Assembly: GCA_004366385.1 (NCBI GenBank)
Contig: SIRU01000064.1
Location: 1-64,000, forward strand
Source of the DNA: Actinomycetota bacterium
Lineage (GTDB): Bacteria; Actinomycetota; Thermoleophilia; Gaiellales; Gaiellaceae
DNA length: 64,000 nucleotides
Reading direction: 5' to 3'
Part shown: positions 1 through 64,000 of the stretch, in pieces
Layout of the letters: each line of letters begins with the position of its first letter
Numbering within the stretch: the first letter of the stretch is position 1
Translations under genes and position numbers: made by a program
Notes under the pieces: model-generated
Told to the model about the DNA's origin: nothing
The model's database searches: none
What the model saw: only the letters and a program-made list of their open reading frames with translations

Positions 1-114
1 TATGCAAGGGGCTGCCGACGGCGTCGTCGACACCGCCGCAATCACCCGGGTGAACGGTGCCCCACCGCACCGCCGTCGCGACGGTTCGGCGGGACGTCGT
101 CCGTTCGGTCGAGG
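1..114. other. Left edge, no gene recognised
   Basis: GC-rich sequence downstream of the minus-strand tRNA-Ala. I see no convincing coding frame, promoter or terminator. It may be the 3' trailer of the tRNA transcript or the edge of a gene outside the window. Confidence 0.4.
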
Positions 115-187
115 TGGAGCGTACCGGGATCGAACCGGTGACCTCCGGCTTGCAAAGCCGGCGCTCTCCCAGCTGAGCTAACGCCCC
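115..187 (-). tRNA. tRNA-Ala, anticodon TGC
   Basis: Read on the minus strand, this 73-nt segment folds as a full cloverleaf. The acceptor stem GGGGCGT pairs with ACGCTCC (one G-T pair), the D arm has GCTCAG and GGGAGAGC, the anticodon stem is CCGGC/GCCGG around loop TTTGCAA, and the T arm carries GGTTCGATCCC. The loop places TGC at positions 34-36, so it reads alanine codons. The discriminator base is A. CCA is not encoded and must be added after transcription. Confidence 0.97.
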
Positions 188-211
188 GAGTGGGTCAAGT
201 GTAGAGCGGCG

Positions 212-895
212 TCACGAGGGCGGGGCGCCGTCGAGGCCGCGGCGCTCGAGGACGCGGAGCGAGTCTCCGAAGCTGCGCTCCGTGCTCGCCTCGCGCGTCT
301 GGCGCTCGAGCCGGCGGATGCGCTCGTCGAGCTCGGCCAGCTCGGCGCTGCTCATCCCGCCGCTCCCTGCACCGACGGCTCCGAGCGCGCGTCCGTGCTC
401 GAGCAGCTCCGCCTCGCGGCGCGCCAGCTCGTCGCTGCGCTCCGCGAGCTCCGCCTGCGTCCTCGCGAAAGCCTCCTCCATCTTCTGGAGCGCCGCCATC
501 CGCTCCTCGAGCTGGCGCAGCGTCTTCTCCGGGGTCCGGGCGGCTTCCGCGGCCCGTTGCGTGAGCTCGGCCTCCGTCTGAACGAGGCTCCGCTCCCGCG
601 CCATGAGCTCCCGCTCGCGGCGGTCGAGCTCCTGCGCGCGGGCGGCAAGCCCCACGTGCGCATGCGTCAGCGCTGCGTCCGCGCCCTCGGGAACGGAGCC
701 GACGCGGCCGCGGCTGACCTTGGCCAGCGCGTCCGCGAGCTCGCGCTCCTTCCTCTCGACCGCGGCGACCCGGTGCGCCAGCTCGGCGCGGAGCCGCCCG
801 AGCTCCTCCTCGGCGGCGACGCGTATCGCGTGCAGGCGGTCGAGCTCCGCGTCGACGGTGGCGGGCTCGTCGTGTCTCCGGCCGAACAGGGGCAC
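212..895 (-). CDS. Coiled-coil protein of unknown function
   Basis: A 227-residue protein beginning at a GTG that reads VPLFGRRHDEP. I chose this start because upstream residues in the frame are low-complexity Arg/Ser shadow sequence overlapping the next gene. From about residue 15 nearly the whole chain is Glu/Arg/Ala/Leu-rich heptad-like sequence, consistent with a long parallel coiled coil. The C-terminus (ELDERIRRLERQ, then SLRVLERRG) is also helical. No signal peptide, membrane segment or catalytic motif is visible. It lies 67 nt after the DUF2630 gene on the same strand. I do not recognise a family; a structural or scaffold role is only a guess. Confidence 0.7.
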   Translation of the reverse strand: MPLFGRRHDEPATVDAELDRLHAIRVAAEEELGRLRAELAHRVAAVERKERELADALAKVSRGRVGSVPEGADAALTHAHVGLAARAQELDRRERELMARERSLVQTEAELTQRAAEAARTPEKTLRQLEERMAALQKMEEAFARTQAELAERSDELARREAELLEHGRALGAVGAGSGGMSSAELAELDERIRRLERQTREASTERSFGDSLRVLERRGLDGAPPS

Positions 896-962
896 GCGTC
901 GATGATATGCGCGCGACGGCGCTTCTCCTGCCTCGACGTCGGAGCCCGTGGTCGCGCCGGCG

Positions 963-1202
963 CTACGCGGCGCGCTCGAGGCGCTCCTCGGCGCGCGCCC
1001 GGCGGACGATGTCCTCGCGCTCGCCGAAGCGAAGCCGCGCCTTCTCCATGCGGAGCGCCTGCCAGAGCTCCTGGAGATGGGCGTCGAGAGCCTTGATCTC
1101 TTCTCGTACGGCGGGATCGAGCCCATCCGAGAGGCGCTGCCAGAGCTCCTGGCGCTCCTCCGAGATGCGCTCGATCTCGTCGTGGATCTGGTCGGGAGTC
1201 AT
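963..1202 (-). CDS. DUF2630-family small protein
   Basis: A 79-residue, mostly helical, highly charged cytoplasmic protein. The core reads ISEERQELW, then DPAVREEIKALDAHLQELW and QALRMEKARLRFGE. This matches the usual DUF2630 layout: a short N-terminal helix, a DP-x-R/E-x(2)-L-x(2)-L-E-x-x-L-D-x(2)-W-like block, and a Q-R-R-A-R-rich end. That domain has no known function and is widespread in actinobacteria. I use the ATG giving MTPDQIHDEIE because family members begin near there. A GTG seven codons upstream (position 1223) is an alternative. Only a weak AGG ribosome site precedes the ATG. Confidence 0.75.
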   Translation of the reverse strand: MTPDQIHDEIERISEERQELWQRLSDGLDPAVREEIKALDAHLQELWQALRMEKARLRFGEREDIVRRARAEERLERAA

Positions 1203-1265
1203 GTGCCTGGAAACGGTCGCCACGACGCGTGAATTCCCCAGGCGGGCAACCGGGCAAACATGCGT

Positions 1266-1592
1266 TCAGTCGTAGCCGAGCTCCGCGATCCGCTCCTCGT
1301 CGAGCCCGAAGTAGTGGGCGAGCTCGTGGAGCACCGTGATGCGAATCTCCTCGCGCAGCTCGGCCGGGTCGGCGAAGGTCTCCTCGAGCGGGATCCGGTA
1401 GATCGAGATCTTGTCGGGGAGCTGGCCGGCCATGTCCCCGCGCTCGGGGAGCGGGATGCCGTGGTAGAGGCCGAACAGGTCGGGATCCTCGGGATGCTCG
1501 TCCTCCACGACGACGGCGATGTTCTTCAGCGCAGCCGCGAGCTTCGGCGGGATCTCGTCGAGCGCCTCGCGGACGTGGTCCTCGAACGTCAC
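1266..1592 (-). CDS. Zincin-like metallopeptidase family protein (DUF1025/PF06262 type)
   Basis: A 108-residue protein with the zinc-binding motif HELAH at residues 89-93 (LHELAHYFGLDE), as in the short minimal-zincin metallopeptidase family. N-terminal features typical of that family are the VREALDEIPPKL helix and an LFGLYHGIPL strand-turn. The family's substrate is unknown, so function beyond a likely Zn site is inference. The GTG start lies 2 nt after the argF stop codon, so the two genes are co-transcribed and probably translationally coupled. The protein has no signal peptide and should be cytoplasmic. Confidence 0.88.
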   Translation of the reverse strand: MTFEDHVREALDEIPPKLAAALKNIAVVVEDEHPEDPDLFGLYHGIPLPERGDMAGQLPDKISIYRIPLEETFADPAELREEIRITVLHELAHYFGLDEERIAELGYD

Positions 1593-1594
1593 GG

Positions 1595-2539
1595 TCAGCG
1601 GATGACGAGGGCCATGAGCGCCTTCTGCGTGTGCAGGCGGTTCTCGGCCTGCTCCCACGCGAGGCAGCGTGGGCCGTAGAGGACGTCAGCGGTGATCTCC
1701 TCGCCCACGTGCGCCGGGAGGCAGTGCATGGCGACCGCGTCGGTAGCGGCGTGCGCGAGCAGGTCGGCGTCGATGCGGTACGGCTCGAGCTCGCGGAGAC
1801 GGCGCTCGCGCTCGTCCTCCTGCCCCATGCTCGCCCAGACGTCGGTGTACACGGCGTCCGCGCCGCGAACGGCCTCGCGCGGGTCGGTCGTCAGCTCGAC
1901 GCTGCCCCCGGCGGCCGCTGCCTCGGCTCCGGCGTCGGCGACGAGTGCGGCGTCGGGCTCGTACCCGGACGGCGTCGCGGCCGTGAACGTCATCCCGAAG
2001 CGGGCGGCGATGCGCATGAGCGAGCGGCAGACGTTGTTCCCGTCACCCACGTACGCGAGCTTCACGCCGTTCAGCGAGCCGAAGCGCTCACGGAGGGTCA
2101 TGGCGTCGGCGACGGCCTGGAGGGGGTGCGCCTCGTCCGTGAGGCCGTTGATCACCGGGATCGACGCATGCTCCGCGAACTCCTCCACCTCGGCCTGCTC
2201 GAACGTTCGGATCATCAGGGCCGAGAGGAAGCGCGAGAGGACGAGCGCCGTGTCGCGATACGACTCGCCGCGCGCGAGCTGCAGCTCGGCCGCGGGGAGG
2301 AAGAGCGCCATGCCGCCGAGCTCGGCGATCCCGACCTCGAACGCGACCCGCGTGCGCGTCGACGGCTTGTGGAAGATGAGGCCGATCGTGCGGCCGGGGA
2401 GGACACGCAGCTCCCGGCGCCGCGCGCGCTCGGCCTTCAGCTCGTCGGCGAGGTCGAGCAGCGTCTCCAGCTCGTCGCCGGACCAGGACGAGACGCGGGT
2501 GAAGCTCCGGCCCTTCAGCTGCTGCGGGACGCCCGCCAC
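1595..2539 (-). CDS. argF: Ornithine carbamoyltransferase
   Basis: A 314-residue enzyme of normal length that condenses ornithine and carbamoyl phosphate to citrulline in arginine synthesis. The carbamoyl-phosphate loop STRTR is at residues 60-64, HPLQ (usual place of HPxQ) at 138-141, and the ornithine-side HCLP at about 272. HCLP separates it from aspartate transcarbamylase. The GTG start is preceded by TAGCAT exactly 6 nt upstream, fitting a leaderless mRNA. A metallopeptidase gene follows after 2 nt. Other arginine genes are not in the window. Agreement with the family is strong throughout. Confidence 0.96.
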   Translation of the reverse strand: MAGVPQQLKGRSFTRVSSWSGDELETLLDLADELKAERARRRELRVLPGRTIGLIFHKPSTRTRVAFEVGIAELGGMALFLPAAELQLARGESYRDTALVLSRFLSALMIRTFEQAEVEEFAEHASIPVINGLTDEAHPLQAVADAMTLRERFGSLNGVKLAYVGDGNNVCRSLMRIAARFGMTFTAATPSGYEPDAALVADAGAEAAAAGGSVELTTDPREAVRGADAVYTDVWASMGQEDERERRLRELEPYRIDADLLAHAATDAVAMHCLPAHVGEEITADVLYGPRCLAWEQAENRLHTQKALMALVIR

Positions 2540-2669
2540 GCGCCGATGCTACGCGCGCGCGTCGTGCGTTCGCGCCGCAGCGGAGCGACGGGGGAGGGCG
2601 AACGGGCCGAGCCCTCCCCCCGGGGATGCGGCGGTCGCTCCAACCGGCGCGCTCGAGGCGCGGCCGATC

Positions 2670-3101
2670 TCAGGCGCGCGCGAGCTCGGGCACGAGGCCC
2701 AGCTGCGCGAGCACGTCCAGCTGATCGAAGTAGAGCCGGATGTCGACGGCGACGCCGTCCTCGATCCGCGTGATGTCGGCGACGCGGCCCGAGAGCTGGC
2801 GCCCGGTTGCGGGGATCTCGCCCGTCGGTCCCGGCAGAGGCTCCGTGTGCGTGCCTTCGAAGGTGTACAGCGCCGCGACCCAGGTACCCGACACGATCAG
2901 CTGCTCCATGTCGACGGTCGCGTCCGGGAACGCGTTCAGCCAGCCCATCGTGTACTCGATGATCGCGTCCCGACCCTCCGCGTAGGTGTCGCCCGGCGCG
3001 CGGAAGACCGCGTCGTCCGCGACGAGCTTGCGGAGCCCCTCCTCGTCGTGGGCGTTGAACGCCTTCACCCACGCCGACGAGTACTCCTTGGGGTCTGTCA
3101 T
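2670..3101 (-). CDS. SnoaL-like/NTF2-fold ester-cyclase-type protein
   Basis: A 143-residue protein of the NTF2/SnoaL superfamily. An N-terminal helix pair (YSSAWVKAFNAHDEEGLRKLVADDAVF) precedes an alpha+beta cone with GRDAIIEYTMGWLNAFPDATVDMEQLI, then GRVADITRIEDGVAVDIRLYFDQLDVLAQLGL. This is the usual pattern of SnoaL-type ester cyclases, whose members often act on unknown small molecules, so the substrate cannot be stated. The ATG has a strong Shine-Dalgarno (GGAGGAGG) 5-6 nt upstream. It is divergent from hsp20 across a 286-nt intergenic region. Confidence 0.85.
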   Translation of the reverse strand: MTDPKEYSSAWVKAFNAHDEEGLRKLVADDAVFRAPGDTYAEGRDAIIEYTMGWLNAFPDATVDMEQLIVSGTWVAALYTFEGTHTEPLPGPTGEIPATGRQLSGRVADITRIEDGVAVDIRLYFDQLDVLAQLGLVPELARA

Positions 3102-3305
3102 GTGCCTCCTCCTTCGGATGGCAGTCGTGGGGCTCGCCGTCCGTGCTCTGTACCCGACGCGACGGTCGTAGCCCCGTCTCCCGACGAGCCTGACCGCCCG
3201 GGCCGGCCGCGGCCATCGGGTGGTCGCCGTATCTCCGCGCCGATCGCGACCCCACGGGCATTGTGAGGTGTGCGTGACGTGGCGGAAAGCGACGCTCCGC
3301 ACGAA

Positions 3306-3335
3306 CTTGACTAGATATGACTCAGGTTTCATACT
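3306..3335 (+). promoter_or_regulatory. hsp20 promoter with HAIR-like HspR operator
   Basis: CTTGACT at 3306-3312 and ACTCAGG at 3320-3326 are separated by exactly 7 nt. The actinobacterial HAIR consensus bound by HspR is CTTGAGT-N7-ACTCAAG, so each half matches 6 of 7. TTGACT (3307-3312) also forms a -35 box with CATACT (3330-3335) 17 nt downstream. The inverted repeat therefore covers the -35 and spacer of the hsp20 promoter, as expected for a repressor site. An hspR gene lies at 26.5 kb. HspR binding is inferred. Confidence 0.6.
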
Positions 3336-3387
3336 TCACATCAGTTCAGATCGAGAAGCACCTTCACTTGGACGAGAGGAGGAGTCC

Positions 3388-3849
3388 ATGACCACGCTCG
3401 TACGCTGGGAGCCGTTCCGCGAGCTCACCTCGTTCCAGAACGAGATGAGCCGGTTCATGAACGGGCTCCTCGAGGGGCCCGGCCGCGTGACACAGAGCTG
3501 GGTTCCCGCCCTCGACGTCTGGGAGACCGACTCCGACGTCGTGTACGCCTTCGACCTTCCCGGCATCCCCGAGGAGGCGATCGCGATCGAGGTGAAGGAC
3601 GACGTCCTGTCCGTCACCGCGGAGCGCGAGAAGACCGAGGAGGCCTCGGAGGACGGCTACTTCCGCTTCGAGCGCCGCTTCGGCTCGTTCGCGCGTGCGG
3701 TCGGCCTGCCGAAGGGGATCGACCAGGACTCGATCACGGCCCGCTACGAGAACGGCGTGCTCGAGATCCGTGTGCCGAAGCCGGCCGAGGCGAGACCTCG
3801 GACCATCTCGCTCTCGAAGACGATCGAGGGCGACGGCGCCTCCTCGTAG
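3388..3849 (+). CDS. Hsp20 family small heat-shock protein
   Basis: A 153-residue small heat-shock protein, an ATP-independent holdase of the cytoplasm. The N-terminus (RWEPFRELTSFQNEMSRF) is followed by the alpha-crystallin domain from about residue 40 (VPALDVWETDSDVVYAFDLPG) to GVLEIRVPKP near 130. The conserved ENGVLEIRVPK strand and the dimer-loop region are intact. The ATG has a strong AGAGGAGGAG ribosome site. A HAIR-like repeat overlaps the promoter, suggesting HspR control, and a strong hairpin terminator follows. Confidence 0.96.
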   Translation: MTTLVRWEPFRELTSFQNEMSRFMNGLLEGPGRVTQSWVPALDVWETDSDVVYAFDLPGIPEEAIAIEVKDDVLSVTAEREKTEEASEDGYFRFERRFGSFARAVGLPKGIDQDSITARYENGVLEIRVPKPAEARPRTISLSKTIEGDGASS

Positions 3850-3875
3850 GCGCTGCCGCAGCCCCTCTCCGCGGC

Positions 3876-3900
3876 GAGGGCCGGGTTCGTCCCGGCCCTC
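3876..3900. terminator. Hairpin terminator after hsp20
   Basis: GAGGGCCGGG (3876-3885) and CCCGGCCCTC (3891-3900) are a perfect 10-bp inverted repeat around a 5-nt loop TTCGT, 27 nt after the hsp20 stop and just before the ferritin promoter. There is no T-tract, as is common for terminators in very GC-rich genomes. Confidence 0.7.
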
Positions 3901-3925
3901 CGCGCATCCGCGGTAGAGTCGCACC

Positions 3926-4453
3926 GTGGCCGGCTTCGGAGAGGCGCTGAACGGGCAGATCGCGTACGAGTTCGCCGCGTCGCAGCAGTACGTCGCGATC
4001 GCGGTCTACTACGACTCGGAGACGCTCCCCGAGCTCGCCGCGCACTTCTACCGGCAGGCAATCGAGGAGCGGAACCACGCGATGATGATCGTGCAGTACC
4101 TCCTCGACGCCGACGAAGAGGTGGCAATCCCGGGAGTCGAGGCGCCGCAGACGTCGTTCGGCGACCCGGTGGCGCCGGTGGCGCTCGCGCTCGCGCAGGA
4201 GAAGCGCGTCACCGAGCAGATCGTCGAGCTCGTGAAGCTCGCGCGCGAGGAGGGCGATCTCGTGGGCGAGCAGTTCCTGCACTGGTTTCTCCAGGAGCAG
4301 CGGGAGGAGGTCGCGTCGATGACCGAGCTCTTGGCCGTCGTCGAGCGCGGGCGGGACAACCTGCTCCACGTCGAGGAGTACCTCGCCCGCTCGGCGGGCG
4401 GCGAGAGCCCGCTCGAGGCCGGCGCGCCGCCGGCGGCCGGCGGGGCGCTCTGA
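3926..4453 (+). CDS. Ferritin-like iron-storage protein
   Basis: A 175-residue four-helix-bundle ferritin. The ferroxidase-type residues are visible: Glu in YEFAASQQY (helix A), EERNHA (E-x(2)-H pattern, helix B), an EKR helix-C element and LQEQREE in helix D. These fit bacterial ferritin (BfrB/FtnA type) rather than haem bacterioferritin. The C-terminal ~20 residues are Gly/Ala/Pro-rich and disordered. The GTG start has TAGAGT exactly 6 nt upstream, so the mRNA is probably leaderless. The YjbQ-family gene starts 8 nt later. Confidence 0.92.
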   Translation: MAGFGEALNGQIAYEFAASQQYVAIAVYYDSETLPELAAHFYRQAIEERNHAMMIVQYLLDADEEVAIPGVEAPQTSFGDPVAPVALALAQEKRVTEQIVELVKLAREEGDLVGEQFLHWFLQEQREEVASMTELLAVVERGRDNLLHVEEYLARSAGGESPLEAGAPPAAGGAL

Positions 4454-4461
4454 CAGAGGCC

Positions 4462-4860
4462 GTGCGCGAGCTGAGGATCCGGACCGAGCGGCAGAGTCAG
4501 CTCCTCGACATCACCCGCGACGTGCGCGCCGCGGTCGCCGACGACGAAGGGGCCGCCGTCCTCGTCTACGTGCCGCACACCACGGCCGGGGTGACGATCA
4601 ACGAGCACGCCGACCCGGCGGTCGCGAGGGACTTCGAGGCGGCGCTCGAGCGGATCGTCGAGGACGGCTGGGAGTGGCAGCACCACGAGCCGGGCGAGGA
4701 GAACGCCCCCACGCACGTCCGCGCGTCGCTGATGGGGCCGAGCGTCGTCGTGCCGCTCGCGGACGACGGCTCGCTCGCGCTCGGCACCTGGCAGGGGATC
4801 TTCTTCTGCGAGTTCGACGGGCCGCGCGAGCGGTCGGTCTACGTCTCCGTGCTGCGGTAG
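4462..4860 (+). CDS. YjbQ/UPF0047 family protein
   Basis: A 132-residue protein with the diagnostic YjbQ (secondary thiamine-phosphate synthase enzyme/UPF0047) blocks: VPHTTAGVTINEHADP near residue 35, WQHHEPGEENAPTHVRASLMGPS in the middle, and LGTWQGIFFCEFDGPRERSVYVSVL at the end. Some members have weak thiamine-phosphate synthase activity, but the physiological role of the family is uncertain. The GTG start lies 8 nt after the ferritin stop, so it is probably the second gene of that operon. Full length for the family. Confidence 0.92.
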   Translation: MRELRIRTERQSQLLDITRDVRAAVADDEGAAVLVYVPHTTAGVTINEHADPAVARDFEAALERIVEDGWEWQHHEPGEENAPTHVRASLMGPSVVVPLADDGSLALGTWQGIFFCEFDGPRERSVYVSVLR

Positions 4861-4885
4861 CGAGCCCGCCGATACGCTGGCGCGG

Positions 4886-6262
4886 ATGGCCGCACCGGTG
4901 CAGAAGGGGGAGGAGCTCGAGGTCCGCATCGACTCGCTCGCGTACGGCGGGAGCGGGGTGGGGCGCGTCGACGGGTTCGTCGTGTTCGTCCGCGGGGGGC
5001 TTCCCGGCGACCGCGTGCGTGCGACGGTGACGAAGGTCAAGCGCGGGTTCGCAGAGGCGACCGCCGCGGCTGTTCTCGACCCGAGCCCTGAGCGGGTCGA
5101 GGCGCCCTGCCGGCACTTCGGAGTGTGCGGCGGCTGCCGCTTCCAGGACCTCGCCTACGAGTCGCAGGTCGCGGCGAAGGAGCAGCAGGTGCGAGACGCG
5201 CTCACCCGCATCGGCCGCATCCCGGAGCCGCCGCTCGAGCCGATCGTCCCCGCGGCCTCGGTCTACGGCTACCGCAACAAGCTCGAGTACTCGTTCACGA
5301 CGGGCGAGGACGGCGCAGGCGTCGCGCTCGGTTTCCACCGCGCCGGCCGCTGGGACGAGGTCATCGACGTCGAGGAGTGCCTGCTCACGACCGACCTGGG
5401 GAACGCGCTCCGCCTCGCGGTGCGCGACTGGGCCAACGAGGAGCAGCTCCAGCCGTACGACCAGGAGACCGGCGAGGGATACCTCCGCCACCTCGTGTAC
5501 CGCGAGGGCTGCAACACCGGCCAGGTGCTCGTCGTGCTCGTGACCGCGCCCGGCGAGCGCTTCGAGACCGGCTACCTCGTCGACGTCCTGCGGCGCTTCC
5601 CGGAGGTGCGCTCGATCCACTGGGCGATCAACGACACGCCCGCCGAGCGGACGCACGACCTCCCGACGCGCCTGCTCTGGGGCGAGGACGCGATCGAGGA
5701 GGAGCTCCTCGGCCTTCGCTTCCGCGTGCGCCCGAGCGCGTTCCTGCAGACGAACACCGAGATGGCCGAGCGGCTGTACGCGATCGTCCGCGAGTTCGCC
5801 GCGCTCACCGGCGAGGAGAACGTCTACGACCTCTACTGCGGCACCGGCACGATCGGCCTCTCGCTCGCGCGCGACGCGGGCGCCGTCTGGGGCCTCGAGA
5901 TCTCCGAAGAGGCGGTCGCGTGCGCGATCGAGAACGCGGAGCTGAACGGGATCGAGAACGCGAGCTTCTTCGCCGGGAACGTGGGGCAGACGATCGAGGA
6001 GCTCGCCGAGCGCGCGGGCGCCCCGGACGTCGCGGTCGTCGACCCGCCGCGCGCGGGCCTCGCCGGGAAGGCGCTCAGGCGCACGGGTGCCGTGGGCGCG
6101 CCGCGGCTCGTGTACGTCTCCTGCAACCCGACTACGCTCGCCTCGGACGTGAAAGTGCTGCGCGCGGACTACGGCTACGAGCTCCTCCGTTGCCTGCCGG
6201 TGGACATGTTCCCGCACACGCCGCACGTCGAGTCGGTCTCTCTGCTGGAGAAGGTGCGCTAG
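4886..6262 (+). CDS. rlmD: 23S rRNA (uracil-5-)-methyltransferase, RumA/RlmD family
   Basis: A 458-residue SAM-dependent RNA uridine-5-methyltransferase. An N-terminal TRAM domain (about residues 8-65) precedes iron-sulfur cysteines in CRHFGVCGGC near residue 77. The Rossmann methyltransferase core includes VYDLYCGTGTIGLSLA, DPPRAGL and the catalytic-cysteine region YVSCNPTTLASD near the end. Whether it modifies U1939-type 23S rRNA or tRNA cannot be decided from sequence. The ATG has TACGCT 7 nt upstream inside the preceding gene's 3' flank, so it may be transcribed separately and leaderless. It converges with the next minus-strand gene (4-nt overlap of stop codons). Confidence 0.9.
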   Translation: MAAPVQKGEELEVRIDSLAYGGSGVGRVDGFVVFVRGGLPGDRVRATVTKVKRGFAEATAAAVLDPSPERVEAPCRHFGVCGGCRFQDLAYESQVAAKEQQVRDALTRIGRIPEPPLEPIVPAASVYGYRNKLEYSFTTGEDGAGVALGFHRAGRWDEVIDVEECLLTTDLGNALRLAVRDWANEEQLQPYDQETGEGYLRHLVYREGCNTGQVLVVLVTAPGERFETGYLVDVLRRFPEVRSIHWAINDTPAERTHDLPTRLLWGEDAIEEELLGLRFRVRPSAFLQTNTEMAERLYAIVREFAALTGEENVYDLYCGTGTIGLSLARDAGAVWGLEISEEAVACAIENAELNGIENASFFAGNVGQTIEELAERAGAPDVAVVDPPRAGLAGKALRRTGAVGAPRLVYVSCNPTTLASDVKVLRADYGYELLRCLPVDMFPHTPHVESVSLLEKVR

Positions 6263-7029
6263 TCCGGATCGGGCGCCGGCTCGCCGCGCGTCGCCCACGC
6301 CTCGCGCGCGTCCCGCCAGAGCAGGTCGACGTTCGGGAGCAGGAACCCGAGACAGACCGCCGGCAGCGCCGGCAGCCCGTTCTCGTCGGCGAGCCAGACG
6401 AGGACCAGCGTCGCCGACAGGAGCCCCGTCATCGCGACCCACGTCCAGCCGATCCGCAGCCCGAACCGCTGCGCCGCGGCGAGGAAGAGCGCGAAGAAGA
6501 CGATGTCGGGCGGGCCGATGTTCGCGGTCGACGTCTCGCCCGGCACGTGCAGCGCCAGCGAGATGCTCTCGAAGATGCCGGGGCGCTCCTCGGTGACGTA
6601 GCGCGTCGGCCCGGCGAACACCGACCAGATGTCGACCCAGGGCACGAGAAAGGCCACGACGGCGAGCCACCAGAGCGCCTCGAACAGCGACAGGAACCAG
6701 AACCCCACGAGCACGAAGCAGGCGAGCTTGCAGGCGTTCGCGACGACCTCGACTCCGGCGAGCTGGAAGCCGACCCAGCCGAGGCCGCCGAGCGCGCCTG
6801 CTCCCAGCAGCCACCACTCGTTCCCGCGGGCGAGCGGGAGCGCGAGCCAGATCGTCGCGAGGAACGCCGGCAGCACGACGAGGGCCGCGATCAGGATCGC
6901 GCCCGTCTCGGAGAGCCCGGGCAGGTCGGCCGCGACCGCGCCGAACCCGACGAGCACGGCGACGAGAGCAGCGAGCGCGACGGCTCGGTCTCGCCCGAGG
7001 AGCCTCAGTACGGGGGCTGCTCCGACCAC
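6259..7029 (-). CDS. Polytopic membrane protein of unknown function
   Basis: About 256 residues with some seven hydrophobic segments, for example AVALAALVAVLVGFGAV, ILIAALVVLPAFLATIWLAL, LACFVLVGFWFLSLFEALWW and DIVFFALFLAAAQRF. A long Trp-rich loop (VPWVDIWSVFAGPTRY) and the GETSTANIGPPD loop are notable. I used the GTG at 7029, which overlaps the upstream gene by 25 nt. A shorter GTG start at 6957 would remove the first segment. Same strand and coupled to the uracil-DNA-glycosylase-like and GT-PHP genes. I do not recognise a characterised family. Confidence 0.75.
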   Translation of the reverse strand: MVGAAPVLRLLGRDRAVALAALVAVLVGFGAVAADLPGLSETGAILIAALVVLPAFLATIWLALPLARGNEWWLLGAGALGGLGWVGFQLAGVEVVANACKLACFVLVGFWFLSLFEALWWLAVVAFLVPWVDIWSVFAGPTRYVTEERPGIFESISLALHVPGETSTANIGPPDIVFFALFLAAAQRFGLRIGWTWVAMTGLLSATLVLVWLADENGLPALPAVCLGFLLPNVDLLWRDAREAWATRGEPAPDPD

Positions 7030-7598
7030 CAGCGGCCGAGCGTCTTGAAGTCCTCCCAGAACGCCTTCTTCGCCGCCTGGTCGTCGAGCGACCCGTCGAC
7101 GTCCGGGGTCACGAGCGCCTCGATCGTCGGCGTGAAGCGCTGGAGCGTCCCGCGCGCGCCCGGGTCGAGCTTGTCGGCGAGCGGGAAGCCGAGGCCGTTC
7201 ACGAAGTCGACCGCCGTCTCGCCCATCACGACGACGAGCTTCGGCTGCACGATGTGGAGCTCGCGCGTGAGCCAGGCGGCGGCGTCCGCGGGGTCCTCGG
7301 TGCCGAACTTGAGGCAGTTTGTCCCGTAGATCGCGAGCGGGTCGACGTTGAGCCGCTGCAGCGACTTGAGCACGGCCTGGCCCGCGCGGCCGAAGAACGC
7401 GACGCCCTCCTGGATCTCCTGCGGCTGCGGTGCGTGCTTGAGCAGCATGACGTCTGCGAGTGGATGGCCCGATCCGACCACGGGCACGCGCAGCTCGTCG
7501 CCTGCCCGAGCGAGCTCGTCGCCGAGCTCGTTGATCTCGGCGATGGCTTTCTTCAGGTAGCGCTCGTAGATCTCGTCGGTGGGCACGGCCGCGGGCAC
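7005..7598 (-). CDS. Divergent uracil-DNA glycosylase superfamily protein
   Basis: A 197-residue protein resembling the UDG superfamily: IQEGVAFFGRAGQAVLKSLQRL stands where family-4 enzymes have the GRPFVGxAGxLL segment, YGTNCLKF follows, and VVMGETAVDFV resembles the second active-site strand. The canonical GEAPG motif is replaced by LKHAPQPQE. Only one cysteine is present, so the four-cysteine iron-sulfur site of family 4/5 enzymes is missing. It may still bind DNA or uracil, but activity is unproven. Start GTG at 7598 follows a GGGGG stretch; 23 nt separate it from the upstream stop. Confidence 0.7.
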   Translation of the reverse strand: MPAAVPTDEIYERYLKKAIAEINELGDELARAGDELRVPVVGSGHPLADVMLLKHAPQPQEIQEGVAFFGRAGQAVLKSLQRLNVDPLAIYGTNCLKFGTEDPADAAAWLTRELHIVQPKLVVVMGETAVDFVNGLGFPLADKLDPGARGTLQRFTPTIEALVTPDVDGSLDDQAAKKAFWEDFKTLGRWWSEQPPY

Positions 7599-7621
7599 GG
7601 AGACGGGAACCCCCTTCTTCC

Positions 7622-9355
7622 TCAGCGGACCTTTTCCTTGACCTGCGCGACCCACTTGAGCGACTGCAGGTACGCGAGCGACTTCGGCCGGCGCAGGATC
7701 TCGGCTGAGCGGAGCGAGAGCAGGAACTCCTCCGGCCCCTCGAAGCGGCGCATGCGGACGGCGCCCGTGCCGACGCCCTGGAGGACGTGCGCGTCCGAGC
7801 CGGCACCCTGGAGCAACCGGTACTTGCGCGCGAAGCGGAGCGCCTCGTCGTTGAAGGACTCGCGCAGGAGGCGCGCGTTGAAGACCTCGAGCACGTCGAT
7901 CTCTGCCAGGTGGCGATGCAGGGTCGCCGGATCGGGGATCGTGTGCATGCGGTCGAAGGGGTGGGGGAGGTAGACGAGGCCGCCCTGGTCGCGGATGGCC
8001 GCGATCGTCTCCGCGAACGACATCCCGCGCGGGACCTCCTGCTCGAGGAAGAGCCCGATCACCTCGCCCTGCGTGTCGGTCTTGACCTCCTCGCCCGGGA
8101 TCACGATCAGGTCGCGGCCGCGCGCGAGCTCGACGGCCTCGAGAGCGCCGCCGAAGGCGTTGTGGTCGGTGACCGCGATGCCGCCGAGGCCGATCCCCTC
8201 CGCGTGGTCGACGAGGTCGGCCGCGGGGATCGAGCAGTCGTGCGACCAGTCCGTGTGCATGTGCAGGTCGACCGCGATCCAGTCGCGGCCCTCGAGCGGG
8301 TCGCCGCCGTTCGCCGCCGTGTCCCGCGATCCGCGGCGCTTCCGGACGAGGCTCGAGTAGACGGCGTCGAGCTCCTCCGCGACGCGGTCGAAGCTCTGGC
8401 TCTCCGCGGCAGCGCGGCCGGCCGCCGCGTCGCGCGTGCGCAGATCGCCGTCCTCGGCGAGCCGCCGGATGCTCTCCGTCACGGCGCCTGCGTCGCCGCC
8501 CCGCGCGATCGCCGCTCCGGAGGCGGCGGCCTCGAGCGCGAGCCGCTCCTCGCCCTCGGGCGCCGGGACGAAGATCGCCGCCTCCGCGAGAGTCGCAGCG
8601 CGCTGGTCGGGGCGGCGCACGGAGCGGACGTGGACGCGCTTCCGCACGGCGAGCGGCACGGCCGGGCGGAAGCCGAGCGGCTTGGTGTGCAGGAGGAGGA
8701 GCTCCCAGCCCGGGAGGTCGCGGAGGAGCCGTGCGACGGCTCGGGTCACGGCCCTGCTGCCCGGCTCGAGCTCGAGCGCGATGACCTCGCGCTTGGCGCC
8801 GGGCCGGAAGCGCTCGGCGTCGACGCCGAGCGGCACGAGGCGGTAGTCGCCCTCCAGCCGCTCGGCGGCCGCGCGCGCGGTCTCCTCGGAGGTCGCGAGC
8901 AGCGCGTCGACACGGATACGCAGGCGATCCCGGCGAGAGCGCCGGACCGGGCCTCCCAGTCGCTCCGGCGAGAAGAACGTCGCGGCTGTCAGCGCGTGCG
9001 CCGAGGTCAGCGCGAGGTACGAGAGGCTCGGCAGGCCGGGCTCGAACCCGTGCACGACGTCGTAGTTGCCGTTCGCGAGCGCGAGCCTGAGGTTGGCGCG
9101 CACGCCGACCGGCACGCCCATGTTCGTGCGGCGCGAGATCGGGATCGAGGGGCCGACGGCGATGAGCTCGGCCTCGGCGCCGGAGTGCAGCGCCCGGCGG
9201 CCGGCGAGGAGATCGCGTGTGCGCGTGGACGGGGCGAGCACGGTCACGTGGTGCCCGCGTGCGCGCAGCGCTGCCGCGACGCCGTCGACGTGCGCGTTCA
9301 CCTCGTGCGGCTGCGACCACGCGAAGGGCGTGACGAAGCAGATCCGGAGCCCCAC
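7622..9355 (-). CDS. Glycosyltransferase family 4-like / PHP-domain fusion protein
   Basis: A 577-residue two-domain protein. Residues about 1-345 look like a GT-B glycosyltransferase: RICFVTPFAW, GVAAALRARGHHVTVLAPS, YDVVHGFEPGLPSL, YRLVPLGVDAERFRP and a PEGEERLALEAAASG donor region. After a short RKRRGS linker, residues about 365-577 form a PHP domain with AVDLHMHTDWSHD, GIAVTDHNAFGG, IPGEEVKTDTQGEV, YLPHPFDR and GAGSDAHV, which carry the usual His/Asp metal ligands of PHP hydrolases. The GTG start has TAGACT 8 nt upstream. The fused partner suggests a sugar-(phosphate) pathway, but substrates are unknown. Confidence 0.85.
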   Translation of the reverse strand: MGLRICFVTPFAWSQPHEVNAHVDGVAAALRARGHHVTVLAPSTRTRDLLAGRRALHSGAEAELIAVGPSIPISRRTNMGVPVGVRANLRLALANGNYDVVHGFEPGLPSLSYLALTSAHALTAATFFSPERLGGPVRRSRRDRLRIRVDALLATSEETARAAAERLEGDYRLVPLGVDAERFRPGAKREVIALELEPGSRAVTRAVARLLRDLPGWELLLLHTKPLGFRPAVPLAVRKRVHVRSVRRPDQRAATLAEAAIFVPAPEGEERLALEAAASGAAIARGGDAGAVTESIRRLAEDGDLRTRDAAAGRAAAESQSFDRVAEELDAVYSSLVRKRRGSRDTAANGGDPLEGRDWIAVDLHMHTDWSHDCSIPAADLVDHAEGIGLGGIAVTDHNAFGGALEAVELARGRDLIVIPGEEVKTDTQGEVIGLFLEQEVPRGMSFAETIAAIRDQGGLVYLPHPFDRMHTIPDPATLHRHLAEIDVLEVFNARLLRESFNDEALRFARKYRLLQGAGSDAHVLQGVGTGAVRMRRFEGPEEFLLSLRSAEILRRPKSLAYLQSLKWVAQVKEKVR

Positions 9356-9397
9356 GCCGATCGAGTCTAGATGCGCGCGGGACGCTACCGTGCGCTC

Positions 9398-9616
9398 GTG
9401 GACGAGGTCGTGATCACCGTGCGGGCGAACGGGCCGTACAAGGTCGCCGGGCCGGTGCGCGTGGTGGACGCGGAGGGCCGCGAGTTCGTCGTGGACGAGG
9501 GCCGGCCGATCGCTCTCTGCCGCTGCGGGCAGTCGAGGACGAAGCCGTTCTGCGACAAGAGCCATCGCGAGGCGTGCTTCGTCGCCGACGACGTCGCCGA
9601 GCGCGTCTCGGGCTGA
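9398..9616 (+). CDS. CDGSH iron-sulfur domain protein
   Basis: A 72-residue protein carrying the CDGSH zinc-finger-like [2Fe-2S] motif as CRCGQSRTKPFCDKSH, with the three Cys and one His ligands all present (the central Gly is Lys, as in many bacterial members). The N-terminal half (VVITVRANGPYKVAGPVRVVD) is the usual beta-rich lead-in. It probably functions in redox or Fe-S traffic. GTG start with TACCGT exactly 6 nt upstream, so likely leaderless. It is divergent from the GT-PHP gene with only 42 nt between starts, so their promoters overlap. Confidence 0.93.
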   Translation: MDEVVITVRANGPYKVAGPVRVVDAEGREFVVDEGRPIALCRCGQSRTKPFCDKSHREACFVADDVAERVSG

Positions 9617-9771
9617 GAGCGTCGGCGGGGGCATCCGCGAGAGTCGCGCGCCGCCTCGGCGTTGCTCCCTTTCACGATCAGCGCCGACGACGACGCGCTG
9701 CCGGGCTTGGTACGTACCTGACTGGCCCCCTTACGACTAGCACACGTGGTCGAGAAACGTCAACTGGCCAT

Positions 9772-9800
9772 ACCGGACATGTCCCTTTCGGACATCCGGT
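9772..9800. terminator. Imperfect hairpin between convergent genes
   Basis: ATGTCC (9779-9784) and GGACAT (9790-9795) pair around a CTTTC loop, and flanking ACCGG/CCGGT extend the stem past a 2-nt bulge. It lies in the 187-nt gap between the converging CDGSH gene and a membrane-protein gene, so it could terminate both. The rest of that gap (including palindrome GGTACGTACC at about 9709) holds no gene I can support. Confidence 0.5.
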
Positions 9801-9803
9801 GAC

Positions 9804-10502
9804 TCAAGTCGCTCGGCGCCGCCGCAGGAGCAGGCGCTCGCCCGGCTCGAGCTCGACGTCGAGTGCGCCTTCGCGTGCGTGCGTCGCGACCAGCTCGACC
9901 CCGTTCAGCTCGGCGAGCACGCGCTCCGCCGCCTCCGGCACGCCGGCCGACATGAAGCGCTGGAGCACGGGAACGAGAAGGTACGCCACGCCCGTCAGGA
10001 TCCACAGGACCGCGATCACCTTCCCGGCCGTGCTGCCGGGGCTATCTCCCCAGATCGCCGCGACCGACGCGGCCGCCGCCGACACCGCCAGGCCGCCCGC
10101 AAGCCAGGCCAGCCGCGCCACGACCGGTGAGCGAGCGAGGAGCTGCGCCGTCACGGCGATGAGCGCCGCGAGGATCGCGAGCGCGCCGGTCCATCCCCAC
10201 TGCCACGCGTTGTCCTCGCCGTCGAACGTGAGATCCCAGACGGCGAACACCAGCGCGGCGAAGCCGGGGCCGGAGACAGCGACCGCGGCCCACCCGAGCG
10301 CGCGCCCGCCGCGGTCGACGAGCGCGAGGCCGGCGACGATCGTCGCTCCGGCGAAGAGGACGGCGCCGAGCGTCCCGAGGATGCGGCCGTCCGTCTCGGA
10401 GAACTCGCCGCGGAGGACGGCCGTGAGCGCGACCAGGGCGGCGGCGACGATGATCGCGGCCGCCCCGATCCACAAGATCCGGCTGAGCCGGAGGCCGCTC
10501 AC
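9804..10502 (-). CDS. Polytopic membrane protein downstream of ino1
   Basis: A 232-residue membrane protein. The first ~170 residues contain about six hydrophobic segments ([56 protein letters not shown], and others). The C-terminal ~60 residues are soluble and acidic ([22 protein letters not shown], then [13 protein letters not shown]). Its GTG start overlaps the ino1 stop as GTGA, so it is translationally coupled to inositol-phosphate synthase. I do not recognise the family. The coupling suggests a role connected to inositol or to the same membrane-lipid module. Confidence 0.82.
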
Positions 10503-11980
10503 GCCTTGGCGGCCGCCTTCGCGCTCTTCGTATGCGCGTTCTTCACGATGAAGCGCTCGATGCGCTCGCGCGCCTCGTCGTCGCGGATCTGCACCGGCGG
10601 CGACTTCATGAGGTACGCGCTCGGCGCCTCGAGCGCGCCGGAGACGCCGTTGTTGAGCGCGAGCTTCGCGAGCCGGACGGCGTCGATCACGATGCCGGCC
10701 GAGTTCGGCGAGTCCCAGACCTCGAGCTTGAGCTCGACGTTCAGCGGCACGTCGCCGAAGGACGAGCCCTCCATGCGGATGTACGCCCACTTGCGGTCGG
10801 TCAGCCACGGCACGTAGTCCGAGGGGCCGACGTGGATGTTCTTCTCGCCGATGTCGTAGTCGAGCATCGACGTGACCGCGTTCGTCTTCGAGACCTTCTT
10901 CGACTCGAGGCGCTCGCGCTCGAGCATGTTCAGGAAGTCGGAGTTGCCGCCGACGTTGAGCTGCATCGTCTTGTCGAGGTGCACGCCGCGGTCGCCGAAC
11001 AGCGTCGTCAGGACGCGGTGGGTGATCGTCGCGCCGACCTGCGACTTGATGTCGTCGCCGATGACCGGGACGCCGGCGTCCTCGAAGCGCTTCTGCCAGT
11101 ACGGCTCGCGCGCGATGAAGACCGGCATGCAGTTCACCATCGCGACCTCGGCCTCGAGGATCTGCTCCGCGTACCACTTCGTCGCGGCCTCGGAGCCGAC
11201 CGGGAGGTAGTTGACGACGACGTCCGTGCCGGTCTCCTTAAGGATCTTCACGACGTCGTCGGTCGGCCCGGGCGCCTTCTCCACGACCTGCGAGAGGTAC
11301 TTGCCGAGGCCGTCGTGCGTCATGCCGCGCGAGACCTTGACGCCAGTCTTCGGCACGTCGGCGAACTTGATCGTGTCGTTCGGGTGCGCCCACATGGCGT
11401 CGGCGAGGTCGACGCCGACCTTGCCCTTCACGACATCGAAGGCGGCGGTGAACTCGATGTCCGAGATGTGGTAGCCGCCGAGGTCGACGTGCATGAGGCC
11501 GGGGACGGTGTCCTCCGGGGACGCGTCCTTGTAGTACTCGACTCCCTGGAGGAGCGAGTTGGCGCAGTTCCCCACGCCGATGATGGCGACGCGCACCTTG
11601 TCCTTCGCGCGTCCGTTCTTCGAGCCGTTGGTGGTTGGCATCGCTTCCTTTCCCTTGCGCGTGTGCGGGACGCCGAGCCCTTCGGCGAGCGCGGCGAGTA
11701 TGACGTCGTTTGCATTCGAGCCGGAGCGGGCGGCCTCGGCGTGGATCTCGTACTTCAGCTCCTCGGGCACCCGGAGGAGGACGACGGGGCTGCCACCTGC
11801 TAGCACTTTGCGGCGGCGGCCCGTCGGGGTGTACGGGACGCCGAAGGCGGCCGCCAGGATCCCGGCCGCGACGTCGTTGACGTTCGACTCGCGGCGGGCG
11901 GTCTCCCGGACGAGCGCGCCCTTGAGCGCCGACGGCATGCGCACCAGGACGCTCGTTCTCTGTGAAGTGCTAGCAGACAA
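10499..11980 (-). CDS. ino1: Inositol-3-phosphate synthase with N-terminal tandem ribbon-helix-helix domains
   Basis: From about residue 114 this is a full inositol-1/3-phosphate synthase (glucose-6-phosphate to inositol phosphate, NAD-dependent): [22 protein letters not shown] (NAD fold), [41 protein letters not shown] and [12 protein letters not shown]. Residues 9-50 and 64-105 are two similar Arc/HicB-like ribbon-helix-helix units ([14 protein letters not shown], then [14 protein letters not shown]) with no stop between. The long start is TTG at 11980. An internal ATG at 11641 has a good AAAGGAAG ribosome site and would make a normal 380-residue enzyme, so fusion, dual start or both are possible. 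Promoter sites are listed separately. Confidence 0.88.
11798..11805. promoter_or_regulatory. Third TGCTAGCA site, inside ino1
   Basis: TGCTAGCA within the longer AAGTGCTAGCAG (minus-strand reading) lies between the two ribbon-helix-helix coding units. It shares 11-12 nt with the two promoter copies at 11966-11992. Position upstream of the internal ino1 start fits an extra operator, though chance retention of codons V-L-A is possible. Confidence 0.45.
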
Positions 11981-12019
11981 ACTGCTAGCACTCTACACGA
12001 CCACGGCTGAGCGAGGCAA
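11966..12019 (-). promoter_or_regulatory. ino1 promoter with paired TGCTAGCA operator
   Basis: AGTGCTAGCAG (11966-11976) and CTGCTAGCACT (11982-11992) are a perfect 11-bp inverted repeat separated by 5 nt, and each contains the 8-bp palindrome TGCTAGCA (centres 15 bp apart). On the minus strand TTGCCT (12019-12014), an 18-nt spacer and TAGAGT (11995-11990) form a good promoter. The repeat covers the -10 box, the predicted start site and the TTG start codon. That geometry suits a repressor, and the gene itself encodes two ribbon-helix-helix DNA-binding units, so autoregulation is an attractive inference. Confidence 0.65.
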
Positions 12020-12028
12020 GCCTCGCCC
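12012..12028. repeat. Dispersed palindrome, copy 1
   Basis: This stretch is the reverse complement of GGGCGAGGCTTGCCTCG, which occurs again at 41001-41017. The centre GCGAGGC-AA-GCCTCGC is a near-perfect palindrome. Copy 1 overlaps the -35 box of ino1 and lies in the 73-nt gap after the CDP-alcohol phosphatidyltransferase gene. Confidence 0.6.
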
Positions 12029-12053
12029 GTACGGCTCACGTTGCGCTGCGCCG

Positions 12054-12731
12054 CTACGACGTCGCTTCTGCCAGCTCGCGAAGCTGCTTGCGGACGAAGA
12101 CCATCCGCTGGACGACCGTGACCCACACGATCACGGCCAGGGCGTAGATCGGCCACTCCAGCAGACCCCACGGCGCGAGGCCGAGACCGACGGAGATCAG
12201 CACCACGCGCTCGACGCGCGACCCGAAGCCCACGTCGCCGCGGAGGCCGAGCGACTCCGCCTTCGCGCGCGTGTAGCTGACCAGGAACGAGCCGATGACT
12301 GCCGCGAACGTCGCGACGAGCGCGAGCTCGTTGCCGTCGCGCATGAACGCGAGCCCGATCGCGGCGAGCATCGCCGCCTCGCCGAGCCGGTCGAACGTCG
12401 AGTCGAGGAAGGCGCCGAACACCGTGCCCTTGCTGGCCGCGCGCGCGAGCGCCCCGTCCAGGATGTCCGCGATCGAGCCGACGACGAAGAGCGCGCCGCC
12501 GAGCCAGAAGTAGAGCTTCTCGTTCCGGTCCTCGAAGCCGACGAGCACCGCGCCCGCGAGGCAGAGCGACACGCCCGCGAGCGTGAGCATGTCCGGGGTC
12601 AGCTTCGTCCTCGCCACCCCGCGCATCGAGCGCGCGAGGATCTCCCGCGCCGCCTGTGTGTACTCCTGCTTGACCCGATCCAGCTGGTTGACGCGGGCCT
12701 GCCCGTCGCCGGGCGACCGGTCTTCGCTCAT
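12054..12731 (-). CDS. CDP-alcohol phosphatidyltransferase (probable phosphatidylinositol-phosphate synthase)
   Basis: A 225-residue integral membrane enzyme with the CDP-OH-P transferase signature DGALAR...GAFLDSTFDR near residues 92-114, containing all metal-binding aspartates. Hydrophobic segments include LTLAGVSLCLAGAVLVGF, YFWLGGALFVVGSIADIL and LVATFAAVIGSFLVSYT. In actinobacteria the enzyme with this signature that joins CDP-diacylglycerol to inositol-1-phosphate is the PIP synthase. Here ino1, which makes that acceptor, is the next gene, supporting this role over PgsA (glycerol phosphate). The ATG overlaps the PAP2 gene stop by 4 nt. Confidence 0.85.
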   Translation of the reverse strand: MSEDRSPGDGQARVNQLDRVKQEYTQAAREILARSMRGVARTKLTPDMLTLAGVSLCLAGAVLVGFEDRNEKLYFWLGGALFVVGSIADILDGALARAASKGTVFGAFLDSTFDRLGEAAMLAAIGLAFMRDGNELALVATFAAVIGSFLVSYTRAKAESLGLRGDVGFGSRVERVVLISVGLGLAPWGLLEWPIYALAVIVWVTVVQRMVFVRKQLRELAEATS

Positions 12732-13480
12732 GCGCGCGCGGGGTGCAGGCGACGCGTGCGTACGGCCCGGAGCAGGTAGCCGGCGACGATCGCGAGCACC
12801 ACTCCCGCGGCCACGTCCAGCCAGTAGTGGTTCCCGGTCGCGATGACCGTGAATGCGACCCACGCGGGCCAGGCCAGCCAGAGCGCCTTCGCGAGCCGCG
12901 AGCGCACGACTGCGAACATCGCGACGCCGACGATGAACGCGTCCATCGCGTGCAGGCTCGGCATCGCGGCGTACGGGTTGGAGCCGAGCGCGATGAGGCC
13001 GCTGTCGTGGCTCACCGCGGAGTAGTGCGCGAGCGAGTCGATGAAACCCCACTCGGGGAACATGCGAGGCGGCGCCGTCGGCACGAGCACGTAGCCGACG
13101 AGGCCGAGCAGGTTCGCGACGATGAGCCAGTTGCGGAACCCGGCGAAGCGCTCGTGGTGCCGGAAGTAGACGTACAGGAGCGCGATCCCCACGACCGCGA
13201 ACTGCGAGAGCCAGTACGTGTACGACGTGAGCGTGAGCATGATCGACGACGTGTCGACCACGCGCTGGACTGCCGGCTCGAACAGCGCGCCGAGCGAGCG
13301 CTCGGTCCGCAGCACCCACTCGCCGTTCGCGAACGCGGCCGCATGGCTCCGATCGGCAGCGCCGCGCGCCACCTGGTACACGGCGTAGAAGCCCATCCAG
13401 ATCACGAACTGGAGGGCAAGGTGCGCCCAGCCACGCGGCAGGCGTCTCGAGGTCTCGGCGGCGAGGCTCGACACGACCAC
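12728..13480 (-). CDS. PAP2-superfamily membrane enzyme (inositol-phosphotransferase-like)
   Basis: A 250-residue six-helix membrane protein of the PAP2/Aur1-like branch. Signature elements are PTAPPRMFPEWGF, NPYAAMPSLHAMDAF (phosphatase motif 2, SLH) and ATGNHYWLDVAAG (motif 3 with catalytic His). PAP2_3 proteins remove or transfer phosphate-linked headgroups; Aur1-type members use inositol lipids. Coupled by a 4-nt overlap to the CDP-alcohol transferase, it probably works on the same lipid pathway. TAGAAT lies 3 nt before the GTG used here and 9 nt before a second in-frame GTG at 13474, which may be the true leaderless start. Confidence 0.85.
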   Translation of the reverse strand: MVVSSLAAETSRRLPRGWAHLALQFVIWMGFYAVYQVARGAADRSHAAAFANGEWVLRTERSLGALFEPAVQRVVDTSSIMLTLTSYTYWLSQFAVVGIALLYVYFRHHERFAGFRNWLIVANLLGLVGYVLVPTAPPRMFPEWGFIDSLAHYSAVSHDSGLIALGSNPYAAMPSLHAMDAFIVGVAMFAVVRSRLAKALWLAWPAWVAFTVIATGNHYWLDVAAGVVLAIVAGYLLRAVRTRRLHPARA

Positions 13481-13486
13481 GGGATT

Positions 13487-14517
13487 CTACCGCCCGGCCG
13501 GATCGTGGCCGCGCAGGCCCGCACCCGGCGCGTAGGAGACGAGCGCGCGCATGTAGTTCCCGCGCTCGAACGCAGCCGGATCGGGGCACGCGGCCTGGCT
13601 GAGACTGCCCTTGAGCTGCTCGACGGAGACGTACTCGCGCTCCTCGAGCCACGCACGGAGCCCGTCCAGCAGCTCCTGGACGACGGCCGGGCCGCGCTCG
13701 AGCGCCGCCGACGCGACCATGACGGCGTCCGCGCCGGCGAGGAGCAGCTTGAGTGCGCCTTCCCAGTCGTGCACGCCTGTCGTCCCGGCCAGGCTCACGG
13801 GCACGCGGCCGCGCAGGATCGCGATCCAGCGCAGCGGGAGCCGGAGCTCGGTGGGCGTGGAGAGGACGAGGCGCGGCTCGACGGCCAGCGTCTCCAGGTC
13901 GACGTCCGGCTGGAGGAAGCGGTTGAAGAGGACGAGGCCGTCCGCGCCCGCCTCGTGCAGCCGCCCCGCCATGTGCGCGAACGCGGAGTAGAACGGGCCG
14001 ACCTTCACCGCGAGCGGGATCGAGATCGCCGCGCGCACCTCGCGGACGAGCGCGACCGTGCGCTCCTCGACGGCTGCGCCCGGCACCGCCGGGTCCGCCT
14101 CGACCGCGTACACGTTGAGCTCGAGCGCGTCCGCGCCCGCCTCCTCGCACAGCCGCGCATAGCGCAGCCAGCCGCCGGTCGAGATGCCGTTCAGGCTCGC
14201 GATCACCGGCACGCCGAGCGCCGCCTTGGCCGCGCGCAGGTGCTCGAGGTACGCCTCGGGCCCCGTCGAGTAGTCGTCGAGCTCCGGGAACCAGGTGAGC
14301 GCCTCGCCGAAGGAGTGGGTCATGTGCTCGAGCAGCTCGTGCACGTCGACCTGCTCGTGCTCGATCTGCTCCTCGAAGAGCGACGGGAGCACGGCTGCGC
14401 CGACCCCGGCCGCCTCCAGCTCCAGGAGGGTGTCGAGGTCGCCGGTCAGCGGCGACGCAGAGGCGACGATCGGGCTGCGGAGCGGCAGGCCCAGGTAGGT
14501 GGTGGTGAGGTCCGGGG

Positions 14518-14521
<4 letters not shown>
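13487..14521 (-). CDS. Dihydroorotate dehydrogenase-like flavoprotein
   Basis: A 344-residue TIM-barrel protein of the PyrD/DHOD-like family: LGLPLRSPIVASASPLTGD at the N-terminus, PVIASLNGISTGGW, ADALELNVYA, IPLAVKVGPFYS, GADGLVLFNRFLQPDVD, and the FMN-phosphate loop VSLAGTTGVHDWEGALKLLLAGADAVMVASA. Such proteins beside PFOR genes are usually annotated as DHOD-like; the substrate need not be dihydroorotate, and no other pyr gene is present. The GTG start overlaps the PFOR stop as GTGA, so the two are translationally coupled. Possible electron transfer with PFOR is inference. Confidence 0.88.
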
Positions 14522-18069
<3,548 letters not shown>

Positions 18070-18140
18070 GCGTCCAGCCTCGCGCACGGGCGCGGCGTGG
18101 GCATCCGCACGAACGCTGACCCCCTTTCGGCCTTCCCGCA

Positions 18141-18159
18141 CGATCAGCGTGCGTGATCG
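18141..18159. promoter_or_regulatory. Inverted repeat between PFOR and EamA genes
   Basis: CGATCA (18141-18146) and TGATCG (18154-18159) form an inverted repeat with a 7-nt spacer in the 145-nt divergent region upstream of PFOR. It could be an operator for either gene. The evidence is symmetry and position only. Confidence 0.3.
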
Positions 18160-18214
18160 ACGCGGCGCCGAATCGGACTTGAGCGGATGGACGGACGGCG
18201 GCGATGCTTGAGCG

Positions 18215-19183
18215 ATGGCGACGCGTCGTGATGCGAGGGTGTGGGCTGCGCTCTCGGTCGTCTACGTCGCCTGGGGCTCGACGTTCATCGCGCTCGCGAT
18301 CGCGGTGCGCGACCTGCCGCCGCTGCTCTCGCTCGCCATGCGACACGTGGTCGCCGGGGCGATCCTGCTCGCGTTCGCGTGGCCGCGCGGAGACCGCGCG
18401 GGCGACCCGATCGGTCGCGACCAGGTCCGCGCGGGGCTCGTCCTCGGCTTCCTGCTCTTCGTCGTGAGCCACGGGACGCTCGCCTGGGCGCAGCAGACGG
18501 TGCCCGCGGGCGTCGCCGCGCTCCTCGTCGGGAGCATCCCGATCTGGATGGCGCTGTTCGACCGCGTCGCGTTCGGGCGGCGGCTGCGCCGCTCGGCGTA
18601 CGTGGGGTTCGCCGTCGGCTTCCTCGGGCTCGCGTTCCTCGTCGACCCGTTCGGCGGTGGGTCGGTCGATCGCCTGGGCGCAGTCGCGATCGTGGCCGGC
18701 GCCGCGACCTGGGCCGCGGGCTCGCTCTACTCGAGAGGTGCGCCGCTGCCGCGGCGGCCGCTCGTGTCGGCCGGGCTCGCGTCGGTGTGCGGCGGCGTGC
18801 TGCTCGTCGTCGCGTCTGCGGTCACGGGCGAGTACCGCGACGCCGTGTGGTCGACCGAGGCGCTGCTCGCGGTCGCCTACCTGATCGTCGTCGGCAGCTT
18901 CGTCGGCTTCACGGCCTACGTGTGGCTGCTCCAGGTGGCGCCGACGTCGCTCGTCGCGACGTACGCGTACGTGAACCCGATCGTCGCCGTCTTCCTCGGC
19001 TGGCTCCTCCTCGGGGAGACGATCACGCTCCAGATGGCGGTCGCGGGAGCGGCCGTCGTCGTCTCGGTGGCGCTGATTCTCCGAGCGAGCGCCTCGCAGC
19101 TCGAGCCGGGGTGGGGGCTGCTCCGGCGGGAGTGGCGGCGTGGGCGGGTCGCCCCCGAGCCGACGGCCGACGCTCCGCGGTAG
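18215..19183 (+). CDS. EamA/DMT-family transporter
   Basis: A 322-residue inner-membrane permease with two EamA repeats of five helices each. The first repeat opens with AALSVVYVAWGSTFIALAIAV and the second with LGAVAIVAGAATWAAGSLY; the conserved end VATYAYVNPIVAVFLGWLLLGE is present. DMT permeases export or import small metabolites or amino acids; the substrate is unknown. The ~35-residue C-terminal tail is cytoplasmic and basic. It is divergent from PFOR and converges with moaA. It is one of three EamA genes in 4 kb. Confidence 0.92.
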   Translation: MATRRDARVWAALSVVYVAWGSTFIALAIAVRDLPPLLSLAMRHVVAGAILLAFAWPRGDRAGDPIGRDQVRAGLVLGFLLFVVSHGTLAWAQQTVPAGVAALLVGSIPIWMALFDRVAFGRRLRRSAYVGFAVGFLGLAFLVDPFGGGSVDRLGAVAIVAGAATWAAGSLYSRGAPLPRRPLVSAGLASVCGGVLLVVASAVTGEYRDAVWSTEALLAVAYLIVVGSFVGFTAYVWLLQVAPTSLVATYAYVNPIVAVFLGWLLLGETITLQMAVAGAAVVVSVALILRASASQLEPGWGLLRREWRRGRVAPEPTADAPR

Positions 19184-19309
19184 GCAGACCGCGGGTGCTG
19201 AGGCATGCCGCGAGCCTGTGGAGCGATTGTCGCTGACTCTTGACACATCCGTTCCCCACGCGCCAGCGCTTCGGCGGTACGCTCGACAGCGGGTGGAGGG
19301 TGGTCGAAA

Positions 19310-19330
19310 CACCCCACCCAGGGTGGGGTG
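19310..19330. terminator. Perfect palindrome between convergent EamA and moaA
   Basis: CACCCCACCC (19310-19319) and GGGTGGGGTG (19321-19330) are perfect 10-bp arms around one A. The gap (19184-19380) is convergent, so a bidirectional terminator is likely. It is followed by a low-complexity GGCGCGGCG stretch (19338-19379). No T-tract and no gene are seen in the gap. Confidence 0.5.
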
Positions 19331-19380
19331 AGCTGACTTGGGCGGCGCGGCGCGGTGGTGCGGCGCGGGGCGCGGCGCGG

Positions 19381-20382
19381 TCAGCCGCCGATGTACGACA
19401 TCTCGACCTTGCGGAGCGCAGCCGTCTCCTCGGTGCGGCGCTCGGAATAGCGGTCGGTGCGCTTCCCCCAGATCGAGCGGATCGACGCGGCGAGCTCTTC
19501 GTCGTCCGCACTCGAGCGGAGCACCGCCCGCAGGTCGTGTCCGCGCACGGCGAAGAGGCACGTGTAGAGCTTCCCGTCGGCCGAGATGCGAGCGCGCGTG
19601 CAGTCGCCGCAGAACGGCTGCGTGACAGACGCGATGACGCCGATCTCGCCCGCGCCGTCGAGGTAGCGGTAGCGCTCGGCGACCTCGCCGCGGTACGCGG
19701 CGTCGACCGGCTCGAGCGGGAACTCGGCGCCGATCGTGCGCACGACCTCGGCGGCCGGCACGACGTCGTCGAGCCGCCAGCCGTTGGTGGCGCCCACGTC
19801 CATGAACTCGATGAACCGCACCGTGTGGCCGGTGCCGCGGAACCGCCGCGCCATGTCCAGGATCGAGCCGTCGTTGAGGCCGCGCTTGACGACGACGTTC
19901 ACCTTCACCGGCAGCCCGGCCTCCGCCGCGGCGTCGATCCCGCCGAGCACGCGTGCGACCGGGAAGTCCACGTCGTTCATCGCGCGGAAGACCTCGTCGT
20001 CGAGCGAGTCGAGTGAGACGGTCACGCGGGTGAGGCCGGCGTCCGCGAGCGCCTGCGCCTTCTGCGCGAGGAGCGCGCCGTTCGTCGTCAGCGTCAGGTC
20101 GAGGTCGCCGATCCCCGCCAGCTGCTCGATCAGCACCTCGAGGTCGCGGCGGAGCAGCGGCTCACCCCCTGTGATCCGCAGCTTCTCGACGCCGAGCCCG
20201 ACGAACACGCGTGCGACTCGCTCGATCTCCTCGAACGTGAGCAACTCGCGCCGCGGCAGGAAGCGGTGGTCGCGGCCGAAGACCTCCTTCGGCATGCAGT
20301 ACACGCAGCGGAAGTTGCAGCGGTCGGTGACCGAGATGCGGAGGTCACGGAGCGGGCGGCGAAGGGTGTCGATGACCTCCAC
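19381..20382 (-). CDS. moaA: GTP 3',8-cyclase MoaA
   Basis: A 333-residue radical-SAM enzyme for the first step of molybdenum cofactor synthesis. Radical-SAM cysteines are C22, C26 and C29 in [17 protein letters not shown] follows, and the C-terminal GTP-binding [4Fe-4S] cluster uses C258, C261 and C275. The chain ends in the conserved GG needed for activity (MSYIGG). The GTG start has TACGCT exactly 6 nt upstream, indicating a leaderless transcript. No other moa gene lies nearby. Full length and intact. Confidence 0.96.
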
Positions 20383-20426
20383 GCGTAGAGCGTAGAGAAT
20401 CGCCTCGTGCAGGCGAGCGACCGGTC

Positions 20427-21311
20427 ATGAGCGGAAACCGCCTGCTCCCGACGGTCGCGCTGATCGGCGTCACCGCGGTCTGGGGCGTGACGTTCGTGCA
20501 GGTGCAGGACGCGCTCGAGCTGTACCCGCTGTTCGCGTTCCTCGCCGTGCGCTTCGCGATCTCGACGGCGGCGCTGCTGCCGTTCGCGTGGGGGTCGCTG
20601 CGGCGGATGCCGCGCGACGGTCTCAAGGCGGGGATCGCGGTCGGCGTGCTGCTCGCCGGCGCGTACGGCTTCCAGACCGCGGGGCTCGAGCTCACGACCG
20701 TCGCCAGCACCGGCTTCATCACCGGGCTGTACGTCGTCTTCACGCCGTTCATCACGCTCGCGCTCTTCCGGACGCCGGTGCCGCGGGCGGTGTGGGCCGG
20801 CGTGGGCTGTGCGCTCGTCGGGCTCCTGCTCCTGAACGGGGCACCCGGCGGCTCGCCGCTCGGGAACGCCCTCGTGCTCGCGAGCGCGCTCGTCGCGGCC
20901 CTCCAGATCGCGCTCCTCGAGCGGTTCGCGCCGCGCTACGACGTCCGTGCGCTGACGTTCCTGATGATGGCGACCTCGTTCGTCGGCTTCACGGTCATCG
21001 CGCTCGCGCTCGGGCAGATGGAGGTGCCGCGCGGCGCCACCGTGTGGGGCGCGCTCCTCGTGACCGGGCTCTTCGCGGGGGCGCTCGGCTACCTCGTCGC
21101 GACGTGGGTGCAGGCGCGGACGACGGCCGCGCGCGCGGCGATCGTCTTCACGCTCGAGGCGCCGTTTGCAGCGCTCTTCGGCGTGCTGCTCGCGAACGAG
21201 GTGCTCGGGTGGCCGGGGTGGCTCGGCTGCTCGGTGATGATGGCCGGGATCCTGCTCGCGGAGCCTGCCGCGGCGACTGCGCTCCGGCGTCTGGCGCCCC
21301 GGAGGAGCTGA
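20427..21311 (+). CDS. EamA/DMT-family transporter
   Basis: A 294-residue ten-helix DMT permease: TVALIGVTAVWGVTFVQVQ opens repeat 1, followed by FLAVRFAISTAALLPFAW and GAYGFQTAGLELTTVASTGFITGLYVVFTP; repeat 2 ends with TLEAPFAALFGVLLANEVLGWPGWLG. This is the YdcZ/RhaT-like EamA layout and length. Substrate unknown. It is divergent from moaA with 44 nt between starts and is immediately followed, with zero spacing, by a second EamA gene. The pair could work as a heteromer, though most DMT proteins are homomeric or monomeric. Confidence 0.92.
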   Translation: MSGNRLLPTVALIGVTAVWGVTFVQVQDALELYPLFAFLAVRFAISTAALLPFAWGSLRRMPRDGLKAGIAVGVLLAGAYGFQTAGLELTTVASTGFITGLYVVFTPFITLALFRTPVPRAVWAGVGCALVGLLLLNGAPGGSPLGNALVLASALVAALQIALLERFAPRYDVRALTFLMMATSFVGFTVIALALGQMEVPRGATVWGALLVTGLFAGALGYLVATWVQARTTAARAAIVFTLEAPFAALFGVLLANEVLGWPGWLGCSVMMAGILLAEPAAATALRRLAPRRS

Positions 21312-22157
21312 GTGGGCGCCGTCCTGCTCGCTCTCGCGTCGGCGGCCCTCTTCGGCGCGATGACCGTGGCGATCCGGGTCGCGCTCGACCGCGGCGCGCG
21401 CGCCGAGGGCGGCGCGCTCTTCACGGTGCTGACGGCGCTCGCGGTGACGCTGCCGTTCGCGGCGTACGAGCGGGGCGAGCTCGTGGACGTCTGGCCGTTC
21501 CTGCTCGCCGGGATCCTCGGCCCGGGCCTCTCGCAGCTCCTCTTCACGCTCGCGGTCCGCGAGGCGGGGCCGTCGCGCACCTCGGTGGTTGTGGGCACGG
21601 CGCCCCTGTTCTCGGTGGCGATCGCGCTCGTCTTCCTCGACGAGCCGCTCGAGGCCGGCCTGATCGCGGGCGCGGTGCTCATCGTCGCAGGCGGTCTCCT
21701 GCTCGTCGGCGAGCGCGACCGGCCGGAGCACGTCCGCGTGCTCGGCCTCGCGCTCGCGCTCGCCGCGACCGTCGTGTTCGCGACGCGCGACAACCTCATC
21801 CGCTGGCTGGCGGTGGACACCGACGTCGCCCCGGGCGTCGCGGCCGCCGCGACGATCGCCGCGGGCGCGGCCGTGATCGCGCTGTACGCGCTCGCGACGC
21901 GGGCGCCGCTCCGCCGCGTCGACGCACGGGCCTTCCTCCCTGCGGGCGCGCTCTTCGGGCTCTCGTACATCTGCCTCTTCGAGGCGTACTACCGCGGGCT
22001 CGTCACGGTCGTGTCGCCGCTCGTCGCCACCGAGTCGCTGTGGGGCGTCCTGCTCTCGGCCGTGGTCCTCCGGAGGACGGAGGGCGTGGGCGCGCGGCTC
22101 GTCGCCGGCGCCGCCCTCGTCGTCTCCGGCGGGATCCTGATCGGCTCGTTTCGTTAG
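21312..22157 (+). CDS. EamA/DMT-family transporter
   Basis: A 281-residue DMT permease whose GTG start directly follows the TGA of the upstream EamA gene. Repeat 1 includes LASAALFGAMTVAIRVALDRG and VGTAPLFSVAIALVFLDEPLEAG; repeat 2 includes ALFGLSYICLFEAYYRGL and VVSPLVATESLWGVLLSAVVL. It is only distantly similar to its neighbour, so this is not a fresh tandem duplication. Substrate unknown. Its TAG stop overlaps the stop codon of the converging potassium-channel gene. Confidence 0.9.
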   Translation: MGAVLLALASAALFGAMTVAIRVALDRGARAEGGALFTVLTALAVTLPFAAYERGELVDVWPFLLAGILGPGLSQLLFTLAVREAGPSRTSVVVGTAPLFSVAIALVFLDEPLEAGLIAGAVLIVAGGLLLVGERDRPEHVRVLGLALALAATVVFATRDNLIRWLAVDTDVAPGVAAAATIAAGAAVIALYALATRAPLRRVDARAFLPAGALFGLSYICLFEAYYRGLVTVVSPLVATESLWGVLLSAVVLRRTEGVGARLVAGAALVVSGGILIGSFR

Positions 22158-22570
22158 CGGCTCTCGAGCGCCTCGAGCCGCCGCTCGATCCGCTCGAGCA
22201 CCGAGACGAGCTCGTCGTGCCGCTCCGCGTCGGGGCCCATGCGCCGCTGCTGGTACGAGATGAAGACCGCGGTGATCACGGCCGTGACCACTGAGACGGC
22301 CGCGGCCCCGACGAACATCACGAAGAGCGCCACGATGCGACCGCCGTTGGTCGCGGGCACCACGTCGCCGTAGCCGATCGTCGTCACGGTCTGCGCGCCC
22401 CACCAGAGCGCATCGCCGAGGCTGTCGAAGCTGTTCGGGCTCACGAGCTCGACGAAGAGCGCGCCGGCGACGGCGATCGCGGCCGTGATGAGGACGAGGA
22501 CGGGGAGGATGCGGCCCGAGATGACGGCGCGGTTGAGTGCCGCGAGCTGGCGGTCGTTGAACACGGGCAT
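22154..22570 (-). CDS. Two-TM potassium channel
   Basis: A 138-residue KcsA-like ion channel subunit. TM1 is ILPVLVLITAAIAVAGALFV, the pore helix is SLGDALWWGAQ, the selectivity filter TVTTIGYGD is at residues 61-69, TM2 is GRIVALFVMFVGAAAVSVVTAVI, and a C-terminal helix (LVSVLERIERRLEALESR) probably forms a tetramerising coiled coil. No RCK/TrkA domain is attached. I chose the ATG giving MPVFNDRQLAALNRAV, 108 nt from the dnaK start. Promoters for the two divergent genes share that gap. Confidence 0.9.
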   Translation of the reverse strand: MPVFNDRQLAALNRAVISGRILPVLVLITAAIAVAGALFVELVSPNSFDSLGDALWWGAQTVTTIGYGDVVPATNGGRIVALFVMFVGAAAVSVVTAVITAVFISYQQRRMGPDAERHDELVSVLERIERRLEALESR

Positions 22571-22621
22571 GCCGAGGACGTTGTTCGCACCCGGCGCCGC
22601 GCCTCCTCGTTTTCGATCTGC

Positions 22622-22660
22622 TACGGTGCCACTCAGATTTTCAGCACTCAGAGACTCAAG
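22622..22660 (+). promoter_or_regulatory. dnaK operon leader with repeated ACTCAG/ACTCAAG half-sites
   Basis: TACGGT (22622-22627) is a candidate -10. Just downstream, ACTCAG occurs at 22631 and 22646 and ACTCAAG at 22654-22660. ACTCAAG is the exact right half of the HAIR element bound by HspR, but I find no matching CTTGAGT left half at the 7-nt spacing. A ribosome site GAAAGGA precedes the dnaK ATG at 22679. HspR control of this operon is expected because hspR is encoded in it; the exact site remains uncertain. Confidence 0.45.
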
Positions 22661-22678
22661 ACGAAAGGACGCTGACAC

Positions 22679-24592
22679 ATGGCGAAGACCATCGGAATCG
22701 ACCTCGGAACCACGAACTCCTGCATGGCCGTGCTGGAGGGCTCCGAGCCGACCGTCATCCCGAACGCGGAGGGCGGGCGCACGACGCCGTCCGTCGTCGC
22801 CTTCGGTCGCGACGGCCAGCGGCTCGTCGGCGCCCCGGCCAAGCGCCAGCAGGTGACGAACCCGACGAACACGATCTTCTCGATCAAGCGCTTCGTAGGG
22901 CGCAAGTTCGACGAGGTCTCGGAGGAGATGACCATCGTCCCGTACGAGGTCGTCGAGGGCGCGGGCGGGGACGTGCGCGTGAAGGCGGAGGGCAAGGAGT
23001 ACGCGCCGCCGGAGATCTCGGCGATGATCCTCCAGAAGCTGAAGCACGACGCGGAGGCGTACCTCGGCGAGCCGGTGACCGACGCGGTCGTCACCGTCCC
23101 GGCCTACTTCAACAACGCGCAGCGCGAGGCGACGAAGGACGCGGGCAAGATCGCCGGGCTCAACGTCCTGCGCATCATCAACGAGCCCACCGCCGCTGCG
23201 CTCGCGTACGGGCTCGACAAGGAGGGCGCGGAGCAGAAGATCCTCGTCTTCGACCTCGGCGGCGGCACGTTCGACGTGTCGGTGCTCGACCTCGGCGACG
23301 GCGTCTTCCAGGTGCGGGCGACGAACGGCGACAACCACCTCGGCGGCGACAACTTCGACAAGGCGATCGTCGACTGGATGATCGCGGAGTTCAAGCGGGA
23401 CCAGGGCATCGACCTCGGCGCCGACCCGATGGCGCTGCAGCGACTGTACGAGGCCGCGGAGAAGGCGAAGATCGAGCTCTCGTCCACGATGACGACGCAG
23501 ATCAACCTGCCGTTCATCACGGCGACGCCCGAGGGGCCGAAGCACCTCGACCTCCAGCTCACGCGCGCGAAGCTCACGGAACTCGTGCACGGTCTACTGG
23601 AGCGGACGGTCGAGCCGACGCGGAAGGCGCTCTCGGACGCGAAGCTCACCGCGGACGAGATCGACCACGTCGTCCTCGTCGGCGGCATGACGCGCATGCC
23701 GGCGGTGCAGGAGAAGGTCAAGGAGCTCACCGGCAAGGATCCTCACAAGGGCGTCAACCCCGACGAGGTCGTCGCCGTCGGCGCCGCGATCCAGGCGGGC
23801 GTGCTGAAGGGCGACGTCAAGGACGTCCTCCTGCTCGACGTGACCCCGCTCTCGCTCGGCATCGAGACGAAGGGCGGCGTCTTCACGAAGCTGATCGACC
23901 GGAACACGACGATCCCGACCCGCAAGTCGGAGGTCTTCACGACCGCCGAGGACAACCAGCCGTCGGTGGAGATCCACGTCGGCCAGGGCGAGTCGGAGAT
24001 GATCGCCTTCAACAAGACGCTCGGGAAGTTCCAGCTCGTCGGCATCCCGCCGGCGCCGCGCGGCGTCCCGCAGGTCGAGGTCTCCTTCGACATCGACGCG
24101 AACGGGATCATCAACGTGTCCGCGAAGGACCTCGGCACCGGGAACGAGCAGCAGATCCGGATCGAGGGCGGCTCGGGCCTGACCGAGGAGGACGTCGAGC
24201 GGATGGTCGCCGACGCGGAGGCGCATGCGGGCGAGGCGCACCAGCTGCGTGAGCTCGCGGACGCGCGGAACCTCGGCGAGCAGCTTGCGTACCAGGTCGA
24301 GCGCACGCTCGCGGAGCACCGCGAGAAGCTCGACGAGGCGACCGCGTCCACGATCGAGGGCCGCGTCATGGAGCTCAAGCAGGCCGTCGAGGGCTCCGAC
24401 GTCGCGGACCTCAAAGCCAAGACCGACGCGCTCCAGGAGGCGTCGCGCTCGCTCTCCGACGCGATCTACGCGCAGGCGTCGGCCGCGCAGGCGGCGCCGG
24501 GGGCGGGCGGCAACGGCGGCGCGTCCGAGGACGAGGTCGTCGAGGACGCCGACTACGAGGTCATCGACGAGGAGGAGGCCAAGACCTCGTGA
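22679..24592 (+). CDS. dnaK: Molecular chaperone DnaK (Hsp70)
   Basis: A 637-residue Hsp70 with the nucleotide-binding signatures [14 protein letters not shown] (residue 5 on), [31 protein letters not shown] and [14 protein letters not shown], then the substrate domain ([19 protein letters not shown]) and a helical lid. The C-terminus ends in an acidic tail DEEEAKTS. It refolds proteins with DnaJ and GrpE. It heads an operon dnaK-grpE-dnaJ-small ORF-hspR-clpB with nearly every junction overlapping. Start ATG has a GAAAGGA ribosome site. Confidence 0.99.
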
Positions 24593-25185
24593 CCGATCAG
24601 CCGCTGGAGCCGCTGGAGCCGCTGGACACGCTCGAGCCATCCGGCCGCGGCGAGGAGCGCCAGGGAGTTAGTGGCTCTGAGCCACAAGGCACCCCGTTCG
24701 GCGACGAGGCGGCCGGACGGCTCGTCGCGCTCGAGGCCGAGCGGGACGAGTACCTGGCACTCGCGCAGCGCGTCCAGGCTGACTTCGACAACTACCGCAA
24801 GCGCGCGCTGCGCGACCAGGAGCGACTGGTCGCGCACGCGCACGAGCGGCTCGTGCGGGAGCTCCTCCCGATCCTCGACGACCTCGAGCGGGCGCTCGAG
24901 GCGGCCGGTGGCTCCCTTGAGACATCTCAAAGGAGCGACGCGCACGAGGAGGCGAAGCTCGTCGAGGGCGTGCAGCTCGTGGAGAAGTCGCTGCGGTCGG
25001 CTCTCGAGAAGGAGGGCCTCGCGGAGATCGAGACCGACGGCGCCTTCGACCCGCACATCCACGAGGCGATGCTCACGCAGCCGGGGAACGGCGCCGAGCC
25101 GGGCTCGGTGCTCCAGGTGCTCCAGCGCGGCTACCGGGTCGGCGACAAGGTCGTCCGACCCGCGAAGGTGATCGTCGCGGAGTGA
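24589..25185 (+). CDS. grpE: Nucleotide exchange factor GrpE
   Basis: A 198-residue GrpE that releases ADP from DnaK. The N-terminal ~35 residues are a disordered, repetitive segment ([13 protein letters not shown]). A long dimer helix runs [28 protein letters not shown], and the beta domain has [14 protein letters not shown] and [23 protein letters not shown]. The GTG start overlaps the dnaK stop as GTGA. Two short palindromes made of codons unusual for this genome interrupt poorly conserved regions (24671-24685 and 24911-24936); see findings. Confidence 0.97.
24671..24685. repeat. Palindrome inside grpE, 7-bp arms
   Basis: GTGGCTC, one T, then GAGCCAC. The local codons GTT AGT, TCT, CCA and CAA are rare beside the neighbouring GC-ending codons. 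It falls in the disordered N-terminal region of GrpE, so it may be an inserted palindromic element. Confidence 0.45.
24911..24936. repeat. Palindrome inside grpE, 12-bp arms
   Basis: GCTCCCTTGAGA (24911-24922) and TCTCAAAGGAGC (24925-24936) pair at 11 of 12 positions around a 2-nt CA centre. It encodes SLETSQRS in a loop between the dimer helix and the following helix of GrpE with AT-ending codons. Its symmetry exceeds what coding would need. Confidence 0.5.
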
Positions 25186-25192
25186 GGCGCTG

Positions 25193-26281
25193 ATGGCCAC
25201 GAGCCCGTACGAGACGCTCGGCGTGCCGAAGAACGCCTCCGACGACGAGATCAAGGAGGCCTACCGGAAGCTAGCGCGCACGTACCACCCGGACGCGAAC
25301 CCAGGCGACAACGGCGCCGAGGACAGGTTCAAGGAGGTGCAGGCCGCGTACGACCTCCTGAAGGACCCCGAGAAGCGGAAGCAGTACGACACGTTCGGCG
25401 CAGCCGGCCCGGGCGGGTTCCCGGGCGGCGCGGGCAACGTGCGCTTCGAGGAGTTCGACCTCGGGTCGCTCGGCGACCTCTTCGGCGGGATGTTCGGCGG
25501 CGGCCGGCGGGCAGGCGGCGCCGGCGCGCGGCAGCCGCTGCGCGGCGACGACGTCGAAGCGCGCGTCCGCATCTCGTTCGAGGACTCGCTGGACGGCGTC
25601 CAGGTGCGCGTGCCGGTCGAGACCGAGACGGTCTGCTCCGTCTGCTCGGGGACGGGCGCGGAGCCCGGCACCTCGCCGGTCGTGTGCCCGCAGTGCTCCG
25701 GCCGCGGGATCGTGTCCGACTCGCAGGGCCTGTTCGCGTTCTCGCAGCCGTGCCCGCGCTGCCAGGGGAACGGCACGATCGTCGAGAAGCCGTGCCGCAA
25801 CTGCCGCGGCAGCGGGCGCGAGCGGACGACCAAGCGCTACTCGGTGAAGATCCCGGCCGGCGCGAAGACGGGCACGCGCGTCCGGCTGAAGGGCAAGGGC
25901 GAGGCGGGGCGGAACGGCGGGCCGCCGGGCGACCTGTTCGTCGTCGTCGACGTCGAGCCGTCGCCGCTGTACGAGCGCCGCGGCTCCGACCTCGTGCTCG
26001 AGGTCCCCCTGACGTTCGCGGAGGCCGCGCTCGGCGCGTCCGTCGAGATCCCGACCCCGGACGGCCCCGTCTCGCTGAAGATCCCCGCCGGCACCGAGAG
26101 CGGGAAGCTCCTGCGCGTGAAGGGCCGCGGCGCACCGCACCTGCGCGGCTCCGGGCGCGGCGACCTGCTCGCGCGGGTCAAGGTCACCGTCCCGAAGAAG
26201 CTGACGAAGGCCGAGAAGGAGGCGCTCGAGGCGTACGGCAAGGTCTCGCGCGAGAACCCCAGGGAGGCGTTCGCGCGATGA
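25193..26281 (+). CDS. dnaJ: Co-chaperone DnaJ (Hsp40)
   Basis: A 362-residue type-I DnaJ. The J domain (residues about 4-68) has YRKLARTYHPDANPG with the essential HPD. A Gly-rich linker (PGGFPGGAGNV, GGMFGGGRR) follows. The zinc region has all four repeats: CSVCSGTG, CPQCSGRG, CPRCQGNG and CRNCRGSG. The C-terminal substrate domains contain VKIPAGAKTGTRVRLKGKG and LKIPAGTESGKLLRVKGRG. It stimulates DnaK ATPase and delivers clients. It starts 7 nt after grpE, and its stop overlaps the next start as ATGA. Confidence 0.98.
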   Translation: MATSPYETLGVPKNASDDEIKEAYRKLARTYHPDANPGDNGAEDRFKEVQAAYDLLKDPEKRKQYDTFGAAGPGGFPGGAGNVRFEEFDLGSLGDLFGGMFGGGRRAGGAGARQPLRGDDVEARVRISFEDSLDGVQVRVPVETETVCSVCSGTGAEPGTSPVVCPQCSGRGIVSDSQGLFAFSQPCPRCQGNGTIVEKPCRNCRGSGRERTTKRYSVKIPAGAKTGTRVRLKGKGEAGRNGGPPGDLFVVVDVEPSPLYERRGSDLVLEVPLTFAEAALGASVEIPTPDGPVSLKIPAGTESGKLLRVKGRGAPHLRGSGRGDLLARVKVTVPKKLTKAEKEALEAYGKVSRENPREAFAR

Positions 26282-26472
26282 CGACGCCGACGAGGAACCT
26301 CGGGCCGCTGCTCGTCGTGATCGGCGGGGCGTTCGCGGCGCTGAACGTCACGGAGCTCCTCTTCCTGGACGGGGGCTGGCCGCAGGTCGTCGGTCTCGCC
26401 TTCGGAGCCGTGCTCGCGGGAGTCGGCCTTGCGCGCTGGCGAGGGGCCTCGGGGGTGGCGCCCGATGCCTGA
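26278..26472 (+). CDS. Small two-TM membrane protein in the chaperone operon
   Basis: A 64-residue protein starting at the ATG that overlaps the dnaJ stop (ATGA) and ending 8 nt inside hspR. Two hydrophobic segments are seen: [23 protein letters not shown] and [18 protein letters not shown]. The tight overlaps on both sides show it belongs to the operon. I know of no named family; the placement between dnaJ and hspR suggests a stress-related membrane role, which is inference. Confidence 0.75.
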
Positions 26473-26836
26473 GCGCGGGAGGTACATGATCTCGGTGGCG
26501 GCCGAGCTCGTCGGTATGCACCCGCAGACGCTGCGGCTGTACGAGGCCAAGGGGCTCGTGCGGCCGTCGCGCACGCCCGGCGGGACGCGGCTCTACTCCG
26601 ACGCCGACCTCGAGCGGCTGCGGCTCATCCAGCGGCTCACGACCGAGCTCGGGCTCAACCTCGCCGGCGTCGAGCACGTGCTTCGGCTCGAGGACGAGTT
26701 GCGGAAGATGCAGGCGCGCATGGAGCGGCTCGAGCGCGAGCTGCGCGCGGAGATCGCCGCCGTGCACAGGACGTACAAGCGCGAGGTCGTCCTCTACCGG
26801 CCGGCCGGTGAGACGACGCCCGCGAGGAGGGCCTGA
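26465..26836 (+). CDS. hspR: MerR-family heat-shock repressor HspR
   Basis: A 123-residue MerR-type regulator. The helix-turn-helix and wing read [50 protein letters not shown], the hallmark HspR version ([14 protein letters not shown]). A coiled coil follows ([25 protein letters not shown]). In Streptomyces and mycobacteria HspR, with DnaK as co-repressor, binds HAIR elements to shut off the dnaK operon and clpB. Here it sits between dnaJ and clpB, giving negative feedback. An ATG at 26486 (MISVAAEL) is an alternative start. Confidence 0.95.
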
Positions 26837-26837
26837 C

Positions 26838-29314
<2,477 letters not shown>

Positions 29315-29318
<4 letters not shown>

Positions 29319-29461
29319 GAGCCCGTGACGCTCGCGCGGCGGGATGCCCGCAGCGCGCCGACGATCCCGATCAGAACGAAGACTCCGATGAACAGCAGGG
29401 CCGCCGGCCATCCGGCGTCCGCCGGTGCCGGGCCACCGCCTGCAAGGAGTAGTGCGAGCAT
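29315..29461 (-). CDS. Small single-TM membrane protein
   Basis: A 48-residue minus-strand ORF beginning [17 protein letters not shown], with one clear membrane helix ([20 protein letters not shown]) followed by a basic end RASRRAS. The ATG has a strong Shine-Dalgarno (AAGGAGGG) 6 nt upstream, the best evidence that it is translated. Its TAA overlaps the clpB stop codon. No family recognised. It shares orientation with the downstream-lying cupin gene but is 63 nt away from it. Confidence 0.65.
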
Positions 29462-29524
29462 GAGTACCCTCCTTCGTCCGTTTCGAGGAGTACGACGCCG
29501 GGGGGACCTGAGGTCCGCTGCCGG

Positions 29525-29899
29525 CTACGCGACGCTCTCGAAGAACTCCGCCTGGCCGGTGACCGGCGGGGCGCCGTAGATCAGGAGCACGAGCTCTTCG
29601 GTGCCCGCGTTCCGGAGCTGCAGCGGCGTCCCGATCTCCGCCACGACGACGCCGCCGCGCTCGACCTCGTGCCGCTCGGGCGGGTCGCCGAGATCCACTG
29701 TCAGCGTCCCCTCCAACACGACGAAGACCTCCTCCTGCCCGTGGTCGGCGTGCCGCCTGCCGACTGCGCCCGGTGGGTAGCGCCAGATGTTCGCCCGCGA
29801 CTTGCTCAGCGCGTCCGAGAGCGACGCGAGCGCTCGGCCGCTGCCGTCGTCGCGCTCGATCCACTCGACCTCGTCCTGCCGGAAGATCGTGTAGCCCAC
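29525..29899 (-). CDS. Cupin-domain protein
   Basis: A 124-residue single-domain cupin. Motif 1 is HADHGQEEVFVVLEGTLTVDLG (two His and one Glu ligands) and motif 2 is VVAEIGTPLQLRN, where the usual His of motif 2 is lacking. Such small cupins bind metal and small ligands; no specific reaction can be assigned. The GTG start is 62 nt from the divergent LuxR-regulator start, so the two may share control. Confidence 0.88.
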   Translation of the reverse strand: MGYTIFRQDEVEWIERDDGSGRALASLSDALSKSRANIWRYPPGAVGRRHADHGQEEVFVVLEGTLTVDLGDPPERHEVERGGVVVAEIGTPLQLRNAGTEELVLLIYGAPPVTGQAEFFESVA

Positions 29900-29961
29900 G
29901 CGCGGGAGTATCGCGCACGCGGCCTGGGCAGCGCTTCCGCAGAGGCGTACGATCGAAGCCG

Positions 29962-32799
29962 ATGTCGGGGATCGTCGGCCGGGAGGCCGAGCTCGCCTCG
30001 GTCCATGCGTTCGTGGAGGGCGTGCCGGACGGCGCGGCCGTCCTCGTGCTCGAGGGCGAGGCGGGAATGGGGAAGACGACGCTCTGGACAGCGGGCGTCG
30101 AGCGCGCGGAGGAGCGAGAGGCCGTCGTCCTCCAATCGAAGCCGTCCGAGAGCGAGACCGCGCTTTCCTTCGCCGGGATCGGCGACCTGCTCGACCCGGT
30201 GCTCGACCGCGCGCTCGAGCCGCTGCCCCCGGCACAGCGGCGGGCGCTCGCGCGCGCGCTCGTGCTCGAGGACGACGAGGGCCCCGCTCCGACGCCGCAT
30301 GCGGTCGGGGTCGCGGTGCTGAACGCGCTCCGCGGGCTCGCCTCGATCGGGCCCGTGATCGTGGCCGTCGACGACGTCCAGTGGCTCGACGCGGCGTCCG
30401 CGGCCGCACTCGCGTACGCGGCGCGGCGGCTGCGCGCCGAGCCGGCCGGCGTCCTGCTCGCCCGCCGGACGCCGCACGTGAGCGCGCTTGCTACCCAGCT
30501 TCGCCGGTCGCTGCCCGCCGGGCGCCTCACCGAGCTGGAGGTCGGCCCGCTCGACGTCACGTGCCTGCACCACGTCGTCCATGACCAGCTCGGGATCGCC
30601 CTGCCCCGCCCACTCCTCGCCGAGGTGCACCAGGCGGCCGGCGGGAACCCGTTCTACGCCCTCGAGATCGTCCGCTCGCTCCGGCGCACCGGCGCCTCCG
30701 TCGAGGCCGGCCAGCCGCTGCGCGTCCCCGAGTCGCTGCACGACCTCGTCCACGGGCGGCTGCTCGCGCTCCCGGAGGAGACGCGCTCGTTCCTGCTCGC
30801 AGCGGCGGCGCACGCGCATCCGACGGTCGCGATCACCGAGGCGGCCTCCGGCGTCCCCGCGGCGGCCGCGCTCCCGCCCGCGCTCGAGGCGCGCGTCGTG
30901 GAGGTCGATCGCGACCGCATCGCCTTCACGCACCCCCTGCTCGCGGCCGGGGCGTACGAGGTCGCGGGCCTGCTTCGCCGGCGGGAGGTGCACGCGCGGC
31001 TCGCGAAGATGCTCGAGGAGCCGGAGGCGCGGGCCTGGCAGCTCGCCGCATCCGTCGACGAGCCCGACGAGGAGGTGGCGGCGGTGCTCGAGGAGGCGGC
31101 CCGGCACGCGCGGGCCAGGGGTGCTCCGCGACCCGGCGCGCTGCTCCTCGACCGCGCCCGCGAGCTCACGCCCGCGGACAGCCGCGAGGCCGCGCTGCGG
31201 CGGGCCGTGGACGCCGCCTTCCTCCACTTCGAGTCGGGGGACTCGCGCCGGGCCGAGGAGCAGTTCCGGACGTTGATCGCGGAGCTTCCTCCGGGCCGGG
31301 AGCGGGCCCGGGCGCTCGTGCGCTTCGCGCGTGTGCGGTCGTACGAGACGCAGGCCGAGGGCACCGAGCTGTTCCTCCAGGCGGTCGAGGAGACCGAGGG
31401 CGACACGGAGACACTGGCGGTCTCGCACGAGGGCGTCGCGACGTGCCTCTTCCGGATGCGCGAGCGGCTGGACGAGGCCGTCGAGCACGCGGACACCGCA
31501 GCCGAGCTCGCCTTCGGGCTGGGCGACACCGCGCTCGCGGCGGAGGCGCTCGGGACGCGGCTGCTCGCCGAGACGCTGCTCGGCCGGCCCGAGGCGGCCG
31601 CCACCCTCGAGCGTGCGCTCGAGCTCAAGGACGACGCGGCGAGCCGCCGGGTCATGGCGCAGCCGCTCGTCCCCGCGGCCGTGCGCTGGTGGTGGACGGA
31701 CGAGGTCGAGCGCGCGAAGGAGGCGCTCGAGGAGTTGCTCGACCGCGCCGGCGAGCTCGGGGACGAGAGCTCGACGCCCTACCTGCTCGTGATCCTGGGC
31801 CAGGTCGAGTGCGCGCGCTCCGACCTCCCGTCCGCCCTCAACTGCGCCGTCGATGGCCAGGCGGCGGCCGAGCAGTCCGGGCAGCGGACGCTGCTCGCCT
31901 ACCACGTGGCGCTCGAGGCTCTCGTCGAGGCCCTGCGCGGCAACGGCGAGCGCGCGCGGGCGGCAGCGCTCGAGGCGCTCGAGCACGTGCCGGAGACCGG
32001 AGGCCGGCCGGCAGAGCTCGTGGCCGTCCGCGCGCTCGGCCACCTCGAGCTCGCGCTCGGCGACGCCGCCGCGGCGGTCGAGCGGCTCGCGCCCTCGGTG
32101 GCGTTTGCACGCGAGCAGGGGATCGTCGAGCCCGCCGCGATCCCGTTCGTGATCGATCAGGTCGAGGCGCTCGTCGAGACCGGCCGCGGCGACGAGGCCG
32201 TCGAGTTGCTCGACCGGCACGAGCAGCACGCGCGGCGGCTCGGGCGGGTGTCCGCGCTTGCTGCGTGCCTCCGCTGCCGCGGCCTGCTCGCCGCCGCGGA
32301 GGGAAGGCTCGACGACGCCCTCGCCGCCTTCGAGGACGCGCTCGAGCGGCACGGGGAGGCGGACGTGCCACTCGATCGGGCCCGCACGCTGCTCGCGCTC
32401 GGCTCTCTCCGGCGGAGGCTGAACCGCAGGCGCGAGGCCCGCGCCACGCTCGAGGAGGCGCTCGCGCTCTTCGAGCGGGTCGGTGCCGCGCTCTGGGCGG
32501 AGCGGGCGCGCGCCGAGCTGAGGCGGATCAGCGGCCGTGCGGCGAGCCCGGGCGCCCTCACGCCGGCCGAGGAAAAGGTCGCCGCGCTGGCCGCGGAGGG
32601 GAAGACGAACCGCGAGGTCGCGGCCGCGCTCTACCTCTCCGACCGCACCGTCGAGGGCCATCTCTCGCACGTCTTCGCGAAGCTCGGCATCAGGCATCGC
32701 ACCGAGCTGCCGGGGGCGCTCGCCGCCCGCCAAACACGCGGGGTCGCCGCTCCAAACACGGGGGAGTCGCCCGTTTCGGCGGAATCGCCCGCTCCCTAG
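29962..32799 (+). CDS. Large ATP-binding LuxR-family regulator (LAL type)
   Basis: A 945-residue MalT-like regulator. An N-terminal AAA/STAND ATPase carries Walker A GEAGMGKTT (about residues 31-39) and Walker B VIVAVDDVQWLD. A long TPR-like helical region (about 370-870) follows, then a C-terminal LuxR helix-turn-helix (LTPAEEKVAALAAEGKTNREVAAALYLSDRTVEGHLSHVFAKLGI). LAL regulators activate genes when a ligand triggers ATP-dependent assembly; the ligand here is unknown. ATG with TACGAT 8 nt upstream. The PDAFER-repeat gene immediately downstream is a plausible target. Confidence 0.94.
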   Translation: MSGIVGREAELASVHAFVEGVPDGAAVLVLEGEAGMGKTTLWTAGVERAEEREAVVLQSKPSESETALSFAGIGDLLDPVLDRALEPLPPAQRRALARALVLEDDEGPAPTPHAVGVAVLNALRGLASIGPVIVAVDDVQWLDAASAAALAYAARRLRAEPAGVLLARRTPHVSALATQLRRSLPAGRLTELEVGPLDVTCLHHVVHDQLGIALPRPLLAEVHQAAGGNPFYALEIVRSLRRTGASVEAGQPLRVPESLHDLVHGRLLALPEETRSFLLAAAAHAHPTVAITEAASGVPAAAALPPALEARVVEVDRDRIAFTHPLLAAGAYEVAGLLRRREVHARLAKMLEEPEARAWQLAASVDEPDEEVAAVLEEAARHARARGAPRPGALLLDRARELTPADSREAALRRAVDAAFLHFESGDSRRAEEQFRTLIAELPPGRERARALVRFARVRSYETQAEGTELFLQAVEETEGDTETLAVSHEGVATCLFRMRERLDEAVEHADTAAELAFGLGDTALAAEALGTRLLAETLLGRPEAAATLERALELKDDAASRRVMAQPLVPAAVRWWWTDEVERAKEALEELLDRAGELGDESSTPYLLVILGQVECARSDLPSALNCAVDGQAAAEQSGQRTLLAYHVALEALVEALRGNGERARAAALEALEHVPETGGRPAELVAVRALGHLELALGDAAAAVERLAPSVAFAREQGIVEPAAIPFVIDQVEALVETGRGDEAVELLDRHEQHARRLGRVSALAACLRCRGLLAAAEGRLDDALAAFEDALERHGEADVPLDRARTLLALGSLRRRLNRRREARATLEEALALFERVGAALWAERARAELRRISGRAASPGALTPAEEKVAALAAEGKTNREVAAALYLSDRTVEGHLSHVFAKLGIRHRTELPGALAARQTRGVAAPNTGESPVSAESPAP

Positions 32800-32848
32800 C
32801 CTCGAAGGAGGTGGTCAGAAGGGCCACCAGGAGCAGAAGGAGAGAGCG

Positions 32849-33517
32849 ATGACCCGCCTCACCACACTCGTCACCCTCGTCGGAGTCGGCCTCGCGGCCC
32901 TCATGATCGGCGCCTCCGCCGCCTCCGCCGACCCGTGGGGCAAGGACATGCAGCAGGCCCACGTCGACTTCTGGAACTACGACCAGCAGACTGGGAAGAA
33001 GATCTCGAACACGTCTCCCGGCATCGCGCCCGAAGAGCTCGCGTCGCTGTACGGCGTGTCGAGCGACCTCACCGTTCCCACCGTGTACCCGGACGCGTTC
33101 GAGCGCGCGGCCGCTCAGGGGAACGTGCACGGGGCGGCGACCACGGCTCCGCCGGACGCGTTCGAGCGCGCGGCGGGCGTCCACGGCGTCACGTCGTCCG
33201 AGCAGGCGCTCACCGTCCGCGGCGAGGAGCTGAACCGGCAGAACGCGCTGGGGGCGTTCACGAAGCTCGCGCCCGACGCGTTCGAGCGGACGGCGCTGAG
33301 CCAGGGGACGACGTCCTCCGGCGTCATCTCCGGCGACGACAGGGTCCGCATCGACCCGGCCAGCCTGCCGACCCTCACCTCGCCCTCGACGTCGCCGACG
33401 TCGGGCACGGCGATCGAGTGGCCGCAGGTCGGGATCGGGCTGGGCCTGGGGATCGCCCTGATGCTCGGGGTCGTGCTGGCCCTCCGTGCCACGCGGATCC
33501 GCCAGCTGGCCCACTGA
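32849..33517 (+). CDS. Secreted/anchored protein with PDAFER repeats
   Basis: A 222-residue protein. The N-terminus is a signal peptide (LVTLVGVGLAALMIGASAASA before DPWGKDMQ). Three copies of PDAFERA/T occur about 20-40 residues apart (YPDAFERAAAQG, PPDAFERAAGVHG, APDAFERTALSQG). A Ser/Thr/Pro stretch leads to one C-terminal membrane helix (VGIGLGLGIALMLGVVLAL) and a short basic end, so it is probably anchored with most of the chain outside. I do not know a function. ATG has an AGAAGGAGAG ribosome site, 49 nt after the LuxR gene, with a strong terminator behind it. Confidence 0.88.
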   Translation: MTRLTTLVTLVGVGLAALMIGASAASADPWGKDMQQAHVDFWNYDQQTGKKISNTSPGIAPEELASLYGVSSDLTVPTVYPDAFERAAAQGNVHGAATTAPPDAFERAAGVHGVTSSEQALTVRGEELNRQNALGAFTKLAPDAFERTALSQGTTSSGVISGDDRVRIDPASLPTLTSPSTSPTSGTAIEWPQVGIGLGLGIALMLGVVLALRATRIRQLAH

Positions 33518-33544
33518 CAACCGATCGGCAGCCGCGAGGGCGAA

Positions 33545-33575
33545 GCCGAGGCCGCCTGGGGAGGGCGGCCTCGGC
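33545..33575. terminator. Strong hairpin terminator
   Basis: GCCGAGGCCGCC (33545-33556) and GGCGGCCTCGGC (33564-33575) are perfect 12-bp arms with a 7-nt loop TGGGGAG, 28 nt after the PDAFER-repeat gene. No T-tract follows. Confidence 0.75.
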
Positions 33576-33606
33576 ACGTGCAGGGTCGGGGTGCGACGAT
33601 GCGGCC

Positions 33607-34074
33607 CTGACGATCCGGCCCTATCGCAGGAGCTACTGGCGGCGCGCTCTGAACTCGCTCGTCCGCCCGCTCGCGCGGCTCGGGCTCACCGGGCCGCGCA
33701 CCCATCTCCTCACCGTCGCCGGCCGCAAGACGGGCAGGCCGTGGTCGACTCCGGTCTCGATCGTCGAGGAAGGCGGCGAGCGCTGGCTCGTCGCGCCCTA
33801 CGGCGACCGGAGCTGGGTCAAGAACGCGCGCGCGGCCGGCCGGGTCGAGCTCCGGCGCGGCCGCCGCCGCGAGCAGCTGGGCGTCGAGGAGCTCGCCGCC
33901 GAGGACGCGGTCCCGGTGCTCCGCCGCTACTACGAGCTGGGGCGCGTGACGCGGCCGTTCTTCGACGTGTCGCTGTCCTCACCGGCGGAAGAGTGGCTCG
34001 CCGAGGCGCCTCGCCACCCCGTGTTCCGCCTCGTCGAGCCCGCGGCTGTTGGCGAGCGGGCCGATCGTCCGTAG
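33607..34074 (+). CDS. F420-type nitroreductase/deazaflavin-dependent family protein
   Basis: About 155 residues matching the deazaflavin-dependent (DUF385/Ddn-like) split-barrel family: LNSLVRPLARLGLTGPRTHLLTVAGRKTGRPWSTPVSIV, then GERWLVAPYGDRSWVKNARAAGRVELRRG. These proteins reduce quinones or other substrates with F420H2. No ATG, GTG or TTG occurs in frame near the expected N-terminus. The best start is the CTG at 33607 (LTIRPYRR), or the true start was changed by an error. The reading frame is otherwise intact to 34074. Confidence 0.8.
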   Translation: MTIRPYRRSYWRRALNSLVRPLARLGLTGPRTHLLTVAGRKTGRPWSTPVSIVEEGGERWLVAPYGDRSWVKNARAAGRVELRRGRRREQLGVEELAAEDAVPVLRRYYELGRVTRPFFDVSLSSPAEEWLAEAPRHPVFRLVEPAAVGERADRP

Positions 34075-34092
34075 GATTCCCGCAGGGACGCG

Positions 34093-34716
34093 ATGAAGAT
34101 GACCGAGAGGGGAATCCTGCTCGTGGCCGCGACGGACCTCGAGCTCTGCGGGCACCCGGGCCTCGAGTGCGGGGTCGGGCCCGTGGAGGCGGCTGCCACG
34201 ACGGCGACGACGCTGCTCGGGTCGAGGCCGGCCGCGGTTCTGCACGTCGGCATCGCCGGCGGGCGCGGGATCACGCCCGGGTCGCTCGCGATCGGCACGG
34301 AGGCGGTGTACGCCGACCTCTCGGCTGCGATCCCGGTCGTCCAGCGCGTCCAGGCCGCCCCGGCTCTGCTCGCCGCCGCCCGGCTGGTGATGCCGGGCGC
34401 GATCGCGCTCCCCATCGCGACGAGCGGGACGGTCACCCAGGGTCCGCCCGCGCACGAGTTCCGGGTCGAGGGGATGGAGGGCTTCGGTGTCCTCCGTGCA
34501 TGCGAGCTCGCCGGCGTGCCGGCGGTGGAGGTGCGCGCGATCTCGAACGACGTCGGCGAGGGCGACCGCTCACGCTGGATGATCCGCCGCGCGCTCGAGG
34601 TTCTCGACGACGCGATCCCGAAGCTCCTCGAGGCGCTCGAGTCGACTACCGTTCCCGTGCATGGCGCGGCGGCGGACGTCGAGCACGCGCGAGCTCCCAC
34701 CTCCGCTCCCGCCTGA
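34093..34716 (+). CDS. mqnB: Futalosine hydrolase-like nucleoside hydrolase
   Basis: A 207-residue protein of the purine nucleoside phosphorylase/MTAN fold. Key blocks are LLVAATDLEL, LHVGIAGGRGITPGSLAIG, and VEGMEGFGVLRACELAGVPAVEVRAISNDVGEGDRSRW, where the ME of EGMEG and the Asp of SND contact the nucleoside. The ending ISNxVGxxDRxxW is typical of MqnB, which splits futalosine in the alternative menaquinone pathway. Other mqn genes are not in the window. The last ~20 residues overlap the next gene in another frame. ATG at 34099 is an alternative start. Confidence 0.82.
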   Translation: MKMTERGILLVAATDLELCGHPGLECGVGPVEAAATTATTLLGSRPAAVLHVGIAGGRGITPGSLAIGTEAVYADLSAAIPVVQRVQAAPALLAAARLVMPGAIALPIATSGTVTQGPPAHEFRVEGMEGFGVLRACELAGVPAVEVRAISNDVGEGDRSRWMIRRALEVLDDAIPKLLEALESTTVPVHGAAADVEHARAPTSAPA

Positions 34717-35431
34717 GCGGCGGACGGTCGGCCAGCTCGTCGCCGAGGCGGTTCGCCTCTACGGCGCGACCTTCCTGCACGCGCTCCCGCTCGGCGTCGT
34801 CGTCGCCGTCGTCAACCTCGTCTCGACCGGGCTCACGCGCTTCGAGGCGGCGCTCGTGCTCGCCGCGGCCGCGCCCGCCTTCACGCTCTCGTACGCGTAC
34901 GCCTCGCGGCTGGCGACAGGCGCCCGCCCGCCGCTGCGCGCATGGGCTGTCGCCCTCGCCGCCGGTGTCGTGCTCTGGCTCCCCGCCGCGTTCCTCTTCC
35001 CGTGGTTCGCGCTCGCGGGGGTGCTCTGGCTCGCGCTCGTCGGTCTCGCCGTCCCGGCCGCGATCGTCGAGCAGACGTCCTTCGGGCGGTCGCTGCGGCG
35101 GGGGCTCCAGCTGGGGCGCGCCGACTACCTGCACGCGGCCGCGTCGCTGGCGACGCTCGTCATCCTCTTCGTCCTCACGCGGATCGGCCTCGCACTCCTC
35201 CTCGAGTCGCAGGCGGAGAACACCGTCCGCACGGCCGTCTTCCTCGCCGACGCCGTGCTCGCGCCGCTGCTCTTCCTCGGAGGCGCTCTCCTCTACGTCG
35301 ACCAGGAGGCTCGGTTACGCTCGCCCGCAGCCGACCGACGAGAGGAGCGAGATGCCGACCTACCTGATGCTGACCACGCTGACCGAGAAGGGGGTCCAGA
35401 CCCTCAACGCCAATCCCGGCCGTCTGCGTGA
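34661..35431 (+). CDS. Polytopic membrane protein of unknown function
   Basis: A 256-residue protein with about five or six hydrophobic segments (FLHALPLGVVVAVVNLV, AALVLAAAAPAFTLSYAYA, WAVALAAGVVLWLPAAFLFPWFALAGVLWLALVGLAVPAAIV, AASLATLVILFVLTRIGLALLL). A conserved-looking cytoplasmic piece VEQTSFGRSLRRGLQLGR resembles membrane proteins of the DUF4013/glycerophosphodiesterase-membrane type. It overlaps mqnB by 56 nt at its start and the GYD gene by 80 nt at its end, with a hydrophilic tail there. TACCGT sits 8 nt before the ATG. Function unknown. Confidence 0.78.
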   Translation: MARRRTSSTRELPPPLPPERRTVGQLVAEAVRLYGATFLHALPLGVVVAVVNLVSTGLTRFEAALVLAAAAPAFTLSYAYASRLATGARPPLRAWAVALAAGVVLWLPAAFLFPWFALAGVLWLALVGLAVPAAIVEQTSFGRSLRRGLQLGRADYLHAAASLATLVILFVLTRIGLALLLESQAENTVRTAVFLADAVLAPLLFLGGALLYVDQEARLRSPAADRREERDADLPDADHADREGGPDPQRQSRPSA

Positions 35432-35636
35432 GGTCAACCGCGACGTCGAGGAGATGGGCGCGAAGGTGCTCCACCAGTGGGCCTCGCTCGGCGCGTACGA
35501 CTTCGTGAACATCGTCGAGGCGCCCGACGACGTGACCATCGCGAAGGTCTCGGTCGCCCTCGGCGCCCGCGGCAGCGCGAAGCTCGAGTCGCTCCCGCTC
35601 ATCGCGATCGACGACTTCCTCGCGACCTTCTCGTAG
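35352..35636 (+). CDS. GYD-domain protein
   Basis: A 94-residue ferredoxin-fold protein of the GYD family: MPTYLMLTTLTEKGVQTLNANPGRLREVNRDVEEMGAKVL, then the signature SLGAYDFVNIVEAPDD and a closing LIAIDDFLATF. The function of this family is unknown; members resemble small dimeric alpha/beta barrels. The ATG has a GAGAGGAGCGAG ribosome site and lies inside the tail of the upstream membrane protein gene. Confidence 0.93.
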   Translation: MPTYLMLTTLTEKGVQTLNANPGRLREVNRDVEEMGAKVLHQWASLGAYDFVNIVEAPDDVTIAKVSVALGARGSAKLESLPLIAIDDFLATFS

Positions 35637-35666
35637 GGCCGAGGCCTGCGCAGCCGCGAGCCACAG

Positions 35667-36113
35667 GTGGTAGACATCCGTGGCAAGAAGGTGGACGAGC
35701 GGTACACCATCGCGGAGGCGAGCGAGCTGACGGGGCTCTCGAAGCGCGCGCTGGCGCGCAGGATCGAGCGCGGCCAGCTCGCCGCCACGAAGGACGGGCG
35801 GCTGCGGTACGTGTCCGCCCGCGACCTCGCCACGGCCGGCCTCCTCGACCCCACGACGGGCGCGCCGCACGCGTGGGCCAGGCAGCGCGTGCAGCCTGAC
35901 GTCGTCGCGCGCGAGGTCGTGCAGACGCTCGTCCGCCAGAGCGTCGAGATCCACGAGCTCCAGCGGCGGCTCGAGGAGCTGAGCGACGAGTCGAGGTCGG
36001 ACGACGACGCGCTCCGCATGGAGATCGACCGCGCTCGCGCCGAGCGGCGTGAGCTCCGGAAGGCCCTCGAGGAGGCGCGCGCGGCGATCGAGCAGCTCCG
36101 AGCCGGGGCGTAG
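35667..36113 (+). CDS. Helix-turn-helix protein with coiled-coil tail
   Basis: A 148-residue putative DNA-binding protein. Residues about 10-52 are a MerR/excisionase-like winged helix (YTIAEASELTGLSKRALARRIERGQLAATKDGRLRYVSARDL). After a linker, residues 80-148 form a coiled coil (VVQTLVRQSVEIHELQRRLEELSDE..., LRKALEEARAAIEQL). The same layout occurs in regulators such as BldC-like or MerR-like proteins that dimerise by helices. Its target is unknown; the carbohydrate ABC operon begins 69 nt downstream. Alternative GTG start at 35691 (VDERYTIAEA). Confidence 0.82.
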   Translation: MVDIRGKKVDERYTIAEASELTGLSKRALARRIERGQLAATKDGRLRYVSARDLATAGLLDPTTGAPHAWARQRVQPDVVAREVVQTLVRQSVEIHELQRRLEELSDESRSDDDALRMEIDRARAERRELRKALEEARAAIEQLRAGA

Positions 36114-36140
36114 CTCGAGCCTCATCGTCCACAGGTGGCT

Positions 36141-36170
36141 GCCACGCGTGGCTCGCTCACCGTGTAGGCT
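36141..36170 (+). promoter_or_regulatory. Promoter and palindromic operator of the ABC importer
   Basis: GCCACGCGTGGC (36141-36152) is a perfect 12-bp palindrome placed about where the -35 box of TAGGCT (36165-36170) should be. The GTG start of the ATPase gene lies 12 nt after TAGGCT. Palindromes at this position in sugar importer operons often bind LacI/ROK/GntR repressors; no such regulator is nearby except the HTH protein just upstream. Confidence 0.5.
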
Positions 36171-36182
36171 CAACCCTGAGTC

Positions 36183-37394
<1,212 letters not shown>

Positions 37395-37440
37395 GGGTAT
37401 GCAGAGACCGACAACCGAGACCCGGGAAGGAGCTCGAGCG

Positions 37441-38736
37441 ATGAAGAAGCGATGGATGGCGTTCGCGCTGCTGGTCGGTGCGCTCGCCTTCGTCGCCGCC
37501 GGCTGCGGCGGGGACGACGGCGGCCCCGAGGGCAGCGAGGACATCACGGGCGAGATCTCGATCATGGCGATCTGGGGAGGCGCGGAGCAGGAGTCGTTCC
37601 AGGCCGTGATCGACGGCTTCACCGACCTGTACCCGAACGTGACGGTGAGTTACACGTCCGGCGGAGACAACCTGGCGCCGCTGCTGTCGAGCGCGGTCGA
37701 GGGCGGCAACCCGCCCGACATCGCGGCCGTCGGCCAGCCGGGCCTGATGCAGGGCTTCGCCGAGCAGGGGGCGATCCAGCCGATCGACGACCTGCGCGAC
37801 GAGATCGTCGACAGCTTCGGCGAGTCCGTCGCCGACGTGGGGGCCGTGGACGGCACCCAGTACGGCGTCATGTTCAAGGGAGCCAACAAGGCGACCATCT
37901 GGTACAACGTCGCGTCCTTCGAGGAGGCCGGCGTGGAGCCGCCCGAGACGTGGGAGGAGCTCCTCGAGGTGGCCTCGACGCTGAAGGCCGCCGGGATCAC
38001 GCCGTTCTCGGTGGGCGTGGACGTCGGGTGGCCGATCACCGATCTCTTCGAGAACGTCTACATCCGCACCGCGGGCGAGGAGATGTACGACCAGCTCACG
38101 AACCACGAGATCCCCTGGACCGACCAGTCCGTCAAGGACGCGCTCGCGCAGATGGCCGAGATCCTCGGGGACGAGTCGAACCTCGCGGGCGGCCGTGAGA
38201 CGTCCCTCCAGACGGAGATGCCCGCGTCGGTGGCAAAGGTGTTCTCCGAGCAGCCCGAGGCGGCGATGGTCATCATCGGCGACTTCGCGCCCGGTGTGGT
38301 CGCCGACAACCCGCTCGAGCCGGAGACGGGGTACAACGTCTTCCCGTTCCCGTCGATCGACGGCTCCGGGCCGGCGGTCGTGGGCGGCGGCGACATCTTC
38401 ATCCAGTTCCGCGACAGCCCGGCCGCGGACGCGTTCCTCGAGTACCTGACGACGGCCGAGGCGGCCGAGATCTGGGCTGCCCGCGGCGGGTTCTCGTCCC
38501 CGAACAAGGACCTCGACGACGGCGTCTACCCGGACGAGATCACGCGGGCGACTGCGAGCGGCCTCGCCGAGGCGGAGTCGTTCCGGTTCGACATGTCCGA
38601 CCTCCAGCCGTCCGCCTTCGGCGGGACGCCGGGAGCAGGTCTGTTCAAGGCGTTCACCGACTTCGTCGCGAACCCCGACGACATCGACGGGATCGCGCAG
38701 CAGATGGAGCAGGAGGCGGCGAGGGCCTTCGGCTAA
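37441..38736 (+). CDS. Sugar ABC transporter substrate-binding lipoprotein
   Basis: A 431-residue extracytoplasmic solute-binding protein of the CUT1/family-1 type. The lipoprotein signal is MKKRWMAFALLVGALAFVAAGCGG, with lipobox AAGC near residue 22, then an acidic linker. Binding-fold blocks include ISIMAIWGGAEQESFQAVIDGF, ATIWYNVASFEEAG, PPETWEELLEVASTLKAAGITPFSV and PNKDLDDGVYPDE. The substrate is unknown, probably an oligosaccharide or glycoside. It follows the ATPase by 46 nt with ribosome site GGGAAGGAG. Confidence 0.95.
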   Translation: MKKRWMAFALLVGALAFVAAGCGGDDGGPEGSEDITGEISIMAIWGGAEQESFQAVIDGFTDLYPNVTVSYTSGGDNLAPLLSSAVEGGNPPDIAAVGQPGLMQGFAEQGAIQPIDDLRDEIVDSFGESVADVGAVDGTQYGVMFKGANKATIWYNVASFEEAGVEPPETWEELLEVASTLKAAGITPFSVGVDVGWPITDLFENVYIRTAGEEMYDQLTNHEIPWTDQSVKDALAQMAEILGDESNLAGGRETSLQTEMPASVAKVFSEQPEAAMVIIGDFAPGVVADNPLEPETGYNVFPFPSIDGSGPAVVGGGDIFIQFRDSPAADAFLEYLTTAEAAEIWAARGGFSSPNKDLDDGVYPDEITRATASGLAEAESFRFDMSDLQPSAFGGTPGAGLFKAFTDFVANPDDIDGIAQQMEQEAARAFG

Positions 38737-38756
38737 GGCCGAACGGCGCTCGACGG

Positions 38757-40100
38757 ATGAGCGAATCGGTCTCGACGGCGGAAGCCCCGGGCGCGGGGCT
38801 TCCGCCGCAGGACGGCGGGCCCGGGGTCTTCCAGCGGCACTGGACGACCATCGTCTTCCTGGGCCCCGCGCTCGCGCTGCTGGCGGTCTGGATCGTCTAC
38901 CCGACGATCCGCACGATCATCCGCAGCTTCTACGACCGGAGCGGGGACGAGTTCGTCGGGCTCGACAACTACCAGACGCTCTTCAGCGACGACACGCTCG
39001 TCACGGCGATCAAGAACAACTTCCTCTGGCTGCTCGTCGTGCCGGCGATGGTCACCGCGATCGGTCTGGTCTTCGCCGTCCTCATCGAGCGGATCCGCTT
39101 CTCGGTCGCGTTCAAGGTGGCGGTCTTCATGCCCATGGCCATCTCGCTCTTCGCGGCGGGCGTGATCTGGCGGCTGATGTACGAGAAGGACCCGTCGCGG
39201 GGCACGATCAACGCGGGGATCGCGGTGGTCAAGGACGCCGTCTCGCCGCCGGGCGCGCTCCAGGCGGCGCAGCCGTCGACGGACGCCGTGGAGGTGGTGG
39301 CCGACGGCAGCCTCGTGCTCGAGACCCCGCTCGAGCCGGGAAGCGTCGCGCAGCTCGGGCTCACGGGCATCCGCGCATCCGACGTGCGCGACGACGCGGT
39401 GCAGGCGGTCGTGCCGGAGCCGCTCCAGGGCGGCATCACCGGCGTCGTCTGGAGAGACTTCAAGCCCGGCGGCGGCACCCCGGGCGTCCTCGAGGAGGAG
39501 GAGGTCGGGCTGCCGGGCGTCACGGTCGAGCTCCGCGACGTGAACGGGCGCGCGGCCTACACGGCGAAGACCAACCCGGACGGCACCTTCGGCTTCGAGG
39601 AGGTCGAGGCCGGGACCTACCGCGCCGCGATCGGTGCGGCGACGTTCGCGGTGCCCTACGCGGGCGTCTCGTGGCTCGGAGAGCGACTGATCACGCCGGC
39701 CATCATGATCGCCTACATCTGGGTCTGGGCCGGGTTCGCGATGGTCGTGATCGCGGCCGGCCTGGCGGCCATCCCGCGCGACCTGCTCGAGGCGGCCCGC
39801 ACCGACGGCGCCAACGAGTGGCAGGTGTTCCGGAGGATCACGATCCCGCTGCTCGCCCCCGTCCTCACGGTCGTCTTCATCACGATGCTGATCTACGTCC
39901 TCAAGGTGTTCGACATCGTGATCTCGATCGCGCCCGGCTCGGTGCAGGACGACGCGAACGTGATCGCGCTCGCGATGTGGCGGACCTCGTTCGGCGGCGT
40001 GAACGACTTCGGCCTCGGCTCGGCGATCGCCGTCTTCCTCTTCCTGCTCGTGATCCCGATCCTCGCCCTGAACATCCGCCGCTTCCGGAGGGAGGTCTGA
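38757..40100 (+). CDS. Sugar ABC permease with large extracytoplasmic insert
   Basis: A 447-residue MalF/UgpA-type permease. TM1 is FLGPALALLAVWIVYP (about 34-50); the EAA motif is LEAARTDGANEWQVFRRITIPLL (about 345-366). Family members are ~300 residues; here about 145 extra residues (roughly 155-300) lie between two membrane segments. Residues 226-293 of the insert (GITGVVWRDFKPGG..., VTVELRDVNGRAAYTAKTNPDGTFGFEEVEAGTYRAAIG) resemble a Cna-B/SdrD-type prealbumin-like fold. It is reminiscent of the MalF P2 loop that touches the binding protein. It overlaps the next permease as TGATG. Confidence 0.93.
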   Translation: MSESVSTAEAPGAGLPPQDGGPGVFQRHWTTIVFLGPALALLAVWIVYPTIRTIIRSFYDRSGDEFVGLDNYQTLFSDDTLVTAIKNNFLWLLVVPAMVTAIGLVFAVLIERIRFSVAFKVAVFMPMAISLFAAGVIWRLMYEKDPSRGTINAGIAVVKDAVSPPGALQAAQPSTDAVEVVADGSLVLETPLEPGSVAQLGLTGIRASDVRDDAVQAVVPEPLQGGITGVVWRDFKPGGGTPGVLEEEEVGLPGVTVELRDVNGRAAYTAKTNPDGTFGFEEVEAGTYRAAIGAATFAVPYAGVSWLGERLITPAIMIAYIWVWAGFAMVVIAAGLAAIPRDLLEAARTDGANEWQVFRRITIPLLAPVLTVVFITMLIYVLKVFDIVISIAPGSVQDDANVIALAMWRTSFGGVNDFGLGSAIAVFLFLLVIPILALNIRRFRREV

Positions 40101-40999
40101 TGTCGACGGCCGAGGCCACCGACGCCCGCGTCGAGACCCGCGCTGCCGTCGGCGAGCCGCTGTCCGCGCGGATCGTCCGCTTCCTGAGCCGGACGCCGGT
40201 GTACCTCTTCCTCGCGTTCGTGGGGCTGCTCTGGCTCGTGCCCACGCTCGGCCTGCTCTTCACGTCGCTGCTCCCGGCCTCGATCCTGAACACCACCGGG
40301 TGGTGGGAGATCCTGTCGGAGCCGAGCCTCGCGACCTTCGACAACTACCGCTCGATCTTCGACAACCAGGCGATCACGTCGGCGGTCTGGACGACGCTCT
40401 GGATCTCGCTCGGCGCGACCATCCTCCCGATCCTCGTCGCCTCGCTCGCCGCGTACGCGTTCGCGTGGATCGAGTTCCCCGGCCGCGACTGGCTGTTCCT
40501 CGTCGTGGTCGGCCTCCTCGTCGTCCCGATCCAGATGGCACTGATCCCGATCTTCTCGCTCTACAACAGCCTCGGGCTCTTCGACACGATCGCCGGGCTC
40601 GTCCTCTTCCACACCGCGTTCGGGCTGCCGTTCGCGATCTTCCTCCTGCGGAACTTCTTCATCGGGATCCCGAAGGACCTGCTCGAGGCCGCGCGGATCG
40701 ACGGCGCGTCGGAGCTCCGCATCTTCTTCCGGCTGATCCTCCCGCTCGGGCTGCCGGCGATCGCGTCGCTCGCGATCTTCCAGTTCCTGTGGGTCTGGAA
40801 CGACCTGCTCGTAGCGCTCACCTTCGGGCGCGAGACGCAGCCGATCACGGTCGCGATCTTCTCCCAGATGCGGCAGTTCAGCGCCAACATCGAGCTGATC
40901 GCGCCCGCCGCGTTCGTCTCGCTCGCGATCCCGCTGGTCGTCTTCTTCGCGTTCCAGCGCTACTTCGTGCAGGGCCTGCTCGCCGGCTCGGTCAAGTAG
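40100..40999 (+). CDS. Sugar ABC transporter permease (MalG/UgpE type)
   Basis: A 299-residue second permease of the importer. The N-terminal helix is VYLFLAFVGLLWLVPTLGLLFTSL, then VWTTLWISLGATILPILVASLAAYAFAW, and the EAA loop is LLEAARIDGASELRIFFRLILPLGLPAI. The end GLLAGSVK is typical of the family. Its ATG overlaps the stop of the first permease and has ribosome site GGAGGGAGG. With the ATPase, lipoprotein and first permease it completes the complex. A palindrome follows the stop. Confidence 0.95.
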   Translation: MSTAEATDARVETRAAVGEPLSARIVRFLSRTPVYLFLAFVGLLWLVPTLGLLFTSLLPASILNTTGWWEILSEPSLATFDNYRSIFDNQAITSAVWTTLWISLGATILPILVASLAAYAFAWIEFPGRDWLFLVVVGLLVVPIQMALIPIFSLYNSLGLFDTIAGLVLFHTAFGLPFAIFLLRNFFIGIPKDLLEAARIDGASELRIFFRLILPLGLPAIASLAIFQFLWVWNDLLVALTFGRETQPITVAIFSQMRQFSANIELIAPAAFVSLAIPLVVFFAFQRYFVQGLLAGSVK

Positions 41000-41000
41000 G

Positions 41001-41017
41001 GGGCGAGGCTTGCCTCG
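41001..41017. repeat. Dispersed palindrome, copy 2, possible terminator
   Basis: GGGCGAGGCTTGCCTCG, identical to the reverse complement of 12012-12028. CGAGGC-TT-GCCTCG gives a short hairpin. It fills most of the 30-nt gap between the convergent permease and enolase-like genes, so it may act as a terminator here. Confidence 0.6.
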
Positions 41018-41029
41018 TCGCCGTGGGCG

Positions 41030-42076
41030 TCAAACCGCCAGGAACCCGGTCTCGCGCGGCGTGACCGTGAGCGGGCTCGTGGGGAGCCCCGCGGCCGGGT
41101 CGAGGTTGTACTCGCGCGGCGCGACGTCGTTCGGCGTCGTCGGGTGGTTGAGCGCGGCGAGGAGCTGGATCTGCCCGCGGCCGGGGCCGAGCTCCCACTG
41201 CCCGCCGCCGTACGCGCCGATGCCGTTCGCCTCGCAGTAGTCGTAGGCGGCGAACAGGCGCTCGACGGAGCCGAAGCGCGACGGCTTCACGTTCACCGTC
41301 TTCGGCGGCCAGGGGAGGCCCTGGATGTCCTCGACGGAGTGGATGATCGCGTCCCAGGTCACGCGGTCGGCGTGCGGGTCGAGCACCGCGATCGTCTCCT
41401 CGGTGAGGCCCGGGTCCTCGAGCCATGCGTCGGGGAGCGCCTCCGCGACGCGGCGGTAGAGGTCGGCGTCCGGCGGCTGGTCGACGATCGTGCCGTGGTA
41501 CTGGCCCTTGAAGTCGATCGAGTCGACGGCACCCGTGGCCGCGAGCTCGGCGAGCAGCTCGTCGGACCACTCCGGGCTCGAGTCGAGCTTGAAGCGGAGG
41601 CCCGGGTAGAGCGCGAGCCACGCGCGCATCTTCTCCGTCGAGGGCGGTGAGCCGAGCGGGCCGGAGGTCACGAACTCGACAGGCTTCGTCTCGCGGCCGA
41701 GCGCGCCGCCGAGCGAGAGACCGTTCTGCCGCAGCGCGAGATCGAGTGCCGCGCTCTCGAACGCCCAGCGGCGGTAGTCGAGGAACGCGTGCATGGACGG
41801 CTCGCGCTCGAAGAGCGGCTGCGCCGACAGATGCTGGGAGAAGCGGTGCAGCGTCCACTGCCCGGCGAGCGGCAGCGTCGGCCCGCGCCGCTGCATGAGG
41901 TCGTGCGCCTCGCCGTCGTAGGTGACGTCCTCGCCGACGCCCTCCTCGCCGCCGCCGTGGAGCCGGATCACCGTCGTCTTCCGGAGGAAGTCCTCGCGCG
42001 CCTGCAGCTCGAGCGGGTCGAGCTCGTAGCCGTCGACCTCGAGCGGGAGGTCCTTGACCTTGTCGTAGAGGCTCAC
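41030..42076 (-). CDS. Enolase-superfamily (mandelate racemase/muconate-lactonising type) protein
   Basis: A 348-residue barrel protein with enolase-superfamily features: N-terminal capping domain, RFKLDSSPEW (beta-2 Lys region), VDSIDFKGQYHG (metal Asp region), DAWLEDPGLTEE (metal Glu), RVTWDAIIHS and TVNVKPSRFGSVERLF (second base Lys), then GIGAYGGGQWELG. Substrate unknown; not phosphopyruvate enolase. The GTG start overlaps the psuG stop as GTGA, tying it to the pseudouridine cassette. Confidence 0.8.
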   Translation of the reverse strand: MSLYDKVKDLPLEVDGYELDPLELQAREDFLRKTTVIRLHGGGEEGVGEDVTYDGEAHDLMQRRGPTLPLAGQWTLHRFSQHLSAQPLFEREPSMHAFLDYRRWAFESAALDLALRQNGLSLGGALGRETKPVEFVTSGPLGSPPSTEKMRAWLALYPGLRFKLDSSPEWSDELLAELAATGAVDSIDFKGQYHGTIVDQPPDADLYRRVAEALPDAWLEDPGLTEETIAVLDPHADRVTWDAIIHSVEDIQGLPWPPKTVNVKPSRFGSVERLFAAYDYCEANGIGAYGGGQWELGPGRGQIQLLAALNHPTTPNDVAPREYNLDPAAGLPTSPLTVTPRETGFLAV

Positions 42077-42954
42077 AGCGCGCCGTACGCTACCGCTACC
42101 TCGCCCGCGAGTCGCGCGTTGGCGACGATGAGCGCGCGGTTGACCGCGCGCGTGCGGCCTCCGCTCCGCTCGTGGATGCGTCCGAGGACGAACGGCGTGA
42201 CGGCCTGGCCGGAGACACCCTGGCGCTTCGCCTCGACGAGCGCCTCCTCGATCAGCTCCACGGCGTCGAGGGACTCGGGCGGCGGGGACGCGAGCAGGAG
42301 CCCCGCGCCGCCGAGCTCCCAGTGCGCCCGGGCGACGCGGGCGGCCTCGTCCGGGCTCTCGACACGCTGCGGCACGGGCGGCCCGCCCTCGGCGGCGTAG
42401 AAGAGCGGGAGCGTGTCGACGCGGAAGCCGAGCACGGGCACGCCGAGCGTCTCCAGGAGCTCCGTGGTCGCGGGGACGTCGAGCAGCGACTTGATCCCGG
42501 AGGAGACGACGACCGTGGGGGTGGCCGCGAGCGCGGGCACGTCCGCGGAGACGTCCTCCGGGGCGCCGCGGTGGACGCCGCCGATCCCGCCCGTCGCCAG
42601 GAAGCGGATCCCGGCCGCGCGCGCGACCGCGAGCGTCCCGCCGACCGTCGTCGCGCCGACCGCGCCCTGCACGGCGCACGCGGCGAGGTCGCGCGGGCCG
42701 AGCTTGCGGGCGTCCGGCGTGAAGCGTTCCAGCTCGTCGGCGGAGAGCCCGACGCGGATGCGGCCGTCGAGCACGCCGACCGTCGCCGGTGTCGCCCCGG
42801 CGTCGCGCACCGCCGCCTCGCTCGCGAGCCCGACCTCGACCCCGTCCGGCGCCGGGAACCCGTGCGCGACGAGCGTCGTCTCGAGCGCGACGACCGGCAG
42901 ACCCGCGTCGAGCGCCTCGCGCACCTCGTCCGAGAGCTGGAGGAGCTCGCTCAT
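42073..42954 (-). CDS. psuG: Pseudouridine-5'-phosphate glycosidase
   Basis: A 293-residue enzyme that splits pseudouridine 5'-phosphate into uracil and ribose 5-phosphate. Family blocks are VVALETTLVAHGFP at the N-terminus, ATPATVGVLDGRIRVGL, KLGPRDLAACAVQGAVGATTVGGTLAVARAAGIRFLATGGIGGVHRG, the Lys-containing VVSSGIKSLLDVPATTELLETLGVPVLGF and GGRTRAVNRALIVANA near the end. Its ATG overlaps the GNAT gene stop by 4 nt. A PfkB kinase in the same operon would supply the phosphorylated substrate. Confidence 0.96.
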   Translation of the reverse strand: MSELLQLSDEVREALDAGLPVVALETTLVAHGFPAPDGVEVGLASEAAVRDAGATPATVGVLDGRIRVGLSADELERFTPDARKLGPRDLAACAVQGAVGATTVGGTLAVARAAGIRFLATGGIGGVHRGAPEDVSADVPALAATPTVVVSSGIKSLLDVPATTELLETLGVPVLGFRVDTLPLFYAAEGGPPVPQRVESPDEAARVARAHWELGGAGLLLASPPPESLDAVELIEEALVEAKRQGVSGQAVTPFVLGRIHERSGGRTRAVNRALIVANARLAGEVAVAYGAL

Positions 42955-43382
42955 CGCTCCTCCATGTCGACGAACTCGACGTCACCCCAGCGCTCGAAGC
43001 TCCGTGTGTGGCGCCCTGTGATCGCGAAGCCGGCTCGCTCGTAGACGATGCGGGCGCGCTCGTTGAACGCGGCGACGGCGAGGACGATGCGCGCGGGGTG
43101 GAAGCGCTCCCGGCCGTACTCGAGGCCGGCGCGGAAGAAGTCGAGGCCGAGGCCGCGGCCGGTGAGGTCGGGGCGGAGCCCGAGCCCGTACTCGAGCACG
43201 TCGCCGCGCTCCTCGAAGTAGTAGAAGCCGACGAGCTCGCCGCCGTCGCGCGCGGTGAAGAAGCGCTCGGGATTCACCACGGGCTCCTGGTCGCCGTCGT
43301 AGAAGTCGTGCGGCGGCTCGTAGCGCCAGGCCGCGATCTCGTCGAGCTCCTTTCGCGTCGCCTGTGTGACGGAGAGCTTCAC
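42951..43382 (-). CDS. GNAT-family N-acetyltransferase
   Basis: A 143-residue acetyltransferase-fold protein. It has the beta-4 strand GELVGFYYFEERGDVLEYGLGLRPDLTGRGLGLDFFRAGL, with the acetyl-CoA pyrophosphate loop R-x-x-G-x-G seen as TGRGLG, and the closing region AAFNERARIVYERAGFAITGRHTRSFERWGDVEFVDME. The acceptor is unknown. It overlaps both neighbours (GTGA with the kinase, ATGA with psuG), so it is part of one translation-coupled cassette. A GNAT in a pseudouridine operon is not standard. Confidence 0.9.
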   Translation of the reverse strand: MKLSVTQATRKELDEIAAWRYEPPHDFYDGDQEPVVNPERFFTARDGGELVGFYYFEERGDVLEYGLGLRPDLTGRGLGLDFFRAGLEYGRERFHPARIVLAVAAFNERARIVYERAGFAITGRHTRSFERWGDVEFVDMEER

Positions 43383-44185
43383 GGCATCGCTCCCAGCTTG
43401 GAGACGCAGCGCGCGGCCGCCTCGAGGGCCAGATCGGGGCCGCCGACGATCCAGCCCGCCGCGAGCGCGTCTCCGGCGCCGGTGGTGTCGACGACCTCGT
43501 CCACCGGGAGTGCCGCGCGCTCGTCGCCGTCGAACCACGCGCCCGCTGCGCCGCGCTTGAGGATCCACGTCACGTCGGGAAGCATGCCGCCGACGATCCG
43601 CTCCTCGTCCTCGTTCGCGAACACGACGTCGGGTGCGAGCGCGACGACGGCAGCGCGGAACTCGGACACGCCGACGTCGCGGATCCCGCTCCACGAGGCG
43701 AGGTCGACGCTGACCGCCGCGCCGTTCCCGCGCGCGAGCTCGGCGGCCCGCGTCGCCGCGCTCCGGGCGGGCTCGCGCATGAGCGCGTAGCCGGAGACGA
43801 ACAGGTGGTCGCAGTCGTCGACCCAGCCGGCCTCGAGCTCGTCGGGCCGCAGGTCGGCCGCGGCGCCTCGGTCCGACGCCATGGTGCGCTCGCCGTCCGC
43901 CGAGACGAGCGAGCAGATGATCCCGTTCCGCTCGGCCACGGGCCCGACGACGTCGACGCCGTGCTCCGCGAGGCCCTCGATCGCCATCCGCCCCGCGCGG
44001 TCGTCGCCGCGCTTGCCCACGAAGCGCGCATCCGCGCCGAGCGCTGCCGCCCACGCTGCGACGTTCGCCGCCTGCCCGCCGGGCGCGAGCAGGATCTCGG
44101 CGTCCGTGTCCCCTCCGGCCGCGAGCGGCGCGGCGAGCCGCACGACGACGTCGAGCGTGAGGTCTCCGATCGTGCAGACGCGCAC
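43379..44185 (-). CDS. PfkB-family kinase, probable pseudouridine kinase
   Basis: A 268-residue ribokinase-fold kinase. It starts VRVCTIGDLTLDVVVRLA, has GGQAANVAAWAAALGADARFVGKRGDD (substrate site), and ends with the PfkB signature DTTGAGDALAAGWIVGG containing the catalytic Asp. Next to psuG the simplest role is PsuK, making pseudouridine 5'-phosphate, but sugar kinases look alike. The GTG start has TACGAT 7 nt upstream, overlapping the opposite-strand promoter of the small ORF. It heads the four-gene cassette. Confidence 0.88.
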   Translation of the reverse strand: MRVCTIGDLTLDVVVRLAAPLAAGGDTDAEILLAPGGQAANVAAWAAALGADARFVGKRGDDRAGRMAIEGLAEHGVDVVGPVAERNGIICSLVSADGERTMASDRGAAADLRPDELEAGWVDDCDHLFVSGYALMREPARSAATRAAELARGNGAAVSVDLASWSGIRDVGVSEFRAAVVALAPDVVFANEDEERIVGGMLPDVTWILKRGAAGAWFDGDERAALPVDEVVDTTGAGDALAAGWIVGGPDLALEAAARCVSKLGAMP

Positions 44186-44192
44186 GGCGGCA

Positions 44193-44202
44193 ATCGTAAG
44201 AT
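44193..44202. promoter_or_regulatory. Overlapping divergent -10 boxes
   Basis: In ATCGTAAGAT, the minus strand reads TACGAT (44198-44193), 7 nt before the kinase GTG at 44185, and the plus strand reads TAAGAT (44197-44202), exactly 6 nt before the GTG at 44209. The starts are only 23 nt apart, so both transcripts would be leaderless and could not initiate at once. Confidence 0.6.
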
Positions 44203-44208
44203 TCGACC

Positions 44209-44424
44209 GTGGACGGCGAGCAGAGACGCGGAAAGCTCCGCAGCTTCGCGCTCGGAGGCTTCGTCGGCGCGTCCGCGACGCTGGCGGCTCTCGCACGCCG
44301 TCGGCGGGCCGCGCGGCGGCGCGGGCGCCCCCGCGGGCTCAGGGCCTTCGAGAGCGCTCCCTGCTACCGCGAGCTCCTCGACCAGGAGCGCGAGGCGGGC
44401 GGAACCGTCGCAGGCCGGGAGTAG
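44209..44424 (+). CDS. Small basic protein with one hydrophobic segment
   Basis: A 71-residue protein. Residues about 11-30 (LRSFALGGFVGASATLAALA) look like a membrane helix or signal anchor with a glycine-rich face, as in YtxH-type proteins, followed by an Arg-rich run and a soluble end (LRAFESAPCYRELLDQERE). TAAGAT lies exactly 6 nt before the GTG, supporting expression. A zinc-ribbon gene follows after 12 nt, so the two may be an operon. No named family. Confidence 0.7.
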   Translation: MDGEQRRGKLRSFALGGFVGASATLAALARRRRAARRRGRPRGLRAFESAPCYRELLDQEREAGGTVAGRE

Positions 44425-44436
44425 GCTCTCCGCCAC

Positions 44437-44724
44437 GTGCCGATCTACGAGTACCGCTGTCCGAACGGGCACACGTTCGAGGTCTTTCAGAAGATGACCG
44501 ACCCGCCCGTGGAGGCGTGCCCGACGTGTGCGGCCGGGCCGGTCGAGAAGATCCTCTTCCCGGTCGCGGTGCACTTCAAGGGCTCCGGGTTCTACTCGAC
44601 CGACTACGGCCGCGGGGCAAGGAAGTCGGACAGCGGCGCCTCGACCGACAAGAGCGCGGACAAGCCGGCCGAGAAGGCGCCGACCGACAAACCGGCCGCG
44701 GGCGAGAAGAAGACGGCCGACTGA
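44437..44724 (+). CDS. FmdB-family zinc-ribbon protein
   Basis: A 95-residue protein. The N-terminal half is the FmdB/CxxC_CxxC-SSSS regulatory zinc ribbon: MPIYEYRCPNGHTFEVFQKM, then ACPTCAAGPVEKILFPVAVHFKGSGFYSTDYG. Usual ligands are two Cys pairs; here the first is reduced to one Cys plus His (CPNGH), and CPTC is intact. The C-terminal 35 residues are a Lys/Asp/Ala/Pro-rich disordered tail. The family's function is unclear. GTG start with TAGGCT 9 nt upstream. Confidence 0.92.
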   Translation: MPIYEYRCPNGHTFEVFQKMTDPPVEACPTCAAGPVEKILFPVAVHFKGSGFYSTDYGRGARKSDSGASTDKSADKPAEKAPTDKPAAGEKKTAD

Positions 44725-44791
44725 GCAGCAGGGCGTCGCCGTTCTCGCGGCCCTCAGCGTGCTGCCGCTATGTGGTCGTCCGGCGAGAAAT

Positions 44792-44914
44792 CGGTGTCAG
44801 ACACCGTGTCTAGCGGATGCCTACTCGTCTCCGCTCGCGAGCAGGAGCTTCGCCCTCGTGGTGGACACTCGCTATTCGAGCTCGGGGCGGCCGTCCGGGC
44901 CATGTCCCGGACGG
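44792..44914. repeat. Cluster of REP-like palindromes
   Basis: The 234-nt gap 44725-44958 has no supported gene. CGGTGTC-A-GACACCG (44792-44806) overlaps AGACAC-C-GTGTCT (44799-44811), giving mutually exclusive hairpins. CCGTCCGGG (44891-44899) and CCCGGACGG (44906-44914) pair around CCATGT. The gap lies between converging genes, so these may terminate transcription, or be REP-like elements. Confidence 0.55.
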
Positions 44915-44958
44915 ACACCTGGCGCCCCGGCAGTCCCGCGACGAGCTCGGCGCCGGGG

Positions 44959-46098
44959 CTAGCCCGGCTGGCGGCGGCAGCCGCCCTGGTAGAGCGCGCC
45001 CTTCGGCGGCGGCTGCGGCGCGCTGCGGCGCATGAACATCGCCACCACCTCGAGGTTCTCCTCGCTCGGGAGGAGCACGGACTCGCCGCCGATCGACGCG
45101 GGCTCGCCGCCGAGGCGGCAGTGGATCGAGCGGCCCGAGTCGGCGCGGAAGCGCACCCAGCCGAGCTTGACGAGGTCGCCTGCGCTCATGTCGGTCACGA
45201 GCGGCGCCGCGAGCGAGTCGCCGATGAACGGCAGCCGGAGGAACGTCCCGAAGCTCGCGATCTGATCTCCGACCGCCGCGGCGACCTCCTGCTGGCGCCC
45301 GCCGCGCGAGAGGTCGTTGTCCGAGGGGTCGAGCTTGTTCGTCCGGATCCGCGAGTAGACGAGCGCGCGCTTCCCGTTCATCGTCTGCGTCCCCTTCGCG
45401 AACCGCCAGCCCTCCCACTGCGAGCACTCGGCTGCGGTCTTGTACGGGCAGTCGAACTTGTTCGAGAGGATCGGCTTCGGGACGTCGACCTCGACGCCGC
45501 CGAGCGCGTCGATCAGCTCCTTGAAGCCGTCGAAGTCGAGGACGACGACGTGGTGGATCGGCAGGCCGGTGAACTGGCGGACCGTCTGGATCGTGAGCGC
45601 GGGCCCGCCGAACTGGTTCGCCGCGTTGATCTTCTCGGAGCCGTAGCCGGGGACGTCGACGCGCAGGTCGCGCGGGATCGAGAGGTACGAGAGCCGGTGC
45701 CGCTCCGGGTCGGTGCGCAGGAGCAGGAGCGAGTCGGAGCGGTTCGAGTCGCCGCGCCCGGGGGCGCTCCCGCCGTCGGTGCCGATGACCAGGATCGTCG
45801 CGGGGTCGGAGAGGAGCGAGCCGTGCTCCTCGAGCTGGGCGTACGCGCGCTGCGGCAGCCGCTCGTTCGCCTTCTCCACGCCGCCGGCGAACGAGAGGTA
45901 GCCGAGGACGCCCCAGACCACGAGGAAGACGAGGAGCCCCACGAGGCCGAGCACGACCCAGCGCCACCAGCGCCGACGGCCCTTGGGGGCGGCAGGCTTC
46001 TGCTGCGACGGCGCCGCCCGCTTGCCTCGGTCGAGAGGGACCCTGCCCTTGACACGGCCACCGCGGTAGCGCCGGTAGGGCTTGACTCCCTCGGCCAC
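44959..46098 (-). CDS. LytR-CpsA-Psr family cell-wall glycopolymer ligase
   Basis: A 379-residue membrane-anchored LCP protein. A basic cytoplasmic start (residues 1-45) leads to one membrane helix (WVVLGLVGLLVFLVVWGVLGYLSF). The LCP domain follows: ILVIGTDGG, SDSLLLLRTDPERHRLSYLSIPRDLRVDVPGYGSEKINAANQFGG, and VYSRIRTNKLDPSDNDLSRGGRQQEV, with the catalytic Arg and Asp residues. LCP enzymes attach polymers such as arabinogalactan or teichoic acid to peptidoglycan, supporting a Gram-positive wall. GTG start with TACCAT 9 nt upstream. Confidence 0.93.
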   Translation of the reverse strand: MAEGVKPYRRYRGGRVKGRVPLDRGKRAAPSQQKPAAPKGRRRWWRWVVLGLVGLLVFLVVWGVLGYLSFAGGVEKANERLPQRAYAQLEEHGSLLSDPATILVIGTDGGSAPGRGDSNRSDSLLLLRTDPERHRLSYLSIPRDLRVDVPGYGSEKINAANQFGGPALTIQTVRQFTGLPIHHVVVLDFDGFKELIDALGGVEVDVPKPILSNKFDCPYKTAAECSQWEGWRFAKGTQTMNGKRALVYSRIRTNKLDPSDNDLSRGGRQQEVAAAVGDQIASFGTFLRLPFIGDSLAAPLVTDMSAGDLVKLGWVRFRADSGRSIHCRLGGEPASIGGESVLLPSEENLEVVAMFMRRSAPQPPPKGALYQGGCRRQPG

Positions 46099-46123
46099 GT
46101 GCCGGTTATGGTAGCCCGCGGCC

Positions 46124-47026
46124 GTGGACGCACCCGTGATCGGAGTCGACGTGGGCGGCACGAAGATCCTCGCCGGCGTCGTCGACCGGGAGGGACGCGT
46201 GCTCCGCAGGCACATGTCGGAGAGCCCGGTCACCGCAGAGCCGGACGTGCTGGCTGCGCTCGAGGGCCAGATCGCCGCGCTCCTCGACGACTCGGTCGCC
46301 GCGATCGGGGTCGGCATCCCGGCGAACCTCGAGCGCGGGACAGGCCGCGTCACCCGCGCGACGAATCTCCCGCTGACCGACCTCGACGTCGCGGGGCACG
46401 TGCGCGACCGCTTCGGGCTCCCCGTCGGGATCGAGAACGACGCGGGCGCGGCCACGCTCGCCGAGTGGAGGCTGGGTGCGGGGCGCGGGACGTCCAACCT
46501 CGTCCTGCTCACGCTGGGCACGGGCGTGGGGGGAGGCGTCGTCGTCGACGGCGCGCTCTACCGCGGCTGGGCAGAAGTGGGGCACATGGTCGTCGTCACG
46601 GGCGGGCCGCCGTGCCAGGGCGCCTGCCACGGGCGCGGCCACCTGGAGGCGCTCGCGTCCGGGAGCGCGGCCGACCGCGCGGCGCAGGAGCTGTGGGGCG
46701 CGGGGGCGGACGCGCGCCTGCTGGTCGAGCGCGCGCGGAAGGGCGACGACGCGGCGCTGGCCGTGTTGCGCGAGATCGCCGGCTACCTCGGCGCCGCGAT
46801 CGGGTCGCTCGCGAACCTGTTCGACCCCGAGGTGGTCGTCGTCGGAGGCGGGTTCGGCGACGCGGCCGCGGATCTCCTCCTCGAGCCTGCGCAGGAGGCC
46901 GCGCGGGCCGAGGCCCTCGCGCCCGCGGACGAGCGGCTGCGAGTCGTGGGCGCCGAGCTGGGCGCGGAGGCAGGCCTCGTCGGCGCCGCGCTCGTGGGCT
47001 TCGAGGCCCTCGACGGAGTGCGGTAG
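46124..47026 (+). CDS. glk: ROK-family glucokinase
   Basis: A 300-residue ROK sugar kinase. ATP phosphate-1 loop VIGVDVGGTKILAGVVD, catalytic region VGIENDAGAATLAEWRLGAG, LTLGTGVGGGVVVDGALYRG, and the zinc site around GHMVVVTGGPPCQGACHGRGHLE. The zinc site is shorter than the usual CGCGxxGC form but keeps two Cys and His. Glucokinase is the likeliest activity. The GTG start is 25 nt from the LCP start on the other strand. It is followed after 3 nt by rsmI. Confidence 0.92.
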   Translation: MDAPVIGVDVGGTKILAGVVDREGRVLRRHMSESPVTAEPDVLAALEGQIAALLDDSVAAIGVGIPANLERGTGRVTRATNLPLTDLDVAGHVRDRFGLPVGIENDAGAATLAEWRLGAGRGTSNLVLLTLGTGVGGGVVVDGALYRGWAEVGHMVVVTGGPPCQGACHGRGHLEALASGSAADRAAQELWGAGADARLLVERARKGDDAALAVLREIAGYLGAAIGSLANLFDPEVVVVGGGFGDAAADLLLEPAQEAARAEALAPADERLRVVGAELGAEAGLVGAALVGFEALDGVR

Positions 47027-47029
47027 GCC

Positions 47030-47839
47030 GTGCCGCTCGCGGTCTGCGCGACGCCGATCGGGAACCTCGGGGACGTGACCCTGCGCGTGCTCGAGGAGCT
47101 GCGCGCGGCCGACGTCGTCCTCTGCGAGGACACGCGGCGGACGCGCGTCCTGCTCGACCGGCACGGGATCGACGCTCGGCTTCTCAGCTACCACCGGCAC
47201 AACGAGGCGGCGCGCGAGCGGGAGGTGCTCGGGCGGCTGTCGGCCGGCGAGCGCGTGGCGCTCGTCTCGGACGCGGGGCTGCCGGGCGTGAACGACCCGG
47301 GTGCGCGGCTGATCTCTGCCGCGCTGGAGGCGGGCGTCGCGGTCACCGTGCTGCCGGGGCCGTCGGCCGTCGAGACCGCGCTCGTCGCCAGCGGGCTCGT
47401 GGGCGACCGCTTCCAGTTCGCCGGGTACCTGCCACGCCGGGCGGGAGAGCTGCGCGCGCTGGTCGAGGAGCTCGCGCGCTGGTCTCATCCCGTGGTCGCG
47501 TTCGAGTCGCCGCGGCGGCTGCCCTCGTCGCTCGCCGTGCTGGCGGAGGCGATGCCCGAGCGGCCGGCCGCCGTGTGCCGTGAGCTGACGAAGCTGCACG
47601 AGGAGGTCGTGCGCGGGACGCTCGCGGAGCTGGCCCGGCGGTTCGCCGAGGCGCCGCGCGGGGAGGTGACGCTCGTGCTCGGGGCGTGGCCGGCTGTGGG
47701 CGAGGGTGTGGGAGAGGAGGCCGCGCTCGCCGCGGTCGCCGCGCTCGTCGCGGCCGGTGCCGGGCGCCGGCGGGCGGCCGAGATCGTCTCCCGGCTCACG
47801 GGGACGTCGCGCAACACGCTGTACCGGGCGACTCTGTAA
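47030..47839 (+). CDS. rsmI: 16S rRNA (cytidine(1402)-2'-O)-methyltransferase
   Basis: A 269-residue tetrapyrrole-methylase-fold enzyme. Family motifs are VCATPIGNLGDVTLRVLEEL, VVLCEDTRRTRVLLDRHGI, LLSYHRHNEAAREREVL, VALVSDAGLPGVNDPGARLISAA and VTVLPGPSAVETALVASGL. The C-terminus has the short DNA-binding-like tail GRRRAAEIVSRLTGTSRNTLYRATL typical of RsmI. It methylates the decoding-centre cytidine. GTG start 3 nt after glk. Confidence 0.97.
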   Translation: MPLAVCATPIGNLGDVTLRVLEELRAADVVLCEDTRRTRVLLDRHGIDARLLSYHRHNEAAREREVLGRLSAGERVALVSDAGLPGVNDPGARLISAALEAGVAVTVLPGPSAVETALVASGLVGDRFQFAGYLPRRAGELRALVEELARWSHPVVAFESPRRLPSSLAVLAEAMPERPAAVCRELTKLHEEVVRGTLAELARRFAEAPRGEVTLVLGAWPAVGEGVGEEAALAAVAALVAAGAGRRRAAEIVSRLTGTSRNTLYRATL

Positions 47840-47856
47840 CAACTTCTCAAATTGCG

Positions 47857-47886
47857 TTGCGACCCCGGCGGGACGCTCGCTACTCT
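47857..47886 (+). promoter_or_regulatory. Promoter of the M23-domain gene
   Basis: TTGCGA (47857-47862), an 18-nt spacer and TACTCT (47881-47886) make a recognisable promoter. The GTG start at 47893 is exactly 6 nt further, so the message is predicted to begin at the start codon. Confidence 0.65.
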
Positions 47887-47892
47887 CGACCG

Positions 47893-49194
47893 GTGTTCAC
47901 GCAACGGGCAACGCGAACCGCCGCGGCGCTGCTCGCGGCGCTCGCGTGGGCGCTCGTCAGCGTCCAGGAGGCCCGTGCCTGGTCGTGGCCCGTGGAGGGC
48001 GACGTGCTCCGTCCGTTCGTGCTCGGCGACGACCCGTACGCGGGAGGGCAGCACCGCGGTATCGACGTGGCGGTCGGCGGCTCGGAGACGGTCCGCGCGC
48101 CGGCCGCGGGCGAGGTGACGTTCGCCGGCCAGGTGCCGACGCACGGGCTCACCGTCACCATCCTCACCGGCGGCGGGCACAAGGTCTCGCTCACCCACCT
48201 CGGCTCGCTGCTCGTCCGGCGCGGCGCGCTCGTCGCGGAGGGCGACCAGATCGCGCGGCCCGGGCTCTCCGGCGTCTCCGAGCACGACGTCCCCTACGTC
48301 CACCTCGGCGTGCGTGTGAACGGCGAGACGTACGTCGACCCCCTGTCACTCCTTCCGCCGCGGGCCGTCACCCCTCCGCCGGTGCCCGCGGCGCCGCCCG
48401 CACCAGCCCCACCGCAGCCGGCGCCGTCCCCTCCCGCTGTCGTGCCGCCGGTCGCGGTGGTGCCGCCGTCGGAGGCGACTCCTGCGGCCGCGGATGCGCG
48501 CGCCGCCTCGGCAGGTCGGCGTGCTGCGCGCCCGGCGAGCGCTCCGGAGACGGGCAACGTCCGTTCTGCGCGCGGTAGCGCCGTCGAGCCAGGCGGGCGC
48601 GAGCGCTCGGCTAGCGCGACGACCCGTCGTGCCACGGTCGCTGCTGCTTCCGGGAAGAGCGTGCGCGGTGCACCGGCCGCGGCAGCGAATCCGCCGGCCG
48701 GTGAGGCGAGCCCCGAGCGGTCGCGCGCAGCTCGTCCCGCGGTCACCGAGGCTCCACCGAGTCACGGGCCTGTTCCGCAATCGGCGTCCCGGAGCTCGAG
48801 ACCGGATGCCTCGCGGCTCGAGGCCCGATCGTTCGGGCGTCCGGAGACGGACGTTGCCGCACTCGCGGCCGTCGCCGGCGGCGCGCTGCTGCTGCTCGCG
48901 ATCGCGGCCGCGTGCGTGCTCCGCGCCGGACGGGCCGGTCGAGAGCCTCTCCCTATGATTCACGGCCGTGAACCAGAGCCAGTCCGGCAAACGGAAGATC
49001 CTCGTGGCCGTCGCGTGGCCATACGCGAGCGGGCCGAGACACATCGGCCACGTGGCGGGGTTCGGCGTTCCCTCGGACACGTTCGCCCGCTACCACCGCC
49101 TGCGCGGCAACGACGTGCTGATGGTCAGCGGCACGGACGAGCACGGCACGCCGGTCATGGTCGCCGCGGACGCGCTGGGCGAGTCGCCGCGTGA
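47893..49194 (+). CDS. M23-family peptidase-like secreted protein with C-terminal TM
   Basis: A 433-residue protein. A signal peptide ([21 protein letters not shown]) precedes an M23 LytM-like domain (residues about 35-140: [56 protein letters not shown]). The zinc ligands HRGID and YVHLG are visible. A ~190-residue Pro/Ala/Ser/Arg-rich disordered region leads to one membrane helix ([20 protein letters not shown]). The open frame then continues 227 nt into metG in another frame, adding a basic tail; this end may be longer than what is functional. Confidence 0.82.
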
Positions 49195-50779
49195 GACCGC
49201 GGATCGCTTCAGCCGGCTCATCCGCGAGGATCTCTACGCGCTCGGGCTCTCGTACGACCTCTTCACGCGAACGACGACCCCCAACCACTACCGCGTCGTC
49301 CAGGACCTCTTCCGGACGCTGTACGAGAAGGGCTACATCGTCGAGCAGGAGACGCTCGGCGCGTTCTCCGCCTCGACCGGGCACACGCTCCCGGATCGCT
49401 ACATCGAAGGCACGTGCCCGATCTGCGGCTACGACGGCGCGCGCGGCGACCAGTGCGACAACTGCGGGAATCAGCTCGACCCGGCCGACCTGATCGAGCC
49501 CCGCTCGAAGGTGGACGGGACGCCGCCGGTGTTCAGGCAGACGAAGCACCTCTTCATCGACCTCCCGGCGCTCCGGGACGAGCTGACCGCGTGGATCGAG
49601 GCGCAGAAGCACTGGCGCCCGAACGTCCGTCGCTTCTCGCTCAACTTCGCGAAGGAGCTCAAGCCGCGCCCGATGACGCGCGACCTCGACTGGGGCGTCC
49701 CGATCCCCGTCGAGGGCTACGAGGACGACCCCGACAAGCGCATCTACGTCTGGTTCGACGCGGTCATCGGCTACCTCTCGGCCGCGATCGAATGGGCGAC
49801 GGTGACCGGCGACCCCGACGCCTGGCGCGCGTGGTGGCAGAACGAGGACGCGGAGCACGTGTACTTCATGGGGAAGGACAACATCGTCTTCCACACGGTC
49901 ATCTGGCCCAGCATCCTCATCGGCTATCGCGACGACGGCGAGTTCGGCGCCGGCCGCGGCCCGCTCGAGCTCCCCGACACCGTCGCCTCGAGCGAGTTCC
50001 TGACGATGGAGGGCAAGAAGTTCAGCTCCAGCCGCGGCGTGCAGATCCTCATCCACGACTTCCTCAGCCGGTACGACCCGGATGCCCTGCGCTACTTCCT
50101 CTCGATCGCGGGCCCGGAGACGCAGGACACCGACTTCACGTGGGCCGAGTTCGTCCGGCGCAACAACGACGAGCTCGTCGCGACGTGGGGGAACCTCGTG
50201 AACCGGACGCTCCGGAGCGCGTACAAGAACTTCGGCGCCGTCCCGGAGCCAGGGCCGCTGACCGCCGCCGACGAGGCGTTCCTCGCCGAGGTCGAGCACG
50301 GCTTCGACGTCGTCGGCTCGCTGATCGAGGAGACGCGGTTCAAGAACGCGCTCCAGGAGATCATGCGGCTCGCGGCACTCGGCAACGTGTACGTGGCGGA
50401 GCAGGCGCCGTGGGCGCTGCTCGAGCCCGACCGGGAGCGCGCCGGGACGGTGCTGTACGTCGCCCTGCGTGCGATCGACAACATCAAGACCCTGATCTCG
50501 CCCTACCTGCCCTTCTCGGCTCAGCGTCTGCACGAGCTCCTCGGTTACGAGGGGCTCATCGCCGGCCCGCTCGAGCTGCGCACGGTCGAGAACGGCGAGG
50601 GCGGCGAGCACGTCGTCATCACCGGCGACTACTCGCAGGGCACGGGCCGCTGGGAGCCCAGCGCGCTGCCGCCCGGTCAGACGCTGCTCGAGCCGCAGCC
50701 GCTCTACGTGAAGCTCGACCCGGACGTCGTCGTCGCCGACGAGCTGGAGCGGATGGAAGCGGCCGCGGCAGCCGCGTGA
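48968..50779 (+). CDS. metG: Methionyl-tRNA synthetase
   Basis: A 603-residue class-I synthetase charging tRNA-Met. HIGH is seen as HIGH at residues 25-28, the zinc knuckle uses [18 protein letters not shown], and the KMSKS loop is KFSSS near residues 351-355, as in other actinobacterial MetRS. The anticodon domain is complete and no C-terminal EMAP/Trbp domain is attached. TATGAT sits 8 nt before the GTG, inside the upstream gene. It heads the coupled cluster metG-tatD-rsmA-ispE, a common bacterial arrangement. Confidence 0.98.
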
Positions 50780-51522
50780 CCGACTCGCACGCTCACCTCG
50801 ACATGTGCGACGACCCGGCGGCCGCGCTCGTCCAGCGCGCCGCTGCGGCCGGCGTCACGCGCATCGTCACCGTCGGCACCGGCATCGACTCGTGCCGCCG
50901 CGCGGTCGAGATTGCGGACGCGCACGACGGCGTCTTCGCAGCGCTCGGCATCCACCCGCACCAGGCCGCGACGCCTGAAGCCGGCCGGCTCGACGAGCTC
51001 CGCGAGCTGCTCGCGCACCCGAAGGCGGTCGCGGTCGGCGAGACGGGCCTCGACACCGCGCGCGACTACGCGACGCCCGCGGAGCAGTGCCGGTTGCTGG
51101 ACGCGCAGCTCGCGCTCGCGGACGAGCTCGGGCTTCCGGTCGTGATCCACAGCCGCGACGCTGCCGAAGAGACGGCTGCCGCGCTCGCGCCTTTCACGGG
51201 CACGGTGATCCTCCACTGCTTCTCGTCGCCGGCCTTGCTCGAGCCTGCGCTCGAGCACGGCTACTACGTCTCGTTCGCCGGCAACTCGACCTACCCGAAG
51301 GCGCCGGAGCTGCGCGAGGCGGCCGCGGCCGTGCCCGCCGACCGGATCCTCGTCGAGACCGACAGCCCGTACCTCGCTCCGCAGCCGGTCCGAGGCCGTC
51401 GCAACGAGCCCGCGTACGTCGTCCACACGGTCGAGGCGCTCGCGGAGGCTCGCGGCGAGAGCGCCGAGACGCTCGCCGCCCTCACCCGTGCGAACGCCGC
51501 AGCCGCCTTCGGCCTCCCGTGA
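50776..51522 (+). CDS. tatD: TatD-family metal-dependent hydrolase/DNase
   Basis: A 248-residue TIM-barrel amidohydrolase-like enzyme. Metal ligands are TDSHAHLD (His pair at the N-terminus), VGETGLD (Glu), PVVIHSRDA (His), LHCFSS (His) and [10 protein letters not shown] (Asp). TatD proteins are 3'-5' DNases acting in repair or turnover. The GTG start overlaps the metG stop as GTGA and its own stop overlaps rsmA as GTGA. Some family conserved DYxR is seen as TARDYATP. Confidence 0.95.
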
Positions 51523-52292
51523 ACGTCCAGCCGAAGAAGAGGCTCGGCCAGCACTTCCTCGTCGACAGCAACATCCTCGGCGTGATCGGCCGCCTCGCCG
51601 AGCTCGAGCCGGACGACGTCGTGCTCGAGATCGGCCCCGGCCTCGGCGTCCTCACCCGCTACCTCGCCGACCGCGTGGCGCGGGTGCACGCCGTCGAGCT
51701 CGACCGCTCGCTCGAGGCCCCGCTGCGCGAGACGCTGGCCGGGCGCGAGAACGTCGAGCTCGCCTTCGGCGACGCGCTCGCGCTCGACCTCGCCGCGCTC
51801 GATCCCGCGCCGACGAAGCTCGTCGCGAACCTCCCGTACAACGTCGCCACGCCGATCGTCGTGGAGAGTCTCGAGGGGATCCCGACCCTCGAGCGCTGGT
51901 GCGTGATGGTGCAGCGCGAGGTGGCCGACCGCTTCTTCGCGGAGCCTCGGACGAAGGCGTACGGCGCCGTGTCCGTGCTTGTCCAGCTCAAGACCCGGCG
52001 AGTCGGATTCCATGCCGTCCCGCCGACCGTCTTCCGGCCGCGGCCGCGCGTCGACTCGGCGCTCGTGGCGTTCGTGCGCACGGACGGGCCCCCGCTCGGC
52101 GAGCTGCGCCTCGTCGTGGACGGCGCGTTCGCGCACAGGAGGAAGACGCTCGCGAACTCGCTCGCGCTCTCGGACGTGGCGACGCGCGGGCAGGCCGAGG
52201 CGGCGCTCGCCGCGATCGGGAGGCCGCCGAACGCGCGCGCAGAGGAGCTCGCGCCGGAGGAGTTCGTCGCCCTGAGCCGCGCGCTCGCATGA
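51519..52292 (+). CDS. rsmA: 16S rRNA dimethyladenosine transferase
   Basis: A 257-residue KsgA. The N-terminal KKRLGQHFLVD, SAM motif VLEIGPGLGVLTRYLA, NLPYNVATPIV (NLPY catalytic motif), MVQREVADRFFA and the C-terminal HRRKTLANSL are all present. It dimethylates two adenines in helix 45 during 30S maturation. The GTG start overlaps the tatD stop and its TGA overlaps ispE as ATGA. Next to tatD and ispE this is a classic gene order. Confidence 0.98.
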   Translation: MNVQPKKRLGQHFLVDSNILGVIGRLAELEPDDVVLEIGPGLGVLTRYLADRVARVHAVELDRSLEAPLRETLAGRENVELAFGDALALDLAALDPAPTKLVANLPYNVATPIVVESLEGIPTLERWCVMVQREVADRFFAEPRTKAYGAVSVLVQLKTRRVGFHAVPPTVFRPRPRVDSALVAFVRTDGPPLGELRLVVDGAFAHRRKTLANSLALSDVATRGQAEAALAAIGRPPNARAEELAPEEFVALSRALA

Positions 52293-53089
52293 AGGCGCAC
52301 GCGAAGCTGAACCTCGCGCTCGTCGTCGGCCCGCTCCGTGCCGACGGGAAGCACGAGGTCGCAACAGTGCTCCAGGCGCTCGCGCTTCACGACGACGTCG
52401 ACGTCGAGCCCGCCGCCGAGCTCGCGGTCGAGGGCTTCGCGGAGGACACGCTCGTCCGCGCCGCGCTCGAGGCGCTCGCCGCCGCGGCTGGCGTCGATCC
52501 GCGCTGGCGCGCGCGGATCGAGAAGCGCATCCCCGTCGCGGCGGGCCTCGGCGGCGGCAGCTCGGACGCGGCAGCCTCTCTCCGGCTAGCGAACGCGCTC
52601 GTCTCCGAGCCGCTCGACGACGTAACCCTCCACGGCCTGGCGACGGGTGTCGGCGCCGACGTCCCGTTCTTCCTCCGCGACGGCCCGCAGCTCGGCACGG
52701 GCGACGGCACCGAGCTCGAGCCGCTCGAGCTGCCGACCGACTACACCGTGCTGCTCGTGCTCCCGGAGGACGAGACGAAGCAGTCGACGGCCGCCGTCTA
52801 CGAGCGCTTCGACGAGCGCGGCGGCGCGGCCGGCTTCGCCGAACGACGCACGAGGCTCCTCGACGCTCTCAGCCGCATCGAGCACGCGCGAGACCTCGCG
52901 CACCTCCCGCCGAACGACCTCGCGGCCTCCCCGCTCGCGGCCGACCTGCTCGCCCGAGGCGCCTTCCGCGCCGACGTCACCGGCGCCGGCCCGGCCGTCT
53001 ACGCCCTGTTCGAGGACGAGATCGCCGCTGCCGCGGCGCGCGGGGCGCTGGCGCCGGGGAGCCGGAGCTGGCTCACGCGCCCGCGCTAG
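52289..53089 (+). CDS. ispE: 4-diphosphocytidyl-2-C-methyl-D-erythritol kinase
   Basis: A 266-residue GHMP kinase of the MEP isoprenoid pathway. It begins AHAKLNLALVVGPLRADGKHEV, has the ATP loop IPVAAGLGGGSSDAAASLRLAN, GVGADVPFFLRDGPQLGTGDG and the C-terminal VTGAGPAVYALFED. Slightly shorter than most IspE (about 290). Coupled to rsmA by a 4-nt overlap; last gene of the cluster. It converges with the cyclase-family gene, leaving an 82-nt gap. Confidence 0.97.
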   Translation: MKAHAKLNLALVVGPLRADGKHEVATVLQALALHDDVDVEPAAELAVEGFAEDTLVRAALEALAAAAGVDPRWRARIEKRIPVAAGLGGGSSDAAASLRLANALVSEPLDDVTLHGLATGVGADVPFFLRDGPQLGTGDGTELEPLELPTDYTVLLVLPEDETKQSTAAVYERFDERGGAAGFAERRTRLLDALSRIEHARDLAHLPPNDLAASPLAADLLARGAFRADVTGAGPAVYALFEDEIAAAAARGALAPGSRSWLTRPR

Positions 53090-53171
53090 CTCCGCCCCGG
53101 ACTCGTGCGGCTGCCAGCGAGAGCGTCCTCGACTCGGGGTCGTCCGTGTCGATGCCGGCGGCCGCTGCGGA

Positions 53172-56100
53172 TCAGCGTCGAGCCGCCAGAAGCGCACGCG
53201 TCTGCTTCTCGTGCCATCCGAGGTCCATCGCCTCGAAGCGTGCGATGGACTGCTCGAGGAGCTCGGCGTCCTTGCGGACGACACCGAGCGCGCGCAGAGC
53301 GAACGGCTCGAAGGAGGGGCGGGGCAGGAGAAGAGCGCGTGCTTCCGTCTCGACCCGCTCGCGGTCTCCGAGGACGGCGAGAGCGTCAAGACGCGGCGGA
53401 AGAACATAGACGCCCCACGGGGGCCGGCCGCCGGGAAGCGGGGGCTCGGCCGGAAGGAGCTCGGCCACAGCACCGACATCCCCGCGCGCCAGGGCGAGGC
53501 CGACCCTGGCCATGACGGTGAGGGTGCTGGCCGGGAGCGCAATCGCGCTTGCGTTCTCCTCGAGCCTCCGCGCCTCCTCGAGCTCGCCAGCGTGCACGTG
53601 TGCGGTGGCACAGAACAGGAGGCTGCAGGCGTTGAGCACGCAGGGCGTGTTCTCGTTCGCCGCAACGGCGTGCTCCGCACGCTGCGCGAGCTCGCGGATC
53701 GAGCTCCAGCGCCCGTCGACCGCGTCGACGAGTTGGGCGTAGCCAACCGCGTGGAGCCGATGATGCGGCGTGAGCTCGGCGCTCAGCTCGTCCAAGTCCC
53801 GCGCGAGCCGCCTCGCCTCGGAGATTCGGCCGACACCGAGGTAGGCGCCGATGGCGCTCAGATGGGCCTCCGCCTGGTGATCGGGATCGTTGATCCCTCG
53901 CACGATGGAGAGCCGGAGCTCCGCCCACTCGGAGGCCTCCTGGTACTCGCGGGCAGCGGTCGCCGTCGCCATCAAGCCCTCGACGGCGAACGAGCGGAGC
54001 TCGTCATCGCCGAGGCGCTCGGCTATCTCGGACGCCTCGCGGGCGGCGTCCTTGGCCCCTGCACTGTGGAATGAGTAGGCCGCGAGCGCCTTCGCGCGCG
54101 CCGCACTCTCTGGCGCCGCGAGCGCGAGAGCCTGTTCGATCCAGCCGTCGACGACACCGTCCGCGGGCCTCCCTTTCCACATCCCGGAGCGTGTCGCCGT
54201 CTCAACCGCGAGGTCGGCGTACACGGCGGCGACGGTCTCCCGCTCGTCGCAGAGATCGACGACGCGTAGCAACGCCGCCCAGAACGACTCACCGTCGAAC
54301 TTGAGCACGCTGGCCCGACCGATCGCTCGCCAGAGGTCGACCTGGACGGACCTGCTCGGCTCCAGCTCGAGCGCCCGGTGGAGCAGGGCGAGCGCCTCGT
54401 CGAGGGCATACCGCGCGATCGCGAGCTCGGCAGCTCGCCGTTGCCAGGCGACCGCTCTCTCCCGGAGATCGTGCAGCCTCTCGTCCTCCCCTGGCCAGGC
54501 GAGATCGGCGTACTCAGTACTCGCTGCCTCCGCGTAATGGTGCGCTAGCAGCGGCGCGATCTCATCGCGCCCTCGCGTGCCGGACTCCAGCCAGCCCGCG
54601 AATGCCGCGTGGCGGCGCGCACGCTTCGCCTTCGGCAGCGTGCCGTACGCAACCTCGCGCGTGAGCGCGTGCTTGAACGCGTACTCCTCGTCGCCGGCCA
54701 CCGAGGAGGTGGGCAAGCGGCGAATGAAGTCGCGTTCCTCGAGGGCGCGAAGATCCGGCTCGGCCCCCTCCAGCAGGTCACGGAGAGGACTCGGCCAGAA
54801 ACTCCTGCCGATGACGGCAGCCGCCTGCAGCGTGCTCTTCTCACTCTGGCCGAGAAGGTCGATGCGCGAGGCCAGGAGCGATTGGACCGAGTCGGGAATG
54901 GCGAACCCGGCCGGCAAGTCTCGAGCCGACCAGCCGCCGTTCGATCGCTCGAGCACGCCCTGATCCACCAGCATTGCGATGAACTCCTCGAGGAAGAAGG
55001 GGTTGCCCTCGGCCCACGAGATGACGAGCTTCCGAAGCGCGTCGGGCAGCTGGGCCCCGAGCAGCTCGTCGACGATCTGCTCCGCCTCGTCTCCGGAGAG
55101 AGGATCCAGCCGGACGCGGGTCGCCCCGACCGGGCGTTCCGTCCAGCCTGGACGCCGCTCGAGCAGCTCGGGGCGTGTGGTGCAGAGCATGAGCAGCCGC
55201 CCGGGCATCTCGTCCAGGACCCGCTCGAGCAGATCGAGGAGCGGATCCTCGGCCCAGTGGAGATCCTCGAGGACCAGCACGACGGCCGACCCTGCGCTGA
55301 GGCCTGCGAGCAGACGCAGCCAGGCGGCCTCGAATCGCCTGCGGGCGACGAGCGGATGCAGATCCGGCGGGGCGTCGAGCCCGAATGTCAGTCGCAGGAT
55401 GTCTCCGTCCTCGACCTCGGCGAGCAAGAGCTCGGGCTCCGTGTCGACCCCGCCGAGGTGCTGTTTGAGCACGTCGGCGAGCGCCCGGTAGGTGATGCCT
55501 CTGCCATACGCCGGGCAGCGGCCCGCGAGTCTTCGCGGCGCCGGCGCTGCGGAGTCCAGCCAGTCCCACACCTCGCGGGCGAGGCGAGTCTTTCCCACGC
55601 CCGCCTCGCCCACGATCGTGACGAGCTCGGGCCTCTCGTCTCTGACGACGCGACCGTAGGCGGCTTGCAGGGCCTCGAGCTCACGTCGACGACCCACGAA
55701 CGTCGGCCTGAAAGCGGTGACCCGCAGCGGCCGCGAGGGCGAGAGCGCACGGACGAGACGCCGACAGACGACGCCTTCGGACTTTCCTCTTGCCGCCACC
55801 GTTTGGGGCTCGTCCAACTCGAACGTGCCACGGATCGCGGCGGCCGTGCGCTCCGAGACGAGGATCTCGCCGGGAGCAGCGGCCTGCTCGAGTCGGGCGG
55901 CGACGTTGACCGCATCGCCGCTCGCGAACGAGCTCCCAACGCGCGGCTGCCCGACGACGACCTCCCCGGTGTTGACTCCGATCCTGAGCCGAAAGCGAGT
56001 CCCGAACAGCTCCTCGAGCCGCCTACGCATCGAGACGGCGGCTTTGAGCGCCCGCTCGGTGTGATCCTCCTGTGCGGCGGGCGCGCCGAACACGGCCATG

Positions 56101-56375
56101 ACGGCGTCGCCGGCGAATTTCTCGACGGTCCCCCCGGTCTCTGCGATCTCCGCCGACATCGACTCGTAGAAGCGGTCGAGGAGCGCTCGCGTCCGTTCGG
56201 GGTCCTCGTTGTCGGCAAGGTTGGTGGAGCCGACGAGGTCGGCGAAGAGGATGGTCGCGAGCTTGCGCTCGATGCCGCGCTGCGGCGGTTCGGTCGCGTG
56301 CCCGCACGAGGGGCAGAACCGCGCGCCGGCGGGAACCGCGGCGCCGCACTCGAGGCACGTCGTCACACGATGCAT
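53172..56375 (-). CDS. Class III nucleotide cyclase with zinc ribbon, AAA ATPase and TPR domains
   Basis: A 1067-residue soluble signalling protein. Residues 7-29 are a zinc ribbon (CLECGAAVPAGARFCPSCGH). Residues ~37-210 are a class III cyclase with both metal Asp (LFADLVGS and FAGDAVMAVFG), substrate Lys (VEKFAGD) and VNVAARLE (catalytic Asn/Arg), so it may be active. Next is an AAA/STAND ATPase (VGEAGVGKT, VLVLEDLHWAEDP), then ~500 residues of TPR-like helices. This architecture is common in actinobacteria; ligand and output are unknown. ATG at 56375. Unlike neighbours it uses more AT-ending codons. Confidence 0.93.
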   Translation of the reverse strand: MHRVTTCLECGAAVPAGARFCPSCGHATEPPQRGIERKLATILFADLVGSTNLADNEDPERTRALLDRFYESMSAEIAETGGTVEKFAGDAVMAVFGAPAAQEDHTERALKAAVSMRRRLEELFGTRFRLRIGVNTGEVVVGQPRVGSSFASGDAVNVAARLEQAAAPGEILVSERTAAAIRGTFELDEPQTVAARGKSEGVVCRRLVRALSPSRPLRVTAFRPTFVGRRRELEALQAAYGRVVRDERPELVTIVGEAGVGKTRLAREVWDWLDSAAPAPRRLAGRCPAYGRGITYRALADVLKQHLGGVDTEPELLLAEVEDGDILRLTFGLDAPPDLHPLVARRRFEAAWLRLLAGLSAGSAVVLVLEDLHWAEDPLLDLLERVLDEMPGRLLMLCTTRPELLERRPGWTERPVGATRVRLDPLSGDEAEQIVDELLGAQLPDALRKLVISWAEGNPFFLEEFIAMLVDQGVLERSNGGWSARDLPAGFAIPDSVQSLLASRIDLLGQSEKSTLQAAAVIGRSFWPSPLRDLLEGAEPDLRALEERDFIRRLPTSSVAGDEEYAFKHALTREVAYGTLPKAKRARRHAAFAGWLESGTRGRDEIAPLLAHHYAEAASTEYADLAWPGEDERLHDLRERAVAWQRRAAELAIARYALDEALALLHRALELEPSRSVQVDLWRAIGRASVLKFDGESFWAALLRVVDLCDERETVAAVYADLAVETATRSGMWKGRPADGVVDGWIEQALALAAPESAARAKALAAYSFHSAGAKDAAREASEIAERLGDDELRSFAVEGLMATATAAREYQEASEWAELRLSIVRGINDPDHQAEAHLSAIGAYLGVGRISEARRLARDLDELSAELTPHHRLHAVGYAQLVDAVDGRWSSIRELAQRAEHAVAANENTPCVLNACSLLFCATAHVHAGELEEARRLEENASAIALPASTLTVMARVGLALARGDVGAVAELLPAEPPLPGGRPPWGVYVLPPRLDALAVLGDRERVETEARALLLPRPSFEPFALRALGVVRKDAELLEQSIARFEAMDLGWHEKQTRALLAARR

Positions 56376-56526
56376 TGTTCCGCGGCTGATGGCGTCGTGC
56401 CAGGGGCGGGAAGAGCGATCGGCCGTCGGTCGCCCGCTGGGCCTCGCGTGGCCCGTCCTCAGACCGCACCGCGACTGCGGTGGCGGCCATCCCTGTCCGC
56501 GGCGATGTGCGACGCTATCCCCGCTC

Positions 56527-56597
56527 TGGGGCGTGGCCAAGCGGTAAGGCAACGGGTTTTGGTCCCGTGATCCCAGGTTCGAATCCTGGCGCCCCAG
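56527..56597 (+). tRNA. tRNA-Gln, anticodon TTG
   Basis: A 71-nt cloverleaf. Acceptor TGGGGCG pairs with CGCCCCA, with a T1-A72 end typical of tRNA-Gln. The D arm is GGCC...GGTAAGGC; the anticodon stem ACGGG/CCCGT encloses TTTTGGT, so the anticodon is TTG; the T arm has GGTTCGAATCC. Discriminator is G and CCA is not encoded. The glmU ATG is only 5 nt downstream, so tRNA processing and glmU expression are probably linked. Confidence 0.97.
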
Positions 56598-56602
56598 CCT
56601 CG

Positions 56603-57931
56603 ATGCCGCCGGCGGACGACTCACTCGGCGCGGTCGTCATGGCCGCGGGCCTCGGCACGCGCATGCGCTCGGCCACGCCGAAGCACCTGCACCCGCTGCT
56701 CGGCCGGCGCATGGTCGACTGGGTGCTCGCGACCGCGCGCGAGCTCGGCGCCGACCCGCTCGTCGTCGTCGCGGCGCCCGCGATCGCCGACGCGTTCGCG
56801 AGCGAGCAGGTCGCCGTCCAGGAGCAGCCGCTCGGCACCGGCGACGCGGTGCGCAGCGCGCGCGCCGCGCTCGAGGGCCGCGCGCGAGACGTCCTCGTCC
56901 TCTCGGGCGACACGCCGCTCCTCACGGCTGCGCTCCTCCGCGACCTCCTCGAGACGCACCGTGCGTCCGAAGCATGGGCGACCGTGCTCTCGTTCGAGCC
57001 GGACGACCCGCGCCAGTACGGCCGCGTCATCCGCAACGGTCACGGCGGTCTCGAGGCGATCGTGGAGGCGAGGGATGCGACCCCCGAGCAGCTCGCGGTG
57101 CGCGAGGTGAACTCGTCGATCTACGTCTTCCGCGGCGAGCGCCTGTGGCCGGTGCTCGAGCGCCTGATCCCCCAGAATGCGCAGGGCGAGCTCTACCTGA
57201 CCGACACGGTGTCGCTCCTCGTCGAGGAGGGAGGCACGGTCGCGGTGCACAAGGGAGGTGACTCGATGGAGACGGAAGGCGTCAACACCCGCGAGGAGCT
57301 CGCGGCGGCCGCGGCCGAGCTGCGCGACCGGGTCAACCGCAGGCACATGCTCGCCGGCGTCACGATCGTGGACCCGCAGACGACCTGGATCGACGCGGAG
57401 GTCACGATCGACCCGGACGTGACCATCCATCCCTTCACCATCGTCCGGGGCGCGGCGCGCATCGCGTCCGGCGCCGAGATCGGGCCGCACGCGGTGGTCG
57501 TCGACTCCGAGATCGGCAGCGGCGCCCTCGTGGGGCCGTTCTGTTACCTTCGCCCCGGAACCGTCCTGGGAGCGGGCGCGAAGGCCGGGACGTTCGTGGA
57601 GATCAAGAACTCTCTGATCGGGGACGAGACGAAGGTGCCTCACCTGTCGTACATCGGTGACGCCGAGATCGGCGAGGGGTCGAACGTGGGCGCCGGCTCC
57701 ATCACCGCGAACTTCCCGCACCACGCCGGCCGGCCGAAGGGCCGGACGTCGATCGGGCGCAACGTCAGGCTCGGCGTCGACACTGTCCTGGTCGCGCCCG
57801 TCGAGGTCGGAGACGATGCATGGACAGCAGCAGGCTCGGTGATCACGGAGGATGTTCCCGCCAACGCGCTCGCGATCGCGCGCGCTCGCCAAGAGACGAA
57901 GGAGGGACGCGGTGGAAAGCGGGACGATTGA
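56603..57931 (+). CDS. glmU: Bifunctional UDP-N-acetylglucosamine pyrophosphorylase/GlcN-1-P acetyltransferase
   Basis: A 442-residue two-domain enzyme. The uridyltransferase domain has VVMAAGLGTRMRSATPKHLHPLLGRRM, LVLSGDTPLLT and REVNSSIYVF. From about residue 240 a left-handed beta helix (hexapeptide repeats TIVDPQTTWIDAEVTIDPDVTIHPF..., VGPFCYLRPGTVLGAGAKAGTFVEIKNS, SYIGDAEIGEGSNVGAGSITANF) provides acetyltransferase. It makes UDP-GlcNAc for peptidoglycan. The ATG is 5 nt after tRNA-Gln without a clear ribosome site, and it overlaps prs by 20 nt. Confidence 0.97.
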   Translation: MPPADDSLGAVVMAAGLGTRMRSATPKHLHPLLGRRMVDWVLATARELGADPLVVVAAPAIADAFASEQVAVQEQPLGTGDAVRSARAALEGRARDVLVLSGDTPLLTAALLRDLLETHRASEAWATVLSFEPDDPRQYGRVIRNGHGGLEAIVEARDATPEQLAVREVNSSIYVFRGERLWPVLERLIPQNAQGELYLTDTVSLLVEEGGTVAVHKGGDSMETEGVNTREELAAAAAELRDRVNRRHMLAGVTIVDPQTTWIDAEVTIDPDVTIHPFTIVRGAARIASGAEIGPHAVVVDSEIGSGALVGPFCYLRPGTVLGAGAKAGTFVEIKNSLIGDETKVPHLSYIGDAEIGEGSNVGAGSITANFPHHAGRPKGRTSIGRNVRLGVDTVLVAPVEVGDDAWTAAGSVITEDVPANALAIARARQETKEGRGGKRDD

Positions 57932-58967
57932 GCAGGCCCTCCCCGGCCTCGACGTCGACCAGGCGCGGCCCGAGGTGAGCACCGGCCACGCGATCCCGCT
58001 GACGCCGCAGAAGCGGCTGATGGTCTTCGCGGGCCGCTCGCACGGCGAGCTCGCACACCGGATCGCCGAGAAGCTCGACGTGGAGCTCGGCGAGGTCGAG
58101 CTCAAGACGTTCGCGAACGGGGAAACCTACTGCCGCTACGGCGAGTCGATCCGCGGCGCGGACGTCTTCATCCTCCAGACCGGCTGCCAGCCGGTCGACC
58201 GAAACCTCATGGAGCTCTGCTTCATGATCCAGGGCGCGAAGCTCGCCTCCGCGAAGCGGATCACGGCGGTCATGCCGCTGTTCCCGTACGCGCGCCAGGA
58301 CCGGAAGGCGAAGCCGCGGGAGCCGATCTCCGCGCGCCTCGTCGCCGACATGCTCCAGCTCGCGGGCGCCGACCGCGTGCTGACGATGGACCTCCACGCC
58401 GGCCAGATCCAGGGCTTCTTCACGATCCCGGTCGACCACATGACCGCGCTCCCGCTCTTCGCGCGGCACTTCCGCGACCTCGGGATGACCGGGCCGGGGG
58501 TGGTCTCGGTGTCGCCGGACGCCGGCCGCGCGCGCCTCGCCGTCCGCTTCGCGGAGATGATCGATGCCGAGTTCGCCCTCATCCACAAGACGAGACCTGC
58601 GCACGAGCAGGTGTCGGTCACGGCGATCACGGGCGAGGTCGAGGGCAAGGTCGCGATCGTCGGCGACGACGTGATCATGACCGGCGGCACGCTGCTCGCG
58701 AACGTCGACGCGCTCAGGGCGCACGGTGCGAAGGAGGTCTGGGTGTTCGCGACCCACGGCCTCTTCTGCGACGGTGCCCTCGCCCGCTTCGCGGAGAGCG
58801 ACATCACGGGCATCCTCGTCACCGACACGGTCCCGATCGACGTCCGGCTGAAGCCCGACAACATGACCGTGCTGACGGTCTCCGGCCTCCTCGCCGAGAC
58901 GATCATGAACGTGTTCGCCGACGAGTCGGTGAGCGCGATCTTCGGCGGCGAGAACCAACTCTTCTAG
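57912..58967 (+). CDS. prs: Ribose-phosphate pyrophosphokinase
   Basis: A 351-residue PRPP synthase. Motifs are LMVFAGRSHGELAHRIAEKLDVELGEVELKTFANGETYCRYGESIRGADVFILQTGC, FPYARQDRKAKPREPISARLVADML, VLTMDLHAGQIQGFF, VVSVSPDAGRARLAVRFAE and the PRPP-binding VAIVGDDVIMTGGTLLANV. An extra ~40-residue N-terminal extension is present compared with the typical ~315. The GTG lies within glmU after AAGGAGGGA. PRPP feeds nucleotide, His and Trp synthesis. Confidence 0.97.
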   Translation: MESGTIEQALPGLDVDQARPEVSTGHAIPLTPQKRLMVFAGRSHGELAHRIAEKLDVELGEVELKTFANGETYCRYGESIRGADVFILQTGCQPVDRNLMELCFMIQGAKLASAKRITAVMPLFPYARQDRKAKPREPISARLVADMLQLAGADRVLTMDLHAGQIQGFFTIPVDHMTALPLFARHFRDLGMTGPGVVSVSPDAGRARLAVRFAEMIDAEFALIHKTRPAHEQVSVTAITGEVEGKVAIVGDDVIMTGGTLLANVDALRAHGAKEVWVFATHGLFCDGALARFAESDITGILVTDTVPIDVRLKPDNMTVLTVSGLLAETIMNVFADESVSAIFGGENQLF

Positions 58968-59002
58968 CGTCTCCCTGCCGACGAGCTACACGCGCCGAGT
59001 CG

Positions 59003-59339
59003 ATGCAGACTCGCAGGGAGGAGCTCGAGATCCGACTTCACTCCTTCGTCGCCGGTCTCTCGACGGCCTTCTCGACGGTGACGACGACGTGGATCTCGGC
59101 GTGGTGATGCTCGTCACCGAGGTGAAGCGCAGGCATCACCTGAGGAGATCGAGCACCTGGCAGGTCTTCGGCGGGCTCATCCCGAGTCCGTCTACACGCC
59201 CGAGGCCGAGTGGGATCACGACATTGCGGTCAGCTCGACAGACAGTCGGGAGTGGATCAAGCTCGGGCTACTTCGAGCCGCCATTCGAATGCTCGAGGAG
59301 CCCTGGGACGGATCGGATCCAGTCGACGACCCCGAGTAA
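59003..59339 (+). pseudogene. Frameshifted remnant of an unknown protein gene
   Basis: Coding-like sequence runs through three frames. Frame 1: ATG at 59003 gives MQTRREELEIRLHSFVAGL. At a CTCTC run (about 59057-59061) it continues in another frame as LDGLLDGDDDVDLGVVMLVTEV. At 59122-59126 it continues in the third frame as EAQASPEEIEHLAGLRRAHP, then AEWDHDIAVSSTDSREWIKLGL and LRAAIRMLEEPW, to TAA at 59337. Restoring a CT and a G would give a single ~112-residue acidic protein. More AT-ending codons than neighbours. Function unknown; sequencing error cannot be excluded. It fills most of the prs-rplY gap (58968-59394). Confidence 0.6.
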
Positions 59340-59394
59340 CCGGTCGCACAGCTCTCAGCCGCTGTAAGCGGAGCATCGCTACAATCCGCCGCCG

Positions 59395-60099
59395 ATGTCC
59401 GGAGACCGGATCAAGCTCGAGGTGCGCGAGCGGGAGGAGCTCGGCTCACGGCACACGCGGCGCCTGCGCAGGCAGGGGCTCATCCCCGGCGTGCTGTACG
59501 GGAACGGCGAGCCTGTGGCGATCGTCGTCGGCGAGCGCGAGCTGCGCGCGGTGATGACCGGCCCCTCCGGGCTGCACGCGATCCTCGACGTCGTCGTCGA
59601 GGGGAAGACCACGGTGCACCCGTCGGTGCTCGCGGAGTACCAGCGTGACCCGATCCGGGGCACGCTCTCCCACTTCGACCTCCGCGAGGTGCGGCTCGAC
59701 CGGCCGATCACGGCCGCGGTCTCCATCAACCTCGTGGGCGAGGCGGCGGGCGTGAAGACCGGCGGCGTGCTCTCACCCATCGCGCGCGACCTGCCGGCCG
59801 GGGCGCTGCCGGGCGACATCCCCGAGCACATCGAGATCGACGTCACGCACCTCGAGGTCGGTGACGTGCTCCGGCTGGAGGACGTGACGGCGATCGAGAA
59901 GGTCACGTTCCTCGACGATCCGCACGAGACCGTCATCGCGACCGTCTCGGTGCCGCGCGGCTTCCAGGAGCTCGAGGAGGCCGAGGCTGCGGCCGCCGAG
60001 GAGGCCGCCGAGGCCGAGGCTGCGGAGGCGGCGGAGGAAGGCGCGCCCGAGGCGGCCGCCGAGGCCGAGCCGGCCTCCGACGAGTCGGCCGAGGAGTAG
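59395..60099 (+). CDS. rplY: 50S ribosomal protein L25/general stress protein Ctc
   Basis: A 234-residue long-form L25 (CTC) that binds 5S rRNA. The L25 domain (about 1-90) has RIKLEVREREELGSRHTRRLRRQGLIPGVLYGNGEPV, with HFDLREV; the C-terminal beta domain has the conserved GEAAGVKTGGVLSPI and LEVGDVLRLEDV. The tail after residue 188 is Ala/Glu-rich and disordered. TACAAT is 9 nt before the ATG. It is followed 3 nt later by pth, the typical partner. Confidence 0.96.
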   Translation: MSGDRIKLEVREREELGSRHTRRLRRQGLIPGVLYGNGEPVAIVVGERELRAVMTGPSGLHAILDVVVEGKTTVHPSVLAEYQRDPIRGTLSHFDLREVRLDRPITAAVSINLVGEAAGVKTGGVLSPIARDLPAGALPGDIPEHIEIDVTHLEVGDVLRLEDVTAIEKVTFLDDPHETVIATVSVPRGFQELEEAEAAAAEEAAEAEAAEAAEEGAPEAAAEAEPASDESAEE

Positions 60100-60102
60100 C
60101 CC

Positions 60103-60696
60103 TTGCGGCTGTTCCGTCGAGGCTCGGGCGCCTCGACGCTCGACCTGCTCGTGGCGGGTCTCGGGAACCCCGGCCCGGAGCACGCGGCCGACCGGCACAA
60201 CGCGGGCTGGATGGTCGTGGAGGAGCTGGCGCGCCGGCACGACGGCTCGTTCCGCGGCAAGTTCAGCGGCCGGCTCGCGGAGACCCGCATCGGGGACGCG
60301 AAGGTCGCGCTCCTGAAGCCGGAGACGTACATGAACGAGTCCGGGCGCTCGATCTCCGCCGCCGCGCGGTTCTTCAAGCTGCCGCCGGAGCAGGTGCTGG
60401 TGGTGCACGACGACGTCGACCTGCCGGTGGGGCGCCTCCAGGCACGGCTCGGCGGCGGGCTCGCCGGGCACAACGGGCTGCGCTCGATCGCACAGGCGCT
60501 CGGGACGCCGGAGTTCCTCCGCGTGCGGATCGGGGTGGGGCGGCCGGAGCGCGGAGATCGGCGGCCGGTCGCGGACTATGTGCTCTCGCCGTTCGCTCCG
60601 GAGGACGACGCCGAGGCGCTCGTCCTGCGGGCAGCCGATGCCGTCGAAAAGCTCGTCGCGGACGGGCTCGTCGAGACGCAGCAGCAGTTCAACTGA
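60103..60696 (+). CDS. pth: Peptidyl-tRNA hydrolase
   Basis: A 197-residue enzyme freeing tRNA from dropped-off peptidyl-tRNA. LLVAGLGNPGPEHAADRHNAGWMVVEELA contains the catalytic His and Asn; KPETYMNESGRSISAAARFF, VHDDVDLPVGRLQARLGGGLAGHNGLRSI and the C-terminal LSPFAPEDD are all conserved. The start is TTG at 60103, 3 nt after rplY, giving a short MRLFRRGSGAS extension before the conserved core. Confidence 0.97.
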   Translation: MRLFRRGSGASTLDLLVAGLGNPGPEHAADRHNAGWMVVEELARRHDGSFRGKFSGRLAETRIGDAKVALLKPETYMNESGRSISAAARFFKLPPEQVLVVHDDVDLPVGRLQARLGGGLAGHNGLRSIAQALGTPEFLRVRIGVGRPERGDRRPVADYVLSPFAPEDDAEALVLRAADAVEKLVADGLVETQQQFN

Positions 60697-61087
60697 CGTC
60701 GCTGCGCGTCCCGCGCGCCGCTCGTCTCGGAGTCGCGCTAGGCACCGCGGCTGCCCTGCGACGTCCAGCGTACGGCCGGGCATGAGCAGTCGTACGCCTG
60801 GGCGGCAGGTTCACGGTGTATGGAAGTCGGCACGGAATCGTGACCCACGCGGGAGCGGATCCTCGATACCGTGACCGAAGGGACACGGGAGTGCCCCTGG
60901 GGGCAGTTGGGGGAGGTGCGGGCTGCAGCGCGGCGTCGTCGGCGGGCCGTGAGCACGGTCGTCCGCGCCGTCCCGTCGTTGGGCGAGACCGAGAGAGCGT
61001 GCCGCTCGTGCGTCCCGGCACGCGAGTTCGCGCGGGTGAAGAGCCCGGATACGATGGCCGCCGCGGGACGCGAGTCCCGCCGAAGCC
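60697..61087. other. 391-nt gene-free stretch before mfd
   Basis: I see no convincing gene. An inverted repeat GCGTACG (about 60770) with CGTACGC (about 60793) follows pth and may help termination. TACGAT (61050-61055) would place the mfd transcription start at about 61062. GCGGGAC (61063-61069), a GCGA tetraloop and GTCCCGC (61074-61080) form a 7-bp GNRA hairpin right at the predicted 5' end of the mRNA, 7 nt before the ATG. Confidence 0.55.
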
Positions 61088-64000
61088 ATGGACCGAGCTC
61101 CCTCGCCGCTCTACTCCCTCGTCGCCACGCTCGCCGAGAGCGAGGGCTTCCGCGCGTTCGCGGGTGACTTTCCCGCCGACGCACGCGTGTCCGAGGCGGC
61201 GCTGCCGCTCGTCCTCGCGACCCTGCTCGAGGAGCGCGGCGGTCCGCTCCTCTGCGTGCTCCCCGAGGACGAGCACGCGCGCGACGCGGCCGAGGCGGTC
61301 GCGTGGTACGTCGACGCCGAGCGCGTCGCACTTCTCCCGAGCCGCGGCGTCGGCGTCGGCTCCGGGCTCGAGCCGCCCGCCCACCTCGTCGGCGAGCGGG
61401 CACGCGCGGTCACCGTCCTCGAGGCCGGAGGCTTCGTCGCTGCGTCCGCGCGCGCGCTCGCGGAGGGGATGCCGCCCCCCGCAGCGCGCCCCGAGCCCGT
61501 CCGCATTGCCGTCGGCGAGGAGATCGGCCTCGAAGCGCTCGTCGAGGCGCTGACGCTCGCCGGCTACGAGCACGCCGAGCGCGTCGACGAGCGCGGGCAG
61601 ATCGCAGTCCGCGGCGGGCTCGTCGACGTCTTCCCGAGCACCGGGCGCGAGCCGCTCCGCATCGAGCTCTTCGGCGACGAGATCGAGCAGGTGCGCGCGT
61701 TCTCGCCCTTCACGCAGCGCGCGCTGCACCCCGTCGGCCACGCTCTGATCCACCCGGCCGCGGAACGCAGGCGCGACCTCGTCGAGCCGACGCTCGACGA
61801 CGACCCGGCGACGCCCGACGACCTCGTCCCGCCCGTCACCCGCCCGCCCGACCTCGTCTGGGAGCCGGAGGAGGTCCGGCGAGTCTGGGAGGAGGCCAAC
61901 GCCGGCCCGCCGCCGCTCGAAGGCGCCGCCGAGCTCGACCCGTTCCCGCGCGGACAGCGCCACTCCTTCGACGCGCACCGTCCCGCGATCGCGGCGCGCG
62001 GGCTCGCCGAGGCCGAGACGGAGCTCCAGGGGATGCTCCGCGCAGGACGCCGCGTGCTCGTCGCGTTCCCGCACAAGGGCGAGGCGCTCCGCACCGAGCG
62101 GCTGCTCCGCAAGGTCGAGGTGGAGGTGCTGGAGGAGGACGCACCGCTCCCCGAGGAGGCGACGCTCCGCTTCGTCGTGAGCCCGGCCCGCCGCGGGTTC
62201 GTCTGGCGCGACCTCGGCATCTCGCTCCTCCCGGACGTCCAGGTCTTCCGCAAGCGCCCGCCGCGGGCCGACGCGCGCCTCGGCCGCGCGCTCCAGTCCT
62301 TCGCCGACCTCCGCGCCGGCGACTACGTCGTGCACGAGGATCACGGCGTCGGGAAGCTGCTCGCGTTCGAGACGAAGACGGTCGCCGGCGTCACGCGCGA
62401 CTACCTCCACCTCGCGTTCCGCGGGGAGGACCGGCTGTACGTCCCGCACGAGCTGCTGCCGAAGGTCAGCCGCTACATCGGTGCCGACGCGACCGCGCCC
62501 GCGCTGTCGAAGCTCGGAGGCAAGGCGTGGGCGAATCTCAAGAGCCGCGCGCGCCAGTCCGTCCGCGAGCTCGCCGGCGAGCTCCTCGCGCTGTACGCGC
62601 GCCGCCAGCAGGCGCCGGGGTTCGCCTTCGACCTCAACCAGGACTGGCTCGAGCGGCTGGAGGCGTCGTTCCCGTACCGCGAGACCGACGACCAGCGGCA
62701 GGCGATCGAGGCGATGAAGGAGGACCTCGAGGCGGGCCGCCCGATGGATCGGCTCGTCTGCGGCGACGTCGGCTTCGGCAAGACCGAGGTCGCCGTCCGC
62801 GCTGCGTTCGCCGCCGCGCTGAACGGGAAGCAGACGCTCGTCCTCTGCCCGACCACGATCCTCGCCGAGCAGCACTGGAACACGTTCCGCGAGCGCTACC
62901 GTGACTTCCCGGTGCGCGTGGAGATGGTCTCGCGCTTCCGCACGAAGGCCGACCAGAAGCGCATCCTCGGCGAGTTCCAGGAGGGGAAGGTGGAGGTGCT
63001 GATCGGGACGCACCGCATCCTCTCGCGCGACGTCATCCCGAAGGAGCTCGGGCTCGTGATCCTCGACGAGGAGCAGCGCTTCGGCGTCGCGCAGAAGGAG
63101 CTCCTGCGCTCGCTTCGGCTCGAGGTCGATGTGCTCGCGCTCTCCGCCACCCCGATCCCGCGCACGCTGCACATGTCGCTCTCGGGGCTTCGCGACATCT
63201 CGGTCATCGAGACGCCGCCCGAGGGTCGGCTGCCGATCCGCACGACCGTCGGCGAGTACGACGAGGCGCTCGTCAAGACCGCGCTCGAGCGCGAGCACGC
63301 GCGCGAGGGGCAGGCGTTCTACTTGCACAACCGCGTCGAGTCGATCGACGAGGCGGCCGAGAAGCTGCGCCAGCTCCTGCCCAGCCTCCGCTTCCTCGTC
63401 GCGCACGGGCAGATGTCGGAGCGCGAGCTCGAGGAGCGGATGCACGCCTTCCTCGCCGGCGACGCGGACGTTCTCGTCTCGACCACGATCATCGAGTCGG
63501 GCATCGACATCCCGCAGGCGAACACGCTCGTCGTCGAGCGCGCGGACCTGCTCGGCCTCGCGCAGCTGTACCAGATCCGCGGGCGCGTCGGCCGCTCCGA
63601 CGTCCCCGCCCACGCGTATCTCTTCTATCCGGACGCGGCCGAGCTCACGGCCGAGGCGCGCGCGCGGCTCTCGACGCTCGCCGACCACACGGAGCTCGGC
63701 GCGGGGTTCCAGATCGCGATGCGCGACCTCGAGATCCGCGGCGCGGGCGACCTCCTCGGCCCGGAGCAGTCCGGCCACGTCGCCGCGCTCGGGTTCGAGC
63801 TGTACGTCGAGATGCTGAACGAGGCGGTCGCGGAGCTCTCGGGCGAGCGGCGGATCGCCGTGCGGCCGGTGCGCGTCGATGCGCGCGTCGACGCGTTCGT
63901 CCCTGCGAGCTACGTCGCCGGCGAGGCGCTGAAGATCGACCTCCACCGCCGCATCGCGCTCGCGGAGACGGAGGACGAGCTGCGCGAGCTCGTTGCGCTC
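61088..64000 (+). CDS. mfd: Transcription-repair coupling factor, 3' end truncated by window
   Basis: 971 codons are visible to the right edge without a stop. The UvrB-homology region is at the start (FRAFAGDFPADARVSEAAL; RGGLVDVFPSTGREPLRIELFGDEIE). The RNA polymerase-interacting domain begins LRAGDYVVHEDHGVGKLLAFETK at about residue 410. Motor motifs follow: GDVGFGKTEVAVRAAF, LVILDEEQRFGV, SATPIPRTLHMSL, STTIIESGIDIPQANTLVVERAD and QIRGRVGRSD. Mfd removes stalled polymerase and recruits UvrA. The ATG follows a 5' hairpin. Confidence 0.97.
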   Translation, partial: MDRAPSPLYSLVATLAESEGFRAFAGDFPADARVSEAALPLVLATLLEERGGPLLCVLPEDEHARDAAEAVAWYVDAERVALLPSRGVGVGSGLEPPAHLVGERARAVTVLEAGGFVAASARALAEGMPPPAARPEPVRIAVGEEIGLEALVEALTLAGYEHAERVDERGQIAVRGGLVDVFPSTGREPLRIELFGDEIEQVRAFSPFTQRALHPVGHALIHPAAERRRDLVEPTLDDDPATPDDLVPPVTRPPDLVWEPEEVRRVWEEANAGPPPLEGAAELDPFPRGQRHSFDAHRPAIAARGLAEAETELQGMLRAGRRVLVAFPHKGEALRTERLLRKVEVEVLEEDAPLPEEATLRFVVSPARRGFVWRDLGISLLPDVQVFRKRPPRADARLGRALQSFADLRAGDYVVHEDHGVGKLLAFETKTVAGVTRDYLHLAFRGEDRLYVPHELLPKVSRYIGADATAPALSKLGGKAWANLKSRARQSVRELAGELLALYARRQQAPGFAFDLNQDWLERLEASFPYRETDDQRQAIEAMKEDLEAGRPMDRLVCGDVGFGKTEVAVRAAFAAALNGKQTLVLCPTTILAEQHWNTFRERYRDFPVRVEMVSRFRTKADQKRILGEFQEGKVEVLIGTHRILSRDVIPKELGLVILDEEQRFGVAQKELLRSLRLEVDVLALSATPIPRTLHMSLSGLRDISVIETPPEGRLPIRTTVGEYDEALVKTALEREHAREGQAFYLHNRVESIDEAAEKLRQLLPSLRFLVAHGQMSERELEERMHAFLAGDADVLVSTTIIESGIDIPQANTLVVERADLLGLAQLYQIRGRVGRSDVPAHAYLFYPDAAELTAEARARLSTLADHTELGAGFQIAMRDLEIRGAGDLLGPEQSGHVAALGFELYVEMLNEAVAELSGERRIAVRPVRVDARVDAFVPASYVAGEALKIDLHRRIALAETEDELRELVAL

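What the first reader, a model, noticed from the sequence alone, without database searches (positions are those of the whole stretch)
38757..40100. ABC permease with a Cna-B/SdrD-like extracytoplasmic insert
About 145 extra residues lie between membrane segments; residues 226-293 resemble a prealbumin-like domain (VTVELRDVNG, NPDGTFGFEEVEAGTYRAAIG). E. coli MalF has an unrelated large P2 loop that grips the binding protein. This could be an independent solution, or a cell-wall contact.
Basis: partly seen in the sequence, partly recalled or inferred. Interest (0 to 1): 0.6.

Follow-up and report, generated by a model that had tools for sequence, protein, structure and literature searches.

The report
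Sugar importer permease with adhesin-like domain
One of the two membrane subunits of a sugar importer in this actinobacterium carries, on the outside of the membrane, a small folded domain of the kind found in bacterial surface adhesins; the same arrangement is kept at nearly constant size across many actinobacteria, so it is a stable, apparently undescribed variant of a common transporter rather than a freak of one genome.

Summary
Window 38757-40100 encodes a 447-residue CUT1-type ABC permease. About 140 extra residues (about 163-300) sit between core membrane helices 3 and 4, one helix before the cytoplasmic EAA loop, so the insert is extracytoplasmic. Pfam SdrD_B matches above its cut-off. 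AlphaFold2 on the insert alone gives a confident beta-sandwich (pLDDT 89, pTM 0.85), and residues 224-299 superpose on SdrD and UafA B domains. The permease belongs to an operon (binding lipoprotein, permease 1, permease 2, ATPase upstream) whose closest insert-free relatives are the AglEFG alpha-glucoside importers. Sixty-four actinobacterial members keep the loop at 151-159 residues. Insert carriers form one clade in trees of permease 1, permease 2 and the binding protein: one origin, inherited with the operon, no loss found. MalF's P2 domain lies in a different loop, so this is an independent acquisition. Alphaproteobacterial AglG carries yet another extra domain, in the first loop of the other subunit. 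Most likely the domain is a rigid docking or guiding surface for the binding protein (inferred, about 50%). Cell-wall attachment is less likely. No partner contact was shown. New variant of a known kind.

The parts
38757..40100 (+). permease 1 (AglF-like CUT1 permease, 447 aa) with the extracytoplasmic insert
39099..39185 (+). core membrane helix 3 (residues about 115-143), just before the insert
   Evidence: hydropathy, model helix 115-143
39243..39428 (+). N-terminal part of the insert (residues 163-224): short strands predicted together with the SdrD-B core; matched only in this permease family
39429..39653 (+). SdrD-B-like (prealbumin-like) core of the insert (residues 225-299)
   Evidence: Pfam SdrD_B 230-292; structural match to SdrD/UafA B domains 224-299
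39456..39503 (+). D234-F-x-P-G-G-G ... E246-x-x-E249 motif at the place of the SdrD-B calcium loop; D234, G238 and E249 invariant in 55 non-redundant members
39693..39767 (+). core membrane helix 4 (residues about 313-337)
   Evidence: hydropathy, alignment to MalF
39789..39848 (+). EAA loop (EAARTDGANEWQVFRRITIP), the cytoplasmic contact with the ATPase
   Evidence: sequence; E345 aligned to MalF E401
37441..38736 (+). substrate-binding lipoprotein (SBP_bac_1), lipobox VAAGC, AglE-like
40100..40999 (+). permease 2 (AglG-like, 299 aa), without the extra domain of alphaproteobacterial AglG
36183..37394 (+). ATPase of the MalK/UgpC type (ABC_tran, OB_MalK, TOBE_2)

Best explanation
This is the first permease subunit of an AglEFG-type (CUT1) sugar importer. 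In one actinobacterial lineage its third-to-fourth helix loop was enlarged once by a folded domain with an SdrD-B/prealbumin-like core. Shown: position, side of the membrane, fold prediction, single origin, near-fixed length, inheritance with the operon. Inferred: the domain stands at the outer mouth of the membrane pore, next to where the lipid-anchored binding protein docks. It would act as a rigid guide or clamp that holds the binding protein over the pore and helps couple its opening to the transport cycle, i.e. the job of MalF P2 done by another fold in another loop.
For: EAA motif one helix after the insert fixes it outside. Insert predicted with confidence, alone (pLDDT 89, pTM 0.85) and in the whole protein (mostly 80-93). 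SdrD/UafA B domains match by sequence and fold. Loop length 151-159 in 64 members. Insert carriers are one clade in the trees of permease 1 (SH-aLRT 100), permease 2 (100) and binding protein (97). The cognate binding protein gene lies directly upstream in nearly every locus long enough to show it. P2 of MalF, which contacts MalE, is the precedent (PMC3150292).
Against: No contact was shown. The membrane part of the model is poor (pTM 0.40), so the domain's placement over the pore is inferred. The insert varies more (42% mean pairwise identity) than the membrane core (65%) or the binding protein (53%). Partial correlation of insert and binding-protein distances is weak (0.18) and no better than that with permease 2 (0.25). 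Insert-free relatives exist with the same operon, so transport in general does not need it.
Confidence: 0.5

Rival explanations
1. The domain is a passive structural brace that stabilises or shields the membrane part (folding, proteolysis resistance, subunit pairing), with no dedicated partner.
For: Higher variability than the core, near-constant length, insert-free relatives with the same operon. Another clade fills the same loop with hydrophobic segments instead, so the site seems to tolerate additions.
Against: Invariant residues in what the model shows as a loop (D234, G238, E249) suggest a specific task.
Confidence: 0.25
2. The domain contacts the cell wall or another surface polymer, anchoring the importer in the peptidoglycan layer, in the way adhesin B domains act as stalks.
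For: The fold family is typical of adhesins and surface stalks. Most actinobacteria have a thick wall (general knowledge).
Against: Single copy with almost no length variation, whereas stalk modules usually repeat and vary; B domains are spacers rather than ligand binders (general knowledge); strict co-inheritance with the transporter operon.
Confidence: 0.12
3. The domain is an extra carbohydrate-binding site that concentrates oligosaccharides near the importer.
For: Beta-sandwich fold shared with many carbohydrate-binding modules; two carbohydrate-binding-module structures appear among the weak matches.
Against: Those matches are weak (Z under 4). No exposed aromatic platform is conserved; the conserved W232 lies in the first core strand.
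Confidence: 0.08

Closest known systems
AglF of the AglEFG(A)K alpha-glucoside importer (Sinorhizobium, Ruegeria)
   Same: Same operon order; about 45% identity in the membrane parts; related binding protein (30-32%) and second permease (49-52%).
   Different: AglF has 325-335 aa and no insert; instead AglG carries about 100 extra residues in its first outer loop.
E. coli MalF with its P2 domain
   Same: A large folded outer domain on the first CUT1 permease; possibly the same job.
   Different: P2 (residues 91-271, PMC3150292) lies in the loop between core helices 1 and 2; the window's insert lies in the loop matching MalF residues 355-360.
SdrD / UafA B domains (Pfam SdrD_B, prealbumin-like)
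   Same: Sequence match over Pfam's cut-off; superposition of residues 224-299 at rmsd 1.7-2.6 and 25-30% identity.
   Different: Single copy, embedded in a membrane protein, with an extra N-terminal part; calcium loop reshaped to DFxPGGG.
Actinobacterial AglF with extra hydrophobic segments in the same loop (L115-L124)
   Same: Same subunit, and enlargement of the same helix 3-4 loop.
   Different: The addition is hydrophobic (probable extra membrane helices), not a beta domain.

Membership tests
CUT1 (MalF/G-type) ABC importer permease | BPD_transp_1 domain with an EAA-x3-G loop | tested here: met
   Pfam PF00528 E 2.7e-19; EAARTDG at 345-351 aligned to MalF E401
CUT1 (MalF/G-type) ABC importer permease | operon with binding protein, second permease and MalK-type ATPase | tested here: met
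AglF (alpha-glucoside permease) | closest insert-free relatives and operon order as in aglEFG | tested here: met
   the insert-bearing clade stands beside, not inside, the sampled insert-free AglF
AglF (alpha-glucoside permease) | transport of alpha-glucosides | not testable with these tools
   GH13 genes lie nearby in some relatives (L037, L039, L047) but none was seen next to the operon in the window
SdrD_B domain | Pfam PF17210 above the curated cut-off | tested here: met
   34.1 bits against 29.7; a Streptomyces and the Trueperella member fall just below at 28.4-28.6
SdrD_B domain | prealbumin-like beta-sandwich | tested here: met
   (Z about 5-6, so fold and sequence must be read together)
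SdrD_B domain | calcium-binding acidic loop | tested here: inconclusive
   D234, E246 and E249 kept; the acidic positions expected between them read K/P/G
CnaB domain | lysine-Asn/Asp isopeptide bond | tested here: not met
   No conserved lysine: only 2 Lys in the window's insert, and position 236 varies K/R/T/S
MalF P2 domain | location in the loop between core helices 1 and 2 | tested here: not met
MalF P2 domain | binds the cognate binding protein | not testable with these tools
   no complex modelling available

The most novel reading that the evidence does not exclude
Sugar importers of the Agl branch have repeatedly and independently fitted outer domains of different folds, on different loops and even different subunits, to manage the binding protein. 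The actinobacterial SdrD-B insert would then be a third, previously undescribed solution beside MalF P2 and the alphaproteobacterial AglG domain, recruited from the adhesin-stalk repertoire.
Probability: 0.35. Interest if true: 0.6.

Novelty: new variant of a known kind. Interest (0 to 1): 0.42.

Why it matters
How a binding protein is kept over its importer is known in detail mainly for the maltose system of E. coli, with its special P2 domain. A widespread actinobacterial family with a different domain in a different loop, together with insert-free sister systems, offers natural comparisons to test whether such domains tune affinity, coupling or specificity. It also shows an adhesin-type module built into a transport machine.

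Tried and rejected
A common origin of the AglF insert and the AglG extra domain: profile comparison gave probability 4.5%, so not supported. Co-evolution of insert and binding protein by distance correlation: weak, uninformative. Copy-number variation of the domain: the longer (about 2 kb) matches were tblastn running on into the second permease; the proteins are all about 434-461 aa. MalF P2 homology: rejected by position. RNA element in the region: no Rfam match. Literature: no paper describing such a permease was found in the open library (absence in that library only). The Foldseek search alone gave no hit below E 0.001, so the fold assignment rests on sequence plus VIA-align.

Full report
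What is there. The ORF at 38757-40100 (447 aa) is a binding-protein-dependent permease (Pfam BPD_transp_1, E 2.7e-19) with an SdrD_B match at residues 230-292 above Pfam's cut-off (E 3.4e-8) and weaker CarboxypepD_reg and SpaA matches over the same stretch. It is the only SdrD_B match found in this genome. The gene sits between a binding lipoprotein (37441-38736; SBP_bac_1, lipobox VAAGC) and a second permease (40100-40999), with a MalK/UgpC-type ATPase gene upstream (36183-37394).

Side of the membrane and position. Hydropathy and the model place core helices at about 28-50, 85-110, 115-143, 313-337, 361-390 and 418-440. The EAA motif (E345-A-A-x3-G351), which touches the ATPase in such permeases (established knowledge), follows helix 4 directly. 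The insert, which precedes helix 4, is therefore extracytoplasmic. In an alignment with E. coli MalF and insert-free relatives, the insert falls between MalF residues 355 and 360, whereas MalF P2 falls between window residues 62 and 79. The two extra domains are in different loops. P2 is given as residues 91-271 in PMC3150292.

Is it folded? AlphaFold2 with 35 sequences gave pLDDT mostly 80-93 for 170-299 but a poor membrane part (pTM 0.40). The insert alone gave pLDDT 89.3 and pTM 0.85. VIA-align finds SdrD (10ps, 4jdz) and UafA (3irp, 3is0, 3is1) B domains over residues 224-299 at Z about 5.5, rmsd 1.7-2.6 and 25-30% identity. A macroglobulin domain (4zjg) scores as high, so the Z alone would not be decisive. 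The sequence profile independently finds SdrD first among solved structures, and UafA. Foldseek alone had no match under E 0.001.

Distribution and history. 35 loci with the insert were found in genome contigs, mostly Thermoleophilia/Solirubrobacterales, plus Phytohabitans and Trueperella. Streptomyces and Nonomuraea carry it too. In a draw of 396 genomes of the phylum, 24 have it; 17 of 199 in the class; 19 of 61 in the family, where 8 further genomes have only insert-free homologues. A search with the insert profile finds matches over most of its length (E 3e-21 or better) that sit, as far as their reading frames show, in this permease type; everything weaker (E 3.5e-13 and up) matches mainly the SdrD-B core, mostly in long proteins. 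In 64 members the loop from N152 to W306 is 151-159 residues long. Insert-free AglF homologues are common in the same phylum. A tree of the shared membrane core puts all 40 sampled insert carriers on one side of a branch (SH-aLRT 100), with no insert-free row inside. The same holds for permease 2 (100) and the binding protein (97). These are quick trees without bootstrap. The simplest reading is one gain followed by inheritance with the whole operon.

A comparison that puts it in context. The nearest insert-free systems include the alphaproteobacterial alpha-glucoside importers (AglE-AglF-AglG-glucosidase-AglK). There AglF is usually short, but six of seven AglG examined carry about 100 extra residues in the first outer loop; actinobacterial permease 2 has none. 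Profile comparison gives no support for a common origin of the two additions. Other actinobacteria fill the AglF helix 3-4 loop with hydrophobic segments (L115-L124). The Agl branch thus appears to have received at least three different additions.

How it most likely works. The domain sits on the face where binding proteins dock. It has a near-fixed size and a handful of invariant loop residues (D234, G238, E249), and is inherited with its binding protein. By analogy with MalF P2, a docking or guiding role for the binding protein is the best guess (about 50%), but nothing here shows contact. Distance correlations did not favour the binding protein as partner. A structural brace (25%) is the main rival. 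Wall attachment (12%) suits the adhesin kinship but not the single copy of near-fixed length.

Limits. The substrate is inferred from kinship only. The calcium site is only partly conserved. Domain placement over the pore could not be modelled. Genome searches took a loose first look and scored a limited number of candidates per genome, so counts are lower bounds. Literature coverage is limited to the open library.

Noticed in passing
L115-L124: AglF homologues from other actinobacteria have additional hydrophobic segments (probable extra membrane helices) in the same helix 3-4 loop, and several also between helices 1 and 2.
   Followed up: partly
L048:5857-7005, L050, L130, L131, L132, L134: Alphaproteobacterial AglG carries about 100 extra, probably beta-rich residues in its first periplasmic loop; in the copy scanned (L048) they have no Pfam match. 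The Neorhizobium copy (L133) lacks them.
   Followed up: partly
L026: A contig labelled Bifidobacterium breve (MAG) encodes the operon at the similarity expected of Solirubrobacterales; the organism label is probably wrong.
   Followed up: no
L132:3348-4586: The annotated AglF of Rhodobacteraceae bacterium S2214 is 412 aa, longer than the usual 325-335; the reason was not examined.
   Followed up: no
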